Part shown: positions 1 through 64,000 of the stretch, piece after piece
How positions within the stretch are numbered: the stretch's first letter is position 1
Layout: every line of letters starts with the position of its first letter
Assembly: GCA_904397865.1 (NCBI GenBank)
Contig: CAJFOS010000016.1
Span: forward strand, 1-64,000
DNA length: 64,000 nucleotides
Direction of reading: 5' to 3'
From: Candidatus Allochristensenella caecavium
GTDB lineage: Bacteria > Bacillota > Clostridia > Christensenellales > QAND01
Position numbers and translations under genes: made by a program
Notes under the pieces: generated by a model
Database searches by the model: none
What the model was told of the DNA's origin: nothing
The model's input: only the letters and a program-made list of their open reading frames with translations

Positions 1-177
1 CCGTTCTTTCCGCAGTTCTTTCCAAAAGCGGAAAAATCGTGGATTGGAACCGATGGGCGATTCCTCAGTATTTTCGGGCGATTTTTCAAAAATCCCAGAT
101 TTCATGCGGATTTGCGGGCGTACAAGGCTGACTGAAACTGACAGGAGAAACCATGTAAGTAACAGACGGCGATAAAA
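1..177. other. left window edge, probable end of an integrated element
   Basis: No complete gene is visible. One plus-strand frame is open from base 1 to a stop at 130-132, and a minus-strand frame is open from an ATG at 105 to the edge. Neither has a recognisable domain or a good ribosome-binding site. The stretch ends where tRNA-Ser similarity begins, so I infer that it is the terminal part of a mobile element whose body lies left of base 1. Confidence 0.35.
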
Positions 178-233
178 CTCGAAATCGAGTTGTCCGCAAG
201 GGCACGTGGGTTCGAATCCCACCTTCTCCGCCA
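178..233 (+). pseudogene. 3' part of tRNA-Ser(CGA), probable attachment-site scar
   Basis: From 178 the sequence reads as the second half of a class II tRNA. It has an anticodon loop CTCGAAA (anticodon CGA), the 3' anticodon strand TCGAG, a long variable arm (GTCC-GCAA-GGGC), a perfect T arm (GTGGG-TTCGAAT-CCCAC), the 3' acceptor strand CTTCTCC, discriminator G and encoded CCA. The bases before the anticodon loop cannot pair with TCGAG, and no normal D arm precedes it, so the 5' half is missing or replaced. GGAGAAA at 143-149 could pair with six of seven acceptor bases, so a degenerate full-length tRNA is the alternative. Loss of the 5' half at the anticodon is typical of integration into tRNA genes. 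Confidence 0.7.
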
Positions 234-234
234 T

Positions 235-271
235 AAAAAACGCTGAAACTTCGGTGGTTTCAGCGTTTTTT
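235..271 (+). terminator. intrinsic terminator after the tRNA-Ser fragment
   Basis: A perfect 9-bp stem (CGCTGAAAC at 241-249 with GTTTCAGCG at 257-265) is followed by six T. It directly follows the tRNA CCA end, as expected for the original terminator of the tRNA gene. Confidence 0.85.
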
Positions 272-997
272 GTTAGGTTTGCATCTCACTCTGCGGGCGG
301 TATGTGCAAATATTTACTGTGGCTATTAAGATAAAAAGAGCAAATATCATTTTGGCAGAAAGAAAATTTCAGCCTACGAAAGTAGGGCGGTGCCCCCTTC
401 TATCAGTAGAAAATTGATGTGTACACAGATTGTGCGCTATCAGGCCGCCGCATGCTATGCTACGATTCCCGTTGGAGAGACCAACGCATGCATGCCGGCG
501 TTTCTTCTAAAAAGTCATGCCTGCTATATCGGAATTGATGCGGCCCCATGGCTGTTTTGCGGTGTATTATCACTCCCGACATGCTCGCCGCGGCATGAAT
601 GCCCCATGCATCCAGCGATTTGAAAAAGGAGAGAGGCCCCATCCCCAAACATGCCGCCTTTATTCGTTCAAACAGCGGCATTGATGACCATAGGGGGATA
701 CACGGCGCGGGACATATTAAAGAGCAGCGGAGATGGCAGACAAAGTCAGACGCTTGCATCATGGTTTGCGGCCGTCGGAGCTTTCGATAAAAGGGGGTGT
801 AAATGCACCCATTTGATTGTGTGCTGTCAGTAAAAATATGCCTTGTTTGGCAAAAAATTGGAACAAGCACGAACAAAAAACGCGCAAATTTTGTCAAAAA
901 CATGACACTTTGCTAAAACTCCATATAAATGTGAAAAGTGCGCACAAAAGCACTTGATTTTTTCGCAAAAACGGGTATTCTGACAATAGAGCATGTC
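272..997. other. about 700 bp without a supported gene
   Basis: Short open frames exist on both strands, but none has a family signature, a convincing ribosome-binding site or coding-like composition. The words CATGC and ATGCA recur, and there is a small hairpin at 795-811. It may be decayed coding sequence next to the attachment scar. Confidence 0.5.
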
Positions 998-1813
998 TCA
1001 ATTATCGGCCATGTCTTCTGTGGAAAGCCCCAAAAGGCGAGCGGCATTGCCGCCCAAAATGGCGGCTTCTCGTTCGGGGGAACATTTGAGGGAGCGAACC
1101 AAATGCAGTTCGTGTTCGATTTCGCTCCAGGGGGAATCGCTTCCGAACAAAATGCGTCTGGCATCGTGCTTCTGTACAATTTGTACGGCAAGTTGATGGG
1201 GAATCCGTCCATAGAGGAAGGCTGTATCCAGGTAGATGTCTGTTCCGGCCAGGTGTTCAAGCACCTCCCCCCATTGCAGCCAGCCGCCCAAGTGCGAGGC
1301 GACCACGGGGGCAGAGAAGCAGTCAAGAATATTGTGCATTCTTTCAGGGGTGGTGCGGACGGGACCACTGCCGTAACTGATATCCACACCGCAATGAAAC
1401 ACGGTAATCAGCCCCAGGCGCGAGGCCTTTTCATAAACGGGCAACACGCGGGGGTCATCCACGTCAAACGATTGATATTCGGGATGCAGCTTAATCCCTT
1501 TTAAGCCCAATGCGGCAATGCGGTCCAGCGTATCCAATGCGTCTGGCGCGAGCGGGTAGACGGAACCAAAACCCGTCATCCCCTCCAACTGATTGACGGC
1601 GTGGGCAAAATCATTGACGACTTGATGTTGTGAGGCCTTGGTTGCGATGGGTAAAATGACGCTGTGGTTTACTCCAGCACGGCGCATCGCCTGCTGAAGG
1701 CCCATTACGGTGCCGTCGGTGCAGGGCAGCATGCCCGAATGCTCCATGAGCGAAGTCAGCGCATGCGCAGCGACTGCCGGAGCGAACGCGTGGGTATGAA
1801 AGTCGATAATCAT
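998..1813 (-). CDS. amidohydrolase family protein (Amidohydro_2 type)
   Basis: The 271-residue protein starts MIIDFHTHAF, the first metal-binding HxH of metal-dependent amidohydrolases. The conserved core follows: a KLHPEYQ segment near residue 125, a VFHCG strand near 150, a VASHLGG segment near 185 and a FGSDSPW motif near 235. This is the PF04909 pattern shared by decarboxylases and lactone hydrolases related to 2-pyrone-4,6-dicarboxylate hydrolase; the substrate cannot be read from sequence. The ATG lies 6-7 bases after a strong AGGAGG. A sigma-A promoter lies immediately upstream, so it is probably monocistronic. There is no signal peptide, so it is cytoplasmic. Confidence 0.85.
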   Translation of the reverse strand: MIIDFHTHAFAPAVAAHALTSLMEHSGMLPCTDGTVMGLQQAMRRAGVNHSVILPIATKASQHQVVNDFAHAVNQLEGMTGFGSVYPLAPDALDTLDRIAALGLKGIKLHPEYQSFDVDDPRVLPVYEKASRLGLITVFHCGVDISYGSGPVRTTPERMHNILDCFSAPVVASHLGGWLQWGEVLEHLAGTDIYLDTAFLYGRIPHQLAVQIVQKHDARRILFGSDSPWSEIEHELHLVRSLKCSPEREAAILGGNAARLLGLSTEDMADN

Positions 1814-1834
1814 GGGACATCCTCCTGAACAGAT

Positions 1835-1863
1835 ATCCTACTGTTGAGCAGAGCAAATGTCAA
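1835..1863 (-). promoter_or_regulatory. sigma-A promoter of the amidohydrolase gene
   Basis: On the minus strand there is TTGACA, a 17-base spacer and TAGGAT, ending about 20 bases before the start codon. Confidence 0.65.
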
Positions 1864-1923
1864 TGGACAGCGCTTTGAACATAATTCCCAACGTCGTAAA
1901 TGACAGGAAAGAGGTAGAGAGAG

Positions 1924-2106
1924 ATGGAAACATTTTACACGCCCGAAGAAGTTGCTGAAATCCTAAAAGTTCGCAAGCACACGGTTTGGAACTGGTTGCG
2001 GGAAGGTTCGCTGAAGGGAACCAAAATCAATGGAAAAATCTGGCGCATCACGGCTGAAGAGTTGGATGCTTTCATCCATTCGGACGGCAGCACAGATGCC
2101 GAATAA
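1924..2106 (+). CDS. small helix-turn-helix protein, excisionase/MerR-like (HTH_17)
   Basis: This 60-residue protein is almost entirely one winged-helix DNA-binding domain. It starts METFYTPEEVAEILKV, followed by a recognition segment (TVWNWLREGSL) and a GKIWRI wing with ELDAFI at the end. That is the pattern of the HTH_17/excisionase family, which includes phage excisionases and stand-alone regulators. A purine-rich AGGAAAGAGG ribosome-binding site precedes the ATG, and a terminator follows, so it is a single-gene unit. Excisionase function is possible given the attachment scar 1.7 kb away, but many chromosomal HTH_17 proteins are not excisionases. Confidence 0.8.
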   Translation: METFYTPEEVAEILKVRKHTVWNWLREGSLKGTKINGKIWRITAEELDAFIHSDGSTDAE

Positions 2107-2119
2107 GAGCACATCCGCC

Positions 2120-2151
2120 CAAAACGCCTTGTTTGTTGACAGGGCGTTTTT
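2120..2151 (+). terminator. intrinsic terminator after the HTH gene
   Basis: The stem AAAACGCC / GGGCGTTTT is followed by T residues, 14 bases after the HTH stop codon. A TTGACA lies within its loop and right arm (2135-2140) and could serve as a -35 for the next gene, but no good -10 follows. Confidence 0.7.
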
Positions 2152-2187
2152 GTGTGAAAATAGAGACCTTGGAAGGAGCGATAAACA

Positions 2188-2937
2188 GTGGCTTGGATTG
2201 AACCGTACACGCGCACGTATGCAGTCAATGTAATGGATTTGGACTGTACGGGCCGGATGAAAATGCCGGCCGTGCTGGATTATATGCAGTGCATTGCTGA
2301 AGAACACGCCGACGCTATCGGTGTTGGGCGGCGGGACACGTTGCGCCATGGGTATGTATGGCTGGTAGGCCGCACACATGTGAAAATGGAGCGGTTGCCG
2401 CAGCTGGACCAATCCTTTACGCTGACCACCTGGCCTGGCGACCACAGCCGAATGACCTGCCCGCGCTATTTTCGTTTTCAGGATGAATCCGGCGCGCTGC
2501 TGGGACAGGCGGCGATGATTTGGACCTTGGTGAATGTGCAGACGCGGCGCATCACGGCCCCGGATAAAACGCCGTTGCCCGCCCGGGAATGGGAGAGTGC
2601 GCCCGCGCCCATGGAGCTGCCAGAACGCCTGCCCGCCTTGCAAACAGTGGACCGTGATGTCATGCGACACCCAGTTTACAGCGATTTAGATGTCAATGGG
2701 CATGTCAACAATGCGCGGTATGTGGACTGGATTTGCGATTTATTCGCGCCGTCCGTCTATAAGACGCGTACGATGATGGATTTGCAAATTAACTATGGCC
2801 GTGAAATCCGCCAGGATACCGCTGTCCGGCTGGAATTGCATGAAGCGGGCAATGCCTTTTATGTGCAGGGCATGGATGAACAAGGCGGTTTGCCGCTGTT
2901 TCAGGCGGCGGGTAACTGGACGCCGGTTCAAATATAA
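2188..2937 (+). CDS. acyl-ACP thioesterase
   Basis: The 249-residue protein has two hot-dog folds, as in the acyl-ACP thioesterase family (PF01643) that releases fatty acids from acyl carrier protein. The first fold covers roughly residues 5-130 (YAVNVMDLDCTGRMKMPAVLDYMQ). The second starts near 155 with the typical YSDLDVNGHVNNARYVDWI, which carries the Asn/His active-site region. The GTG start is chosen because GGAAGGAG precedes it by about 10 bases and the homologous N-terminus begins there. The enzyme probably sets chain length or releases fatty acids in the cytoplasm. It is a single gene with its own terminator. Confidence 0.88.
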   Translation: MAWIEPYTRTYAVNVMDLDCTGRMKMPAVLDYMQCIAEEHADAIGVGRRDTLRHGYVWLVGRTHVKMERLPQLDQSFTLTTWPGDHSRMTCPRYFRFQDESGALLGQAAMIWTLVNVQTRRITAPDKTPLPAREWESAPAPMELPERLPALQTVDRDVMRHPVYSDLDVNGHVNNARYVDWICDLFAPSVYKTRTMMDLQINYGREIRQDTAVRLELHEAGNAFYVQGMDEQGGLPLFQAAGNWTPVQI

Positions 2938-2949
2938 AATCAGCAAATG

Positions 2950-2987
2950 AAAAGACCGCCGGAAAACAGCGGTCTTTGTTTTTTGTT
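2950..2987. terminator. bidirectional terminator between convergent genes
   Basis: The stem AAAGACCGC / GCGGTCTTT has A and T runs on both sides. It lies between the thioesterase stop and the stop of the convergent degV gene. Confidence 0.85.
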
Positions 2988-2992
2988 TTATT

Positions 2993-3889
2993 TTAGGATA
3001 GCGGGGGGAGCTCCTCATCCAGCGTATGCCGCCGGACAGCGCCGATGCCAAATGCGCCTGCACCGGTATGGCAGCCGATGCTCAGCGTTAATGGGCCATA
3101 GACGATTTCCCGTCCCGGGAATTCGGCCTGAAAACGGGAAAGCCAGGCGTGGATTTCTTCTGTCGGCATCCAGATGCTGGCCATGCCGAGCACCAGCCGG
3201 CCTTTTTCGTCCAGTTTGCGCAGCCGGGTATGTAGGTCGTTGCGCAGTGCCTTCATCATCATGCGAAAGGCGGCTTTTTTGCCGCGTGCCTTGGCATACG
3301 AATCCAACTTGCCGCCCTGGATGGTCAGCACGGGTTTGATTTGCAGCGCCGTCCCAATCGCAGCCGCGGCAGGCGTGACACGGCCGCTTTTTTTCAGGTA
3401 CGTCAACGTATCGACACAGATATAAATGGTTGCGTCGTGCGCCTCATCTTCCAGCACCTTTTTAATCTGCCGTGCGTTCAGGCCGCGTTCGGCCAGCAGC
3501 CGTGCATCCTGCACGGCCATCCACTGAGTCACGGAAATGCGCACATTGTCCACCACCTGTACGCGTCCGCCGTATTTTGCAGAAAACAACAGCGCACTCT
3601 GACAGGAATTGCTTAGCTGGCTGGACATGGGGATGTATACAATTTCCGCGTAATCCTGCAGGAGCTTGTCCCACATGGACATGAGCAGTTCCGGTGAAGG
3701 CTGTGAAGTGGTAATGCAAAGCCCCTGCCGCTGTTTCGCATAGAATTCCGCAGGCGTGATATCCACGTTTTCATAATACGTACGGCCGTCGACGATAATG
3801 GGCATAGGGAGCACGAAAACGCCCATCTCTGCAGCTTGTTCAGGGGTCAGGCCGCTGTTGCTGTCGGTCATAATCGCCACTTTTTTCAT
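2993..3889 (-). CDS. DegV family fatty-acid-binding protein
   Basis: This 298-residue protein has the two-domain DegV fold. It starts MKKVAIMTDSNSGL (T/S-D-S motif), has TTSQPSP near residue 80 and PMSSQLSNS near 108, and a C-terminal GCHTGAGAFGIG signature. Firmicutes DegV (FakB) proteins bind a fatty acid and present it to the kinase FakA for phosphorylation into phospholipid synthesis. No fakA gene lies nearby. AGAGGA lies about 8 bases before the ATG. It is convergent with the thioesterase gene, another fatty-acid function. Confidence 0.92.
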   Translation of the reverse strand: MKKVAIMTDSNSGLTPEQAAEMGVFVLPMPIIVDGRTYYENVDITPAEFYAKQRQGLCITTSQPSPELLMSMWDKLLQDYAEIVYIPMSSQLSNSCQSALLFSAKYGGRVQVVDNVRISVTQWMAVQDARLLAERGLNARQIKKVLEDEAHDATIYICVDTLTYLKKSGRVTPAAAAIGTALQIKPVLTIQGGKLDSYAKARGKKAAFRMMMKALRNDLHTRLRKLDEKGRLVLGMASIWMPTEEIHAWLSRFQAEFPGREIVYGPLTLSIGCHTGAGAFGIGAVRRHTLDEELPPLS

Positions 3890-4285
3890 TTGCAGTATCC
3901 TCTATTTTTTTTGAATGAGAAGGTGGGAAGGTACCTGTTACCGTCCCCTGTTGCCTGCCCACAACTACACGTTGAGGTACGGCTCGCTTTTATGCGCTGG
4001 CACCGATATCCCACAGGGCAAAAAACGTTCCAGGGAAACCATGGAATATGCTGCGCCAGCCCTAGCTGCGAATCCATACGCCTGATGCAGGCACCTCCAG
4101 TGCGTTCGCCAGAGAATGGGGCCCATTTCCCCCAAGCCAGGGTAACGACCCATGGGGAAGCAACCCCCTGTGTTCATCGGCTACAAAGCCGGTTGGGTTG
4201 CCGTTGAAGATGAAAAAGGGAAGAGTGGGGGTTTGCACCCGCCAAGCAGAACGCCCGTACAGGCCTGTATGGACAACACAAGGTA
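3890..4285. other. intergenic stretch without a supported gene
   Basis: The 396 bases between degV and the YbaK-type gene hold only short frames that look non-coding, with several C-rich and CCATGG-like words. I see no clear terminator after the YbaK gene and no known RNA fold. Confidence 0.5.
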
Positions 4286-4768
4286 TCAAGCCTGTTCCTG
4301 CCATCCCTTGCATACGTCTACCCATTGCTGTGCATGCGCATAGGTGCACAGTTCATCACAGGTCAATTCAATCGCACTGTTGCTGCTGCCGCAGGCAGGG
4401 AACACCGTGCGGAAACGCTGGAGCGAAACATCCAGGTAAACCGGCGGTTCCGGCTGCGCCAGTGCAAAAGGACACACGCCACCAATGGTGTGCCCGGTCA
4501 GACGTTGAACATCTTCCGGGCTGAGCATCTTGGCCTTGTGACCGAATTGCCGTTTGAATTTGGCATTATCAATTTTGGCGTCGCCCGCCGCTACAATCAG
4601 CAGCGCGCCATCCCCCTGGTAAAAGGAAAGCGTTTTGGCGATGCGCGCTTCCTCAACGCCCAATGCCTGCGCGGCCAGCGTAACCGTCGCACTGGAAACG
4701 GATAGCTCCTGCACATCCGCCTCGCGGCCCAGCGAGGCAAAGTAGGCCCTGACTCGTTCAATGGACAT
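4286..4768 (-). CDS. YbaK/EbsC-type aminoacyl-tRNA deacylase
   Basis: The 160-residue single-domain protein matches the YbaK/ProX editing fold. It has SVSSATVTLAAQALGV near residues 23-38, IAKTLSF with the conserved Lys near 46, a KRQFG-KAKMLSPEDV segment near 72-86 and GHTIGGVCPF near 91-100. It ends with a DELCTY helix. Relatives hydrolyse mischarged tRNA, such as Cys- or Ala-tRNA(Pro), in trans. The exact specificity cannot be told from sequence. Residues around GGVCPFAL are intact. It stands alone on the minus strand. Confidence 0.88.
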   Translation of the reverse strand: MSIERVRAYFASLGREADVQELSVSSATVTLAAQALGVEEARIAKTLSFYQGDGALLIVAAGDAKIDNAKFKRQFGHKAKMLSPEDVQRLTGHTIGGVCPFALAQPEPPVYLDVSLQRFRTVFPACGSSNSAIELTCDELCTYAHAQQWVDVCKGWQEQA

Positions 4769-4890
4769 TCCAAAAACCTCTTTATTTTCTTAGATGGGGA
4801 AACATCCCATTCTCGTTATCATAAATCATTTTACGAAAAAAGAAAATGGGGGTTCCGTTCCTTTCCGCAGATGTATGCCAGGGGAAAGCA

Positions 4891-4920
4891 AAAAAAGCAG
4901 ACGGATGGCCGCCTGCTTTT
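4891..4920 (-). terminator. terminator of the asd-dapA-dapB operon
   Basis: Read on the minus strand, the stem AAAGCAGGCGG / CCGTCTGCTTT with a CCAT loop is followed by six T, 18 bases after the dapB stop. Confidence 0.85.
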
Positions 4921-4938
4921 GGTATACAGATGTATGGT

Positions 4939-5691
4939 TTACAGGCCCAGCACGTCGTTCATGTCATAAAGCCCGGCGGATTTCTTTACCAAAAAACGGG
5001 CCGCGCGCAGCGCGCCGTTGGCAAATACGCCGCGCGATGTCGCCGTGTGTCGGATTTCGATGGTTTCATCCGTTCCGCAGAAGAATACGGAATGTTCTCC
5101 TGCGATGTTGCCGCCGCGCAAGCTCATAATGCCCACCTCGTTGCCCGTGCGTTCAGCAACGATGCTCTGCCTGTCATACACGGGTTGAAGCGCACCGTCC
5201 CGCGTTTCGTTGAGCGAATTAAACAGCATCACGGCCGTGCCGCTTGGCGCATCCACTTTTTTGTTATGGTGCTTTTCCACAATTTCAATGTCATATGCAT
5301 CGCCCAACGCCTGGGCGGCTTTTTGTACCAATGACCGCATCACCGCAATCCCGACGGAGTTATTATAGGAAAAGAACACGGGAATCTGTTCAGAGGCTTC
5401 CACCAACCGCGCACGCTGCCGGTCGTTGTGTCCGGTGGAACAAATCAACGTGGGCAGGCGATGCGCCATGCTGTAATCCAGGATATCGTCCAACGATTCT
5501 GCACGTGAGAAATCAATCACCACATCCGCCGCAACGTCCACATCCCGTATGTTGGTAAACACGGGGAAGTCCGCCGCCCCCGGCACCAGGTTCACCCCGG
5601 CGACCACCTGCATATCCGGTTGTCCCATTGTAGCCTGTACGACCTGTTGTCCCATCCGGCCCAAAGCGCCGACCAATAAAATACGAATCAT
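4939..5691 (-). CDS. dapB: 4-hydroxy-tetrahydrodipicolinate reductase
   Basis: This 250-residue enzyme reduces the DapA product to tetrahydrodipicolinate with NAD(P)H in lysine and meso-diaminopimelate synthesis. The N-terminal Rossmann motif is GALGRMGQQV near residue 8. The catalytic and substrate-binding signature EKHHNKKVDAPSGTA lies near 140-154. A normal C-terminal half follows. The start is the ATG preceded by AGAGGAGGAAAAACG. A longer frame reaching 5766 would run through the dapA terminator and lacks family similarity. It is last in the riboswitch-controlled asd-dapA-dapB series. Confidence 0.96.
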   Translation of the reverse strand: MIRILLVGALGRMGQQVVQATMGQPDMQVVAGVNLVPGAADFPVFTNIRDVDVAADVVIDFSRAESLDDILDYSMAHRLPTLICSTGHNDRQRARLVEASEQIPVFFSYNNSVGIAVMRSLVQKAAQALGDAYDIEIVEKHHNKKVDAPSGTAVMLFNSLNETRDGALQPVYDRQSIVAERTGNEVGIMSLRGGNIAGEHSVFFCGTDETIEIRHTATSRGVFANGALRAARFLVKKSAGLYDMNDVLGL

Positions 5692-5736
5692 CGTTTTTCC
5701 TCCTCTTTGGGGCGGGCTTGTCCCGCCTGCTGCGAA

Positions 5737-5762
5737 CAAAAAGGGCGGCTGTTTTGCCGCCC
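5737..5762 (-). terminator. terminator-like hairpin between dapA and dapB
   Basis: On the minus strand the stem GGGCGGC / GCCGCCC with an AAAACA loop is followed by five T, eight bases after the dapA stop. It would lower or stop read-through into dapB. Confidence 0.75.
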
Positions 5763-5769
5763 GCATGGA

Positions 5770-6651
5770 CTACACGGACAAGCCGCAAGCGCGCATTGCT
5801 TCCAACAGCGTCTGCCGGTTGGCTTCCTCCATCGGAGTTAAGGGCATCCGTACAATATTTTCACATAGCCCCAGCGCATGACAAGCCGCTTTGACGGGGA
5901 TGGGGTTCACTTCGCAGAACAGGCGGTCTGCCAGCGGAGCGTATTGGAACTGCAGCTCCCGTGCGGTCTTCAGGTCCCCTTGGAGCATTGCCTGCGTCAA
6001 GGCATGCGTCTGTTCCGGCACCACGTTGGCCAGCACGGAAATAACACCCTGGCCACCCAACGCCATGATGGGCAGAATCAGGCCATCTTCTCCGGAATAA
6101 ATTGCCACTGCATCTCCGCACAGCCGTTGCATTTCCGTGACCTGAGCGATGTTGCCGCTGGCCTCTTTGATGGCTCGGATGTTGGGGTGTTTGCTCATTT
6201 TCAGCAGCGTCTGCGGCTGTACGTTCACACCGGTACGGCCGGGCACATTGTAAACGATGATGGGAATATCCACCGCGTCCGCCACAGCGGTATAATGCGC
6301 GACCAATCCGTTTTGCGTACATTTGTTATAGTAAGGGGTAACGACAAGCAAGCCATCCGCTCCCGCCTGCTGTGCTTCTACGGAATGGCGGATGACCACT
6401 TCCGTATTGTTGCCGCCGCTGGATACGATGACCGGGATTCTTCCGTTCACGCGTTCAATCGTAAAACGAATGACCTCTGCACGTTCCGCCTCCGTCATCG
6501 TGGAAGGTTCCCCCGTCGTACCGCAGCAGATAATCGCGTCAGTATGCCCTGCAATCTGCCGGTCAATCAATTTGCCCAGCGCGGGAAAGTCCACGCCGTC
6601 TTGGGTAAAAGGAGTAATCAGGGCAACGCCTGAACCCTGGAAAAGATGCAT
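5770..6651 (-). CDS. dapA: 4-hydroxy-tetrahydrodipicolinate synthase
   Basis: The 293-residue TIM-barrel aldolase condenses pyruvate with aspartate semialdehyde, the first committed step of the diaminopimelate branch. Visible motifs are CCGTTGEPSTM (substrate loop), VVTPYYNK with the catalytic Tyr, VPGRTG, and IKEASGN with the Schiff-base Lys near residue 161. The ATG at 6651 lies 10 bases after AGGAGG; an in-frame TTG at 6657 is only 4 bases from it and less likely. The gene is 20 bases downstream of asd, so the two are almost certainly co-transcribed. Confidence 0.96.
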   Translation of the reverse strand: MHLFQGSGVALITPFTQDGVDFPALGKLIDRQIAGHTDAIICCGTTGEPSTMTEAERAEVIRFTIERVNGRIPVIVSSGGNNTEVVIRHSVEAQQAGADGLLVVTPYYNKCTQNGLVAHYTAVADAVDIPIIVYNVPGRTGVNVQPQTLLKMSKHPNIRAIKEASGNIAQVTEMQRLCGDAVAIYSGEDGLILPIMALGGQGVISVLANVVPEQTHALTQAMLQGDLKTARELQFQYAPLADRLFCEVNPIPVKAACHALGLCENIVRMPLTPMEEANRQTLLEAMRACGLSV

Positions 6652-6671
6652 CAGCAATCAGCCTCCTTGTG

Positions 6672-7754
6672 CTATTTATAAGGAATATATCCCTGCGAAA
6701 CCAGCAGCTCTGCGGTCAAAACCGCCCCGCCTGCCGCGCCGCGCAAGGTATTGTGTGACAAGCACACAAACCGGTAATCAAAGAGTACATCTTCCCGCAG
6801 CCGTCCAATGCAGATGCCCATGCCGTTTTCATGGTTGCGGTCCAGCTTGGTCTGCGGGCGGTCGGGTTCTTCCATATAGGTCAGGAACTGGCGCGGCGCA
6901 CTGGGTAGGTTTTTCTCCTGCGGATAGCCCTGGTAGGCTGCCCAGCGGCGTTTCATCTCTTCCATCGAAGGCTTTTCGCGGAAGGAAACGGAAACGGCCG
7001 CGATGTGCCCGTCGCTGACTGGTACGCGCAGGCACTGTGCGCTAATCAGCGGCTTTTCTGCCTTGACCACCTGCCCATTTTCCACGCGTCCCCAGATGCG
7101 CAACGGCTCCTGTTCGCTCTTTTCCTCTTCGCCGCCAATGTAGGGGTTGACGTTGTCAATCATCTCCGGCCAGGTCTGAAACGTCTTGCCCGCGCCGGAA
7201 ATTGCCTGATAGGTGCAGACGCTAATTTGTTCAATGCCAAAATCACGCAACGGAGTCAAAGCCGGTACATAGCTTTGAATCGAACAATTGGGCTTGGCGG
7301 CGATGAACCCCACCTGCGTGCCCAGCCGTTTGCGCTGCGCTTCGATAACCTGTGTGTGGTCGCTGTTAATCTCGGGAATGATGGTTGGCACGTCCGGCGT
7401 CCAGCGGTTGGCGCTGTTGTTGGAAATGACGGGGGTTTCCGTTTTGGCAATGGCCTCTTCCAGCGCGATGATGGCCTGCTTATCCATATCCACCGCACAG
7501 AAGACGAAATCAACTTCCCGGCAAAGCGCTTCCACATCCGCCGCATCTTTTACAATCAGTTTACCAGCTTTTGCCGGAACAGGCCAGTCAAATGCCCAAC
7601 GCTGGGCAACGGCCTGTGCATATGGCTGCCCGGCGCTGCGGCTGGATGCAGCCACAGCGGTTACTTCAAACCACGGATGCTGGTCCAGCAGGGAAACAAA
7701 GCGCTGGCCAACCATGCCTGTGGCGCCTACGATGCCCACACGATACTTTTTCAT
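6672..7754 (-). CDS. asd: aspartate-semialdehyde dehydrogenase, archaeal/yeast type
   Basis: The 360-residue enzyme reduces aspartyl phosphate to aspartate semialdehyde. It has the NADP-binding GATGMVGQRF near residue 10, SNNSANRW near 113, the active-site Cys in AKPNCSIQ near 153, and SDGHIAAVSV with the catalytic His near 252. The K-NCS arrangement and the long SHNTLRGAAGGAVL C-terminus mark the archaeal/eukaryotic-like subfamily (TIGR00978) rather than the common bacterial form. The start follows TTGGAGG. It is first in the operon, directly after the lysine riboswitch terminator, so excess lysine should reduce it together with dapA and dapB. Confidence 0.95.
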   Translation of the reverse strand: MKKYRVGIVGATGMVGQRFVSLLDQHPWFEVTAVAASSRSAGQPYAQAVAQRWAFDWPVPAKAGKLIVKDAADVEALCREVDFVFCAVDMDKQAIIALEEAIAKTETPVISNNSANRWTPDVPTIIPEINSDHTQVIEAQRKRLGTQVGFIAAKPNCSIQSYVPALTPLRDFGIEQISVCTYQAISGAGKTFQTWPEMIDNVNPYIGGEEEKSEQEPLRIWGRVENGQVVKAEKPLISAQCLRVPVSDGHIAAVSVSFREKPSMEEMKRRWAAYQGYPQEKNLPSAPRQFLTYMEEPDRPQTKLDRNHENGMGICIGRLREDVLFDYRFVCLSHNTLRGAAGGAVLTAELLVSQGYIPYK

Positions 7755-7779
7755 TCTTTTTTCCTCCAATAAACGCAAC

Positions 7780-7809
7780 AAAAAACGACGCGAATCAAAG
7801 TGCGCGCCG
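7780..7809 (-). terminator. expression-platform terminator of the lysine riboswitch
   Basis: On the minus strand CGGCGCG pairs with CGCGTCG across a 10-base loop and is followed by six T. It lies 25 bases before the asd start, where a transcriptional riboswitch terminator is expected. Confidence 0.8.
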
Positions 7810-7856
7810 CCCAACAACACAGAGAAACCTCGGTCCCCCTGCCCGTCAAACAGAAA

Positions 7857-8021
7857 AGCGCTCCACTTTCGTGACAGACGCCGGGTTCTTCACCGCGACA
7901 TCCAGAAACACCCCGTGCGGAAGGGGGGCTCTTCGGCGTGTGACCCTTTGGCGGCGGGTCGTGGGGCTTCCGCGCCCTTGCCGCCGTTACTCTTGTCTCC
8001 ACGCGCCTCAAATCTGTCGAA
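7857..8021 (-). promoter_or_regulatory. lysine riboswitch (L box) upstream of asd
   Basis: Read on the minus strand, the leader contains the L-box core elements in order: GAGGCGC, AGAGTA, then AAAGGGTCACACGCCGAAG, which matches the lysC leader core (AGGGG...CGCCGAAG). Basal helix P1 is formed by GACAGA (8013-8018) and TCTGTC (7873-7878), enclosing about 146 bases. Lysine binding should favour the downstream terminator and shut off asd-dapA-dapB. This is known behaviour of the class; the sequence here shows aptamer, promoter and terminator in the right order. Confidence 0.92.
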
Positions 8022-8042
8022 GTACGTTATGAAATTATCAAC

Positions 8043-8071
8043 AATATACCACCGTGCCCTATGCTTGTCAA
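8043..8071 (-). promoter_or_regulatory. sigma-A promoter of the asd leader
   Basis: Minus strand: TTGACA (8066-8071), exactly 17 bases, then TATATT (8043-8048). Transcription would begin about 15-20 bases before riboswitch helix P1. Confidence 0.85.
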
Positions 8072-8124
8072 CGCTCCCCGACGTTGTATCGTATGCGCAT
8101 GCACAAAGCAGTGTGACTTGTGGT

Positions 8125-8130
8125 ATAATA
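8125..8130 (+). promoter_or_regulatory. extended -10 promoter of the methyltransferase operon
   Basis: TGG followed by TATAAT gives an extended -10, 36 bases upstream of the start codon. No good -35 is seen. It is divergent from the asd promoter. Confidence 0.6.
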
Positions 8131-8166
8131 TAAAATCAATCCTTATATCCAGAGGGGGAAAACCGC

Positions 8167-8931
8167 ATGTCGGCCTATCATTTGTTTGCCCGCGTCTATG
8201 ACCAGTTGATGGACAACCGGCCGGAGGATTGGGCGTCTTATGTGCAATCGCTGCTGCGGGAGCGGGGGATTGAGCCGCCCGCCCGCGTATTGGACGCCGG
8301 CTGCGGGACGGGGATGATGAGCCTTGCGCTTGCACAGGCGGGCTACCGTGTCACTGGGACGGATGTTTCACCGGCCATGCTGGACCAAGCTACGCAGGCG
8401 GCGCACCGGCTGGGTGTACACGTGGAATGGGAAGAGATGGACATGCGTTCGCTCGACCCGCTCGTGCCTGTGCAGGCGGTTACATGTGTGTGCGACCCCG
8501 TCAATTATCTGCCGGAACAAGATGATGTACAGGCGTTTTTTACGAGCGCCTGCCAGGCGCTTGTGCCCGGCGGCGTGTTAATGTTTGATGTAAGCACGCC
8601 GTTTTATTATCAGCATGAACTGGGGACGCAGACATTCGCGCACCAGGCGCCGGAGGCTGCCTATATGTTACAAACCACGGCGGAAGCCAATCGGTGCCGG
8701 ATGGATTTGACCGTTTTTGCCTTGCAGAACAACGGCATGTATCTGCGTGCACAGGAGACGCATCTGCTGACCGCTCATCCCAAACGGACACTGGTACAGG
8801 GGCTTGCACAGGCGGGCTTTGGGTCCATCGCCTGCTATGCGTTCGGCACGCGCACCCCTGCGCAAGATACGGACCATCGATGGCAGTTTGTTGCCATAAA
8901 ACCTGAAAAGCATTCGGAGGAATTGTTTTGA
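8167..8931 (+). CDS. class I SAM-dependent methyltransferase
   Basis: The 254-residue protein has the standard Rossmann methyltransferase layout. Motif I VLDAGCGTGMMSLALAQAGY lies near residues 41-60 and motif II GTDVSPAML near 64-72. Asp-rich strand motifs follow (VTCVCDPVNYL), then GGVLMFDVSTP. The N-terminus (FARVYDQLMD) resembles the YqeM-type family. The substrate is unknown. It heads a tight plus-strand run; its stop overlaps the hslO ATG (TGATG), implying translational coupling. Confidence 0.85.
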   Translation: MSAYHLFARVYDQLMDNRPEDWASYVQSLLRERGIEPPARVLDAGCGTGMMSLALAQAGYRVTGTDVSPAMLDQATQAAHRLGVHVEWEEMDMRSLDPLVPVQAVTCVCDPVNYLPEQDDVQAFFTSACQALVPGGVLMFDVSTPFYYQHELGTQTFAHQAPEAAYMLQTTAEANRCRMDLTVFALQNNGMYLRAQETHLLTAHPKRTLVQGLAQAGFGSIACYAFGTRTPAQDTDHRWQFVAIKPEKHSEELF

Positions 8932-9824
8932 TGCAAGACCGACAAGATACCATCCGCCATTTGTCGCTGTGCGGCGGACAAGCATATGCTGTAGCCATTG
9001 ACGCGCGGGACCTTGTGGAACAAGCGCGCCGCATTCACGCGCTCTCGCCTACCAATACGGCCGCCCTGGGGCGTACGATGATGGGCGCACTGCTTTGCGC
9101 ATCCGATATCAAGTTTGACTGCGGCGATGCGACCGTCACCATCGACGGCGGCGGCCCCGCGGGGAAAGTGATTGCCATTGCCACGCCGCACGGTACGGTG
9201 CGGGGGTATGTCCAATATCCGCAGGCCAACTGTCCCGTGCGCCAGAGCGACCACAAGCTTGATGTCAGCGGCGTGCTGGGCTGTCAGGGTTCCTTGACCG
9301 TCATCAAGGACAACGGCGGCGAACCGTACATCGGTCGCGTCGCCCTGCAAAGCGGGGAAGTGGCAGAAGATTTGGCCTATTATTTTGCCCTGAGTGAACA
9401 GCGCCCCTGCCTGGTGTTTTTAGGCGTGCTGGTCGATGTGGACGGCACGGTGAAAAGCGCGGGCGGCCTGGGTGTGTTCCCGCTGCCCGGTTGTGCAGAG
9501 GCAACGATTGAGGAATTGGAACATACCATACCTTTAGCGGCTGAACTTTCGCATATGCTGGGCGAGGGCACGTCCATGGACGATTGTCTGTCGCTGATTT
9601 TTGCGGGACTGGATGCCCGGCAGACACAGTGTTTACCCGCGCGCTACCAATGCACCTGTTCGCGTGAACGCATGGAACGGGCGTTATTGAGCATGGGGGA
9701 AGCGGATTTGCGTGAAATAATTGAACAGGACGGCCAGGCGGAATTGACTTGTCAGTTTTGCCATGCGCGCCATCATTTCACCCGGGAACAATTGACGGAA
9801 CTTTTGGAAAAGGCCAAGGCGTGA
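8931..9824 (+). CDS. hslO: redox-regulated chaperone Hsp33
   Basis: Hsp33 is a cytoplasmic holdase switched on by disulfide formation when its four zinc-binding cysteines are oxidised. The 297-residue protein shows both Cys pairs near the C-terminus, CTCS (about 239-242) and CQFC (about 270-273), with the usual spacing of about 30. The N-terminal chaperone domain has LGRTMMGALL near 40 and a DGGGPAGKV loop. The ATG at 8931 has GGAGG ten bases upstream and overlaps the previous stop; a TTG three bases earlier is unlikely. Confidence 0.95.
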   Translation: MQDRQDTIRHLSLCGGQAYAVAIDARDLVEQARRIHALSPTNTAALGRTMMGALLCASDIKFDCGDATVTIDGGGPAGKVIAIATPHGTVRGYVQYPQANCPVRQSDHKLDVSGVLGCQGSLTVIKDNGGEPYIGRVALQSGEVAEDLAYYFALSEQRPCLVFLGVLVDVDGTVKSAGGLGVFPLPGCAEATIEELEHTIPLAAELSHMLGEGTSMDDCLSLIFAGLDARQTQCLPARYQCTCSRERMERALLSMGEADLREIIEQDGQAELTCQFCHARHHFTREQLTELLEKAKA

Positions 9825-9893
9825 GCATATCCGGCCGTTGTACGGCGGTATAATGAATCACAGCCGCGCCGTATTGCTATAAAAAAGGAGAAC

Positions 9894-11651
9894 ATGAAGA
9901 TTAAACCTTTGTTATTAAAAGGAAATAAGGTGCTGACATTTGACCAATCCAGCGCTTTTTATACCCGCGTGGCCCAGCGCTATGCAGACCAAAACGCCTT
10001 GACACAGGCGCTGCAGTTCTATTGGCGCGCCATGTTGAACGAACCGCATAATCCGCTCCACCAGCTGGACGTGGCGCGTACGCTCAACGAAATGGGCCGT
10101 TTTGAGCAAAGCAATGCATTTCTGATGCCGCTTTCCCGCCGGGAAACCAAATTGCGCGGCGCATGTTATTTTCTCATAGGCAGCAACTTGATGGGCATGC
10201 AGGAATATGAACGCGCCCGCGATGCGCTTCATCGCGCCCTGCAGGCCGACCCGTTGGCGGATTATGTGAATGATGCCGAAGAAATGCTCTTCTGGATTCA
10301 CGAAGAAGTAGAAGCCTATTATGAAGAGGAAAACTGTTCGCCCCAGGCGCAGGAGCTGGCGGAGCAGGGCAAACATGCACTGGACGCCGGTGATTATAAG
10401 CGCGCCATCCGCCTATTAGAGCGGGCGTTGGCCCTGGCGCCCAACCTCAGTTACGCGCAGAACAACCTGGCGCTCTCCTGTTTTTTGGAGGGCGATGCAG
10501 AACGTGGTTTGCAAGTGGTGCGCGCCCTGCTCACGCAGGAACCGCACAACATCCATGCCCTGTGTAATTTGATTCTGTTCAGCGAACCGAAAGCCGGCAA
10601 TGAAGAAGTGCAGGCTGCGCTGGATACCCTGTGTGCCTGTAAGGCGGAGGCGCCGGATGAGGCGTACAAGGCCGCGTTAACCTTTTGCGAGGTTGGCGAC
10701 CAGGCGCATGCGCTTGCGTGGCTGGAACAATCCCTGCATTTTGACCCTTTTGATTTGCGCACACTGTATTTAGCGGGTGCTTGTGCATACAACACGGGAC
10801 AGTTGCGTGCTGCTTACCGTTATTTTGAGACCATGCACCAGGCTGACCCGGATGATTCCATCGGCGCCTATTACCGTGGCATCTGTAAGCAGGCCCAGGA
10901 AGGGGCGGATGTGCCGCACGCCATGGCGCTTCAAATGCAGGTGCCATTGGAAGAAGCGGTGCGGCGTGTCAAATATCTTAACGGCGCCATCACCATGGCC
11001 CCGGAGGAACTCAGCCGCCTTTGGCGTGAAGATGGACAATTTCGCTGCATGGTCATTTGGGCGCTGCATCTGCGCGACAGCGGCATTCAGCGGGCGATGC
11101 TGGAACTTCTGAGCATGCTTGCAGACGGAAACGCCGAACAGGTGCTGCGGCTGTTCTTGATGGAAGAGGATGTCTCCTATGCCATGAAAAACGATACCTT
11201 CCCGCTGCTCAAGCGCATGGGCGCGCAGGAACCCTATGTTGCCCTGCTGAACGGCGAATTGGTAGAGGCACGGGTCACCGTCGTCGACACGGACGACCAG
11301 GAGGTGCCGGAGAGTTATCCGCATGTGATAGAATTGGTCATCCGCCGGATGCGCCTGCGCAAGCGGGATGCCGCGATTGAAGCCGCCGTAAAGCTCTGGA
11401 CGGAATATATTCGCCATTGCCCCCGCCCGCTGCCGGAGATTGCCCGCGTTGCGCCCTGGGCGGCGGCGTTGGAAATATTGGCCTGCGAACAGCTGGGCTT
11501 GCCGGCGGATTTGAAGGAAATCGCCGATGCATACCGTACGCACGAAGCAAATGTGGAACCCTGCATCCAACAGCTGCGCCAGGCGCATCAGCAGAGCGAA
11601 TCAACCGAGCCCCCAAAGAGAGAAGAGGAGACGAAACCGTCCGATGATTGA
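9894..11651 (+). CDS. tetratricopeptide repeat protein
   Basis: The 585-residue protein consists mainly of TPR-like helix pairs. Examples are TQALQFYWRAMLNEPHNP near residue 38, YERARDALHRALQADPLA near 102, YKRAIRLLERALALAPN near 165, and AHALAWLEQSLHFDPFD near 267. The C-terminal 200 residues remain helical, and the very end is acidic and charged. There is no signal peptide or membrane segment, so it is a cytoplasmic scaffold of unknown partner. It has an AAAGGAG ribosome-binding site and overlaps the next gene by 8 bases. Confidence 0.8.
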   Translation: MKIKPLLLKGNKVLTFDQSSAFYTRVAQRYADQNALTQALQFYWRAMLNEPHNPLHQLDVARTLNEMGRFEQSNAFLMPLSRRETKLRGACYFLIGSNLMGMQEYERARDALHRALQADPLADYVNDAEEMLFWIHEEVEAYYEEENCSPQAQELAEQGKHALDAGDYKRAIRLLERALALAPNLSYAQNNLALSCFLEGDAERGLQVVRALLTQEPHNIHALCNLILFSEPKAGNEEVQAALDTLCACKAEAPDEAYKAALTFCEVGDQAHALAWLEQSLHFDPFDLRTLYLAGACAYNTGQLRAAYRYFETMHQADPDDSIGAYYRGICKQAQEGADVPHAMALQMQVPLEEAVRRVKYLNGAITMAPEELSRLWREDGQFRCMVIWALHLRDSGIQRAMLELLSMLADGNAEQVLRLFLMEEDVSYAMKNDTFPLLKRMGAQEPYVALLNGELVEARVTVVDTDDQEVPESYPHVIELVIRRMRLRKRDAAIEAAVKLWTEYIRHCPRPLPEIARVAPWAAALEILACEQLGLPADLKEIADAYRTHEANVEPCIQQLRQAHQQSESTEPPKREEETKPSDD

Positions 11652-12468
11652 TTTTCAGCAACTATTTCGCCAATGGCTTGCTCCCAAGCTGGCAGAGATT
11701 GCTCCCCGAAAGCCCGAGGAGATAGATGAGCTGGCCGATGCCCTGTACGAACAGTGGCTGTCCAGCCCCAGTGAGGCTTTGGACGGCCTGTCCCCCAGGG
11801 CGTATTACCAGCAATGGAACGATGCACAGCTCTATCAGGAAGTGCTCAATTATCTGGATGCAGAAATGCCGTTTCCCGACCCGCTGTGTGATGAATTGAC
11901 GGCGCGTGCCTCTGTTTTTGGGCCGCTGATGGTGCGGCTGCTTACCAAGCCTATGTGCGGCCATCAGCTGCAAATGGTGTTGGACCGTCTGGTGGAAATG
12001 CAGTACGCGCCCATGTTGGAAGACTGTTTGCTGCTGGCCTGCCAATCCGATGAACAGGCGGCCGATGCTGCCGAACGCGCGGCCGATGCGATGACCAATT
12101 TTGGACAAGCGGCTGGCCGCTTGGCTTTGCAGGCCCTTGCCGAACAGCAAGACCCCGCCGTGGTAGACCGCCTGGCGGACATCGTTGCTTCCACCCTGCC
12201 TGGCGCACAAGCATATCCGGCCATTCTGGCCCTGTTTGAACAGCGTCGGGATGCCCGCGCGTTTTATGCGCGCGCGCTGGCCAAACTGGGGGAAGAAGCA
12301 GCCATTGAACCGTTGACCGCCGCCTTGCGTGCTGAGGATTTAACCTACTACGACTACCTGGCGCTCCGCGATGCGGTTGAGGAATTGGGCGGATTTGTCG
12401 AAATTGAACGCATCTTTGATGGTGATGCGGATTATCAGCGCCTGCAGGATTGGGGGGATGAACAATGA
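11644..12468 (+). CDS. helical-repeat (HEAT-like) protein of unknown function
   Basis: From the ATG at 11644 the protein is 274 residues, starts MIDFQQLFRQWLAPKL and is nearly all alpha-helical. Repeated Ala/Leu-rich helices appear in the second half (LALQALAEQQDPAVVDRLADIV; YARALAKLGEEAAIEPLTAAL), like HEAT/PBS repeats. I recognise no catalytic motif. The start is chosen because GAGGAG lies about 11 bases upstream and the frame then overlaps the TPR gene by only 8 bases. It ends in an ATGA overlap with the HD gene, so the three products are made together and may act together. Confidence 0.75.
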   Translation: MIDFQQLFRQWLAPKLAEIAPRKPEEIDELADALYEQWLSSPSEALDGLSPRAYYQQWNDAQLYQEVLNYLDAEMPFPDPLCDELTARASVFGPLMVRLLTKPMCGHQLQMVLDRLVEMQYAPMLEDCLLLACQSDEQAADAAERAADAMTNFGQAAGRLALQALAEQQDPAVVDRLADIVASTLPGAQAYPAILALFEQRRDARAFYARALAKLGEEAAIEPLTAALRAEDLTYYDYLALRDAVEELGGFVEIERIFDGDADYQRLQDWGDEQ

Positions 12469-13199
12469 CCCATCTGTGCCTGAAAGATGTGCAGCAAAAT
12501 ACAACGATTGCGACCATGGTCGCCCAGGCTAACCGCTGCCTGGAGGCGATGGGATATACCGACCACGGCCCGCGGCATGTCGGCTATGTCGCCCGCATCA
12601 CGCGGCAGATTCTGCAGGAATTGGGCTATGACCAACGCCTGGTAGAGCTGGGCGAGATTGCCGGCTGGGTGCACGACGTCGGCAATCTAATCAACCGGGA
12701 CGCGCATGCGCAATCCGGCGCGGCGCTGTTGTTTCCGGTATTGACGGAGATGGGCATGCCCCATCATGAAGTGGTAATGATTTGCACGGCCGTCGGTAAC
12801 CACGATGAACGCAGCGGCCAGCCGGTCTCGGTGATTTCCGCCGCCTTGATTATTGCAGATAAAATCGATGCCCACCGGGCCCGCGTCCGCAGCAATAAAT
12901 ATGATTTTGAAGATATTCATGACCGTGTCAATTATTCCATCCGCAACACCCATGTCACCGTCGATATTCATGAACAGGTGATTCGCTACGAGTGCACGAT
13001 GGACAAAAGCTCTTCCATCAAGGAATTTTTAACCATTTACATGTCCCGCATGGACCTGGCGGAAAAGGCAGCTGCTTATCTGGGCTGTACCTTTGAATTG
13101 ATTATCAACGGCACGCTTATCAACAATAAGCCCGTCCGGCCTGCGCTTGGCCCGAACCACCGCCCCATTGTGCCGCCGACAGGGAAGGTGAGCGAATGA
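12465..13199 (+). CDS. HD-domain phosphohydrolase
   Basis: The 244-residue protein carries an HD metal-binding domain: GPRHVGYVARI with the first His near residue 36, GWVHDVGNL with the HD pair near 66, and ADKIDAHRAR with the distal Asp near 132. HD proteins hydrolyse nucleotides or cyclic nucleotides; the substrate here is unknown. The C-terminal 80 residues resemble a small extra alpha/beta domain. Its start overlaps the previous stop (ATGA) and its end overlaps the next ATG (13196-13199), so it is firmly in the operon. Confidence 0.85.
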   Translation: MTHLCLKDVQQNTTIATMVAQANRCLEAMGYTDHGPRHVGYVARITRQILQELGYDQRLVELGEIAGWVHDVGNLINRDAHAQSGAALLFPVLTEMGMPHHEVVMICTAVGNHDERSGQPVSVISAALIIADKIDAHRARVRSNKYDFEDIHDRVNYSIRNTHVTVDIHEQVIRYECTMDKSSSIKEFLTIYMSRMDLAEKAAAYLGCTFELIINGTLINNKPVRPALGPNHRPIVPPTGKVSE

Positions 13200-14332
13200 T
13201 TTGCTTTGCAACCTGCGCTTTTGGCCTGTCAGGCCTGGTGCGCGACGAATTATTGGCCTTGGAACTGCCTGTATTGCGCGTTGAAGATGCGCGCGTTTTC
13301 TTTGAAGCAGACCGTCCGGGCGTTATTCGCGCCAACTTATGGCTGCGCTGTGCCGACCGCGTGTTTGTTGAACTCGGGCATTTTCCCGCCGTCACGTTTG
13401 AACAGATTTACAATGGTGTACGGGCGCTGCCCTGGCATCAGCTGCTGCCGCGCGATGCGGCCTTTACCGTCACGGGAAAGAGCGCGCTTTCCAAGCTGTT
13501 TTCCGTGCGCGATTTACAGTCGCTGACCAAAAAAGCCATTGCCGATGCGCTCATGCAGGCGCACCGCCTGTCCCGTTGCCCGGAAACCGGACAGGCCTAT
13601 TCGATTGAAATCGGCATGCTACGCGATGAAGCCACCGTGGCCTTGAATACCTCCGGCCCGGGGTTGAACCGACGTGGCTACCGTGATTTATCCGCCCAGG
13701 CGCCGCTGCGGGAAACCTTGGCGGCGGCCATGGTCAACTTGGCCTATTACCATGGCGATGAAACACTGATTGACCCGTGTTGCGGTTCGGGTACGATTGT
13801 CATTGAAGCGGCGATGATTGCCGCGCATATCGCGCCTGGCCTTTTGCGCACCTTTGCCTTTGATGGCTGGAAAAACTGGCAGGCGGATGCGCAGCTTTTG
13901 CGTGAACAGGCCCGTGCGCAACGGCGGGAAAGCGGGTTCGCCCATCTGTTGGCCTACGACATTGACCCCAAAGCCGTCTCTATGGCCTGGCGGCATGCCA
14001 AACGCGCCGGCGTCAACGGATTCATTCAGTTTGAACAGGCCGATGCAGCGGATTTGCAGCTTCCCATGGAGCGCGGGGTGATTGTTACCAATCCGCCCTA
14101 TGGCGAACGCATGCGCAAGGAGGACGGGGAAAAGGTCATCCGTGCCCTGCGGCGCATCAAGGATGAACGACCGCAGCTTGGTGTGTTTGCCATTTCTTCT
14201 GATGATTCGTTTGAATCCTGCTTTGGCCGTAAGGCAGATAAAAAGCGCAAGCTTTATAACGGAAGCATTCGCTGTAACCTCTATATGTACATGCGGGGCC
14301 GTAAACCGCGCAGAGTGCAGGGAGAGAAATAA
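13196..14332 (+). CDS. THUMP-domain class I RNA methyltransferase (RlmL/YpsC-like)
   Basis: The 378-residue protein has an N-terminal ferredoxin-like/THUMP region (about 1-155) that binds RNA and a C-terminal UPF0020 methyltransferase domain. The SAM loop is DPCCGSGTIVIEAAMIAA near residue 193. The DIDPKA acidic loop is near 258, and the amino-methylating NPPYGERM motif is near 300. The family methylates N2 of guanine in 23S rRNA or tRNA. It closes the plus-strand series and is followed by a hairpin. Confidence 0.9.
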   Translation: MICFATCAFGLSGLVRDELLALELPVLRVEDARVFFEADRPGVIRANLWLRCADRVFVELGHFPAVTFEQIYNGVRALPWHQLLPRDAAFTVTGKSALSKLFSVRDLQSLTKKAIADALMQAHRLSRCPETGQAYSIEIGMLRDEATVALNTSGPGLNRRGYRDLSAQAPLRETLAAAMVNLAYYHGDETLIDPCCGSGTIVIEAAMIAAHIAPGLLRTFAFDGWKNWQADAQLLREQARAQRRESGFAHLLAYDIDPKAVSMAWRHAKRAGVNGFIQFEQADAADLQLPMERGVIVTNPPYGERMRKEDGEKVIRALRRIKDERPQLGVFAISSDDSFESCFGRKADKKRKLYNGSIRCNLYMYMRGRKPRRVQGEK

Positions 14333-14333
14333 A

Positions 14334-14363
14334 AAAAGGGCCTCTCAATTTAGAGGCCCTTTC
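14334..14363. terminator. terminator hairpin with the better T run on the minus strand
   Basis: A perfect AAGGGCCTCT / AGAGGCCCTT stem follows the methyltransferase stop. The T run is weak on the plus strand (TTTC) but long on the minus strand (seven T), suggesting it also ends a minus-strand transcript. Confidence 0.75.
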
Positions 14364-14377
14364 AATGAATGCCGCCA

Positions 14378-14503
14378 TCAGACATGATAATGACGCATTG
14401 CGGCTGGATAAAAAAGATGCAAAGTGTCCCCCCGGCTTTCATTTAATGCGGCAGGGGAAGCGGAAATAGCGGCGGCCATGTTCATTTTTGACATATACAG
14501 CAT
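14378..14503 (-). CDS. possible small protein, 41 residues
   Basis: This is a minus-strand frame starting MLYMSKMNMAAAI and ending AAMRHYHV. It sits between the terminator of the tRNA genes and the minus-strand terminator at 14334-14363, which begins 15 bases after its stop. That placement, and a weak AGGCAGG eight bases before the ATG, are the only support. I recognise no family and no clear promoter. An internal ATG at 14494 would give 38 residues. Confidence 0.3.
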   Translation of the reverse strand: MLYMSKMNMAAAISASPAALNESRGDTLHLFYPAAMRHYHV

Positions 14504-14622
14504 TTGTTTTGCCTGCCTTTTTGTTTGTTGTCCAATCTTTTGAATAGCAAAAGGGAATTGGATGATACGAACGTCGCTTCCGTCTTTCGGTGACGCAGAG
14601 CCGTTCCACCCGCTTTCCAAAG

Positions 14623-14658
14623 AAAAAAGACCGAAAACCAATCGTTTTCGGTCTTTTT
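14623..14658 (-). terminator. terminator of the tRNA-Thr/tRNA-Pro unit
   Basis: On the minus strand GACCGAAAAC pairs with GTTTTCGGTC and is followed by six T, immediately after the tRNA-Pro CCA end. Confidence 0.9.
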
Positions 14659-14659
14659 A

Positions 14660-14736
14660 TGGTCGAGGTGACTGGATTTGAACCAGCGGCCTTTTGGTCC
14701 CGAACCAAACGCGCTACCAAGCTGCGCTACACCTCG
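14660..14736 (-). tRNA. tRNA-Pro (anticodon CGG)
   Basis: This is a complete 77-base cloverleaf. The acceptor CGAGGTG pairs with CACCTCG, the anticodon stem TTTGG/CCAAA encloses loop TTCGGGA (anticodon CGG, codon CCG), and a standard T arm with GTTCAAAT is followed by discriminator A and encoded CCA. Confidence 0.95.
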
Positions 14737-14742
14737 ATATGC

Positions 14743-14818
14743 TGGAGCCAATGTGGGGACTCGAACCCCAGACCTGCGCATTACGAATGCGCTGCTCTAC
14801 CAACTGAGCTACATTGGC
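14743..14818 (-). tRNA. tRNA-Thr (anticodon CGT)
   Basis: This is a complete 76-base cloverleaf. The acceptor GCCAATG pairs with CATTGGC, there is a normal D arm, the anticodon loop TTCGTAA gives CGT (codon ACG), and the T loop GTTCGAGTC is followed by discriminator T and encoded CCA. It lies six bases upstream of tRNA-Pro in the same transcript. Confidence 0.95.
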
Positions 14819-14918
14819 ACCTTAGGCTGACATCAATGGATTATAGCAGAAATATAATAGCTTGTCACTACCCATTTTTTATTTTTTCACTGAAAAAATA
14901 TCGTCGATTCTGTTATCC

Positions 14919-14958
14919 ACATCTAAAACGAGACGCATCGCCGCCTCGTTTTAGATGT
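14919..14958. terminator. long hairpin terminator after the flavin reductase-rubredoxin gene
   Basis: A perfect 14-bp inverted repeat (ACATCTAAAACGAG / CTCGTTTTAGATGT) separated by 12 bases lies 12 bases beyond the stop of the minus-strand gene. The T-rich tail is clearer on the plus strand. Confidence 0.7.
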
Positions 14959-14970
14959 TTTCTTATCATT

Positions 14971-15615
14971 TCAATCCGAAAGCTTGACCAATTTGTCCGG
15001 TCCCTGTCCACAGATGGGGCAGCGAAATCCTTCCGGAATGGTATCGGATTCCAAAATATACCCGCATACAGAACAACGGTATCCCGTTTGTCCTTGGGCG
15101 GCGGGTGCTGGTTCCGCTTGGTAGGAGGAAGCATTTTTGGGCGTTCCGCCTTTTTTCACCGTTTGATAGTAACCATACGTCAGCAGCTCGCCTTCCGAAA
15201 GCACCTGCGCATCCGTCACTTCCGCGATGAATAGCACGTGCGACCCCACATCCATCTTGTTAACGACGCGGCAGCTCAGCTGCGCGGCAACATGCTCTGT
15301 TACATAAGGAATGCCATTTGCCTCTTTTTCATACGCAAAGGAGGCGAATTTATCCGTCTCCCGGCTGCTTTTAAAGCCAAATTCTCCAATCAAATCCATT
15401 CCGGCGTCCTGTGTGAGGGCGGCTGCCGAAAAAACGCCCGCTTTTTCTATCATCTGTTCCGTGTAATTATCTTTATTGATTGCGACGGAAACCTGGATGG
15501 GGGAAGCGGTTACCTGGACAAGCGTATTGACGACACACCCGCTGTATTGCCCCTGCGAAGCGGTAGAGATGATGTATAGGCCATACGTCAATTTGTGAAA
15601 GGCATGCATATCCAT
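14971..15615 (-). CDS. flavin reductase-rubredoxin fusion (flavoredoxin/Hrb-like)
   Basis: The 214-residue protein has an N-terminal FMN-binding flavin reductase domain (about 1-150, with TASPIQVSVAINKDNYT near 35 and GSHVLFIAEV near 123). A Pro/Ala-rich linker leads to a C-terminal rubredoxin-like domain with CSVCGY near 180 and CPICG near 200. This architecture occurs in anaerobes as high-molecular-weight rubredoxin, which passes electrons to oxygen- or NO-reducing flavodiiron proteins. Whether it does so here is inference; no flavodiiron gene is in the window. GGAGG lies 7 bases before the ATG. Confidence 0.9.
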   Translation of the reverse strand: MDMHAFHKLTYGLYIISTASQGQYSGCVVNTLVQVTASPIQVSVAINKDNYTEQMIEKAGVFSAAALTQDAGMDLIGEFGFKSSRETDKFASFAYEKEANGIPYVTEHVAAQLSCRVVNKMDVGSHVLFIAEVTDAQVLSEGELLTYGYYQTVKKGGTPKNASSYQAEPAPAAQGQTGYRCSVCGYILESDTIPEGFRCPICGQGPDKLVKLSD

Positions 15616-15649
15616 AAGAGGACCTCCAATTAGGAATAATTCTTAGTTT

Positions 15650-15679
15650 ATTATATCCCGAAAACTTGGAAACCGCAAG
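15650..15679 (-). promoter_or_regulatory. promoter of the flavin reductase-rubredoxin gene
   Basis: Minus strand: TTGCGG, 18 bases, TATAAT, about 34 bases before the ATG. Confidence 0.65.
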
Positions 15680-15705
15680 CGCATTTTATAACGTTTTGCC
15701 CATAA

Positions 15706-15732
15706 CAAAAGAGGCGGTAATTACCGCCTCTC
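15706..15732 (-). terminator. terminator of the M14 peptidase gene
   Basis: The palindromic stem AGAGGCGGTAA/TTACCGCCTCT is followed by TTTTGTT on the minus strand, right after the stop. Confidence 0.85.
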
Positions 15733-15734
15733 AA

Positions 15735-17024
15735 TCACCGTTTTGCCGCCAGCGCGATGCCTAACACCAGAATACCGATATTATCGCGGTAAATGGTGGG
15801 AAATTGACGTAAGGGAAGGGGACTGACGCCATATCCTGCTTCGATTGTATATCCTGGACGGTTATAGGTCTGGATGAACCAATCCTTGTATCCGGCAAAA
15901 CCGGAGGCATAGGGCGTTTGCTCCGCTGCGTATCCGCTGACTGCAGCAAACTGCTGTGCAATTTCGTAGGAACCCACGGGATTGTAGTCCAGGAATTTCC
16001 AGTAAATCACTTCGCCCTGTGTGTGATAGGAAATCGTCAGCGCAAAGTCATGACGAAGGGTAAATGCGTTGAGGGCCCGCGTCTCCGGTTGCGAAAGCGG
16101 CGCAGCGCCCACATAATACATCGGCGCCGGCGTGGTATACCCCAGTGCGAATTTGATTTCACGCGCTTGTTCCCACTCCGCCGGATAGTTCAGATTCAGG
16201 TCTACACCGGCCAGATTCGCCTTCCAGCCGCGCGGGAATGGGATTTGCGGATAATGAGCGGCAATGGCTGCGGCACGGCGATAGGGCTTTTCATCCTCTC
16301 CCCACACGCCTGTTACCAAATCCACGCCGTCGGGATTGACCATGGGCACCACATACAGCGTTGTCGCGTGGAACAATTCCTCCGCTGCATATCCACGGAT
16401 GCGGCCCTTCTCCTGCACGGCTTGCGCATATTCCTCCAAAAACTGCATCAAAACAGGGGTGGTAATCCATTCGTTGGCGTGATGGGAGGCGTTGTAAAAC
16501 ACCTCTGTTTCCCCATCGCCGATGGAGATGGCGTAAATATCGGTTCCCAGCACACTTTGGCCGATAATTTCATCCTGTAAAAAAGGATATCGGACCAGCA
16601 GCCCGTCAATGACCATATCCAGCACGTCCGATGTAAAGGCGATATTGGTCGGCACGATGGGGAAATGAAGCGGCACGGCCAGCATCTCGCCAATCGTCAG
16701 GTTGTACACATCCAGCCCCGGATTGGCCTGCAGGATGGACTGCGCTATTGTATCGTACTCACCGGCAATGCGGGAAACGGTATCGCCGGGCCGGATGGTA
16801 TGCAGCTGATATCCACGTAGATAGGGCAGAATTGCGGCCCACGTCTGTTCCCCCACAACGCCGTCGGGCAACAGCCCGTGCATGCGTTGAAAATGGAAGA
16901 CGGCGTCGCGCGTACGCCACCCGAAAATACCGTCAATGTTTCCCTGATATGTATGCGTGCGGGACAGTGCCAACTGAAGCTGTTCGACACGAGGCCCCTG
17001 GCTGCCATAACGCAAAATGAACAT
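15735..17024 (-). CDS. cell-wall carboxypeptidase: PG-binding, LysM and M14 domains
   Basis: The 429-residue protein has three modules. Residues 1-65 are a peptidoglycan-binding PGBP1 repeat (GPRVEQLQLAL, GIFGWRTRDAVFHFQ). Residues 70-120 are a LysM domain (HTIRPGDTVSRIAGEY). From about 125 it is a zinc carboxypeptidase of family M14, with HHANEW carrying the HxxE zinc ligands, a later zinc His in ISYHTQG and the catalytic Glu in TIEAGYG. This resembles gamma-D-glutamyl-meso-diaminopimelate peptidase I, used in spore or cell-wall peptide cleavage. The start follows AAGGAGGCGACCGC. No signal peptide is visible, so export is unclear. Confidence 0.9.
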   Translation of the reverse strand: MFILRYGSQGPRVEQLQLALSRTHTYQGNIDGIFGWRTRDAVFHFQRMHGLLPDGVVGEQTWAAILPYLRGYQLHTIRPGDTVSRIAGEYDTIAQSILQANPGLDVYNLTIGEMLAVPLHFPIVPTNIAFTSDVLDMVIDGLLVRYPFLQDEIIGQSVLGTDIYAISIGDGETEVFYNASHHANEWITTPVLMQFLEEYAQAVQEKGRIRGYAAEELFHATTLYVVPMVNPDGVDLVTGVWGEDEKPYRRAAAIAAHYPQIPFPRGWKANLAGVDLNLNYPAEWEQAREIKFALGYTTPAPMYYVGAAPLSQPETRALNAFTLRHDFALTISYHTQGEVIYWKFLDYNPVGSYEIAQQFAAVSGYAAEQTPYASGFAGYKDWFIQTYNRPGYTIEAGYGVSPLPLRQFPTIYRDNIGILVLGIALAAKR

Positions 17025-17080
17025 GCGGTCGCCTCCTTTTTTTCTTTCCATTCTATGAAAAAACAAGGCGGGTTGTGCAT

Positions 17081-17106
17081 GAAAAAGGCCCTGCACACGC
17101 AGGGCC
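17081..17106 (-). terminator. terminator of the MATE transporter gene
   Basis: The minus-strand stem GGCCCTGC/GCAGGGCC is followed by TTTTTC, a few bases past the stop. Confidence 0.85.
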
Positions 17107-17111
17107 GCACG

Positions 17112-18503
17112 CTAGATGCGAATTTGCATCCACTGTCCGCGCCGAAATCGAATCCATGTCATGATAAACCGAATCACCTGGTCTGCCAGAAGACCAATCC
17201 AGGCGCCCAGAAGCCCCATGGCCAGCAGATAACAAAACAGCCAGCCGGAAAATGGACGGATGAATGCCACGCTAATCAGCGAAACAAACGCGATGTATTT
17301 GGTATCGCCGGCACCGCGCAGGCAGCCGGAATAAATCACCTGTGAAATCTGTAGGAAGACCACCAGCGCCATCACGCGCATAATCATGCCGCCATAATCC
17401 AAAATCAGCGCATCGCTGGAAAATAAAGAGAATAAGAAACGGCCGCCAAACAGAAAAACAGGAGCCAGACACAGCGCAAAGAAAAAGCCGAACCGCTGGC
17501 ATACACCGCCATAGATTTTGGCCATATCCGGCCGTTGTTCGCCCAGCGAGCGGCCGATGAGCGCAATCGCCGCCACGGAAAGTCCATCGCCAAAAGAGAA
17601 GGAGATGGTTAGAATGTTCATGCCTATCTGATGGGCGGCAAATGCATCCGTCCCCAACTTGGCCACGATGATGGCATAAATGAGAAAGCCGATGCGCAGG
17701 AAAATCTGCTCAGCTAATGTGCTGGACCCGATGTTGAAAATGGATTTGAGCGTAACGCTCTCAAAATGGCGCATGGGTATATGGTGGATGGAAAGAAATC
17801 GGTCTTTCTTGCACAGCGAGGCGATGCTCATACCCAATGCAAACACCGTCCCCAATACCGTGGCAATGGCCGCGCCGGCTACGCCCAGCCGCGGGAAGCC
17901 AAAGTTTCCGCCGATTAAAAGGTAATTAAATACAATGTTTACCAGGTTGGATACAATGTTGGTGCGCATGGCGATTTTTGTGTTTCCCGCACCTCGTTGC
18001 GCTGCATTGATGACCATGGATAAAACATTGAACATCATTCCACCCATGATGATGCGAAAATACGAGACGGCGTCCGCATGTGTCTCCGGTGCGGAACCGG
18101 CAAACCGCATAATCGGGTCGGCAAAGCATACGCACAATATGCTCACCACAATCGCCAACAGGAACGTCAGCAGGAGGGACTGTCCCAATACGCGGTTGGC
18201 GCCCTCCTTATCCTTTTCGCCAAAACGGCGTGCCACCAGTGCGGAAACCGCAACATTGAGCGAAAGAAACAGCGCCAACCCGATGAACTTGGGTTGTGTA
18301 GTCAACCCCACGGCAGCAATCGCTTCTTTGCCCAACGTGCTGACCATAATCGTGTCGATAAGCGAAACCAGGCTGATTAGGAATGATTCCAGCGTCGAAG
18401 GCCAGGCAATGCGAAAAGCATTGCGCAGGCATTCTTTTTCCGTGGGCAGAGGCCCTTGCGGTTCCATTTTTCCCAACATACGGGTTGCGTTGAAAAAGCG
18501 CAT
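17112..18503 (-). CDS. MATE family multidrug/cation efflux transporter
   Basis: The 463-residue membrane protein has about twelve hydrophobic segments in two similar halves, as in MatE (PF01554). Conserved stretches are the first-helix region WPSTLESFLISLVSLIDTIMV, the RGAGNTKIAM loop near residue 190 in the first half, and its counterpart RGAGDTKYIAF near 405. Such proteins export drugs or metabolites using Na+ or H+. The start ATG follows GAAAGGATGG; a longer upstream frame lacks a ribosome-binding site. Confidence 0.92.
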   Translation of the reverse strand: MRFFNATRMLGKMEPQGPLPTEKECLRNAFRIAWPSTLESFLISLVSLIDTIMVSTLGKEAIAAVGLTTQPKFIGLALFLSLNVAVSALVARRFGEKDKEGANRVLGQSLLLTFLLAIVVSILCVCFADPIMRFAGSAPETHADAVSYFRIIMGGMMFNVLSMVINAAQRGAGNTKIAMRTNIVSNLVNIVFNYLLIGGNFGFPRLGVAGAAIATVLGTVFALGMSIASLCKKDRFLSIHHIPMRHFESVTLKSIFNIGSSTLAEQIFLRIGFLIYAIIVAKLGTDAFAAHQIGMNILTISFSFGDGLSVAAIALIGRSLGEQRPDMAKIYGGVCQRFGFFFALCLAPVFLFGGRFLFSLFSSDALILDYGGMIMRVMALVVFLQISQVIYSGCLRGAGDTKYIAFVSLISVAFIRPFSGWLFCYLLAMGLLGAWIGLLADQVIRFIMTWIRFRRGQWMQIRI

Positions 18504-18609
18504 CGCAGTCCATCCTTTCTGCATGGCAATCAACAAAAAAATCCATAAAAAAAGCCGACACGGCATTGGTACACAGATACGGTGAGACAGGTGTCATGAA
18601 ACAGTCCTT

Positions 18610-18638
18610 ATTATACGCTTATGTTCATTGTACAGCAA
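18610..18638 (-). promoter_or_regulatory. sigma-A promoter of the MATE gene
   Basis: Minus strand: TTGCTG, 17 bases, TATAAT. The leader before the start codon is about 100 bases. Confidence 0.75.
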
Positions 18639-18651
18639 GAGTAAACAAAAG

Positions 18652-18679
18652 AAAAACGAGCGCATTTGCGCTCGTTTTT
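18652..18679. terminator. terminator after the 47-residue small protein
   Basis: The stem AAACGAGCGCA/TGCGCTCGTTT has T runs on both strands. On the minus strand it starts at the stop codon of the small gene. Confidence 0.85.
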
Positions 18680-18821
18680 ATAAATCGTCTGCATCCTGTA
18701 CCGGGATTTCGTGTGGGTTTTCACATTTGCCCGTATAACTTCCGTTGGGGTCGGTAGCAAAATGCGCATTGCATTGTTGCATCTCCTCCACAATCCGGCT
18801 CTGTTTTTTCCGTTTGCTCAT
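18678..18821 (-). CDS. conserved-looking small hypothetical protein, 47 residues
   Basis: The minus-strand frame encodes MSKRKKQSRIVEEMQQ, then a short middle part containing TDPNGSYTG, and the acidic end PVQDADDL. It has a strong AAAGGAG seven bases before the ATG and a terminator overlapping its stop, so it is a self-contained gene. The TDPNGSYTG...PVQDADDL pattern is one I associate with small uncharacterised Firmicutes proteins, but I cannot assign a function. It is basic at the N-terminus, acidic at the C-terminus and has two Cys residues (17 and 33). Confidence 0.8.
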   Translation of the reverse strand: MSKRKKQSRIVEEMQQCNAHFATDPNGSYTGKCENPHEIPVQDADDL

Positions 18822-18975
18822 GTAAGGACTCCTTTCTATTTGAAGATATATCTAGATTGCCCCACAATGCGTCCGCTTATCAGGCAATCACGAAAAGGAA
18901 GTGCGAAGGAAGGGAGGAGGAACCGAGGCCGCCCATTTGGCAGCTTGCGGATAAAAGACAACGGCCGCTATAGAT

Positions 18976-19010
18976 AAAAAATGCCCCCGCTGGACAGCGG
19001 AGGCATTTTT
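18976..19010 (-). terminator. terminator of the iron alcohol dehydrogenase gene
   Basis: The minus-strand stem AAAATGCCTCCGCTG / CAGCGGGGGCATTTT is followed by T residues, 10 bases after the stop. Confidence 0.85.
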
Positions 19011-19019
19011 GGCATTTGC

Positions 19020-20207
19020 TTATTTTGCAATTTCGTAGATTTTTTTGACATCGTTGATATCGAGTTTGTACGGGCCTTCGCCGCCAACAGTGGTGGTGCC
19101 GTTGTTGGTGACAACGTTGGCCAAAAAGTCGATGTCGCTGTTTTCCACGCCGATTTCACTCATATGCGTGGGCAGGCCCAAACGGTCTTTGATGAACTGT
19201 TCAAAGCGAACGATGCCTTCCAGCGCCGTGCCTTCCATATCAAACGGGTCAACCGGCACGCCCATCAGGCGGTTGGCAAACTGTACAAAGCGCGGCAAGT
19301 CGCGTTTGTATACATAACGCATCCAGGCCGGGCAGATGATAGCCAGCGTTGTACCGTGGGCCAGATGATGCATCGTGGTCAACGGGTTTTCAATCGCATG
19401 GTCTGCGCCGCAGCTGTTGCGTTCGAAGCCGCACATGAATACAACCGCCAGCGATGCGGCCATCGCAATCTGCGAACGGGCTTCATAGTCGGTGGGGTTT
19501 TCCAATACCACCGGCGCATATTTGATGACCGACTCAATCAGCCCTTCCATCATGCGGTCGGTGATGTACACATCCTGCGAGTCTGTAAACCAGGTTGTCA
19601 ACGTATGGGAGATGATATCCATGCAGCCGCTGGCCACCTGTTTTTTCGGCAACGAAGCCTGTAAGGAGGGGTTAATCAATGCCACTTTCGGCACGATTGC
19701 CATGGTGATGATGCCGCGTTTGTCCTCCGGTTCCACTTCGTCATTGCAGACCATCGCGCAGCAAGATACTTCGCTGCCGGTGCCGCTCATCGTCGGGATG
19801 GTGATGACCGGGAGCGTATCCTTCACCTGTGCTTTCCAAAGCGCAAAATCCCATACGTCGCCGTCGTATACAGCGCCCATTGCAATGGTCTTTGCGCTGT
19901 CCATAACGCTGCCGCCGCCGATAGCAATAACCGCTTCAATGCCTTCTTTACGGCACAATTCGATGCCTTCGCGCATCAGGGAAAGGCGCGGATTCGGACG
20001 CACGCCGCCCAATTCAATGTACGAAACGCCCGCTTCATCCAGCGATTTGCGCACCCGGGGCAACAGGCCGGAATCCTCCAGATAAGCGCCGCTGTCGTGG
20101 TGAATCAACACTTTTTTCCCAAACGCGAGGGCTTCCTGGCCAACCTGGTTTTCTGCTTCCGGATTGAAAACGACTTTCACCGGATACTGGAACGTAAATG
20201 GATTCAT
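19020..20207 (-). CDS. iron-containing alcohol dehydrogenase (butanol dehydrogenase/YqhD-like)
   Basis: The 395-residue protein is a group III metal-dependent alcohol dehydrogenase that interconverts aldehydes and alcohols with NAD(P)H. It has the dinucleotide loop AIGGGSVMDSAK near residue 95, the strand TMSGTGSEVS near 140, and metal ligands in CMDIISHTL near 195 and in DHAIENPL...MHHLAHG near 270-285. The start ATG has GGAGGAAAG just upstream; a frame beginning six residues earlier lacks spacing for a ribosome-binding site. It is monocistronic with its own promoter and terminator. A role in disposing of fermentation aldehydes is inferred. Confidence 0.92.
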   Translation of the reverse strand: MNPFTFQYPVKVVFNPEAENQVGQEALAFGKKVLIHHDSGAYLEDSGLLPRVRKSLDEAGVSYIELGGVRPNPRLSLMREGIELCRKEGIEAVIAIGGGSVMDSAKTIAMGAVYDGDVWDFALWKAQVKDTLPVITIPTMSGTGSEVSCCAMVCNDEVEPEDKRGIITMAIVPKVALINPSLQASLPKKQVASGCMDIISHTLTTWFTDSQDVYITDRMMEGLIESVIKYAPVVLENPTDYEARSQIAMAASLAVVFMCGFERNSCGADHAIENPLTTMHHLAHGTTLAIICPAWMRYVYKRDLPRFVQFANRLMGVPVDPFDMEGTALEGIVRFEQFIKDRLGLPTHMSEIGVENSDIDFLANVVTNNGTTTVGGEGPYKLDINDVKKIYEIAK

Positions 20208-20249
20208 ACTACTTTCCTCCTTCATTGAGAGTCCCTATATTCAATTTCT

Positions 20250-20278
20250 ATTATAAAGTCAAATACAAAAGAGTGCAA
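20250..20278 (-). promoter_or_regulatory. sigma-A promoter of the alcohol dehydrogenase gene
   Basis: Minus strand: TTGCAC, 17 bases, TATAAT, about 43 bases before the start codon. Confidence 0.75.
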
Positions 20279-20467
20279 ACAAAATCCATTCTGCGAATCG
20301 ATGAAAAATTGAAAAATAACAGATATTGTGTTTGTATTCGCTCAACGAGGGTATGGGGAAGGCGGAACGGGGCATGGTAAAAAGCGCATGTATTCGAGCG
20401 ACCATCACCTTTCTGGCCTTGTTTGCTGACAGAGAGACAAAAAAAGGAAAAATTGTACAGGTTCGAG

Positions 20468-20496
20468 TTGCCAAAAAACGAGAACCAACGTACAAT
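20468..20496 (+). promoter_or_regulatory. promoter of pgsA
   Basis: TTGCCA, 17 bases, TACAAT. Transcription would start near 20503, which argues against pgsA starts upstream of that point. The remaining bases between the divergent alcohol dehydrogenase and pgsA promoters show nothing else. Confidence 0.65.
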
Positions 20497-20553
20497 AAGA
20501 TGCACGAATATGAGCAAAAGACGAATGCAAAGAGAGAAGGGCCCCCCAAACGC

Positions 20554-21144
20554 ATGAAAGAAAAGTATATGAAGCCAGTTCCCAATATTTTGACTGTGAT
20601 TCGCATGTTGCTTATCCCGGTCTTTGTATACGCATATTATCATCCGGGGCTCTGGCTGCCGGGGCGCATGCTGGCAATGACCATTTTTATCGCAGCCAGC
20701 CTGACGGACTTGCTCGATGGTTATATCGCACGCAAATACAATGCGATTAGCAATTTTGGCCGCTTATTCGACCCCGTGGCGGACAAACTGATGACCATCA
20801 GCGCCTTGGTCTGTTTTGTGGAAAGCGGAATCGTCCCGTGGACGTTTGCGGCCCTGGTCATTGGCAAGGAACTGCTGATGGTCTTGGGCGGGTATGTGAT
20901 GCTTAAATTCCACGTGGTCGTCTATTCTAAATTGTGCGGAAAATTGGCGACATTTGTCATTTGCGTGGCAATTGTGCTTACCTTCTTTGAAGACGTATAT
21001 CCATGGAATATGTATTTGCTGTATGCGGGCCTGGTGCTCACTTTTTATGCGCTGTTCAGCTATGCCCGCATGGCTATCAAGCAGATTCGGGAAATCAAAG
21101 AACACCCCGACCATCCGCGTGATATCTATTCGGAGGGGCATTGA
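20554..21144 (+). CDS. pgsA: CDP-diacylglycerol-glycerol-3-phosphate 3-phosphatidyltransferase
   Basis: PgsA makes phosphatidylglycerophosphate, the precursor of phosphatidylglycerol and cardiolipin, in the membrane. The protein (about 196 residues) has the CDP-alcohol phosphotransferase signature: DLLDGYIARKYN then FGRLFDPVADK. It starts with the typical PNILTVIRMLLIPVFVYAYY first membrane segment and has several further segments. The frame is open far upstream, but the promoter at 20468-20496 places the start at ATG 20554 (or 20569). The ribosome-binding site is weak, so the start is uncertain. Confidence 0.9.
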   Translation: MKEKYMKPVPNILTVIRMLLIPVFVYAYYHPGLWLPGRMLAMTIFIAASLTDLLDGYIARKYNAISNFGRLFDPVADKLMTISALVCFVESGIVPWTFAALVIGKELLMVLGGYVMLKFHVVVYSKLCGKLATFVICVAIVLTFFEDVYPWNMYLLYAGLVLTFYALFSYARMAIKQIREIKEHPDHPRDIYSEGH

Positions 21145-21168
21145 CTTTTTTATGAAAATCCGTACAAT
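21141..21168 (+). promoter_or_regulatory. promoter of the valS T-box leader, overlapping the pgsA stop
   Basis: TTGACT (overlapping the pgsA TGA), 16 bases, TACAAT. It starts the T-box RNA. Confidence 0.75.
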
Positions 21169-21174
21169 AACTAC

Positions 21175-21410
21175 CGAAAGATGTAGAACGGGAGCAGTAC
21201 GCAGCACACCGCCTCAAGAGAGCGGACCCCCAGGCTGGAAGGGTCGGCGGCAAGGCGCGGCGGAAGTCGCCCGGGAGTCGGCATGGTGAAATGCAACAAT
21301 AGCTGTGCCCGCAGGCGTGCGTTATGCGCAAACGAGGGGCGCTTTGCGCCTGAATTAAGGTGGTACCACGAAGCCGGCTTCGTCCTTAAAATGGACAAGC
21401 CGGCCTTTTC
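21175..21410 (+). promoter_or_regulatory. T-box riboswitch, valine specific
   Basis: The leader contains an AGTA and AGAGAG-type stem I (near 21193 and 21217). A candidate specifier codon GTC (Val) lies after GAA at 21266-21268. The T-box sequence TTAAGGTGGTACCACG lies near 21355-21370. A terminator follows (GCCGGCTT and GTCC pairing with GGAC and AAGCCGGC, then TTTT, about 21371-21410). Uncharged tRNA-Val should pair with the specifier and T box and open the terminator, raising valS expression when valine is short. The specifier assignment rests on position and the downstream gene. Confidence 0.92.
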
Positions 21411-21432
21411 TATTTTGACAGGAGGAACAAAA

Positions 21433-24069
21433 ATGAAGCAGTTGCCGGAAAAGACGTATGACTTCAAGGCTGCGGAAGACCGCTTGTACGCTTCCTGGGT
21501 GGAACATGGCTACTTTCAGCCCAAAAAAGACCCCAACCAAAAGCCGTTTACCATCGTCATCCCCCCGCCAAACATTACGGGACAGTTGCATATGGGTCAT
21601 GCGCTGGACGAGGTCATTCAGGATATTTTAATCCGTACCAAACGGATGCGGGGCGTGCCCACGCTCTGGATTCCGGGTACGGACCATGCCTCCATTGCCA
21701 CGGAAGTAAAAATTGTCGAAGCCATGGCGGAAGAGGGCCTGACCAAGGAAGATGTCGGCCGTGATGGGTTTATGGAACGGGCTTGGGCCTGGAAGGAAAA
21801 ATTCGGTGGCCGCATTGTCGAACAGCTTAAGAAACTGGGTTGTTCATGCGACTGGTCGCGCGAGCGGTTTACCATGGATGAAGGCTGCAGCCGCGCGGTC
21901 AATGAGGTATTTGTCCGCCTGTACGAAAAAGGGCTGATTTACCGTGGCAACCGCATCATCAACTGGTGTCCGGATTGTCAGACGGCCCTGTCCGATGCGG
22001 AAGTGGAATATGAGGACCAGGCCGGCCATCTGTGGCACATCCGCTATACCACGCCCGATGGCAAGGACAGCATCATCGTCGCCACCACGCGGCCGGAAAC
22101 CATGCTGGGCGACACGGCCATCGCCGTGCATCCGGAAGACGAACGCTATGCGCACCTGGTTGGGAAAACCGTCATCCTGCCGCTGGTCAATCGTGAAATT
22201 CCCATTGTGGCGGATGATTATGTAGACCGTACGTTCGGCACAGGCGCGGTCAAGATTACGCCTGCGCATGACCCCAACGACTTTGAGGTCGGCCAGCGGC
22301 ACGACTTGCCCATCATCCGTGTATTGGATGACAGCGGTGTTGTCAACGCAAACGGCGGCAAATATGAGGGCATGGGCCGTTATGAAGCCCGCAAGCAAAT
22401 TGTCCAAGATTTGGAGGAGCTGGGCGCACTGGTCAAGGTGGAAGACCATGCGCACAACGTCGGTACGTGCTATCGCTGCGGGACGACGGTGGAACCCATC
22501 GTGTCCGAACAATGGTTCGTTTCCATGAAGGAACTGGCCGAACCTGCGATAAAAGCCGTGCGGGAAGGCAAGACGCGTTTTGTTCCCGAACGCTTTTCCA
22601 AAATCTATTTTAACTGGATGGAAAACGTGCGCGACTGGTGCATTTCCCGCCAGCTTTGGTGGGGTCACCGGATTCCGGCTTGGTATTGCGATGACTGTGG
22701 CAAAATTACCGTCGCCCGCACCGCGCCGGACAAATGCCAACATTGCGGCAGCCCGCATATCCATCAGGAAGAGGATGTGCTGGACACCTGGTTCAGTTCC
22801 GGCCTGTGGCCGTTCAGTACGCTGGGCTGGCCGGATAACACGGAGGATTTGCAGTATTTCTATCCGACCAGCACGCTGGTATCGGGCGCAGACATCATCT
22901 TTTTCTGGATTGCGCGCATGATTACCTTCGGCCTGGAAGTGATGGGCGAAGTGCCGTTTGACACCGTGATGATTCACGGTATCGTCCGCGACGCGCAGGG
23001 ACGCAAGATGAGTAAATCTTTGGGCAACGGCATTGACCCGCTGGAAATCATTGACCAATACGGCACGGATGCGCTGCGCCTGTCGTTGATTCAGAATAAC
23101 AGCATCGAAAACGATATGCGTTTTTATATTGAACGCGTAGAAAATGCCCGCAATTTTGCCAACAAGATTTGGAACGCAGCGCGCTTTGTGCTGATGAACG
23201 TGGGTGAATATGAACCCAAAGGTTTGCAGGGCTGCCAATTGCATAGTGAGGACCAGTGGATTTTGACGCGACTGCAGGAAACCATCGCCTCCGTCACCAA
23301 CAATATCGACCAGATGAACCTGGGCTTGGCGGCGCAAAAGGTGTATGATTTCCTCTGGTCGGATTATTGCGATTGGTATATCGAAATGCTCAAGCCCCGT
23401 CTCAACGGCGGGGAGGACCGCGAAACTGCGCTGGAGGTGCTGCTCTATACGCTGCAGGCCACGCTGAAACTGCTGCATCCGTTCATGCCGTTTGTCACGG
23501 ATGCGATTTATGAATCCCTGCCGGGCACGCAGGGGTCGATTATGGTGTCGGATTGGCCGGTGCAGGAACCGTCGCTGGTATTTGCGGATGTGGATAAGAA
23601 TGTTGAAGGAATGAAGGAACTCATTCGCGCCGTGCGCAACATCCGCCGGGAACGCAATGTGCCGCCCAGCCGCAAAGCTGCGCTTTGGATTTTGCCGGAA
23701 ACGGGTTACGCCGAAGGCATCCAGAAAGCGGAAAGCTGGTTTGAACGGCTCAGTTATGCCAGCGAAATTCACCTTATTGCTGCGGAAGAACAAGCGCCCA
23801 AGGGAAGCGCCAGCGCGGTGTGTGCTGCGGGCACGGTCTACGTACCGTTGGGCGATTTGGTGGATTTGGACAAGGAAAAGGCGCGCCTGCAAAAGGAATT
23901 GGAACGGCTGAAGAAGGAAATCGCCCGCGGAGAAGGAAAGCTCAACAACCCGGGCTTTGTGCAAAAAGCGCCAGAAAAAGTAGTCGAACAGGAACGGGCG
24001 AATTTAGCCGAATATAAGGCGATGCACGAACGCGTACAGGCTCAGCTTGCGCAACTGGAGGAACAATGA
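21433..24069 (+). CDS. valS: valyl-tRNA synthetase
   Basis: The 878-residue class I synthetase charges tRNA-Val. It shows the HIGH-type motif PPPNITGQLHMGHAL near residue 42, an editing (CP1) domain in the first half (TTRPETMLGD near 218), the KMSKS motif GRKMSKSLGN near 525, the anticodon-binding domain, and a C-terminal coiled coil (DLDKEKARLQKELERLKKEI) that contacts tRNA. The start follows CAGGAGGAACAAAA. It is controlled by the T-box leader and overlaps folC (ATGA). Confidence 0.98.
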   Translation: MKQLPEKTYDFKAAEDRLYASWVEHGYFQPKKDPNQKPFTIVIPPPNITGQLHMGHALDEVIQDILIRTKRMRGVPTLWIPGTDHASIATEVKIVEAMAEEGLTKEDVGRDGFMERAWAWKEKFGGRIVEQLKKLGCSCDWSRERFTMDEGCSRAVNEVFVRLYEKGLIYRGNRIINWCPDCQTALSDAEVEYEDQAGHLWHIRYTTPDGKDSIIVATTRPETMLGDTAIAVHPEDERYAHLVGKTVILPLVNREIPIVADDYVDRTFGTGAVKITPAHDPNDFEVGQRHDLPIIRVLDDSGVVNANGGKYEGMGRYEARKQIVQDLEELGALVKVEDHAHNVGTCYRCGTTVEPIVSEQWFVSMKELAEPAIKAVREGKTRFVPERFSKIYFNWMENVRDWCISRQLWWGHRIPAWYCDDCGKITVARTAPDKCQHCGSPHIHQEEDVLDTWFSSGLWPFSTLGWPDNTEDLQYFYPTSTLVSGADIIFFWIARMITFGLEVMGEVPFDTVMIHGIVRDAQGRKMSKSLGNGIDPLEIIDQYGTDALRLSLIQNNSIENDMRFYIERVENARNFANKIWNAARFVLMNVGEYEPKGLQGCQLHSEDQWILTRLQETIASVTNNIDQMNLGLAAQKVYDFLWSDYCDWYIEMLKPRLNGGEDRETALEVLLYTLQATLKLLHPFMPFVTDAIYESLPGTQGSIMVSDWPVQEPSLVFADVDKNVEGMKELIRAVRNIRRERNVPPSRKAALWILPETGYAEGIQKAESWFERLSYASEIHLIAAEEQAPKGSASAVCAAGTVYVPLGDLVDLDKEKARLQKELERLKKEIARGEGKLNNPGFVQKAPEKVVEQERANLAEYKAMHERVQAQLAQLEEQ

Positions 24070-25346
24070 AGCCGTTTCCCAGTACATGGAACGATGCGCA
24101 GCGCGAACGTTTTGCGCAAATGGAGACGTTTTTGGGAATCCAAGGGTTGTATGACCGGCTGGAATGCGTGCACGTCGCCGGGACCAACGGCAAAGGTTCC
24201 GTTTGTGCATATGTGGCGAGCATGCTGGAACAGGCCGGTTATACAACCGGCCTGTTTGTCTCTCCGCATCTGTATGAAGAAAACGAACGCATCCAGATAA
24301 ACGGCCTGCCCATTCCCCTGGATGCATTGCACCGATGGATGGAGCAAGCCTATACGCGCTTGCCCAGGGTACGCCTGTTTGAGGCGTATTTCTATGCAGC
24401 GCTGCGTTGGTTTGCGCAAGAACATGTGGACATCGCGGTGGTGGAGGCGGGGATAGGCGGCGCCATGGATTGTACGACGATTCTTTCGCCGCGTGTGACG
24501 GTCTGCACCAAGATTGGCGTTGACCATGCGGAACTGTTGGGCAGGGACCCTGTGCAGATTGCCGTGCAGAAGGCAGGCATTGCAAAACCCGGGGTGCCCA
24601 TGGTGCTCTATCCCGTTCAGCAGGAAGCGGCACGCGTGGCTTTTTGGGAAGAATGTGCCCGCCGTGGTGCACCCGCTGTGGATTTACAAAAGGCCTATGC
24701 GCAGGCGAAGGATACGCCGCAAGGGCCGCTTTGGCGGCTGCATGTGCCGGGGCTGACGTTGGAGAACGTACGGCTGCCGCTGCGCGGTGGTTACCAGGCG
24801 CACAACGCATTGACGGCGCTGGCCGTGATGCAGACGCTCAAGGAACGGGACGGCTATTTTATGACCAACCGCGCGCTCAAGGACGGCCTGGAACAGACGC
24901 GTTGGCCCGGGCGGTTGGAACGCCTTGCGCTGAAACCGCCCGTATTACTGGACGGCGCGCATAATCCGCAGGCGGCCCGGGCGCTTGTGCAAAGCGTAAA
25001 GACCTTGTATCCGGATACGCCGCTGGTCTTGCTGACGGCGGTCATGGCGGATAAAGACGTTGAAGGCATTGCAAGGGAATTGGCCGCGCTGTCCGATACG
25101 GTTATCTGCACACAGGTGGAAAGCGAACGCGCGCTTGATGCACGGGCATATGCCGCCCTGTATCCGCTCGCTCAGGCAGAACCGAATGCGAAACAGGCGT
25201 ATGTGAAGGCTTGCTCGCTCTGCCCACCCCAGGGGATGGTGGTGTTGGCCGGTTCGCTCTATCTGCCCAGCGCTGTGGGGTTGGGGCCCGAGGCGGCTCC
25301 AAAGCCACTCATGCGAAGCGCCAGGCCGCCACAGCCTAATTTTTGA
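24066..25346 (+). CDS. folC: folylpolyglutamate synthase / dihydrofolate synthase
   Basis: The 426-residue Mur-ligase-type enzyme adds glutamate to folates and may also make dihydrofolate from dihydropteroate. Motifs are the P-loop HVAGTNGKGSVCAYV near residue 36, FVSPHL near 63, and the C-terminal domain signature LLDGAHNPQAA near 297. Its start codon overlaps the valS stop, a common valS-folC pairing in Firmicutes that gives coupled translation under the T-box. The last 20 residues are Pro-rich and probably disordered. Confidence 0.95.
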   Translation: MKPFPSTWNDAQRERFAQMETFLGIQGLYDRLECVHVAGTNGKGSVCAYVASMLEQAGYTTGLFVSPHLYEENERIQINGLPIPLDALHRWMEQAYTRLPRVRLFEAYFYAALRWFAQEHVDIAVVEAGIGGAMDCTTILSPRVTVCTKIGVDHAELLGRDPVQIAVQKAGIAKPGVPMVLYPVQQEAARVAFWEECARRGAPAVDLQKAYAQAKDTPQGPLWRLHVPGLTLENVRLPLRGGYQAHNALTALAVMQTLKERDGYFMTNRALKDGLEQTRWPGRLERLALKPPVLLDGAHNPQAARALVQSVKTLYPDTPLVLLTAVMADKDVEGIARELAALSDTVICTQVESERALDARAYAALYPLAQAEPNAKQAYVKACSLCPPQGMVVLAGSLYLPSAVGLGPEAAPKPLMRSARPPQPNF

Positions 25347-25442
25347 GAAAAAACAAAAAATAAATGGAAAAAAGGGATGCGCTGGCCGGCTATCTTGATT
25401 TATACTGCAGATAACGGGGAGTTTTTGTAAGGAGGAACGCCT

Positions 25443-26561
25443 ATGGAACCGTCGAAAGTATATTTTACCAACATGCGTACCAACAGCAACATCAACCTGC
25501 CGCAGAAGCTGAAAAAACTGATGAAAGCCGCGGGCATTGAACAGATTGATTTTGCGGACAAATTCACCGCCATTAAGATTCATTTTGGCGAGCCGGGAAA
25601 TCTGGCCTATCTGCGTCCCAATTATGCCAAGGTGGTTGTTGACATGGTCAAGGAGCTGGGCGGGAAACCGTTTTTGACCGACTGCAACACGCTTTATGTC
25701 GGCGGGCGGAAAAATGCGCTGGACCATATGGATTCTGCGTATGTCAACGGCTTTAACCCCTTTGCCACGGGCTGTCACGTGATTATTGCGGATGGATTAA
25801 AGGGAACGGATGAAGCGGTGGTGCCGGTGAATTTGCAGTATATCAAGGAAGCCAAAGTCGGGCGTGCACTGATGGATGCGGATGTGCTGATTTCGCTTTC
25901 GCATTTTAAGGGCCATGAATCCACCGGGTTTGGCGGCACGATGAAAAACATCGGCATGGGAGGCGGCTCGCGTGCGGGAAAGATGGAACAGCACAGCGCG
26001 GGCAAACCCGGCGTAAAGCTGGATAAATGTGTTGGCTGCCGCCAATGTGCGAAAATCTGCGCCCATGGAGCTATCTCTTTCCCGGAGAAAAAGGCGGTAA
26101 TTGATGCAAACAAATGCGTTGGCTGCGGTCGCTGCGTGGGCATCTGCCCCAAAGACGCCATCCACACCATGTGGGACGAGGCGCTGGATGTATTAAGCAA
26201 AAAAATGGTTGAATATACCTACGCCATCTGCCATGGCCGGCCGTGTTTCCATATCAGCCTGGTGATTGACGTGGCCCCGTGCTGCGATTGCCATGCGGAA
26301 AATGACGCGCCGGTGGTGCCGGATGTCGGCATGTTTGCTTCGTTCGACCCGGTGGCGTTAGACCACGCTTGTGCTGACGCCGTATTGCGCCAGCCGTTGC
26401 TGCCCAACACCTGTTTGACGGATGGTCATGCGCATATCCATGAAGAACAGGAACACGACCCGTTTAAGATGGCACATCCGGATACCAACTGGATGACACA
26501 GGTTGAATATGGGCACGAAATCGGCTTAGGCAATAAAGAATATGAACTGATTACAGTCTGA
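25443..26561 (+). CDS. DUF362 domain protein with two 4Fe-4S clusters
   Basis: The 372-residue protein combines a DUF362 region (about 1-175 and 250-372, with KIHFGEPGN near 40, FKGHESTGFGGTMKN near 157, and FDPVALDHACAD near 303) with an inserted ferredoxin domain. The latter carries CVGCRQCAKIC near 197 and CVGCGRCVGIC near 226. Relatives occur widely in anaerobes, without a settled function. Two 4Fe-4S clusters imply electron transfer. AAGGAGGAACGCC precedes the ATG. It is followed by a terminator shared with the convergent pnuC. Confidence 0.9.
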   Translation: MEPSKVYFTNMRTNSNINLPQKLKKLMKAAGIEQIDFADKFTAIKIHFGEPGNLAYLRPNYAKVVVDMVKELGGKPFLTDCNTLYVGGRKNALDHMDSAYVNGFNPFATGCHVIIADGLKGTDEAVVPVNLQYIKEAKVGRALMDADVLISLSHFKGHESTGFGGTMKNIGMGGGSRAGKMEQHSAGKPGVKLDKCVGCRQCAKICAHGAISFPEKKAVIDANKCVGCGRCVGICPKDAIHTMWDEALDVLSKKMVEYTYAICHGRPCFHISLVIDVAPCCDCHAENDAPVVPDVGMFASFDPVALDHACADAVLRQPLLPNTCLTDGHAHIHEEQEHDPFKMAHPDTNWMTQVEYGHEIGLGNKEYELITV

Positions 26562-26572
26562 TGGAGAAAAAT

Positions 26573-26610
26573 AAAAAAGGGCGTTTGGCACAGCCGGACG
26601 CTCCTTTTTT
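26573..26610. terminator. bidirectional terminator between the DUF362 gene and pnuC
   Basis: A imperfect stem (AAGG-GCGT / ACGC-TCC) has A and T runs on both sides, between convergent stop codons. Confidence 0.7.
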
Positions 26611-26614
26611 ATGC

Positions 26615-27304
26615 CTAGGACTGCTGGCGTGCTTTGCGGTGCTGCCAGCAGAAAAACCCATAGAGGTCGTTGCATAAAAACAGCGCGAAGCAAACGACCA
26701 TGCAGATGTACCGGGTATCTTGCGCGCACATCATTGCCCAAAGCAGGATGAGGACGATATCGTTGGCGGCATAGCCAAGCGCATAATACGGGCTGCGTAG
26801 AACGGTCAAACAGGAAGCGATAAAGCTTGTGGTCACGGAAACGGTACTGAGAAGCAGATTGGCTGTATGAAAAGAAGCAAGCACAAAATACAGCGCTGCT
26901 GTAACCAGCAGGGCCAGGAACAACATCCACACGACCTGCCGCTTTTGCACACTGGCGACGGCAACTTCGCGTTGCCCGGAAGCGTAGGGGTGCTTGCACC
27001 AGGTATAGACGGACACCATTGCGATGGGCATGGACATCCCCAGATAGGTAATCATTTCGCCATAATAGCGGCATTGCAGGGAAATAATGCCATAAAGCAG
27101 GCTGAATACCACCGTCAGCACCTGTCCCCAGACGTTGCCTTTGGCGTTGAACAGCAATGCCGTTACACCGATGAGTGAAGCGGCGACGGTCAACGGTTCA
27201 AACGAATGGCTGATGACAAAGGCAATCGCAATCGCGCACACGGATGCGCCCCACAGACATCGTTCAAAAAGCGAAAGCGAATGCAGACAACAGGACGAAC
27301 GCAT
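26615..27304 (-). CDS. pnuC: PnuC family vitamin/nucleoside transporter
   Basis: The 229-residue membrane protein has about seven hydrophobic segments. Its PnuC-type features are WGQVLTVVFSLLYGIISLQCRYYGEM near residues 58-80, YTWCKHP near 100, and the final DLYGFFCW. PnuC facilitators take up nicotinamide riboside; close relatives carry thiamine or riboflavin, so the cargo is not certain. The start follows CGGAGG by 9 bases. The gene has its own promoter and a leader that ends in a strong terminator, so expression is probably set by attenuation. Confidence 0.88.
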   Translation of the reverse strand: MRSSCCLHSLSLFERCLWGASVCAIAIAFVISHSFEPLTVAASLIGVTALLFNAKGNVWGQVLTVVFSLLYGIISLQCRYYGEMITYLGMSMPIAMVSVYTWCKHPYASGQREVAVASVQKRQVVWMLFLALLVTAALYFVLASFHTANLLLSTVSVTTSFIASCLTVLRSPYYALGYAANDIVLILLWAMMCAQDTRYICMVVCFALFLCNDLYGFFCWQHRKARQQS

Positions 27305-27424
27305 AGCAAAAAACCTCCGAAAAGAAAAATAAAAAAAGCACCCGTTTTGCCCATCTTCTCAGACCTAACGATGTGCAAACGATGCTTACAGCGGGCTACC
27401 CGGTGGCAGCCGGAATATGTAATT
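27305..27424 (-). promoter_or_regulatory. structured leader of pnuC, candidate riboswitch of unassigned class
   Basis: From the promoter at 27430-27458 the minus-strand RNA would run about 120 bases to the pnuC start. It contains a first stem-loop (GGCT...AGCC around CCACCGGG) followed by a long imperfect terminator hairpin. I could not match it to TPP, FMN, preQ1, NAD+ or other classes that I know. A terminator between promoter and gene implies attenuation; the signal is unknown. Confidence 0.5.
27330..27386 (-). terminator. terminator inside the pnuC leader
   Basis: On the minus strand AGCATCGTTTGCACATC (27370-27386) pairs with GATGGGCAAAACGGGTGCT (27337-27355), with small bulges, followed by seven T. 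Confidence 0.75.
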
Positions 27425-27429
27425 TTTTC

Positions 27430-27458
27430 ATTATATAAAACAAAGGGAGAACGGGCAA
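27430..27458 (-). promoter_or_regulatory. sigma-A promoter of pnuC
   Basis: Minus strand: TTGCCC, 17 bases, TATAAT. Confidence 0.75.
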
Positions 27459-27478
27459 GGGGATTTTGCGTTTGCCGG

Positions 27479-27507
27479 TTGCTTTTCTTTGCGCCATCTT
27501 CTATGAT
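27479..27507 (+). promoter_or_regulatory. promoter of lepA-hemW
   Basis: TTGCTT, 17 bases, TATGAT, about 45 bases before the lepA start. Confidence 0.6.
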
Positions 27508-27551
27508 ATTCTGAAAAGAGAAATCGGCATGGAACCTATACAGGAGGAACG

Positions 27552-29351
27552 ATGCATACACAGGATAACATTCGCAATTTTTGCATCATTGCACATATCG
27601 ACCATGGCAAGAGCACGCTGGCGGACCGCTTGATTGAGCAGACCGGCACCGTGCAGAAGCGCGACATGCAGGAACAGCTTCTTGACACTATGGAGCTAGA
27701 GAAGGAACGCGGCATCACCATCAAGAGCCAGAGCGTCCGCATGCAGTACCAGGCGCAGGATGGCAAGACGTATGAACTGAACCTGATTGATACCCCGGGC
27801 CATGTAGACTTTACCTATGAAGTCTCCCGTTCGCTGGCGGCGTGCGAAGGCGCCGTGCTGGTGGTGGATGCGACACAGGGCATTGAAGCGCAGACGCTGG
27901 CCAATGTGTATTTGGCACTGGATAACAATCTGGAAATCATACCGGTCATTAACAAGATTGATTTGCCCAGCGCAATGCCGGAGGTGGTCAAGGAAGAGAT
28001 TGAGGATGTCATTGGCCTGGATGCCAGCCAGGCGCCGCTTATCAGTGCCAAGACAGGGCTGAATGTCGAACAGGTGCTCGAAGCGGTGGTGCGCGATATT
28101 CCCGCACCGTCCGGCGACCCGGGTGCGCCGCTTAAAGCGCTGATTTTTGATTCGCTTTATGATAATTACAAAGGCGCTATCTCCTTTATTCGCGTGTTTG
28201 ACGGCGCGTGCAGGACGGGTATGCGCATCCGTATGATGGGCAGCGGCAAGGAATTTGAAGTGACGGAAGTGGGCACCTTTAGCCCGGACATGACGCCGCG
28301 CGCTGAATTGTGCGCCGGCGAGGTGGGCTATCTGGTGGCCAGCATCAAAAACGTAGCGGATACGCGCGTCGGCGACACGATTACCGATGCTGAACATCCC
28401 ACAGCGCAGGCCCTTCCCGGATATAAGAAGGCGAACCCGATGGTGTTCTGCGGCATCTATCCGGCCGACGGCGCAGAATACAACGATTTGCGCGACGCGC
28501 TGGAAAAGCTACAGCTTAATGACGCGTCCATCTCCTTTGAAGCGGAAACATCCGTGGCGCTTGGCTTTGGCTTCCGCTGCGGGTTTCTGGGGCTTTTGCA
28601 TATGGAAATCGTGCAGGAACGGCTGGAACGGGAATTCGACCTGTCCATCATCACCACAGCGCCTTCCGTCAGCTACAAGGTGAGGAAAACCGATGGAACG
28701 GAACTGACCGTTGATAATCCAACGAACCTGCCGCCGGTTTCGGAAATTGAATATATGGAAGAGCCGATTGTAAACGCCACGATTATGGTGCCCAACGATT
28801 ATACCGGGGCGGTGATGGAATTGGCGCAGCAAAAGCGCGGCACATTTACGGATATGAAATATTTGGATGCGGGGCGGGTGACGCTGCATTACACCCTGCC
28901 GCTTAATGAAATCATCTATGACTTTTTTGACGCGCTGAAATCGCGTTCACGCGGATATGCGAGCTTTGATTACGAACTGTGCGGCTATCAGCAAAGCGAT
29001 TTGGTGAAGCTGGACATCCTGCTCAATGGGGAAATTTGCGATGCCCTTTCGCTCATCGTCCATAAGGACCGCGCCTATGCCCGCGGCCGGTCGATTGCGG
29101 AAAAACTGAAGGAAGCGATTCCGCGCCAGATGTTTGAAGTGCCGATTCAGGCAGCCATCGGGGGGAAAATCATCGCCCGTGAAACCGTCAAAGCCATGCG
29201 CAAGGACGTGCTGGCCAAATGTTATGGCGGGGACATTACGCGCAAGAAAAAGCTGCTGGAAAAGCAGAAGGAGGGCAAGAAGCGCATGCGGCAGATTGGC
29301 AGCGTGGAACTGCCAAGCGAAGCGTTTTTGTCCGTGCTGAAAATGGATTGA
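27552..29351 (+). CDS. lepA: translation elongation factor 4 (LepA)
   Basis: The 599-residue GTPase acts on ribosomes (EF4, back-translocation or initiation-related role). The GTPase motifs are AHIDHGKST near residue 14, DTPGHVDF near 79 and NKID near 134. EF-G-like domains II, III and V follow, then the LepA-specific C-terminal domain with the end [18 protein letters not shown]. The start follows ACAGGAGGAACG. It is followed 12 bases later by hemW, the standard Firmicutes order. Confidence 0.97.
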
Positions 29352-29363
29352 AGAGGGGTTTGT

Positions 29364-30530
29364 ATGTCTACAAACACAGCGGGGATATACGTCCATATCC
29401 CCTTTTGTTTTGCAAAATGTGCCTATTGTTCGTTTGTTTCCGTGCCAGAGGATGGACGGATGCAGGCATATGTAGACGCGCTGTGTACGGAAATCCAGCG
29501 GGAGGCGCCTGCATGGCGGGGTGTACAGGTACAGAGCATTTTTTTTGGCGGAGGAACGCCGTCCGTCCTGCCGCCGCCAGCCATTGTACGGTTGATGCAG
29601 GTCATTGACGATGCGTACGACCTGGCCGAAGGAGCAGAGATTACCTGTGAAGCCAATCCGGAATCGTTTGACGCGGCACGGGCGTCCGCCTGGGCGCAGG
29701 CAGGGGTGAACCGGATTTCCTTTGGCGTACAGGCACTACAACCGGAATTGTTGAAGATGCTGGGCCGCCCGCATACGTTCGCAGATTTTGAAAAGGCGGC
29801 GCAGGCGGCGCGGCGTGCAGGGATTACCAACCTCAACGGCGATTTGATTTACGCGCTGCCCGGGCAGGGTATGGCGCAATGGATAGACAGCCTGCAGGCG
29901 GTTGTGGATACGGGCGTAGCGCATGTATCCTGTTATGCACTGCAGATTGAAGAGGGAACGCCGCTGTTCACGCGCGTAGAAAAGGGAGAGTTGACGCCGT
30001 GCGATGACGATACCGCTGCGGACATGTGGGACGCCGCGGCGTTGGTGCTGGCGCAAAGCGGATTGATGCGTTACGAAATCAGCAACTATGCCCGTCCGGG
30101 CAGGGAAAGCCGGCATAACCGGCAGTACTGGCGAAACGGGGCTTATGCAGGGTTTGGCGTGGCAGCCCATGGCGCACAGTATCGCGGGGGACAGTGGATG
30201 CGCATGGCGAATACAGAATCGATTGACGGCTATATAGCAGCTGTCAGACGGGGTGAATCGCCGCGCGCGTGGGAACAGGCCATTGGAAAAGAAGAGGAGA
30301 TGTTTGAAACCGTCATGCTGCAGACACGCACGACGGAAGGGGTGGATAAGGCGGCGTTTGAACAGCGTTTTGGCGTAACGTTTGACGCGGTGTACCCGCA
30401 GGCGATTGCACGGACGGTGGAACTGGAAATGGCGGACAATGATGCGGCGCATTTTGTGCTCAACGATTGTGGGATGGCGCTGCAAAACAGCATCTTGCAA
30501 TGGTTTTTACCCGATGCGATGCAAGGTTGA
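29364..30530 (+). CDS. hemW: radical SAM heme chaperone HemW
   Basis: The 388-residue protein has the radical SAM cluster motif CFAKCAYC near residue 15, FFGGGTPSVL near 60, ANPES near 98 and the HemW C-terminal domain with SRHNRQYWRNG near 247. HemW relatives were long annotated as oxygen-independent coproporphyrinogen oxidases but bind heme and deliver it to respiratory enzymes. In an anaerobe without obvious haem genes here, its target is open. It is co-transcribed with lepA and followed by a strong terminator. Confidence 0.93.
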   Translation: MSTNTAGIYVHIPFCFAKCAYCSFVSVPEDGRMQAYVDALCTEIQREAPAWRGVQVQSIFFGGGTPSVLPPPAIVRLMQVIDDAYDLAEGAEITCEANPESFDAARASAWAQAGVNRISFGVQALQPELLKMLGRPHTFADFEKAAQAARRAGITNLNGDLIYALPGQGMAQWIDSLQAVVDTGVAHVSCYALQIEEGTPLFTRVEKGELTPCDDDTAADMWDAAALVLAQSGLMRYEISNYARPGRESRHNRQYWRNGAYAGFGVAAHGAQYRGGQWMRMANTESIDGYIAAVRRGESPRAWEQAIGKEEEMFETVMLQTRTTEGVDKAAFEQRFGVTFDAVYPQAIARTVELEMADNDAAHFVLNDCGMALQNSILQWFLPDAMQG

Positions 30531-30546
30531 GCGGCGTGAATGGCTA

Positions 30547-30606
30547 GAGGAAAAACAAACGGGTGGAACGTGCTTTCTGGTGCGCTCCGCCCGTTTGTTT
30601 TTCCTC
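30547..30606 (+). terminator. strong long-stem terminator after hemW
   Basis: A nearly perfect stem of about 24 bp (left arm GAGGAAAAACAAACGGG, right arm CCCGTTTGTTTTTCCTC) encloses a short loop. Confidence 0.85.
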
Positions 30607-30694
30607 GAAAAAAGGCGAAACGTAGCCCACTGGCTATGCCACAAAAGATTCAAAAATTTCCCACAAAAAAATCACGAATTTTCAGTGCAAAATA

Positions 30695-30723
30695 TTGACA
30701 GTGTAGAGGAAAGGTGCTATTCT
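30695..30723 (+). promoter_or_regulatory. sigma-A promoter of the hrcA heat-shock operon
   Basis: TTGACA, 17 bases, TATTCT. The CIRCE operator begins 11 bases downstream, over the transcription start. Confidence 0.85.
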
Positions 30724-30733
30724 CAAGCTGTGA

Positions 30734-30760
30734 TTAGCACTCGAGTACATAGAGTGCTAA
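30734..30760 (+). promoter_or_regulatory. CIRCE operator (HrcA binding site)
   Basis: A perfect inverted repeat TTAGCACTC-N9-GAGTGCTAA is the consensus CIRCE. HrcA bound here represses hrcA-grpE-dnaK in unstressed cells. It lies 23 bases before the hrcA start. Confidence 0.98.
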
Positions 30761-30782
30761 CAAAACGGAGGGGAGTGAGACG

Positions 30783-31808
30783 ATGGAACTGAACGAGCGC
30801 AAGCTGAAAATCCTGCAGGCTGTCGTGGATGACTACATTGCTTCGGGCATGCCCATCGGTTCGCGCACCATCTCCCGGATGTGGGATGGCAAGCTCAGCG
30901 CTGCCACCATCCGCAATGAAATGAGCGACTTGGAGGAGATGGGGTTTCTCGAACAGCCCCATACCAGTGCCGGGCGTATCCCGAGTGACCGCGCTTACCG
31001 GCTGTATGTGGACCAGTTTTTGCGTGTGCCGCAGCTGAGCGAGGCGGAGACGGCACGCATCCGGCAGTATTTTCATCACCGCATGCGCGCCGTGGATGAT
31101 GTGATTGGCATTACGGCACGCGCGCTGAGCGAGATGACGGATTACGTGTCCATGGTGATGACGCCGCAGATTTCACGCGTGACGTTTCAGAGCATCCGGC
31201 TGATTCCGGTTACGCGGGGGCGTGCGCTGGCGGTGTTTGTCACCAGTGAGGGCATTGTGCGCAATGTGATGTTGGATGTGCCGGAAGAGATGGATGAACG
31301 GCATCTGGACCTGATTTCCAATGCGCTGACCGAGCATATGCGCGGCCGCAGCATGGATAAGCTTGTGCAGGTGGTACATGCGCTACAAAGCCAAATGCAT
31401 GACCATGAAGCAGTATTTTCTTCGCTGCTGCAATCCCTGGCGCAAAGCCAGAAGAGCAACATGGCACGCAGCATCGTCTTTGACGGGACGCAGAATTTGT
31501 TCAAGCATTCCGAGTATGCCAATATCGAACGGGCGCAGGCGGTGCTCGCGGCAATGGATACGCGTGAATTGTTCTATAATATGCTGAATAAGGCACAGGA
31601 TATGGAAGTGACCATTTCCATCGGCAAGGAAAACGAATATGAACCGCTGCAGGATGCCAGCATCGTCACCGCGACATATACCATCGGCGGCAAAAGCGTC
31701 GGCTCGTTCGGCGTGATTGGCCCGACGCGGATGAACTATGCAAGGGTATTGGCGATTGTGGAAACGATTAGCCGTGCAGTGGGCGATATTTTATCCGAAC
31801 AAGAATAA
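30783..31808 (+). CDS. hrcA: heat-inducible transcription repressor HrcA
   Basis: The 341-residue repressor binds CIRCE. The N-terminal winged helix is visible in ERKLKILQAVVDDYIASGMPIGSRTIS and LSAATIRNEMSDLEEMGFLEQPHTSAGRIPSDRAYRLYVD. The GAF-like dimer domain and the C-terminal segment GSFGVIGPTRMNYARVLAIVE match the family. It is first in the operon behind its own operator, giving autoregulation. GGAGGGGAGTGAGACG precedes the ATG. Confidence 0.98.
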   Translation: MELNERKLKILQAVVDDYIASGMPIGSRTISRMWDGKLSAATIRNEMSDLEEMGFLEQPHTSAGRIPSDRAYRLYVDQFLRVPQLSEAETARIRQYFHHRMRAVDDVIGITARALSEMTDYVSMVMTPQISRVTFQSIRLIPVTRGRALAVFVTSEGIVRNVMLDVPEEMDERHLDLISNALTEHMRGRSMDKLVQVVHALQSQMHDHEAVFSSLLQSLAQSQKSNMARSIVFDGTQNLFKHSEYANIERAQAVLAAMDTRELFYNMLNKAQDMEVTISIGKENEYEPLQDASIVTATYTIGGKSVGSFGVIGPTRMNYARVLAIVETISRAVGDILSEQE

Positions 31809-31826
31809 GAAAAGAGGAGGAACGTT

Positions 31827-32465
31827 GTGAGCAAAGCCAAAAAGACGGACAATCAACCGGCGGCTGAATCGGCGGCGTCCCAGCAAACGGCCCCTTCGTC
31901 CGAACCGGCGGAACAACAGGAACAGCAAACGCAGCCGTTGTCCCGTGAAGAGGAGTTGGAGCAGGCGGCCAAGGTGGCCGCACAACAGATGATGGAGGCG
32001 CTCAAAGCCAGCCAAAGCGCGATGCAGAAAGCGACGGAAGCGGAGACCAAAGCCGCACAGGTGCAGGACCAACTTCTTCGTTTACAGGCTGAATTTGACA
32101 ATTACCGCAAACGTACCACCGCGGAACGCGACGGTGCGCGGGAAGACGGATTTGCCGATGCGCTTAAGCTGATGCTGCCGGTGCTGGATAATCTGGAACG
32201 CGCCATTGCGTCCGGTGAAGCGGACAGCGCGATTACCCAGGGCGTCAAGATGGTCTATCAGCAGATGCTGGACACCTTTGGAAAAAAAGGACTGACGGAG
32301 ATTGACGCTTTGGGACAAAAATTTGACCCTCATTTGCATGCAGCCGTGATGCAGGAACCGTGCGAGGATGAAAGCAAACACGACACCATCGCGGAAGTGA
32401 TGCAGAAAGGATATACCTATAAAGACCGCGTGCTGCGTTACAGCGCAGTGAAGGTGTATATGTAA
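31827..32465 (+). CDS. grpE: nucleotide exchange factor GrpE
   Basis: The 212-residue co-chaperone releases ADP from DnaK. An acidic Gln/Ser-rich tail (about 1-60) leads into the long dimerising coiled coil. The conserved segment LLRLQAEFDNYRKRTTAERDGAREDGFADALKLMLPVLDNLERAI follows. The C-terminal beta domain starts with FDPHLHAAVMQEPCEDESKHDTIAEVMQKGYTYKDRVLRYSAV-type sequence. It starts at GTG with AGAGGAGGAAC seven bases upstream. It is 18 bases after hrcA. Confidence 0.96.
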   Translation: MSKAKKTDNQPAAESAASQQTAPSSEPAEQQEQQTQPLSREEELEQAAKVAAQQMMEALKASQSAMQKATEAETKAAQVQDQLLRLQAEFDNYRKRTTAERDGAREDGFADALKLMLPVLDNLERAIASGEADSAITQGVKMVYQQMLDTFGKKGLTEIDALGQKFDPHLHAAVMQEPCEDESKHDTIAEVMQKGYTYKDRVLRYSAVKVYM

Positions 32466-32485
32466 CCCGCGGCCTGATAATGTAA

Positions 32486-34387
<1,902 letters not shown>

Positions 34388-34410
34388 TCGGCCCTTAGAG
34401 GACAATGCCG

Positions 34411-34433
34411 GGCTGCCGTTTGATGCGGCAGCC
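34411..34433 (+). terminator. hairpin between dnaK and dnaJ
   Basis: The perfect stem GGCTGCCG/CGGCAGCC lacks a true T run (TTGTGCGTTG follows). It may be a partial terminator or RNA-stability element separating dnaK from dnaJ. Confidence 0.5.
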
Positions 34434-34461
34434 TTGTGCGTTGTGCACGATGTGATATAAT
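34434..34461 (+). promoter_or_regulatory. extended -10 promoter in front of dnaJ
   Basis: TTGTGC, 16 bases, TATAAT preceded by TGA (extended -10). No CIRCE is seen here, so dnaJ and the following genes can be transcribed outside HrcA control. Confidence 0.65.
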
Positions 34462-34533
34462 ACATCATACGATACAAACAAAAAAACGAGGGATGCTATA
34501 GCCCCGTTGTAAATAGATAGGTGGAGGAGTATC

Positions 34534-35682
34534 GTGGCACGCGATTTTTATGAAGTACTTGGCGTTTCCAGGGATGCGGATGACGCGGCAATCAAGCAAG
34601 CATACCGGAAACTGGCCAAAAAATATCACCCGGATATGAACAAGGGTGATAAAGCCAAAGAGGCGGAAGAAAAATTTAAAGAGGTCAATGAGGCGTACAG
34701 CGTGCTTTCCGATGCCGAGAAACGTAGGCAATACGACGCGATGGGCCATGAGGCCTTTCAGCAAGCGGCTTCTGGCGCTGGGCCGGGCCCTGGCGCCGGC
34801 GGATTCGGCGGCTTTGGAGGGTTCGGCGGCGGTTTCGGCGATATTTTTGAGACGATTTTCGGCGGTGGATTCGGTGGGTCGAGCAGCCGCAACGCCAACG
34901 CTCCCAAGCGGGGCCGCACGCTGCGCTATGACGTAGGAATCGACTTGGAAGAGGCATTTACAGGGGTGGAGAAGGAGTTGCGCATTGGCCGTAATGAGGC
35001 CTGCTCAACCTGCCACGGAACGGGCGCAAAACCGGGTACATCCCCGCAGACTTGCCCGAACTGTCACGGCACCGGCCAGGTGCAGACTGTACAGCAAACG
35101 CCGCTGGGCCGCTTTATGAACGTACAGACCTGCCCGCAATGCGGCGGTACGGGAAAAATCATCCAGACGCCGTGCGAGGATTGCAAGGGCAAGGGTGTCA
35201 AGCATGTGCAGCGCAAAATCAAGGTCAAGATTCCGGCGGGAATCGATGTCGGACAGGTCATCACGCTGCAGGGAGAGGGGGAAGCCGGTAAAAACGGCGG
35301 CCCGAACGGAGATGTGCAGGTGGTGGTCAACGTTCGTCCGCACCGGCTGTTTGACCGTGATGGGGCGGATTTATACCTGGATTTGGATATCTCGTACGCG
35401 CGCGCGGCGCTGGGCGGCGATATCGTCGTGCCGACCATCAACGGCAGCGTTAAATACCATGTGCCGGAAACGACCAAGCCGGGCACGGTATTCCGGTTGA
35501 AGGGGCAGGGGATGCCCAAACTGCGCAGCACGATTCGGGGCGACCTGTATGTGAAGATAAATATCGAGATGCCCAAGAAGTTTACCGAACGGCAGAAGGA
35601 ACTGCTGCGTGAACTGGGCGATATGGATGAGGACCGCCACGAAAAGGGAAAGGGCGTCTTTGATAAAATTTTTAAAAAATAA
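34534..35682 (+). CDS. dnaJ: chaperone DnaJ (Hsp40)
   Basis: The 382-residue protein has the J domain with the HPD triad (KYHPDMNKG near residue 31), a Gly/Phe-rich linker ([16 protein letters not shown]), four CxxCxGxG zinc motifs ([32 protein letters not shown], about 152-220), and the beta-rich substrate domain. It stimulates DnaK ATPase and delivers clients. The GTG start with GTGGAGGAG upstream is the only start giving the canonical [14 protein letters not shown] beginning. Confidence 0.98.
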
Positions 35683-35719
35683 AGGACGCTGAATACCGCC
35701 AAGAGGGGAATGACCGGTG

Positions 35720-36664
35720 ATGCAATGGGTAGAAGTCACTATCCGCACCAACACCATGGGCGCGGAACTGATGAGCCAGGTACTGCTGGACGAAGGGATT
35801 ACAGGCACCTCGATTGAGGACCACCATGATGTTGAGCAATACCGCCGCAAAAGCGACGAATGGGATTATGTGGATGAGAACATCTTTGCCGACCATGGCG
35901 ACGAAGTATATGTCAAAGGATATATCGCAATGGAAGCTGAGGTATACGGCCGCGTAGGACGCATCATGAACCGGGTAGCGGACTTGGTGGATATGATGGA
36001 GGAACAGGGCGTGGATGTCGGCCGTGGCGAAGTGCTTGTCAGCATGGTGGCGGACGAGGACTGGGAAGAGAACTGGAAACAGTACTACAAACCATTTGAT
36101 GTGGGCGAACGGCTGTCGGTTACACCTTGTTGGGAACCCTATGACGCGGGTGAACGCGTGCTGGTGCAGTTGGAACCGGGCGCGGCGTTTGGCACCGGCC
36201 AGCATGAAACGACGCTGATGTGCCTGGAGCTATGCCAGCTATATGCCAAACCGGAAGCCAAGGTGTTGGATGTGGGCTGTGGTACTGGGATTTTGGGTAT
36301 CGCAGCGGTGGCGTTGGGCGCAGCGCATGCGCTGGAGGTGGACCGCGACGAGGTTGCAGTGCATGCCGCACAGCACAACGCGCAGCTCAACAGTTTGTCC
36401 GACCGGGTGACGTGCATGGAAGGCAATCTGGCCGATGCGGTCAAGGGTAAATATGATTTGATTTTTGCCAATATCGTGGCCGATGCCGTCATCGCATTGC
36501 TGCCGGCGGCCAAAAAGCTGATGGCGCGCGGGGCGACACTCATTGCCAGCGGCATTATTTTGGACCGTGAAACGGACGTGATTGAAGCGGTCAAACACTG
36601 CGGTTTGCGCGTTGTAGACCGAAGAAATCGAGGAGAATGGGTCGCGTTAGCGATTCAAAAATAA
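35720..36664 (+). CDS. prmA: ribosomal protein L11 methyltransferase
   Basis: The enzyme (314 residues) trimethylates L11 using SAM. It has an N-terminal substrate-recognition domain (MQWVEVTIRTNTMGAELMSQVL) and a Rossmann domain with the SAM loop LDVGCGTGILGIAAVALGA near residue 182 and the NIVADAVIALLP motif near 250. A GTG one codon earlier (35717) is 8 bases from AGAGGGG and could also be used. It follows dnaJ as in many Firmicutes. Confidence 0.95.
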   Translation: MQWVEVTIRTNTMGAELMSQVLLDEGITGTSIEDHHDVEQYRRKSDEWDYVDENIFADHGDEVYVKGYIAMEAEVYGRVGRIMNRVADLVDMMEEQGVDVGRGEVLVSMVADEDWEENWKQYYKPFDVGERLSVTPCWEPYDAGERVLVQLEPGAAFGTGQHETTLMCLELCQLYAKPEAKVLDVGCGTGILGIAAVALGAAHALEVDRDEVAVHAAQHNAQLNSLSDRVTCMEGNLADAVKGKYDLIFANIVADAVIALLPAAKKLMARGATLIASGIILDRETDVIEAVKHCGLRVVDRRNRGEWVALAIQK

Positions 36665-36668
36665 AGCG

Positions 36669-37406
36669 ATGCCACTTTTTTTTGCAGAAGAGATAAAGGA
36701 CAATACCGCCTTTTTATACGAAGATGCGGACCATATGCAAAAAACGCTGCGGTTTCGCGTAGCAGATGCCATTACCGTTTCAGACGGCTGTGGCTTTTGT
36801 TATGCATGCCGGATTGAAACGATGCAAAAAGGATGCGTGCAGGCGCGCGTCCTTTCCTGTACGCCGGCGCAGAGCGAACCAAGCATTTCCGTTACGCTTT
36901 ATCAAAGCATTTGCAAAGGCGCACGCTTTGAAGTGGCTACGCAGAAATGCACGGAACTGGGTGTAAAACGAATTGTTCCGCTGCATGTGCGGCGCTGTGA
37001 AATGGGCGCAAAGGACATGGACAGGCGCCGCGAGCGCTTGCAGAAAATTGCTCGGGAGGCGGCCAAACAGTGTGGACGGGCCTGGATTCCAACGGTGGAG
37101 AAGACGGTGACGGTAGAAGATGTGCTGGCGGCCCGACACGAACTGTTGCTCTGTCCCTATGAAGAGGAACGGACGCGTCCGCTTAAATCGGTTTTGCAAG
37201 CGTCTCATGGCGTCAAGGACATTGGCGTAGTGATTGGACCAGAGGGCGGCTTTGAAGCGCAGGAAATTGAACAGCTGGCGCAGGGCGGCGGGCGGATTGT
37301 GACGCTGGGGCCGCGTATTCTGCGCACAGAAACGGCGTCGCCCGCGGTGCTGAGCGTATTGATGTATGAATTTGGACAATGGGATGGGGGCCAGGCGTGC
37401 GAGTAG
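36669..37406 (+). CDS. rsmE: 16S rRNA (uracil-1498-N3)-methyltransferase
   Basis: The 245-residue SPOUT-fold enzyme methylates U1498 of 16S rRNA. It has the N-terminal PUA-like region and the SPOUT knot: TQKCTELGVKRIVPL near residue 92, IGPEGGFEAQEIE near 190 and LGPRILRTETASPAVL near 217. It starts five bases after prmA and its end overlaps mtaB, so the three RNA/ribosome modification genes are coupled. Confidence 0.96.
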   Translation: MPLFFAEEIKDNTAFLYEDADHMQKTLRFRVADAITVSDGCGFCYACRIETMQKGCVQARVLSCTPAQSEPSISVTLYQSICKGARFEVATQKCTELGVKRIVPLHVRRCEMGAKDMDRRRERLQKIAREAAKQCGRAWIPTVEKTVTVEDVLAARHELLLCPYEEERTRPLKSVLQASHGVKDIGVVIGPEGGFEAQEIEQLAQGGGRIVTLGPRILRTETASPAVLSVLMYEFGQWDGGQACE

Positions 37407-38677
37407 CATTTTATACATTGGGCTGTAAGGTCAATCAATATGACACGCAGGCGATGGCGGCCCGGCTGGCGGAACAGGGGCATACCATTGTCGGCTTCGA
37501 TGCATGGGCGGATGCGTATGTTATCAACTCCTGCACCGTCACGGCGGAAAGCGACCGCAAGGCGCGCCAGGCCATTGGCCGGGCCAAAAAACACAATCCG
37601 TCGGCCGTTGTTTGTGTATGCGGCTGCTATGCGCAGCGCGACCCGCAGGCGGTCCTTGCCATCGATGGCGTGGATGTGATTGCGGGGACGACGGCGCGGC
37701 AGGATTTGCAATCCGTTTTGTTGGCGGCCGAACCCGGAAAGAAGAAAAATTTTGTCCATGCCTTTCAGGCGGACGAGCCGTTTGAAGAAGGATGCGGTGC
37801 GCTGTTTGAGCGTGCGCGGGCACATATTAAAATTCAGGATGGCTGCGACCGGCACTGTACGTACTGCGCGATTCCGCAGGCCCGCGGGCCGATTCGTTCC
37901 CGCGCGCTGCCCGGCGTGCAGGCAGAAGCGCAGCTGGCCGCAGCGCATGGCCATCAGGAAATCGTACTGACGGGTATCCGGCTGACCTCGTTTGGCCGGG
38001 AAGCAGGGCTTTCGTTGATGGACGCCGTGGAGGCTGCCGCACAAACGGATATTCATCGCATCCGCCTGGGCTCGCTCGACCCGGATGAGATTGACGAAGC
38101 ATTTATTGACCGTGCGGCGCGATGCGAAAAGCTGTGTCCGCATTTTCATCTTTCCCTGCAAAGCGGCTGCGACACCGTATTGCGGCGCATGGGTCGGCGC
38201 TATACCACCGATGCTTTTGCGCACACGGTGGATGCACTGCGTGCCGCGATGCCGGAGGCTGCATTCACAACGGATGTGATGACGGGTTTTGTCGGGGAAA
38301 CGGAGGAGGAATTTGCACAGACCTGCGCCTTTGTGCGGCGGATTGGATTTAGCAAACTGCATGTTTTTCCCTATTCCCAGCGGCAGGGAACGGCGGCGAT
38401 GCGCATGCCGGGGCATTTGCCCAACGGCGTCAAACAAGAACGCGCACGCCGGTTGATTGAAATCGGACAGGAATTGGAGCAGACTTTTTTGACATCGCTG
38501 ATTGGTACGCGCCAGGAGGTCATTCTTGAACAGGGAAAAGACGGCTGGATGGAAGGACATGCGCGCAATTATGCAAGGCTTCAGGTATATGCGCCCGACC
38601 ATTTACCAGGTACGTGTGCCTGGGTGCGGGTAGAGAAACGCACGCGGACAGGTGCACAGGCGGTGCTTTTGCCATAG
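37397..38677 (+). CDS. mtaB: tRNA t6A37 methylthiotransferase MtaB
   Basis: The radical SAM enzyme adds a methylthio group to t6A37 of tRNA. The N-terminal UPF0004 domain has three cluster Cys in TLGCKVNQYD, NSCTVTAESD and CVCGCYAQ. The radical SAM motif is CDRHCTYCAIPQARG near residue 151, and the TRAM domain ends the protein. The GTG at 37397 (about 426 residues) is chosen because GATGGGGG lies just upstream and homologues begin here; an ATG at 37379 is possible. It overlaps rsmE by 10 bases. Confidence 0.95.
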   Translation: MRVAFYTLGCKVNQYDTQAMAARLAEQGHTIVGFDAWADAYVINSCTVTAESDRKARQAIGRAKKHNPSAVVCVCGCYAQRDPQAVLAIDGVDVIAGTTARQDLQSVLLAAEPGKKKNFVHAFQADEPFEEGCGALFERARAHIKIQDGCDRHCTYCAIPQARGPIRSRALPGVQAEAQLAAAHGHQEIVLTGIRLTSFGREAGLSLMDAVEAAAQTDIHRIRLGSLDPDEIDEAFIDRAARCEKLCPHFHLSLQSGCDTVLRRMGRRYTTDAFAHTVDALRAAMPEAAFTTDVMTGFVGETEEEFAQTCAFVRRIGFSKLHVFPYSQRQGTAAMRMPGHLPNGVKQERARRLIEIGQELEQTFLTSLIGTRQEVILEQGKDGWMEGHARNYARLQVYAPDHLPGTCAWVRVEKRTRTGAQAVLLP

Positions 38678-38784
38678 TGCGATACATGGCCGGCAGCAAA
38701 GAAGATTCACGCGGGGGAAAAAGCATCCGTGCCGCATGAAAAATATAATGGGGCATAGGCCCAACATGAAAAGGGAGGCCAAAA

Positions 38785-39123
38785 ATGGAAGATTGTCTGT
38801 TTTGTAAAATCATCGCGGGACAGATTCCCGGCGATAAGGTGTATGAGAATGAATTTATATACGCATTCCGCGATATTGACCCGCAGGCGCCTACGCATGT
38901 GCTGATTGTACCCAAGGAACACATGCAGGACATGATGGACCCGCGCGCGCCGCAGGCCATCGCGCATATGACGGAAGCTGCCCAGGCCATTGTACGGAGT
39001 GAAAACCTGGAACAGGCAGGGTTTCGCGCCGTGTTGAACACGGGCGTGGACGGTGGACAGAGCGTGCCGCATCTGCATATGCATTTGCTCGGCGGCCGCA
39101 GTCTGCAATGGCCGCCGGGCTGA
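38785..39123 (+). CDS. HIT family nucleotide hydrolase (HinT-like)
   Basis: The 112-residue protein has the HinT pattern: CLFCKIIAGQIPGDKVYENE at the start with a zinc-type CxxC, DIDPQAPTHVLIVPKEH near residue 31, and the catalytic histidine triad SVPHLHMHLLGGR near the end. HinT enzymes hydrolyse AMP-lysine or adenosine phosphoramidates. Its position after mtaB and before rpsU is conserved in Firmicutes. Confidence 0.95.
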   Translation: MEDCLFCKIIAGQIPGDKVYENEFIYAFRDIDPQAPTHVLIVPKEHMQDMMDPRAPQAIAHMTEAAQAIVRSENLEQAGFRAVLNTGVDGGQSVPHLHMHLLGGRSLQWPPG

Positions 39124-39135
39124 GGGTTGGCGGCG

Positions 39136-39663
39136 ATGCGAAAAGGACAACAAGCGGAGCGCATTTGGCAGAGCCGCAGGGCCCACCGCACGCTTTGGGT
39201 GCTGTTTATGGTCTATTTGTTCCTGCTGATGTGGGTGGTGCTGTTAAAATCCGGCTTTGCGATTGGCGTGCCAATGAACCAAGGGGATTACGCACAGGCG
39301 CTATCCTTCCGCTGGCAATCCGCCAACCGGGTGCCGTTCCGTACCATTACCAATTATCTGCGGGTTTGGGGCGAATCCTACGCGGTGCAGAACCTGGTGG
39401 GAAATGTGATTGCCTTTGTGCCGCTGGGCGCCGGTTACCTGTTGCTGTGCCGCAGACACCCCCGTTTTGTGGGGGCGCTGCTGCTGGGGCTGGGGGTCAG
39501 CTTGGCGTTTGAACTCATCCAACTCTTTGCAGGCATTGGTAGTTTTGATGTGGATGATTTGATTTTGAACGTGGTGGGTACGGTGTTGGGGTATGCCGTG
39601 ATGTGGGGGATGAACCGCATCTGTATCCGACGCATGCGCTCTGGACGGCCGCATCGGGCATAG
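39136..39663 (+). CDS. VanZ family membrane protein
   Basis: The 175-residue protein has about four membrane segments: LWVLFMVYLFLLMWVVLL, a segment near AVQNLVGNVIAFVPLGAGYLLL, GALLLGLGVSLAFELIQL, and LNVVGTVLGYAVMW. NLVGNVIAFVPLG and SLAFELIQL...GSFDVDDLILN are the VanZ-domain hallmarks. VanZ itself gives teicoplanin tolerance; most relatives are uncharacterised envelope proteins. ATG 39136 is preferred to TTG 39127, as GAGGG is nine bases upstream. It is unusual as an insertion between hit and rpsU. Confidence 0.88.
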   Translation: MRKGQQAERIWQSRRAHRTLWVLFMVYLFLLMWVVLLKSGFAIGVPMNQGDYAQALSFRWQSANRVPFRTITNYLRVWGESYAVQNLVGNVIAFVPLGAGYLLLCRRHPRFVGALLLGLGVSLAFELIQLFAGIGSFDVDDLILNVVGTVLGYAVMWGMNRICIRRMRSGRPHRA

Positions 39664-39685
39664 AGAATCCTGCCGCCTTTTTTAG

Positions 39686-39714
39686 TTGACAGTGCCAGAA
39701 GGCATGAGTATAAT
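39686..39714 (+). promoter_or_regulatory. consensus sigma-A promoter of rpsU
   Basis: TTGACA, 17 bases, TATAAT: both boxes are perfect. Confidence 0.92.
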
Positions 39715-39759
39715 AGACCTTGTATTGCTGGAAAGTGGCAACGGAGGGAGGGAATACAT

Positions 39760-39933
39760 ATGTCCGAAATTAGGGTCGGGGAAGGCGAATCCCTCGAAAG
39801 CGCCCTCAAACGGTTCAAACGCAAATGTGCGCGTTCCGGAGTGATGGCAGATATCCGCAAGCATGAACACTACGAAAAGCCCAGTGTCAAGCGCAAGAAG
39901 AAAGCGGAGGCTGCTAAAAAACGCAAATATTAA
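39760..39933 (+). CDS. rpsU: 30S ribosomal protein S21
   Basis: This 57-residue basic protein starts [19 protein letters not shown], the S21 signature, and ends in a Lys/Ala-rich tail ([12 protein letters not shown]). S21 binds the 30S platform near the anti-Shine-Dalgarno sequence and is needed for initiation. ACGGAGGGAGGG precedes the ATG. It has its own consensus promoter and a strong terminator, so it is a separate, highly expressed unit. Confidence 0.97.
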
Positions 39934-39940
39934 TGGCACA

Positions 39941-39968
39941 CAAACCCTTGCATATGCAAGGGTTTTTT
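39941..39968 (+). terminator. terminator of rpsU
   Basis: The palindromic stem AAACCCTTGCA/TGCAAGGGTTT is followed by T residues. Confidence 0.9.
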
Positions 39969-40044
39969 TATGCGTTGTTTTGGCGGTTGCGTGTCTAAAG
40001 ACTGCCGTAGACGAATACATTCAATCGACGGGAGGAAGAACGAC

Positions 40045-40329
40045 GTGCGCAAAAAGAGCGGAACGAAACAACGTGTGTTTTGGGATTTGCCGTTGGACCT
40101 GCGCGCCGGTATTGCGCGGGTGACGGCGCTGGGTTTTCAGCTGGCCGTTGTGGAACACCACGACGGCTTGTTGGAATACAGCCAGACGCGCGTGCGCTTT
40201 GCGACCGGCGAGGGGGAGCTGTTGATTATCGGCCAGAACCTGGTTCTGGACAGCGATGGGACGGGGGATGCCCGTATCACCGGCCGCATTGCGTCCATCG
40301 TCATGCAGAGGGGGCAGACGCATGATTGA
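40045..40329 (+). CDS. yqfC: sporulation protein YqfC (YabP/YqfC family)
   Basis: From the GTG at 40045 the protein is 94 residues: a basic N-terminus, VFWDLPLDLRAGIARVTALGF, and a small beta-rich domain (LLEYSQTRVRFATGEGELLIIGQNLVL) typical of the YabP/YqfC family. The family is restricted to endospore formers and is expressed in the mother cell. GGGAGGAAGAACGAC lies upstream of GTG. Its end overlaps yqfD by eight bases, as in Bacillus. Confidence 0.9.
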   Translation: MRKKSGTKQRVFWDLPLDLRAGIARVTALGFQLAVVEHHDGLLEYSQTRVRFATGEGELLIIGQNLVLDSDGTGDARITGRIASIVMQRGQTHD

Positions 40330-41530
40330 CGGGTTATGGAAATTGCTTTGCGGTTATGCTATCATACAGGCAGAAGGTATGCACTTGGAGCGATGGGTCA
40401 ATGCCTGTCGGCAAGCAGGGATTCCGCTTTACAGGCTGCAAAGGGAAAACCGGCTGTGCTGTACGGCACAGGTTTTGCTGCCGCAATATCGTCGGGCTTG
40501 CCGGCTGGCAGACAAACAGCAGTGCACCGTGCAGCGGATACGTACCGGGGGCCTGGGTGCACTTGTGCTGTCCATCTGGCGCAGGAAGATTGTGTGGGTG
40601 GGAGCGTGCCTGTTAGCGGTGTTGTTGCTGGGCGCCATGCAGTTCGTCTGGCAGGTGCGCGTCACCGGTGTGCAGGGCGAACAGGCGCAGCAGGTGCTGC
40701 AGACTGCGCAGACCCTCGGTTACAAGCAAGGAGTTTGGTGGAAGCAGATTGACCTGCAGCAAATCGAACGCACGCTGATGAAGGACCCAACGCTGGGGGC
40801 GGCTAAAATTCTGGCCCACCGCAAAGGGTTGGTGCTTGAGATTGAAATCATACCGGAGCAACCCTCTCCGGATATGGTACAGCCAGGCGACCCGTGCGAC
40901 ATTGTAGCGTCGTGCGATGCGGTCATCGTATCGGTCATCCCGCTGGAAGGGCTGGCGGAGGTGGAGGCAGGCGATGTCGTACAGAAGGGCGACGTGCTCA
41001 TTCGCGGCGCCTATCCGCGCGAGACGATGGAGACCCGTCTGGTACAGGCGCGCGGCACGGTGACGGGGAAAATTAACATCACCGAAAGCGTGGACATTGA
41101 TTTGATATACGATTGGCCGGAACCGACCGGCAGGGAATATACATTGCGTACGCTGCAGATATGCGGCTGGACGACGTTGTTGACCGAGCCGCTTCCGTTT
41201 GCGGAATCGGTTGTGGTGCGGGAAAAGACGGAACCGCTGGGCGGTACGGTGTTGCCAGCCAAAGTGACCACCGAGCTGCATCAGGAGGTGAACCTGATTC
41301 CGCGCAGCCGTTCCTATGCTGAAGCAGAGGCGATGGGGGCAGAATTTGCCAAACAACTTTGTCTGAAGCAGCTGCCCGAGGGCGTAGAACCGGCGGGCTG
41401 GGTGGTGCAGAGCCAGACGACGGAAGGAAATCAGGTACGGGTGACCGTACAGATGCAATATATACAAGAAATCGGCGTGACGGCGGCCCCTTCGACGGTC
41501 GTAACGCCGCCGCCACAGGAGGAAACTTGA
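40322..41530 (+). CDS. yqfD: sporulation membrane protein YqfD (SpoIV stage)
   Basis: The 402-residue protein has an N-terminal cytoplasmic part, one membrane segment near residues 85-105 (KIVWVGACLLAVLLLGAM) and a large external domain, as in the YqfD/SpoIV family required for sporulation. The segments GYKQGVWWKQIDLQQIERTLM and RGTVTGKINITES fit the family. The start is the ATG after AGAGGGGGCAGACGC. It overlaps yqfC and is followed by phoH in the usual order. Confidence 0.9.
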   Translation: MIDGLWKLLCGYAIIQAEGMHLERWVNACRQAGIPLYRLQRENRLCCTAQVLLPQYRRACRLADKQQCTVQRIRTGGLGALVLSIWRRKIVWVGACLLAVLLLGAMQFVWQVRVTGVQGEQAQQVLQTAQTLGYKQGVWWKQIDLQQIERTLMKDPTLGAAKILAHRKGLVLEIEIIPEQPSPDMVQPGDPCDIVASCDAVIVSVIPLEGLAEVEAGDVVQKGDVLIRGAYPRETMETRLVQARGTVTGKINITESVDIDLIYDWPEPTGREYTLRTLQICGWTTLLTEPLPFAESVVVREKTEPLGGTVLPAKVTTELHQEVNLIPRSRSYAEAEAMGAEFAKQLCLKQLPEGVEPAGWVVQSQTTEGNQVRVTVQMQYIQEIGVTAAPSTVVTPPPQEET

Positions 41531-41562
41531 ACGAACTACCAGTAAATCAACAGGAGGGAACG

Positions 41563-42558
41563 GTGCAGGAATTTGTTACACCGTCCTCCCTGGACGCGCT
41601 GCGGGCGCTGTTTGGCAGCTTTGATGAAAACATCGGGCTGATTGAATCGGAACTGGGTGTACGCGTACACCAGCGGGACGAACAGATTTTGATTCTTGGT
41701 TCCGCCGTGCAGGCAAGAGCGGCGCGGGAAACCATCGAAATGCTTTTGGAACGCATAGATGCGGGCGAGACGCTGGACCGCACGGCCATCAAATACGCCA
41801 TTGAAATGGTGCGTGAGGGGCAAGGGGAACAAATCGCGGCACTGATGAAAGATGTGGTGGCGCTGACGTACCGCGGACGCCAGGTGAAGGCTAAAACGCT
41901 GGGGCAGAAGAAATACATCGCCGCGCTGAAAAACGCAACGGTGACGTTCTGCATCGGCCCGGCGGGTACGGGCAAGACGTATTTGGCGATTGCGCAGGCG
42001 GTTGTGGCGTTGAAAAACAAGGAAGTCCAACGCATTGTTCTGACGCGGCCGGCCGTGGAGGCCGGAGAGCGGCTGGGCTTTTTACCGGGGGACCTGCAGC
42101 AGAAGGTGGACCCATACCTGCGCCCGCTATATGATGCTTTGCAGGAATTTTTGGGCTATGAGACGTTCTTGAAACTGCAGGAAAAAGGTGTGATTGAAGT
42201 TGCTCCGCTGGCTTATATGCGCGGCCGGACGCTGAGTGAATCCTACATCATCCTGGATGAAGCGCAGAACTGCACCAAGGAACAGATGAAGATGTTTTTG
42301 ACGCGCTTTGGAGAGGGGAGCAAAATCGTAGTCACCGGCGATGTAACGCAGATTGACCTGCCACACGACCGTGTCAGCGGACTGATGCATGCGGCCCGTA
42401 TCCTCAGCGATGTAGAAGGCGTGTCCATTCAATATCTTAATCAGCGTGACGTCGTGCGTCACGAAATTGTGCAGAACATCATTCGTGCTTATGAGCGGGC
42501 TGAAAAGAAAGAAGCGGCGCATGGGCGCAAGGACGCATCCCGCGTCAGGGAGGATTAG
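41563..42558 (+). CDS. phoH: PhoH family ATPase
   Basis: The 331-residue PhoH-like protein has an N-terminal KH-like region (LFGSFDENIGLIESELGVRV) and a P-loop domain with Walker A IGPAGTGKTYLAIA near residue 130, RPAVEAGERLGFLPGD near 160, and Walker B YIILDEAQNCT near 230. Family members are thought to act on RNA. The GTG at 41563 is favoured: AGGAGGG lies five bases upstream and the homologous N-terminus begins there. A TTG at 41527, also behind AGGAGG, would add 12 residues. Confidence 0.93.
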   Translation: MQEFVTPSSLDALRALFGSFDENIGLIESELGVRVHQRDEQILILGSAVQARAARETIEMLLERIDAGETLDRTAIKYAIEMVREGQGEQIAALMKDVVALTYRGRQVKAKTLGQKKYIAALKNATVTFCIGPAGTGKTYLAIAQAVVALKNKEVQRIVLTRPAVEAGERLGFLPGDLQQKVDPYLRPLYDALQEFLGYETFLKLQEKGVIEVAPLAYMRGRTLSESYIILDEAQNCTKEQMKMFLTRFGEGSKIVVTGDVTQIDLPHDRVSGLMHAARILSDVEGVSIQYLNQRDVVRHEIVQNIIRAYERAEKKEAAHGRKDASRVRED

Positions 42559-42562
42559 ACCG

Positions 42563-44809
42563 ATGAAATTTGCGAAAGCGGCCAAGCGCGACAAGGAACG
42601 CGCGCCCCGCCAGGCAAAACCGAAACAAGAACGCAGCAGAGAGGACAAGTTCTTTGTACGGATACCTGTGCGCGCCGCGTATGCTGTGTTTGCCGTGGTT
42701 GCGCTGTTGACCATGGCGTTGGCCGTTGTTCCCAAAAGCTATGCGCTGGAAGTGGGCGTTGTAGCACCGGAAGACATCTATGCCCCGCGCGAAGTGGAGG
42801 ATACGTTGTCCACAACCGAACTGCGTCAGCGGGCCAGCGACGCAGTCAAAGATATCTATACGCAGGACGGTTCCATCACCACGTCCGTCAATGACCAGGT
42901 CAAGGCCTATATGGATGGCGTGGATGCGGCGCGGGCCGCAGGGCTGTTGGAATATGACAATGCTGTTTCGGCCTGGGAAACCGGCGGCCGGGAGGGTACG
43001 AAGCCGACCATCGCCAACACCGTGAAAGGAGACCAGCTCCATGCACTGACCGCACAGGTGCCCATTTCCATCAGCGATTCGGAGATGCTGGCGCTTTTGC
43101 AAATGACGCAGGGGCAATGGGATACGGCCAAAGCCGCCGCTCAGCAGGCCGTTAGCGATGCGCTGGAAGCCGGTATTCAACAGGACAGAATCGACCAGAC
43201 GCTGACCGCCATCACTGCGACTGTCAACGCCCTGGATGTTTCCGATGCTGTAAAGACGGCTGCGCTGCGCCCAGTGCGCACCTATATCCGCGCCAACGCA
43301 TTTTTGGATGAGGCGGCCACGCAGGCCGCGCGTGTCAAGGCGGAGGAATCCGTTGCACCCGTGGTGTATAAAAAAGGACAGATTATCCTGCGCATGGGCG
43401 AGGTCGTCACGGAAAAGCATATGTCGATATTGCGCGATGCAGGGTTGATTGCGGGCAAATACAACTGGGGCATGTATGCCGGGGTCGTCATCTGTGTTGC
43501 GTTCATGACGACAACCATCTGGTTTTATATGCATCGTTTGTTGAAAGCATACGCCAAGGATACGGAAAAAACATCCCTGATTCTGCTGGTGGTATGGGGG
43601 ATGTTGCTCATTGCAGCACTGATGCAGAAATTTGAATTGTATCTGGTGCCTATCCCATTGGCAGCTATGTTGATTTCATTAGGGAGCGATTCCAAGACGG
43701 GTATTTTGATGGGGTGTCTGGTGACGCTGAACATTGCGTTGATGGCGCTTGCCGCCGGACTGGAAACCCAGCGCGTGCTGTTTTTCCTTGCCGCCGGCTG
43801 GATTGGTTCAATTACAGGCGGCGGAATCGTCAAACAGACGCAGACCCGTACGGGAATTGTAGTGATTGGGCTGTTCAGCGGTTTGTCCATGGCCGCCATT
43901 TATCTGACGGCCGGCATGATGCTTGCGGTCGCCTGGCGTGAAATTGTATGGATGATGACGATGGCGCTGGCATGCGGGGCGGTATCCGGCATTCTTTGTT
44001 TGGGTACGACGCCGTTTTGGGAATCGTGTTTCCATGTGCTGACGCCGATGAAACTCATGGAACTGTGCAACCCAACCAATCCGCTGCTCAAACGGTTGAT
44101 GTTTGAAGCACCGGGAACTTACCACCACAGCGTGATGGTGGGGAACTTGGCGGAAGCGGCGGCGGAAGATTTGGGTGCCAATGCGTTGCTGGCTCGTGTG
44201 GGCTCCTACTATCACGACGTAGGAAAACTGGCGGCTCCCCGATTCTTTAGTGAAAATCAGCCCGCTGGGACCGAAAACCCCCACGACCATCTGACCCCTC
44301 GCGAAAGCGCCAGGCTGATTGCCCGCCACCCGATTGACAGCGCCAAATACATCCGAGCGGCAGGGCTTGCCAAGCCCATTGAGGACATTGCGCGCCAGCA
44401 TCACGGCACTTCGGTAATGATGTATTTTTATAGCAAAGCAGCGGAAGAGAATCCGGATGTTCATGTGGATGATTTCCGTCATGTCGGTGGTTTGCCGCAA
44501 ACGGTGGAAGCGGCCATCGTCATGTTGGCGGACTGCTGTGAGGCGGCTACACGCAGCGCAGGCGGGGAATATAAGCCGCGCATTCGCGCCTTGGTACAGG
44601 ACCGGCTGGACGACGGTCAGCTGGACAAGGTGCCATTGACGCTTAAGGATTTGGACACCATCGTCAATGCATTTGACCGTGTTTTGCGCGGCGCTTATCA
44701 CGGGCGGATTCAATATCCGGACACTAAATTGCCTAAACGGACGGAAGCACAGACGGCCCCGCAGGAGCGGGAAGAGGAAGAAGGCAGCCATGAAGCAGAT
44801 TCAGATTGA
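42563..44809 (+). CDS. pgpH: 7TM-HD c-di-AMP phosphodiesterase PgpH (YqfF)
   Basis: The 748-residue membrane protein has an extracytoplasmic 7TMR-HDED domain (about 65-285) after one N-terminal membrane segment. Seven membrane helices follow (about 295-510), then a cytoplasmic HD domain with GTYHHSVMVGNLAEAAAE near 515, YYHDVGKL near 550 and the metal-binding His of ARQHHGT near 612. PgpH hydrolyses the second messenger c-di-AMP. It starts five bases after phoH and overlaps ybeY by 20 bases. Confidence 0.95.
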   Translation: MKFAKAAKRDKERAPRQAKPKQERSREDKFFVRIPVRAAYAVFAVVALLTMALAVVPKSYALEVGVVAPEDIYAPREVEDTLSTTELRQRASDAVKDIYTQDGSITTSVNDQVKAYMDGVDAARAAGLLEYDNAVSAWETGGREGTKPTIANTVKGDQLHALTAQVPISISDSEMLALLQMTQGQWDTAKAAAQQAVSDALEAGIQQDRIDQTLTAITATVNALDVSDAVKTAALRPVRTYIRANAFLDEAATQAARVKAEESVAPVVYKKGQIILRMGEVVTEKHMSILRDAGLIAGKYNWGMYAGVVICVAFMTTTIWFYMHRLLKAYAKDTEKTSLILLVVWGMLLIAALMQKFELYLVPIPLAAMLISLGSDSKTGILMGCLVTLNIALMALAAGLETQRVLFFLAAGWIGSITGGGIVKQTQTRTGIVVIGLFSGLSMAAIYLTAGMMLAVAWREIVWMMTMALACGAVSGILCLGTTPFWESCFHVLTPMKLMELCNPTNPLLKRLMFEAPGTYHHSVMVGNLAEAAAEDLGANALLARVGSYYHDVGKLAAPRFFSENQPAGTENPHDHLTPRESARLIARHPIDSAKYIRAAGLAKPIEDIARQHHGTSVMMYFYSKAAEENPDVHVDDFRHVGGLPQTVEAAIVMLADCCEAATRSAGGEYKPRIRALVQDRLDDGQLDKVPLTLKDLDTIVNAFDRVLRGAYHGRIQYPDTKLPKRTEAQTAPQEREEEEGSHEADSD

Positions 44810-45296
44810 TAATTTGCAGCGCAGTTTGCCTTTCCCGCGTGCGTTGTCATCCACCATGCGTGCCTGTGCGCTCCATGGCCTGAAGCGATGCGGCTTGCCG
44901 GGCGATTGTGAAGTGGCGATTAGCATCGTATCACCGCGTGCTATTCGCACACTCAATGCCCAGATGCGGGCCATAGATGCAGTGACGGACGTACTCTCCT
45001 TTCCTGCAATTGCATGGGAAGGATATACGCCTGGGGATGTACAGTCGCTGCCGGAGCCGCCGGAGGTCAATCCCGAAACGGGCCGTATTCTGCTGGGAGA
45101 TATCATCATTTGCATTCGCCGCGCGCAAGACCAGGCGGAAGCATACGGCCATTCGTTACAGCGGGAAATGGCGTTTTTGACGGTGCACGGCATTTTACAT
45201 TTAGCAGGATATGACCATCAAACAGAAGAAGACGAAAGAATAATGAATAGCCTGTGTGAAGAAATTTTGTCGGAAATGGGCGTAGAAAGACGCTAG
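44790..45296 (+). CDS. ybeY: endoribonuclease YbeY
   Basis: The 168-residue single-strand-specific RNase is needed for 16S rRNA 3'-end maturation and ribosome quality control. The zinc signature HGILHLAGYDH lies near residue 131, preceded by DVLSFP and LGDIIICI. The ATG overlaps the pgpH end, with AGAGGAAGAAGGC upstream. Confidence 0.95.
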   Translation: MKQIQIDNLQRSLPFPRALSSTMRACALHGLKRCGLPGDCEVAISIVSPRAIRTLNAQMRAIDAVTDVLSFPAIAWEGYTPGDVQSLPEPPEVNPETGRILLGDIIICIRRAQDQAEAYGHSLQREMAFLTVHGILHLAGYDHQTEEDERIMNSLCEEILSEMGVERR

Positions 45297-45301
45297 GGTG
45301 C

Positions 45302-45330
45302 TTGCCCTCCGGCGCGAGAAAGGGTATACT
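45302..45330 (+). promoter_or_regulatory. promoter of era-yqzL-recO
   Basis: TTGCCC, 17 bases, TATACT, beginning six bases after the ybeY stop. Confidence 0.6.
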
Positions 45331-45370
45331 ACAAGGTATAAATTCAAGGCGGATGAACCGGGAGGAAACA

Positions 45371-46258
45371 GTGAAGCAAACGCGAAGCGGTTTTGTGGCC
45401 GTGATTGGCCGGCCCAATGTGGGGAAATCTTCGCTGGTTAACACGCTGGTGGGCGATAAGGTAGCGATTGTTTCGGACAAACCGCAGACGACGCGCAACC
45501 GCATTATGGGCGTGGTCAATGGCGAAGGCTATCAGCTGGTGTTGCTGGATACCCCCGGCATTCAAAAGCCGAAGAACAAACTGGGCCGCTATATGGAAGG
45601 CTCGGTTAAGGATTCGCTCAAGGACGTGGAGGCGACGGTGGTAGTCATCGACGGCTCGACGGGCCTGGGTGCAAAGGATGAAGAGGCAATCGCCCGCGGG
45701 CTGCAAAGCGATGCGCGGTTATGGATTGCGGTGAATAAGACGGATGTGGCAGAACCGGCAGATATTCAGGCACTCGTGGAAACATTAAAAGTGCGTGAAG
45801 GCATCTATCGTGTATGTCCGATTTCAGCCAGGACAGGACAGGGGCTGGAGATTTTGCTGGGCGGGCTGATTGATTGCCTGCCGGAAGGACCGGCCTATTT
45901 TCCGCCGGATATGATATCCGACCAGCCGGAATCCTTTCTCTGTGCGGAAATTATACGTGAAAAGGCGCTTCTGCTGTTGCGCGAAGAGGTACCGCACGGC
46001 ATTGGTGTGGATTTGGAGAAATTCATGGAGCGTGAGGACGGCGTTGTGGAGGTCCATGCTGTAATCTATTGCGAGCGTGACAGTCACAAGGGTATCATCA
46101 TTGGCAAAAACGGCGGCATGCTCAAACGCATCGGTACGTTGGCCAGGGAAGAAATGGAAATTTTCTTTGATGCCAAAGTTTTCCTCAAACTGCATGTCAA
46201 AACCCGCGAAGGCTGGCGCAATAGCCCGCTTGCCCTGCGCGAATTGGGGTATGAATAA
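45371..46258 (+). CDS. era: GTPase Era
   Basis: The 295-residue essential GTPase assists 30S assembly by binding the 3' end of 16S rRNA. The G motifs are GRPNVGKSSLVN, DTPGIQKPKNKLGRYM and NKTD. The KH RNA-binding domain near the C-terminus contains CERDSHKGIIIGKNGGMLKRIG. The GTG start is chosen: GGGAGG is five bases upstream. An ATG at 45353 has a poorer site. Confidence 0.97.
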   Translation: MKQTRSGFVAVIGRPNVGKSSLVNTLVGDKVAIVSDKPQTTRNRIMGVVNGEGYQLVLLDTPGIQKPKNKLGRYMEGSVKDSLKDVEATVVVIDGSTGLGAKDEEAIARGLQSDARLWIAVNKTDVAEPADIQALVETLKVREGIYRVCPISARTGQGLEILLGGLIDCLPEGPAYFPPDMISDQPESFLCAEIIREKALLLLREEVPHGIGVDLEKFMEREDGVVEVHAVIYCERDSHKGIIIGKNGGMLKRIGTLAREEMEIFFDAKVFLKLHVKTREGWRNSPLALRELGYE

Positions 46259-46345
46259 CGCCAAGGTTTTCCTTGGCTTGTACGTCTTTCCATCGCTTGT
46301 TGCACCGCATTGCGGTACAATGCAGGAAAACGAAGGAGGCGTGCA

Positions 46346-46483
46346 ATGAAAGAACAAATGGAACAGAACTGGCAACGTTTTTGGCATACGGGCCATCCGC
46401 TGGCGTACATACAGTACCGGCAGAGCGTCCGGGCTGAGCAAGCGGAGGAACGGGATTGCAGCACAAACTCCTTGCCGTCGTAG
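46346..46483 (+). CDS. yqzL: YqzL-like small protein, 45 residues
   Basis: A short frame between era and recO encodes MKEQMEQNWQRFWHTG, then HPLAYIQYRQ and a polar tail. The spaced W-F-TG-Y-Y pattern and the position exactly between era and recO match YqzL, a small conserved Firmicutes protein of unknown role. It has a strong AAGGAGG ribosome-binding site, and its end overlaps the recO start by 28 bases, so the two are coupled. A small hairpin (CCAAGG/CCTTGG) separates it from era. Confidence 0.75.
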   Translation: MKEQMEQNWQRFWHTGHPLAYIQYRQSVRAEQAEERDCSTNSLPS

Positions 46484-47178
46484 CGCGGGCAACCAATTAC
46501 CGCGACCATGACCGTATTTTGACGTTAATTACACGCGAGCGCGGACGGTTAACGGCAACGGCGCGCGGATGCCGCAAGCCACAGAGCAAGCTGCTCAGCT
46601 GCACCCAGTCATTTTGTTATGGCGAATATGAATTACAGGAACGGGACGGACGTTTTTACGTCCGCGGATGCGATATACACGAGATATTTTATGATTTACG
46701 GCTGGACCCCAAAGCGTTGAGCGCAGCCGCGTTCGCCACTTCCGTATGTGAACAGTTTGCCAACCCGGAAGAGGACAATGCCAGGCATTTTGCACTTTTG
46801 CTGCGCACGCTTTCCTATCTATGCCAAAAGAATGCGGACATACAAGGAATTCTTTCCTTTTTTCTGATTAAATTGTTGGATTTTTCCGGTTATCGCCCGC
46901 AGGTGGATGCCTGCGTGCTATGCGGAGAAACGCAGGGGCTGACGCATTATGACGCCCAGATGGGCGGCGCGCTCTGTGCGCTTTGTGCAAGGCAGGCGCC
47001 GCGCGCTAAACGGGTGAAGCCATCGACGTTGGAGGCAATGGATGCCTTGGTTGAGGTGCCCAGCGCGGGGTATCCCGCGATTGCGGAACAGCTGGAAGCC
47101 ATTGGCGCGGATTTGCTGCCGCTTTGCAGGCAAACAATCGGCCAATACTGCGCGCGGAAGCTGCCCGAACTGTTGTAA
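46456..47178 (+). CDS. recO: DNA repair protein RecO
   Basis: The 240-residue protein loads RecA with RecR at gaps. The N-terminal OB fold contains ARATNYRDHDRILTLITRERGRLTATARGCRKPQSKL. A helical domain follows, with a zinc-type CVLCGE...CALC pair near residues 155-178. The TTG start is supported by GGAGG seven bases before it; no ATG lies at the right place. Confidence 0.93.
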   Translation: MQHKLLAVVARATNYRDHDRILTLITRERGRLTATARGCRKPQSKLLSCTQSFCYGEYELQERDGRFYVRGCDIHEIFYDLRLDPKALSAAAFATSVCEQFANPEEDNARHFALLLRTLSYLCQKNADIQGILSFFLIKLLDFSGYRPQVDACVLCGETQGLTHYDAQMGGALCALCARQAPRAKRVKPSTLEAMDALVEVPSAGYPAIAEQLEAIGADLLPLCRQTIGQYCARKLPELL

Positions 47179-47258
47179 GGTCCATAAGGATGGCGTACCA
47201 TCTTTAATATAAAAAGTTTTCAGCGACAGTCTGAATTCGTTTTTAGGGGGAATTTTTG

Positions 47259-49901
47259 ATGAAAAAATTTGTCTACCTGTTCACGGAAGGGAACGCGAAC
47301 ATGCGCGCTCTTTTGGGCGGTAAGGGAGCGAACCTGGCGGAGATGACAGGCCTTGGCCTTCCGGTTCCGGCCGGATTTACCATCTCCACCGAAGCGTGCA
47401 ACGACTATTACGCCAATGGGCGTAAAGTCAGCGAGGAAGTGCTGGCGGAAGCCATGGCTGCGCTGGAAAAACTGGAAGCCAAAGTCGGCAAACGGTTTGG
47501 CGACCCGAAAAACCCGCTGCTGGTTTCTGTACGCAGCGGTGCTGCCGTTTCCATGCCGGGTATGATGGACACCATTTTGAACCTGGGCCTCAATGATGAA
47601 ACGACCGAGGGCCTTGCTGAAGCGACGCAGAACCCGCGCTTTGCTTATGACAGCTACCGCCGGTTCATCCAGATGTTCTCCAACGTTGTGATGGAACTGA
47701 ACATGAATCAGTTTGAATCGTGCCTGGACGCGAAGAAAAAGCAGGCCGGCGTGACAAATGACAGCCAGCTCAAAGCGGAGGACCTCAAGGCGCTGGTAGA
47801 TGAATACAAAGCCGTTTACAAACAACAGACGGGCAACGATTTCCCGCACGACCCGCGCGAACAACTGGTTTCGGCCATCGGCGCAGTATTCCGTTCTTGG
47901 GATAACCCGCGTGCGAATATCTATCGTCAACTCAACGACATTCCGTCGTCCATCGGCACGGCGGTCAATGTCCAGTCCATGGTCTTTGGCAACATGGGCG
48001 ATGACTGCGGAACGGGCGTAGCGTTCACGCGAAGCCCCTCCACCGGCGAAAACAAACTGTTCGGGGAATTCCTGATGAATGCACAGGGCGAAGACGTAGT
48101 AGCTGGCATCCGTACGCCCAAAGCCATTGCGGAATTGGAGCGCGATATGCCGGAAGCGTATCGTTCGCTCTGCGACATTGCGGAGAAACTGGAACGCCAT
48201 TTCCACGATATGCAGGATATTGAATTTACCATCGAACGCGGCAAACTGTACATGCTGCAGACCCGCAACGGCAAACGCACCACGGCCGCGGCTTTGCAGG
48301 TGGCAGTGGACATGGTAGCGGAAGGGATGATTGACCGCGGCGACGCGCTGTTGTTGATTGATGCCAAACAGCTGAATTCGGCGTTGCATCCCACCTTTGA
48401 CCCGGATGCCCTGAAGGCGGCTACGCCGATTGCGGTGGGGTTGCCTGCATCGCCGGGTGCGGGCTGCGGAAAGTTGTATTTCAACGCCGATGATGTAGCG
48501 GCCGCGGCAGAAAAGGGAGAGGATACCATCCTTGTACGCACGGAAACGTCGCCGGAGGACATTGTGGGGATGAACGTAGCGCGCGGTGTATTGACGGCCC
48601 GCGGCGGCATGACCAGCCACGCGGCGGTTGTAGCGCGCGGCATGGGGCGTTGCTGTGTAGCCGGCTGTAACGATATTTTTGTGGATGAAGAGAACAAATT
48701 CATCCGTACGGCGGAAGGCCGCATCTTCCGTGAAGGCGATTATATCTCGCTTGATGGCAGCACCGGCAATGTGTATGGCGAACAGATTAAGACCATTCCA
48801 GCCTCCATCAGCGGCAACTTTGAAACCATTATGCAATGGGCGGATGAATACCGCCGCCTGGGCGTGCGCACCAATGCGGATACACCGCGCGATGCGAAAA
48901 CGGCGCGTGAATTTGGCGCTGAAGGCATCGGCCTGTGCCGGACGGAGCACATGTTCTTTGATTCGGAGCGCATTGCATCCGTACGCCAAATGATTGTTTC
49001 GGATAATGAAAAACAGCGTAAAGCGGCGTTGGCGAAAATTCAGCCCATGCAAAAGGCCGACTTCAAAGCGCTTTATACGGAAATGGAAGGCCGTCCGGTG
49101 ACGGTTCGTCTGTTGGACCCGCCGCTCCACGAGTTTATTCCGCATGAGGAAGAGGATATCCGTGCACTGGCCAAGGAGATGGGCATCTCTTATGAAAAAC
49201 TGCAGGACAAGGTGACCAGCCTGCATGAGGTGAACCCAATGTTGGGACACCGCGGCTGTCGTTTGGCAGTTACCTATCCGGAAATTGCACGCATGCAGGT
49301 CAGCGCCATCATGGAAGCGGCCATCGAAGTACGCCAGGAAAAAGGGTATGAGATTGTGCCGGAGATTATGGTGCCGCTGGTAGGCGAAGCCAAAGAACTC
49401 AAATTTGTCAAAGATATTATCGACCAGACGGCCCAGACGGTGATGCAAGAAAAGGGCGTAACCATCCCGTATAAAGTGGGCACGATGATTGAAATCCCGC
49501 GCGCTTGCGTTGTAGCTGACGAGATTGCTAAAGAAGCGGAATTCTTCTCCTTTGGCACCAATGACCTGACGCAGATGTCATTCGGGTTCTCTCGTGATGA
49601 CGTGGGCAAATTCCTGCCGGATTACTATCAGTTCAAGATTTTTGAAACCGACCCGTTTGCCAGTGTGGACACCAAAGGCGTCGGTAAACTGATGAAGATG
49701 GCCGTAGAACTGGGCAAAGAGACCCGCCCGGATATCAAGCTGGGTATCTGTGGTGAACACGGCGGCGACCCCAAGAGCATCGAATTCTGCCACAAGATTG
49801 GTTTGACGTATGTATCCTGTTCGCCGTTCCGTGTGCCAATCGCCCGGTTGGCGGCGGCGCAGGTAGCGGTACGCGAAGCAAAGGAAAAACAAGGGAAGTA
49901 A
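47259..49901 (+). CDS. ppdK: pyruvate, phosphate dikinase
   Basis: The 880-residue enzyme interconverts pyruvate, ATP and Pi with PEP, AMP and PPi, and in anaerobes often runs in the glycolytic direction. The N-terminal ATP-grasp domain has GGKGANLAEM near residue 21. The phosphohistidine domain has GGMTSHAAVVARGMG near 452. The C-terminal TIM barrel has GLCRTEHMFF near 561, RLLDPPLHEFIP near 617, and the catalytic Cys in LGICGEHGGDP near 828. Start ATG 47259 follows TAGGGGG. It stands as a single gene with a terminator. Confidence 0.98.
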   Translation: MKKFVYLFTEGNANMRALLGGKGANLAEMTGLGLPVPAGFTISTEACNDYYANGRKVSEEVLAEAMAALEKLEAKVGKRFGDPKNPLLVSVRSGAAVSMPGMMDTILNLGLNDETTEGLAEATQNPRFAYDSYRRFIQMFSNVVMELNMNQFESCLDAKKKQAGVTNDSQLKAEDLKALVDEYKAVYKQQTGNDFPHDPREQLVSAIGAVFRSWDNPRANIYRQLNDIPSSIGTAVNVQSMVFGNMGDDCGTGVAFTRSPSTGENKLFGEFLMNAQGEDVVAGIRTPKAIAELERDMPEAYRSLCDIAEKLERHFHDMQDIEFTIERGKLYMLQTRNGKRTTAAALQVAVDMVAEGMIDRGDALLLIDAKQLNSALHPTFDPDALKAATPIAVGLPASPGAGCGKLYFNADDVAAAAEKGEDTILVRTETSPEDIVGMNVARGVLTARGGMTSHAAVVARGMGRCCVAGCNDIFVDEENKFIRTAEGRIFREGDYISLDGSTGNVYGEQIKTIPASISGNFETIMQWADEYRRLGVRTNADTPRDAKTAREFGAEGIGLCRTEHMFFDSERIASVRQMIVSDNEKQRKAALAKIQPMQKADFKALYTEMEGRPVTVRLLDPPLHEFIPHEEEDIRALAKEMGISYEKLQDKVTSLHEVNPMLGHRGCRLAVTYPEIARMQVSAIMEAAIEVRQEKGYEIVPEIMVPLVGEAKELKFVKDIIDQTAQTVMQEKGVTIPYKVGTMIEIPRACVVADEIAKEAEFFSFGTNDLTQMSFGFSRDDVGKFLPDYYQFKIFETDPFASVDTKGVGKLMKMAVELGKETRPDIKLGICGEHGGDPKSIEFCHKIGLTYVSCSPFRVPIARLAAAQVAVREAKEKQGK

Positions 49902-49917
49902 AATATCCTTGGCATTC

Positions 49918-49943
49918 AACAGGCAGCCCTAAGGCTGCCTGTT
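49918..49943 (+). terminator. terminator of ppdK
   Basis: The stem AACAGGCAGCC/GGCTGCCTGTT with loop CTAA is followed by a T-rich tail. Confidence 0.9.
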
Positions 49944-50073
49944 TCTTTATCCGCGGCAAAAGTCAAGAGGAGAGCGGCCGCTAGTTTTGGATGAAAAAGG
50001 TTTTTTTGGCGCTGGTGTGGAAACATTAAACATACATGAGCCTTGGCTTGTGTATGTGTGGGAGGAATGGAAG

Positions 50074-51075
50074 ATGACAATACGAGAGACAGTGGAACAG
50101 GCGCAGGCACAGACCCTGGCCCCGTATGCCACACTGGCACAGGCTAGCAAGGGCCGTCTGCGTGAAGAGGCGCCCTGCCCAATTCGCACCTGTTTTGCGC
50201 GCGACCGCGACCGCATCATCCATTGCAACGCTTTTCGGCGGCTCAAACATAAAACACAGGTATTTATTGCAGCAGAAGGCGACCATTTTCGTGAACGGAT
50301 GACCCATACGCTGGAAGTGACGCAGATTGCGCGCACAATTGCGCGGGCACTGCGTGTCAATGAAGATTTGACGGAAGCGATTGCCCTGGGACACGATTTG
50401 GGACACACGCCGTTCGGACATACGGGGGAGCGGGTGCTCAACCATTTGGCCTCCAGTGGGTTTGCTCACAACGAACAGAGCCTGCGCGTGGTGGACTTTC
50501 TGGAAAACAACGGACTGGGGCTGAACTTATCGGCTGAGGTGCGCGATGGAATTCTCAACCATCGCACGTCACGTACACCGTCCACTCCGGAAGGGCATAT
50601 TGTTCGGTTGGCGGATAAAATTGCCTACATCAATCATGACATTCAAGATGCTGTGCGTGGTGGTGAACTATCCATGGAACAGCTGCCCAAGGATTGCATC
50701 GACCGTCTGGGAGAGCGCAGTTCACAGCGCATCAATGCAATGGTGGTGGATGTGATTGAACATTCCGAACAGGGCCAGATTCGCATGAGCGAGGAAATGG
50801 CACAAATCATGCAGCGTTTGCGCGCCTTTTTATTCGAAAACTTGTATTTTGGCGGACGCGCCCAGCGGCAGTCGGCGAAGGCTTCGGCGCTGCTGGAAAT
50901 TTTATATCACCATTATATGGACCAGAAGGGCACCATGCCGCAGAGCTTTGAAAACATTGCTGAGCGTGAGGGGCGTGAACGCGCGGTCTGCGACTACATT
51001 GCCGGCATGAGCGACGTCTATGCCACACGGCATTTTGAGGCGTTATTAATTCCTGGATACGACAACATAAAATAA
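50074..51075 (+). CDS. dgt: dGTP triphosphohydrolase-like HD protein
   Basis: The 333-residue HD enzyme resembles deoxyguanosinetriphosphate triphosphohydrolase, which removes triphosphate from dNTPs. It contains RDRDRIIHCNAFRRLKHKTQVF near residue 46, HTLEVTQIAR with a metal His near 83, the HD pair GHDLGHTPFGHTGE near 109, and a later Asp in ADKIAYINHD near 180. The ATG at 50074 follows GGGAGGAATGG. The enzyme commonly precedes dnaG in Clostridia. Confidence 0.93.
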   Translation: MTIRETVEQAQAQTLAPYATLAQASKGRLREEAPCPIRTCFARDRDRIIHCNAFRRLKHKTQVFIAAEGDHFRERMTHTLEVTQIARTIARALRVNEDLTEAIALGHDLGHTPFGHTGERVLNHLASSGFAHNEQSLRVVDFLENNGLGLNLSAEVRDGILNHRTSRTPSTPEGHIVRLADKIAYINHDIQDAVRGGELSMEQLPKDCIDRLGERSSQRINAMVVDVIEHSEQGQIRMSEEMAQIMQRLRAFLFENLYFGGRAQRQSAKASALLEILYHHYMDQKGTMPQSFENIAEREGRERAVCDYIAGMSDVYATRHFEALLIPGYDNIK

Positions 51076-51133
51076 AAAGGATTTTTGCATTTCTTGTCGA
51101 AATAAACAAATAAAACGGAAAGGAGGGAACCGC

Positions 51134-52912
51134 TTGGCAGGGTTTTATTCAGATGATTTTTTGGATGATTTGCGGGCGCGCAACGACCTTGTGCAGGTGG
51201 TTTCCCACTATGTTCCGCTCAAGCAAAAGGGCCGGCGGTTCTGGGGCTGCTGTCCGTTTCATAATGAAAAGACCCCTTCTTTTAGCGTCGACCCGGACAA
51301 GCAGATGTATTATTGTTTTGGCTGTCATGCCGGGGGAACGGTCATCCATTTTATTATGAATATTGAAAAGTGTTCTTTCCCGGAGGCTGTCCAGCATTTA
51401 GCGGAGCGGGCGGGTATTCCGCTGCCGGAAAGCGGCGATACAGCGGCTTATGCTAAAAAGAAAAAACAGAAGGAACGACTGTATGGCGCGCTGCGCGAAG
51501 CGGCGCTGTTTTACCACCAGGCATTGTATAATCCCGGCGGAGAAAAGGCACTGGCGTACTTGAAGCGCCGAGGGATGACGGATGCGGAAATCAAGCATTT
51601 TGGGTTGGGGTATGCGCCGGAGGGCTGGAAGACCATCAGCCTTTACCTGCAACAGAAAGGTTATACGCGTGCAGAATTGGTGCAGGCGGGTTTGACGTTG
51701 GTTAAAGGGGAAAACTATTATGATTTTTTCCGCGATAAGGTGATGTTTCCTATCATCGACCAGCAGTCACGCGTACTGGGCTTCGGCGGGCGCTTGCTTT
51801 CAGGCGAAGGCCCCAAATATGCCAACACGGCGGAAACGCTGGTTTACAACAAACGGGAAATGCTTTACGGGTTGAATTTTTACCGGCGGTTTGGCACGGC
51901 CCGCGAATTGTTTATCGTCGAAGGCTATATGGACTTGATTGCCCTGGCCACTCGGGGGGTTGAAAACGTGGTGGCCAGCTTGGGAACGGCGTTAACAACG
52001 GGACAGGTACGGTTGATTCGGCGTTTTGCCGATACGGTTTACTTTACTTATGACGGCGATTCAGCGGGGCGGAACGCTACCTTGCGCGGCTTGGATTTGG
52101 CAGAGGAACAGGGGCTCAACGTGCGTGTTGTCATGTTGCCAGATGGATTGGACCCGGATGACTTCATGCGTCAGCGCGGTCCGGATGCATTCCGTGAATT
52201 GAAAGCCAATGCGCTGACGTTGACGGAATGCAAGATTCTTTCCATTAAAGAGCAATGCGATTTGTCCGATGAAAATGGACGCATGGCCTTCGCCCGTCAG
52301 GCGGCGGCCCTGGTTAAAGATGCGAGCCCGGTTGAACAGGAACGCTATTTGCGGCGCATCGCGGAAGAATCCGGCTTTGCATATGAGACCATCCGCAGCG
52401 AGGCGGCCATGCCCCAGCGTGCGGAGAAAAAAGCGCCTACCCGGGCAGAGAAACAGCAGCACACGCAGAGTGAACAACAAAATGTAGAACAGACGCTTAT
52501 CTGCATGATGCTTAAAGACCCGCAGGGCGCACAAAAAGCGCTGCGATTTTTACAAGATGAGGATTTTACACAGCCGTTGGCCCGATTGCTTTATCAGAAA
52601 TTATGCATGCTGGGGCCGGCGGACGATTGGAATATGACAGGCATGGTCAATGCCATCGACGACCCGGAACAGGCCGGCCAGGCCGTAACATGGATGGAAA
52701 GCGAAGTGTGTTTTTCCCCACAGGCTGTGGCGGATTTGGCCGTGCGGCTTCGCGTCATGTATTTGAACCGGCAGATTGACAGCCTGGTCCAGCAAACGGG
52801 CAGCGCGCCCCCGGAACAGAAAAAACAACTGGCGCAACAAATTCAACAAACCAATCAACAAATTCGCGCTTTGCAGCGTGAAGGAATCGGTCATTTGAGG
52901 AGGACACAATGA
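51134..52912 (+). CDS. dnaG: DNA primase
   Basis: The 592-residue primase makes RNA primers at the fork. The CHC2 zinc domain reads [11 protein letters not shown]...CFGCHAGG (about 40-65). The catalytic TOPRIM domain has the acidic residues in FIVEGYMDL near 264 and TYDGDSAG near 308. The C-terminal helicase-binding domain follows a charged linker. The TTG start is supported by AAAGGAGGGAACCGC. Its stop overlaps rpoD (ATGA). Confidence 0.97.
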
Positions 52913-54018
52913 ATCCAACGCCCAAAGAATTGGAAGCCATGGCAGATGATTTGCTTAAACGGAGCGAAGACCATAAGACTGTGACACAGGAGCAGGTCAT
53001 CGAAAGCTTCAAGGAAAAAGACAAAGAAATGAACGAGAGCAACATTGAACAGTTGCTCGACGCGCTGGAAAAACGTAAGGTGGAAATCCTCAAGGCCATG
53101 CCGGAGGACAAGGAACCAGCGCCGGAGGAACTGGCTGTCGAAGAGGAGATTCCGCGCGAAGAACTGGTGGAAACCGTGCCGGAGGGCGTGAGCATCGACG
53201 ACCCGGTCAAAATGTATTTGAAGGAAATCGGCCGTGTGCCGCTGCTGACGGCTGAACAGGAGATTGATATTGCGCGCCGCATGAGCGAAGGGGACCTGGA
53301 GGCGAAAAAGCAGTTAACCGAGGCGAACCTGCGCCTGGTGGTGAGCATCGCCAAACGTTATGTTGGCCGCGGCATGCTGTTTTTGGATTTGATTCAAGAA
53401 GGCAACCTCGGGCTAATCAAGGCCGTGGAAAAGTTTGATTACACAAAAGGATACAAATTTTCCACCTACGCGACGTGGTGGATTCGTCAGGCGATTACCC
53501 GTGCCATTGCCGACCAGGCGCGCACGATTCGCATTCCGGTGCATATGGTAGAGACCATCAATAAATTGATTCGTGTTACCCGTCAGCTATTGCAGGAATA
53601 CGGCCGCGACCCACAGCCAGATGAAATTGCCCGGGAGATGGGCATTTCAGAGGATAAGGTGCGCGAAATCATGAAAATTGCACAGGAACCCGTTTCCCTG
53701 GAAACGCCGATTGGTGAAGAGGAGGACAGCCATCTGGGGGACTTTATCCCCGATGATGATGCACCCGCACCGGAAGAATCGGCTGCTTTTACGCTGCTGA
53801 AGGAACAGTTGATGGAAGTGCTGGATACGCTGACACCGCGGGAAGAGAAGGTGCTGCGTCTGCGCTTCGGGCTGGATGACGGCCGCGCACGCACGCTGGA
53901 AGAGGTCGGTAAGGAATTTAACGTGACCCGTGAACGCATCCGGCAGATTGAAGCCAAAGCGCTGCGCAAGCTGCGCCATCCATCGCGCAGCAAAAAACTA
54001 CGGGATTTCCTGGAATAA
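52909..54018 (+). CDS. rpoD: RNA polymerase primary sigma factor (sigma-A)
   Basis: The 369-residue sigma-70 protein has an acidic Firmicutes-type region 1.1, region 1.2 ([21 protein letters not shown]), region 2 ([36 protein letters not shown]), region 3 and the region 4 helix-turn-helix ([33 protein letters not shown]). It recognises the TTGACA/TATAAT promoters seen through the window. It is coupled to dnaG by an ATGA overlap. Confidence 0.98.
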
Positions 54019-54022
54019 ACGC

Positions 54023-55510
54023 ATGGACATGCTTTCATGGCGTCTGCAGCAGGCGATTGACTTTTTGCCTGTTTGCCAGGTTATTGCGGATATTGGCTGC
54101 GACCATGGATATGCCGGTTTGGCTTTGTTGCAGCAGGGAAAGGCTAAACGTGTGATAGCCTGTGACATCAGCGCGTCGTCGCTGGAAAAAGCGCGGCGGC
54201 TGTTCGTCCGTTATGGACGGGAAAAACAGGTGGATTTCTTTGTGTGCGATGGCCTGGCCCGCGCAAGCGGTGCCCAGGCGGCGCTGCTTGCAGGCATGGG
54301 CGGCCATACCATGGTGCAGATTTTGCAGAAGGACGTGGAGATTGCGCACGCGTTGGAGCGGCTGGTGCTGCAGCCTTCGGACAGCGTGGATGTGCTGCGT
54401 TCTTTTTTAGCGCGCAGTGGATATGCGATTGAACAGGAAACCATCCTGCGAGATGGGCGACTCTATCCGCTGTTATCGGTACGTTATACAGGAGAATCCT
54501 ACACGCTCGACGCGCGGCAGACGCTGATTGGGCCGCTGAATTTAGCGCGCATGGATACCCACACGCGCTCGTATATACAATGGCAGATACATATTTTACA
54601 AAAGACATTTCGGACGCCGGCGGTGAGTGAACGCGGGCGAAAAATGCAGAAAAGAAACAGATGGCTTGCAGAACAACTGCAGGCGCTGCTGCCGCAGCAA
54701 AAGGGGGAACCGAAGAAGATGATACCAACCGTCAAACAGATTGCAGACGTATTGGAACCAATGGCGCCGAGCAACATGGTGGCAGGATTTGATACCTGCG
54801 GCGTGCAATGCGGGGACTTTACCCAGCGTGTACGTACGGTGTTGCTGTGCCTGGACGTGACGGAAGACGTGGCGGACGAGGCGATTGCAAAGGGCGTCGA
54901 TATGATTATTTCACACCACCCGGTCATCAAGCCTACGGTGCGTCATTTGCAGGAACAGGATGGTGCGGAACGCATCATTCGTAAACTGATTAAGGCGGAC
55001 ATTACCTTTTTGAATGCACACAGTAATCTGGATTGTGCGGAAGGCGGCATCTGCGATGTGCTGTGCAGGATGTTTGATGTGAAGGTAACGCACAACCTCA
55101 AACCCATTGGAGCCGGATATTTTGGGCGTATGGGTACGGTGGAACCTATTACGGTGCAAGCACTGGCCCAAAAGGCCAAAAAACTGTTGAATTGTACCAA
55201 GGTTGTTTATTCCGGTGACGGGCAGCGTGTGATTACCAAATTGGCCATCGCCGGCGGCAACGGCTCGACGGTCTGTAAGGATGCACTTCCGCTGGGCGCA
55301 GAGTGCGTGATTACGGGCGATGTACTTTACCATACGGCGCTGGAATTTGGCCAAAATGGACTGAGCATGATTGACGCCGGCCATTACGATACGGAAAAGG
55401 TGATTTTGCCCGATTTGCAAAAACGTTTACAAAACGCCTGCAATCAGTTACAATACGAAGTGGAATTTCTGATTTCAACGGTTGGAAAAGACGTATTTAC
55501 GCAGGTGTGA
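54023..55510 (+). CDS. TrmK-Nif3 fusion: tRNA (adenine-22-N1)-methyltransferase and Nif3-like domain
   Basis: One uninterrupted frame of 495 residues covers two normally separate neighbours. Residues 1-232 are TrmK: ADIGCDHGYAGLALLQQGKAK (SAM loop) near 20, CDGLARA, and LAGMGGHTMVQIL near 92; it methylates A22 of tRNA. Residues 233-495 are a Nif3/YqfO-type dinuclear metal protein: DTCGVQCGD near 255, ISHHPVIK near 295, NAHSNLDCAEGG near 335, and GHYDTEKVILPDL near 463. An internal ATG at 54719 behind AAGGGGGAACCG could restart translation to give separate Nif3. The start is four bases after rpoD. Confidence 0.9.
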   Translation: MDMLSWRLQQAIDFLPVCQVIADIGCDHGYAGLALLQQGKAKRVIACDISASSLEKARRLFVRYGREKQVDFFVCDGLARASGAQAALLAGMGGHTMVQILQKDVEIAHALERLVLQPSDSVDVLRSFLARSGYAIEQETILRDGRLYPLLSVRYTGESYTLDARQTLIGPLNLARMDTHTRSYIQWQIHILQKTFRTPAVSERGRKMQKRNRWLAEQLQALLPQQKGEPKKMIPTVKQIADVLEPMAPSNMVAGFDTCGVQCGDFTQRVRTVLLCLDVTEDVADEAIAKGVDMIISHHPVIKPTVRHLQEQDGAERIIRKLIKADITFLNAHSNLDCAEGGICDVLCRMFDVKVTHNLKPIGAGYFGRMGTVEPITVQALAQKAKKLLNCTKVVYSGDGQRVITKLAIAGGNGSTVCKDALPLGAECVITGDVLYHTALEFGQNGLSMIDAGHYDTEKVILPDLQKRLQNACNQLQYEVEFLISTVGKDVFTQV

Positions 55511-55565
55511 CAAGGGCCTTTCCCAGGCTCTTGATTTTTTACTATATTTTTAAGGTGGTGCTCAA

Positions 55566-56279
55566 ATGATCCAATTGGAACCATTGTGGATCTACCAGCA
55601 GGCCGATTTGGCGCTGGACCGTTTTGAAAACGGGCTGAAAAAATCTCCCACCCGTACCAAACTCTTTAATGTGCGCAATGCGGTGATGGAACAGCAGAAC
55701 CGCATCAAGCGGCTGGAAGCGGATTTGCAAAAAGCATTGGACGAATGCAGTCGGATTGCGGCGGATGTCCGCAAGCTGAGTGCGGAAGTGAACAATCTGG
55801 ATGCGAAGATGGAGCAGTGTGACACAGAGGATATCACGCAGGTGCGTCGGCTGCTTAAGAACATGGAAGATTGGAATCGTGCGCTCGCTTCCATGCGCAA
55901 GGAACTGGCCCAGGCACAAAACCTGGCGCATGGCACGGATGCAACCGTCAAAGAAGTGCGTACGAAATTGACGCAGGGCAAGAAGGATTTTGATGCGCTT
56001 AAGGAAAAATATGATGCCGAACTGGCGGCGGCTGCGCCGGAGCGTGACCGGCTGAAAGCAGAGGCGGAACGGCTGGCCAAAGATATACCCAAGGAATTGA
56101 TGGAACGGTATAAGAAAATCAAGAAGACAAGGATGAATCCTGTCGCAAAAGTGCAGAATGAACAATGTGGTGGATGCAACATGGCAATTCCGAGTTTGAC
56201 GATGAGCAAGCTGCGCAGCGGGGATGTGTTGCTGGAATGTGAAAGCTGCGGACGCATTTTGTATTTTACAGAGAATTAA
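55566..56279 (+). CDS. coiled-coil zinc-ribbon protein (C4-type, zf-RING_7)
   Basis: The 237-residue protein has a long Lys/Glu/Ala-rich coiled coil (about 15-175) and a C-terminal zinc ribbon with CGGCNM near 200 and CESCGR near 225. This layout is the widespread bacterial C4-zinc-ribbon family, found next to trmK-nif3 in Firmicutes. The function is unknown; the ribbon suggests nucleic-acid or protein binding. TAAGGTGGTG precedes the ATG. It is immediately followed by rnpB. Confidence 0.9.
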   Translation: MIQLEPLWIYQQADLALDRFENGLKKSPTRTKLFNVRNAVMEQQNRIKRLEADLQKALDECSRIAADVRKLSAEVNNLDAKMEQCDTEDITQVRRLLKNMEDWNRALASMRKELAQAQNLAHGTDATVKEVRTKLTQGKKDFDALKEKYDAELAAAAPERDRLKAEAERLAKDIPKELMERYKKIKKTRMNPVAKVQNEQCGGCNMAIPSLTMSKLRSGDVLLECESCGRILYFTEN

Positions 56280-56283
56280 ATTT

Positions 56284-56630
56284 GTTTGCGAGTAAGCCGG
56301 ATGGTCGCGAGCTTCGGCTCGAGGAAAGTCCGAGCATCGTAGGGCAGGGTGCTGGGTAACCCCCAGTGAAGGCGACTTCAAGGAAAGTGCAACAGAGAGA
56401 TACCGCGAACCCCGCATGGCGGGGCCGTAAGGGTGGAAAGGTGAGGTAAGAGCTCACCAGCGGCCTGGCGACTTGTCCGCTATGTAAACCCCACCTGATG
56501 CAAGGTTGATAGAGGGACATAGGTGGCGGCCCGTCACGTCCCTGGGTAACCGCTTGAGCGCATCGGCAACGATGCGCCTAGATAGATGGCCATTCAAGAC
56601 AGAACTCGGCTTATAGACTTGCTCGCAAAC
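56284..56630 (+). ncRNA. rnpB: RNase P RNA, bacterial class A
   Basis: The roughly 347-base RNA is closed by helix P1 (GTTTGCGAG at the 5' end with CTCGCAAAC at the 3' end). It carries the conserved elements GAGGAAAGTCCGAGC, ACAGAGAGATACCGC, AGGGTGGAAAGGTG...GTAAGAGCTCACC, TAAACCCCACC, TAGATAGATGGCC, and AGAACTCGGCTTATAG. It is the catalytic RNA that matures tRNA 5' ends. The GGTAAGAGCTCACCAG region indicates an ancestral A-type core. A terminator follows. Confidence 0.97.
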
Positions 56631-56640
56631 GTGTTGATTC

Positions 56641-56671
56641 AACGGCTTCCGAAAAGGAAGCCGTTTGTTTT
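56641..56671 (+). terminator. terminator of rnpB
   Basis: The stem AACGGCTTCC/GGAAGCCGTT is followed by TGTTTTTT. Confidence 0.92.
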
Positions 56672-56737
56672 TTGCGGGCATACTTCCGTTTTCCGCGGAC
56701 AGACTAAAACCAAATGGAAAAAAAGGGGATGCTGTCC

Positions 56738-59700
56738 ATGGATGAAACACAGGTGCTCGCCGGCGGGGCGCACATTGCACAGGCACATGCGATGGAATGG
56801 ATTGCACAGGCGGATACACAACACGCCGTTTCCATCCGCACTTCGCGTCTGTTGGTACGCCAGCTGCAAAAAAACAGGCAGCCACAGGGTGCGGCTTATG
56901 TTGCCCTGGGAAATAACCGGACGTTTGTCTTGCAGCGTGCACAGGCCTGCCGGCACGTATGGGAAAAGCGAAAAGTGCCGCTGCTAAAAACCGGTATTTT
57001 TTCCGGCGAAACACGCTTGTATGCGCTGATGGCACAAATGGTTCTCCGGCAACGGGGAAATGTACAAAAGAATAATATCGATACAGTGCTGGCGCGTTAT
57101 GCCGTCTATGGTACGCTGACGCTACAGGAGGCTGCGCTGATACGGCCAGCGGTGGAACTGGCCTTGCTGGAATTTCTGCGCCAGGTGCTGCTGGAGGATG
57201 AAAAGGACGAGCAGGAGCGGAAAAACGCACGCCTGTTTGCCCGCAAACTGAAGGGAAGGCATGCATCCAGCTGGTTGAAGACCGCCCTGTTTTATGCACG
57301 ACATGGCGGTGTGGCGTTTGCCGCTTTTTTGCAGGAGGAAGCAAAAGCGTGTCCGTCCCATATTTATACACAGGCCTGTGATAATACGGCGTTGCCGCTG
57401 GGTACTTCAGCCCGGCGCGTATGTGATTTGTATGCCCGCCAGCGGCGCGAGCGGGCGGAACTGGTGCGCGATATCGTACGGTCGTTGCGGCGTATGGCCC
57501 ACATGACAAACGCGGATTGGATGCAGCTGGCAAGTCCGGCTGCCGCCATGCTTGCACAGGAACCCGACTTTGCCCGGCAAGATAGAGACACCCAGGCATA
57601 TATCCATGCACTTGTAGCGCGCCTGGCGCAGAAAAGTGGTTGCACGGAACAGGCGGTTGTCCGCACGGCCCGTTCTATTTGTGAACGGAATGCCTGCCGT
57701 TTTTGCAATGTGTTTTTGGCCGATGAGAAACGGATGTTATACCATCGGCTGCACCTGCGGTTCTGTCACTATCCATCCCCATGGCGCAGACGACTCTATT
57801 TATTGGGAACAGTGGGCGTCTGGGCGGTCAGCCTGGGGCTGTTCCTCCTTTTTTGTTTGCAAAACCAGGCGCCGTGGCTGGAAACACTGGGGCTTTGTGC
57901 GTTTGGAAGCCTGATGGTTTGGACGATGGCACAAATGTGTGTAAACCAGTTGTTTGATTGGTGCATACCTGCGACGTTTCTTCCCAAACTTGAACAGATG
58001 CCGCCACGGGCACGCACTGCAGTGGTTTTGTCGGTTGTAATTGAACAGACCGAACAGATAGATGCCTACTTTGCTGCGCTGGAACGCCAGTACTGTGCAT
58101 TCCGAGAGGCCGAACGGATGATTTTGCTCTGCGACCTCCCGCCGACCAACACCAAGGACAACGCTGTATTCATGCCCTGGCTGAACCACGGCGTACAGAC
58201 CGTACAGCGCTACAATGCCAAAGGCAACGGTCGCTATACGTTTGCTGTCCGTCCGCAAAGATGGGTCAAAGGGGAAGGTAAATGGATGGGCTGGGACCGA
58301 AAGCGTGGAGCGCTGCTGGCGCTTAACCGCGCGCTGTTGGGACGGCGTAATGAATTGTGGTGTTACGGAGAACCGCTACCCCATGACATCCAATTTGTGT
58401 TGACGATTGATGCAGACACCATGTTACCCGCAGGGGAAGCGCAGCGGCTGGTCTGCACGTTGGCGCACCCTGCCAATGACCGGTATGCTGTCGCACAGCC
58501 GCACATGACGGCTGCGGCGTCCGCACGCACGCGTTCCTGGTTTTCACGCTTGTATGCAGGACGGGCAATGGATGGGTATGGCAGTACCGCGGGCCGTGTT
58601 TGGATGCAGCTAACAGGCTATGGCCCCTACGCCGGTCAAGGCTTGTATGACATAGCCGCTTTTACGGAAGCGGCGGAATGCATTCCGGCCAATCGTTTTC
58701 TTTCCCATGCGCTTTTGGAAGGCGCATTGGCGGGCTGTGCGGTTGTCCAAGATGTATGCGCGGTACAATCCTTTCCGCAGCATTATACGTCTTATGCTAA
58801 ACAACAGCATCGATATATCCGTGGCGATTGGCAATGGATGCCATGCGCCGCCGGAGTGCAGAAGGACGTACATGGCAGCAAATTGCGGCTGCCCTGGTAT
58901 ACGCGTTTGCAGATGGTGGACCGCATGCGGCTGAGCCTGACGGCATTGATGGCCACGCAGCTGTTTGCCATTGGCGCGTCGTTTTCGCGTTTGCCGTTTG
59001 CATTGTATCTGGTGCTGGCGTTTGTGCCGTTTGCGCTGCCCTTCCTGTTGGAGGCGGGACAGGGGATTTACTTCTGGTGCAGGGGCGCATTGGCTCAGGA
59101 AACGGGCAGGAGCATAATGCCCGCTGCCGGCCGTGCCGTCGCGGACGTTCTGCTTTGCGCATTTGAGGCGGATATACAGCTGGATGCTGCCGTGCGCGCC
59201 AGCATCCGCACATGGATAACGCAGAAGCATCTGATGCAATGGGTGACAACCGGACAGGCGGAGAAGGGCGACGCACGCACCTGGGTGGGCTACATACGTC
59301 TGATGGCCCCTGCGCTGGTGTTTGATATGCTGGTCATTGGGTTCACCTATCTACAGAAGCCATGGCTGCTGGCCCCTACGATTGGCGTTTGTTTTTGCTG
59401 GACGCTTTCCCCTCTGTTTGCCAATGCCCTGGATATGCGCCCTGCACCATCCGTGTGGAAGAAAGACGCGGCGGAGGATTTGCGACTGTCGGCAAGACAG
59501 GCGGCACGGCTATTCGAACGCTTTGGCGGGGCCCAACGCCGGTTTTTGATGCCGTGTTATGTGGAGACGCGCAGGGGTGGTGGAAGAAAGGTAGCGACAT
59601 ATACTACGCCAAAGACACTGGGGTTTGCGTTGTTGGCACCGCTGTGCGCGCAATGTCTGGGCGATACGGAGCGTGTGCTCGCCCTGCATCGAATAGCCCG

Positions 59701-60565
59701 GCAGATGGATGCGCTGGAACAGTTGCCGCAATGCCATGGGCACCTGTCCGAACGCATTTCATTGGACAGTGGTTGTTCTGCAACGCCGTATATTCGCACA
59801 TCGGATTCCGCTTATTTGTGCGCATGTCTGATGGTTTGTGCGCAGGCGATGCAGGACTGGGGAGAGGAAGCCTTGGCGATGCGTATGCTGGCATTTGCAC
59901 AGCGGATGGATTTTCATGTATTGTATGACGAAGCCAGCGGCCTGTTGGCAGACGGTTTGGACCTGCGCACGGGAACATGGATAGTCGGGCAATCGGAGGA
60001 CGGCGGCGGAGAGAACGATTTAGCTGGATGCATTTCCGTTGGCCGGGGCGAGGTACCGGCCGCATATCTACAGCGTCTGGCCCGGGCAAGGGTGCAGGGG
60101 GAACGTACAACGCCAAAGCGGGGCGATGAAACCATATCGAAGTTATCGGTTTATGGGAAGCATGTTTCACCACAATGGACGGTGGCCAAGGCGGGGGACG
60201 GCCATGCCGGTTGCGGAATGGACATGGCAATGAAAAGACAGCCTGCCAATTGGATAGGGGAACCGGCCCGCCTGAACCGACACAGTGGCCAGAAAAACAG
60301 CTTGCAACCGGCCTGCATCTGCAAGGCTTGCCGCCAGGGAATGCGGCTGGCTGCGATAACCAATGTGCTGTGCGATGCTTGTTTAAGCGATTGGTTTTTG
60401 CGCAACCCGGAGATTGCGGCGTCCGTCCCGCTCTTGCAAAAAGAGGGAATGGCACAGGTCGGCCAACAAATGGATATGTTTTGGACGGAAAGTTTGCCTA
60501 AAAATGAGAGAATCCCGCGGTATCAGTTGAAAAAAAAGGAAATGTATAATATAATAACACACTGA
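56738..60565 (+). CDS. membrane glycosyltransferase like the N-terminal half of cyclic beta-1,2-glucan synthase
   Basis: This is a 1275-residue protein. Residues 1-340 are a helical N-terminal region with LARYAVYGTLTLQEAALIRPAVELALLEFLRQV as in NdvB/ChvB. Two membrane helices (about 352-400) precede a GT84/GT2 catalytic domain with LTIDADTML near 556 and QQHRYIRGDWQ near 689. Further membrane helices lie at about 732-775 and 854-898. A glucoamylase-like region (PF10091 type) then has SDSAYL and ENDLAGCISVGRGEVPAAYLQRLARARV near 1090-1120. It stops there: the GH94 phosphorylase half of full cyclic glucan synthases is absent. The ATG at 56738 has AAGGGG nine bases upstream; an ATG at 56714 lacks a site. 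Confidence 0.8.
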   Translation: MDETQVLAGGAHIAQAHAMEWIAQADTQHAVSIRTSRLLVRQLQKNRQPQGAAYVALGNNRTFVLQRAQACRHVWEKRKVPLLKTGIFSGETRLYALMAQMVLRQRGNVQKNNIDTVLARYAVYGTLTLQEAALIRPAVELALLEFLRQVLLEDEKDEQERKNARLFARKLKGRHASSWLKTALFYARHGGVAFAAFLQEEAKACPSHIYTQACDNTALPLGTSARRVCDLYARQRRERAELVRDIVRSLRRMAHMTNADWMQLASPAAAMLAQEPDFARQDRDTQAYIHALVARLAQKSGCTEQAVVRTARSICERNACRFCNVFLADEKRMLYHRLHLRFCHYPSPWRRRLYLLGTVGVWAVSLGLFLLFCLQNQAPWLETLGLCAFGSLMVWTMAQMCVNQLFDWCIPATFLPKLEQMPPRARTAVVLSVVIEQTEQIDAYFAALERQYCAFREAERMILLCDLPPTNTKDNAVFMPWLNHGVQTVQRYNAKGNGRYTFAVRPQRWVKGEGKWMGWDRKRGALLALNRALLGRRNELWCYGEPLPHDIQFVLTIDADTMLPAGEAQRLVCTLAHPANDRYAVAQPHMTAAASARTRSWFSRLYAGRAMDGYGSTAGRVWMQLTGYGPYAGQGLYDIAAFTEAAECIPANRFLSHALLEGALAGCAVVQDVCAVQSFPQHYTSYAKQQHRYIRGDWQWMPCAAGVQKDVHGSKLRLPWYTRLQMVDRMRLSLTALMATQLFAIGASFSRLPFALYLVLAFVPFALPFLLEAGQGIYFWCRGALAQETGRSIMPAAGRAVADVLLCAFEADIQLDAAVRASIRTWITQKHLMQWVTTGQAEKGDARTWVGYIRLMAPALVFDMLVIGFTYLQKPWLLAPTIGVCFCWTLSPLFANALDMRPAPSVWKKDAAEDLRLSARQAARLFERFGGAQRRFLMPCYVETRRGGGRKVATYTTPKTLGFALLAPLCAQCLGDTERVLALHRIARQMDALEQLPQCHGHLSERISLDSGCSATPYIRTSDSAYLCACLMVCAQAMQDWGEEALAMRMLAFAQRMDFHVLYDEASGLLADGLDLRTGTWIVGQSEDGGGENDLAGCISVGRGEVPAAYLQRLARARVQGERTTPKRGDETISKLSVYGKHVSPQWTVAKAGDGHAGCGMDMAMKRQPANWIGEPARLNRHSGQKNSLQPACICKACRQGMRLAAITNVLCDACLSDWFLRNPEIAASVPLLQKEGMAQVGQQMDMFWTESLPKNERIPRYQLKKKEMYNIITH
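60527..60555 (+). promoter_or_regulatory. promoter of tig, inside the end of the upstream gene
   Basis: TTGAAA, 17 bases, TATAAT. A second overlapping TATAAT lies five bases earlier. Confidence 0.75.
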
Positions 60566-60616
60566 TTCTGAATATCATTTGGGCAACGCCCGTATTGTAT
60601 GGAGGTTAGCAAAAGT

Positions 60617-62122
60617 ATGGCTGCTAGTGTAAAAAAGCTTGAAAAGAGCACGGTTGAGCTTCGTGTGAGCATTCCGGACGATATGTTTGAAGAGGCCCTG
60701 AACACCGCCTATCTGCACGAGAAGGGAAAATATGCGGTACAGGGATTCCGCAAAGGGCATGCGCCCCGTCATATGATTGAACGGTTTTACGGTCCGGACG
60801 TGTTTTACGATGCCGCAATTGACATCGTGGCGCCCAAACTTTTGGAACAGTCCTGCAAAGAGAACGATTTGACGCTGGCCGGCCGGCCGACGTTGGATGT
60901 GGATATGGACGAAGAAAAGCGCATTGTGCTGGTATTCGTCGCACCGGTATATCCGGAAGTCAAATTGGGTAAATACAAAGGGTTGGAAATTATCAAGCGT
61001 GAAGCGGCGGTAGACCCCGCGCAGGTGGAAGCAGAAGTAGTTACCATGCGCAACAACCGTGCCCGCTATATCGAAGTGGACCGTGCGATACAAGACGGAG
61101 ACCGTGTGATTTTGGACTATAAGGGCCGTGTGGGCGACACTTATTTTGAAGGCGGTTCGGCGGAAAAGCAGACGTTGGATATTGGCAGCGGCCGATTCAT
61201 CCCGGGATTTGAAGAAGGGATGATTGGCATGAAGGCGGGCGAGGACGGCGAGGTGGCCGTGACGTTCCCGGAACAGTACCATGCGCCTGAGCTGGCAGGC
61301 AAGGACGCCGTTTTCGAAGTGCATGTGCATGAAGTGCGTGAAAAGGAACTGCCGGAAATTGACGACGACCTGGCCAAAGATGTCAGCGAATTTGATACGC
61401 TGGAAGAATGGAAACAGGATATTCATGACCGTATCCTTGCGCGTGCGCAGCAAACGGCTGATACCAACATGAAAAACGAAGTGATTGCGGCGGCAGCCGC
61501 CAATGCAGAATTGGAAATTCCGGATGCAATGGTGGAAAGCCAGATGGATAGCCTGCTGCAGGATTTGCAGACGCGTCTTTCCTATCAGGGCATCAGCTTG
61601 AATGACTATTGCCAATATGCCGGAACGACGCCGCAAGCGCTGCGTGAACAGATGCGTGAGGATGCGACTCGCCGCGTGCGCAACCAGCTGGTGCTCGATG
61701 AAATTACCAAGGTAGAAGATATCAAAGCCACGGAGGAAGAGATTGCCGAACACGTGGCGGATTTGGCCAAACGTTATAATCAGGACCCCGACGCATTCGC
61801 CAAGAACATGACGGAAGACGACCGTAAATATATCAGTGAAGATGTGGCGATTGAAAAGACGCTCAAGTTCTTGCTGGATAATGCAAAACTGGTAGACGAA
61901 AAGAAAAAGGCGCCGGCGAAAAAAACGGCTGCTAAGAAGACGACCAAAAAGACCGACGAGGAAAAAGCACCGGCCAAGAAAACGGTCGCCAAAAAGACGG
62001 TAAAAGCAGAAGGTGAGAAGGCGGAGAAAAAGCCGGCAGCCAAGAAGAGCACCGCAAAGAAAACCGACGCGAAACCGGCTGCGAAAAAGACCACGAAAGC
62101 GAGCAAGAAGGACGCAGAATAA
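60617..62122 (+). CDS. tig: trigger factor with a Lys/Ala-rich C-terminal tail
   Basis: The ribosome-associated chaperone and peptidyl-prolyl isomerase is 501 residues. The ribosome-binding domain carries the signature FRKGHAP near residue 44. The FKBP-type domain (about 150-240) reads [11 protein letters not shown]...[20 protein letters not shown]. The helical C-terminal domain reaches about residue 425. The last 70-75 residues are an unusual histone-H1-like tail of AKKT/AKKS-type repeats. The ATG at 60617 has GGAGG 11 bases upstream; an ATG six codons earlier contains that site. It precedes clpP and clpX, the standard order. Confidence 0.96.
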
Positions 62123-62151
62123 CGGGAAACTTGCTGGCAGGGAGGATTGCA

Positions 62152-62742
62152 ATGAGCAGTAGTTATGTACCTATCGTAATCGAACAGACCAATCGGGGGG
62201 AACGCAGCTACGATATCTATTCGCGGTTGCTCAAAGACCGAATTGTCTTTCTGGACGGCGAGGTCAATGACCAGAGCGCGAGCATTATCGTAGCGGAATT
62301 GTTGTTTCTGGAAGCAGAGGACCCTGATAAGGACATCATGTTGTATATCAACAGCCCTGGTGGTTCGGTTTCGGCGGGCATGGCGATTTATGATACGATG
62401 CAATACCTTCGCTGTGAGGTTTCCACCATCTGTGTTGGCATGGCCGCTTCCATGGGTGCGTTTTTGCTGGCTGCGGGGGCAAAGGGGAAGCGTAAAGCGC
62501 TTCCCAATGCAGAAATTATGATTCATCAGCCTTCCGGCGGGGCCAATGGCCAGGCCAGCGATATTGCCATTGTGGCGGAACGAATTGTGCGAATCAAGGA
62601 GAAGATGAACCATATCCTGGCCGAACGTACCGGACAGCCGTATGAGAAGGTGGCGGCGGATGTTGAACGCGACTATTATATGGAAGCGGAGCAGGCAAAG
62701 GAATATGGGTTGATTGACGCAGTGATTCCGCCGCGCCGATAA
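62152..62742 (+). CDS. clpP: ATP-dependent Clp protease proteolytic subunit
   Basis: The 196-residue serine protease forms the barrel used by ClpX. The catalytic Ser is in GMAASMGAF near residue 100, the His in IMIHQPSGG near 125, and the Asp is in the following [18 protein letters not shown] region. [19 protein letters not shown] is also typical. The ATG follows GGGAGG; a frame starting seven codons earlier has no site. No CtsR or CIRCE box was seen upstream. Confidence 0.97.
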
Positions 62743-62757
62743 GAGGAGGAGACCAAT

Positions 62758-64000
62758 TTGTCGAAAATAGAAGACCGCAGTCGGCTGAAATGCTCGTTCT
62801 GCGGAAAGACGCAGGAGCAGGTGCGCCGTTTGGTGGCGGGCCCCGGCGTGTATATTTGCGATGAGTGCATTGAACTGTGCAGGGAAATCATCGAAGAGGA
62901 CTATTCCGAAGCGACGGTAACCGATGTGCAGGAATTGCCGAAACCAGCAGAAATCATGGCTGTGCTCAATGACTATGTAATTGGGCAGGAAGCGGCTAAA
63001 AAAGCCATGGCCGTGGCTGTATACAACCATTATAAACGCATCAACGCCAAAGCAGAAGGCGAAGAGGGTGTGGAACTGCAGAAGAGCAATGTGCTGATGT
63101 TGGGGCCGACGGGCAGCGGCAAAACGCTGTTGGCCCAGACGCTGGCGCGCATTCTCAACGTGCCGTTTGCCATTGCGGATGCGACATCGCTGACCGAAGC
63201 CGGATATGTGGGCGAAGATGTGGAAAATATTTTGCTCAAGCTCATCCAGGCGGCGGATTATGATGTCGAGCGTGCGGAAAAAGGCATCATCTATATTGAT
63301 GAGGTGGATAAAATTTCGCGTAAGAGCGAGAATCCGTCCATCACGCGCGACGTATCCGGCGAAGGGGTACAGCAGGCGTTGCTGAAGATTTTGGAGGGGA
63401 CGGTTGCTTCCGTACCGCCGCAGGGGGGGCGGAAACACCCGCATCAGGAATTTATCCAAATTGATACGACGAACATCCTGTTTATCTGTTCCGGCGCGTT
63501 TGATGGAATCGAGAAGATTATTGAAGCGCGTACGGGCAAGAAAACGATGGGATTTGGTGCGGATATCAAATCCAAAGAAGAAAAGGAAATCGGACAGACG
63601 CTGGAACAGGTGTTGCCGGAAGACCTGCTCAAATTTGGATTAATTCCCGAATTCATCGGCCGGTTGCCGGTGGTGGTGACGCTGCACTCGCTGGATGAAC
63701 AGGCGCTGGTCAACATTTTAACGCAGCCGAAAAATGCGTTGACGAAGCAATACCAGCGTTTGCTGGCGATGGATGGTGTGGATTTGATTTTTGAAGATGC
63801 GGCGTTGCGAGAGATTGCCAAGCAGGCCATTGAACGCAAGACGGGCGCGCGCGGCCTTCGTTCCATTTTGGAAAACATCATGTTGGATGTGATGTATGAT
63901 GTGCCCTCGCGTACGGATGTGAATACCTGCGTGATTGACCGTGCGGCCGTGTTGAAAACGGCAAAACCCAAATTGTTAGAACAGTTGCAGGACCCCCCGA
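62758..64000 (+). CDS. clpX: ATP-dependent Clp protease ATP-binding subunit ClpX (3' end outside window)
   Basis: The frame is open from a TTG behind AAGAGGAGG to the window end, giving 414 residues. It has the C4 zinc domain (CSFCGK...CDECIELC), then [25 protein letters not shown], Walker [16 protein letters not shown], Walker [11 protein letters not shown] and the ClpX pore/sensor region ([26 protein letters not shown]-type). Only about the last 10-20 residues are missing. ClpX unfolds substrates for ClpP. Confidence 0.97.

Follow-up and report, generated by a model that had tools for sequence, protein, structure and literature searches.

A truncated cyclic-glucan-synthase-like gene between rnpB and tig is probably a catalytically disabled remnant

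Between rnpB and tig, in the window (the whole 64,000-nucleotide stretch of Candidatus Allochristensenella caecavium DNA that was analysed), lies a long open frame whose product resembles cyclic glucan synthases. A previous, sequence-only reading had proposed that the product lacks the GH94 half and that it may make linear beta-1,2-glucan or another polymer, or else that the gene is truncated and maintained next to rnpB. The question is whether this frame encodes a working short synthase, a protein kept for some other role or a gene on its way to being lost. Our results favour the last of these. We put at roughly three in four the probability that the frame is an ancestral cyclic glucan synthase gene in the process of loss, now a catalytically disabled remnant which, judging from its residues, probably makes no glucan. 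The features of the locus are collected in Table 1.

Table 1. Features of the rnpB-tig locus, in window coordinates.
Feature	Position	Strand	Basis or remark
rnpB, RNase P RNA class A, directly upstream of the frame	56289..56629	+	Rfam RF00010, 282.9 bits
Probable rnpB terminator (10-bp stem, then T run)	56641..56665	+	Sequence inspection
Truncated cyclic-glucan-synthase-like gene, open frame	56714..60565	+	1283 codons
N-terminal domain, homologous to the Cgs N-terminal domain	56969..57793	+	Residues 86-360
GT84 glycosyltransferase domain	58001..59083	+	Residues 430-790; alignment, AlphaFold mostly pLDDT near 90, Foldseek best 8rf9
DAD: D566, D568 (A. tumefaciens D624/D626), retained	58409..58417	+	Alignment
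Y622, counterpart of primer tyrosine Y694, retained	58577..58579	+	Tyr in 30/30 relatives
A666 (GCG), at the catalytic-base position (Asp in relatives; D739 of A. tumefaciens, in the SHDLLEG motif)	58709..58711	+	Asp in 30/30 relatives
Y701, replacing RW-motif Trp (W774)	58814..58816	+	Trp in 30/30 relatives
GH189 cyclization-domain remnant	59459..60472	+	Residues 916-1253
Eroded part of GH189, without nucleophile Glu, E1400-equivalent and His-His pair	60080..60331	+	Alignment; AlphaFold pLDDT mostly <50
tig promoter (TTGAAA-17-TATAAT), overlapping the final codons of the open frame	60527..60555	+	11/12 consensus positions
tig (trigger factor), intact downstream neighbour	60617..62122	+	

The likelier start of the frame is the internal ATG at 56738, with AAGGGG just 5' of it, as had been proposed before; about 85-110 bases separate the end of rnpB from the frame. 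At the other end, the homology to cyclic glucan synthases stops near residue 1253, and the tig promoter, a strong one that marks the 3' deletion edge, overlaps the final codons. It thus appears that GH94 was removed by a deletion extending as far as this promoter. The stop codon of the frame is probably accidental.

When the protein was compared with PDB sequences by phmmer, A. tumefaciens NdvB/ChvB (8rf0/8rf9) matched residues 77-1053 (E 3e-60), in agreement with the earlier assignment of a GT84-type catalytic domain with DAD and RYIRGDWQ, followed by the start of a glucoamylase-like region; the motifs TIDADT and QHRYIRGDWQ are both present. A weak second match covered residues 1206-1252, corresponding to the end of the cyclization domain, and the comparison with 8wy1 gave a significant match to the start of this domain and a weak one to its end. 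Pfam returned only sub-threshold matches to the protein and NCBIfam none, which points to strong divergence of the gene. Residues 400-1283 were modelled with AlphaFold from an alignment that included 25 relatives. The GT84-membrane core and the beginning of GH189 were predicted with confidence, and pLDDT fell mostly below 50 for residues 1123-1198 and 1243-1283. Foldseek searches with this model placed the cyclic glucan synthases 8rf9, 8rf0 and 8rfe first (TMq 0.78-0.81; single best match 8rf9, 0.81), followed by cellulose synthase and 8wy1. Over the first 1050 residues the domain order is that of A. tumefaciens Cgs, with the N-terminal domain, GT84, membrane helices and the start of the cyclization domain in common. 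Unlike that enzyme, the protein is about half as long, lacks GH94 and has an eroded cyclization domain.

The catalytic residues of GT84 were compared in an alignment with 30 relatives, in which columns at least 90% conserved were counted as conserved, and the key Cgs residues and their roles follow the structural study of the A. tumefaciens enzyme (PMC10901819). Counterparts of A. tumefaciens D527, D624, D626, Y694 and R773 are present. DAD, the primer Tyr (Y694, which is autoglycosylated in Cgs; PMC10901819) and the RW-motif Arg are thus shared with the A. tumefaciens enzyme. In contrast, Ala occupies the position of D739, the catalytic base of A. tumefaciens Cgs (PMC10901819), and Tyr that of the RW-motif Trp. 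The sequence-only reading had noted neither the change of the base nor the erosion of the cyclization domain. Losses extend over the domain: 25 of its 36 conserved columns are kept and 11 are lost, compared with 88-100% kept in the relatives, including those whose overall divergence is comparable. In A. tumefaciens, removal of the C-terminal half of Cgs abolished its function in vivo, as did substitution of key GT or CY residues (PMC10901819). D739 was changed in the named GT mutant only jointly with D624 and D626 (PMC10901819); that the single Asp-to-Ala change would suffice for complete inactivity is suggested by homology with GT2 enzymes.

For GH189, key residues were taken from the TiCGS cyclization-domain paper (PMC10834661). 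The beginning of the domain and its final helical segment can be aligned with TiCGS (8wy1), and the motif spacing in the relatives (44, 86, 180) equals that of E1356-E1400-E1442-H1536 in TiCGS. The acid/base Glu, E1356 in TiCGS, is retained here as E1100; the counterparts of the nucleophile E1442, of E1400 and of the pair H1536/H1537 are lost, and about 70 residues are missing. The possibility that both catalytic Glu residues fell in the lost stretch was ruled out by the TiCGS spacing, the nucleophile being the only one gone. Between residues 1128 and 1206 the protein has 79 residues, as compared to 139-153 in the relatives, and 13 of the 52 conserved columns of GH189 are kept, far fewer than in intact relatives. 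The other two low values belong to L035, a gene whose frame is broken, and to L014, a contig fragment. A frameshift behind the garbled stretch at 60085-60350 was also considered and rejected, as the GH189 profile matched only the gene's own frame and the other frames scored below 0.

Within the frame there is no GH94, and neither PF06165 nor PF17167 matched anywhere in the assembly (92.7% complete). The GH94 half is thus missing, as the sequence-only reading had it, and the separate GH94 gene elsewhere in the genome, for which that reading had suggested a search, was not found in this assembly. A profile search of the whole assembly with PF10091 likewise gave no match. That no GH94 or GH189 model matches anywhere in the genome, and that low model confidence coincides exactly with the eroded GH189 segment, both support the reading of the gene as a remnant.

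The history of the locus can be followed in relatives. A homologue occurs in 143 of the 396 genomes of the order, and among the matches listed nearly all frames are ~2300-2900 aa long. Christensenella sp. UBA6094 (G003) has the gene order rpoD-NIF3-Zn ribbon-rnpB-CGS (2821 aa)-tig-clpP-clpX. Its synthase (L070/L085) has the rnpB-tig locus and neighbours in common with the gene described here, with clear homology over residues 86-1047, but it retains the catalytic residues and the C-terminal half, and its 2821 aa compare with 1283 codons here. In G026, a CGS of 2884 aa is followed by tig-clpP-clpX. In a sister genus (G001, from goat rectum) the same neighbours are present without a CGS, and rnpB and tig are separated by a gap of 160 bp; no CGS was found in G002, of the third genus of the family. 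The full-length synthase at rnpB-tig in UBA6094, together with the empty gap in the sister genus, indicates that an ancestral gene is being lost. The simplest history is a full-length ancestral gene at this locus that disappeared from G001 and G002 and survives here in reduced form. Searches for closer homologues with the same short form yielded none in the family, in 396 genomes of the order, in 391 genomes of the class or, with peptide patterns, in GTDB 220 contigs.

Against the remnant reading stands the frame itself. It runs for 1275 codons without a stop, and the other five frames contain 12-40. In simulations of neutral drift, about 13-25 stops had arisen by the time that 20-30% of the residues were changed. 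Synonymous codon use is coding-like in the frame (0.08 bits, vs about -0.2 in other frames; 0.12-0.18 bits in the CGS of two relatives). The GH189 remnants all lie in one frame, and the deletions inside the domain preserve it. Stops or frameshifts, which are among the signs of a pseudogene, are thus absent, which argues that the protein was translated during most of its decay. The DAD, primer Tyr and RW-motif Arg also count against a mere remnant. Composition, on the other hand, is aberrant. The unusual residue make-up described previously (Cys, His and Gln) is real. Cys reaches 3.1%, as compared to 1.2% for the neighbouring genes and 1.6 +/- 0.4% for the relatives, and Gln 6.2% as compared to 2.6 +/- 1.1%; GC at codon position 2 is raised too, all of which fits relaxed constraint. 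The earlier suggestion of a truncated gene maintained next to rnpB is thus correct as to truncation and position, and, given the stop-free frame, the gene may also be maintained.

If selection has kept the frame, the product could be a pseudoenzyme, that is, a GT84-like membrane protein that still binds UDP-glucose and acts in a non-catalytic capacity, for example as a sensor or scaffold, the GH189 stub having become dispensable. The fully open frame, the retention of the UDP-coordinating Asp residues along with the primer Tyr and RW-motif Arg, and the confidently modelled core all agree with such a role, but the conserved GT84 columns were lost broadly, well beyond the base alone, and the aberrant composition and raised GC at codon position 2 also speak against it. 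Moreover, no closer relative has the same short form (about 870 genomes searched), and the two further genera sampled in the family lack the gene. We therefore regard this role as unlikely. The active short synthase suggested by the sequence-only reading, whose product would be linear beta-1,2-glucan or another polymer, could draw on the same retained motifs and the predicted fold of the GT84 core. However, Ala replaces a base that is Asp in 30 of 30 relatives, GH189 is ruined and the C-terminally truncated A. tumefaciens Cgs loses function (PMC10901819). That reading had itself named full-length homologues at the same locus and loss of catalytic residues as evidence against it, and both were found, the former in relatives such as UBA6094 and the latter in Ala666 with the missing GH189 nucleophile and His pair. 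The suggestion is thus unsupported, and we consider an active enzyme very improbable. Hardly credible at all is an artefact of assembly or base calling, by which a normal full-length gene was wrongly joined or corrupted. The assembly is a draft of 21 contigs at 92.7% completeness, but errors would not yield dozens of in-frame replacements across 3.8 kb without a stop. The genes on either side are intact and keep their conserved order, and no GH94 match was found anywhere in the assembly.

For the remnant, we infer the following order of loss. The need for the glucan would have relaxed first. Catalytic residues of GT84 and GH189 would then have been replaced and pieces of GH189 deleted in frame, and finally a single large deletion, extending to the tig promoter, would have taken the GH94 half. 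Any product would be a membrane protein that may still bind UDP-glucose but would not catalyse normal glucan elongation or cyclization; it could have a residual role. The locus would thus represent a large multi-domain glucan synthase on its way out of the reduced genome of a gut-type Christensenellales bacterium, and three stages of loss can be seen at rnpB-tig, namely full length, remnant and absent. A GT84 match with DAD and RGDWQ motifs is accordingly not proof of glucan synthesis. The loss is otherwise ordinary, the exception being the reading frame, which is still fully open. If that frame were kept by selection, the product would be a GT84 pseudoenzyme, and from a brief literature check we know of none described.

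Other interrupted synthases were observed among the relatives. In three genomes of the class (L172, L173 and L174, in G705, G496 and G564) the synthase is split; its first frame, ~1845-1890 aa, stops short of the GH94 catalytic part, and this part follows directly 3' as a gene of its own in a different frame. The short frame L034 runs off its contig. L035 (G048), also in the order, has a short frame of 1349 aa in which the GT84 catalytic base is intact; a GH189 frameshift appears to have broken it. One in-frame TGA interrupts L037 (minus strand, near 5560) at about the same pre-GH94 junction, and beyond it homology resumes in the same frame; possible explanations are a split gene, an error in sequencing or readthrough.
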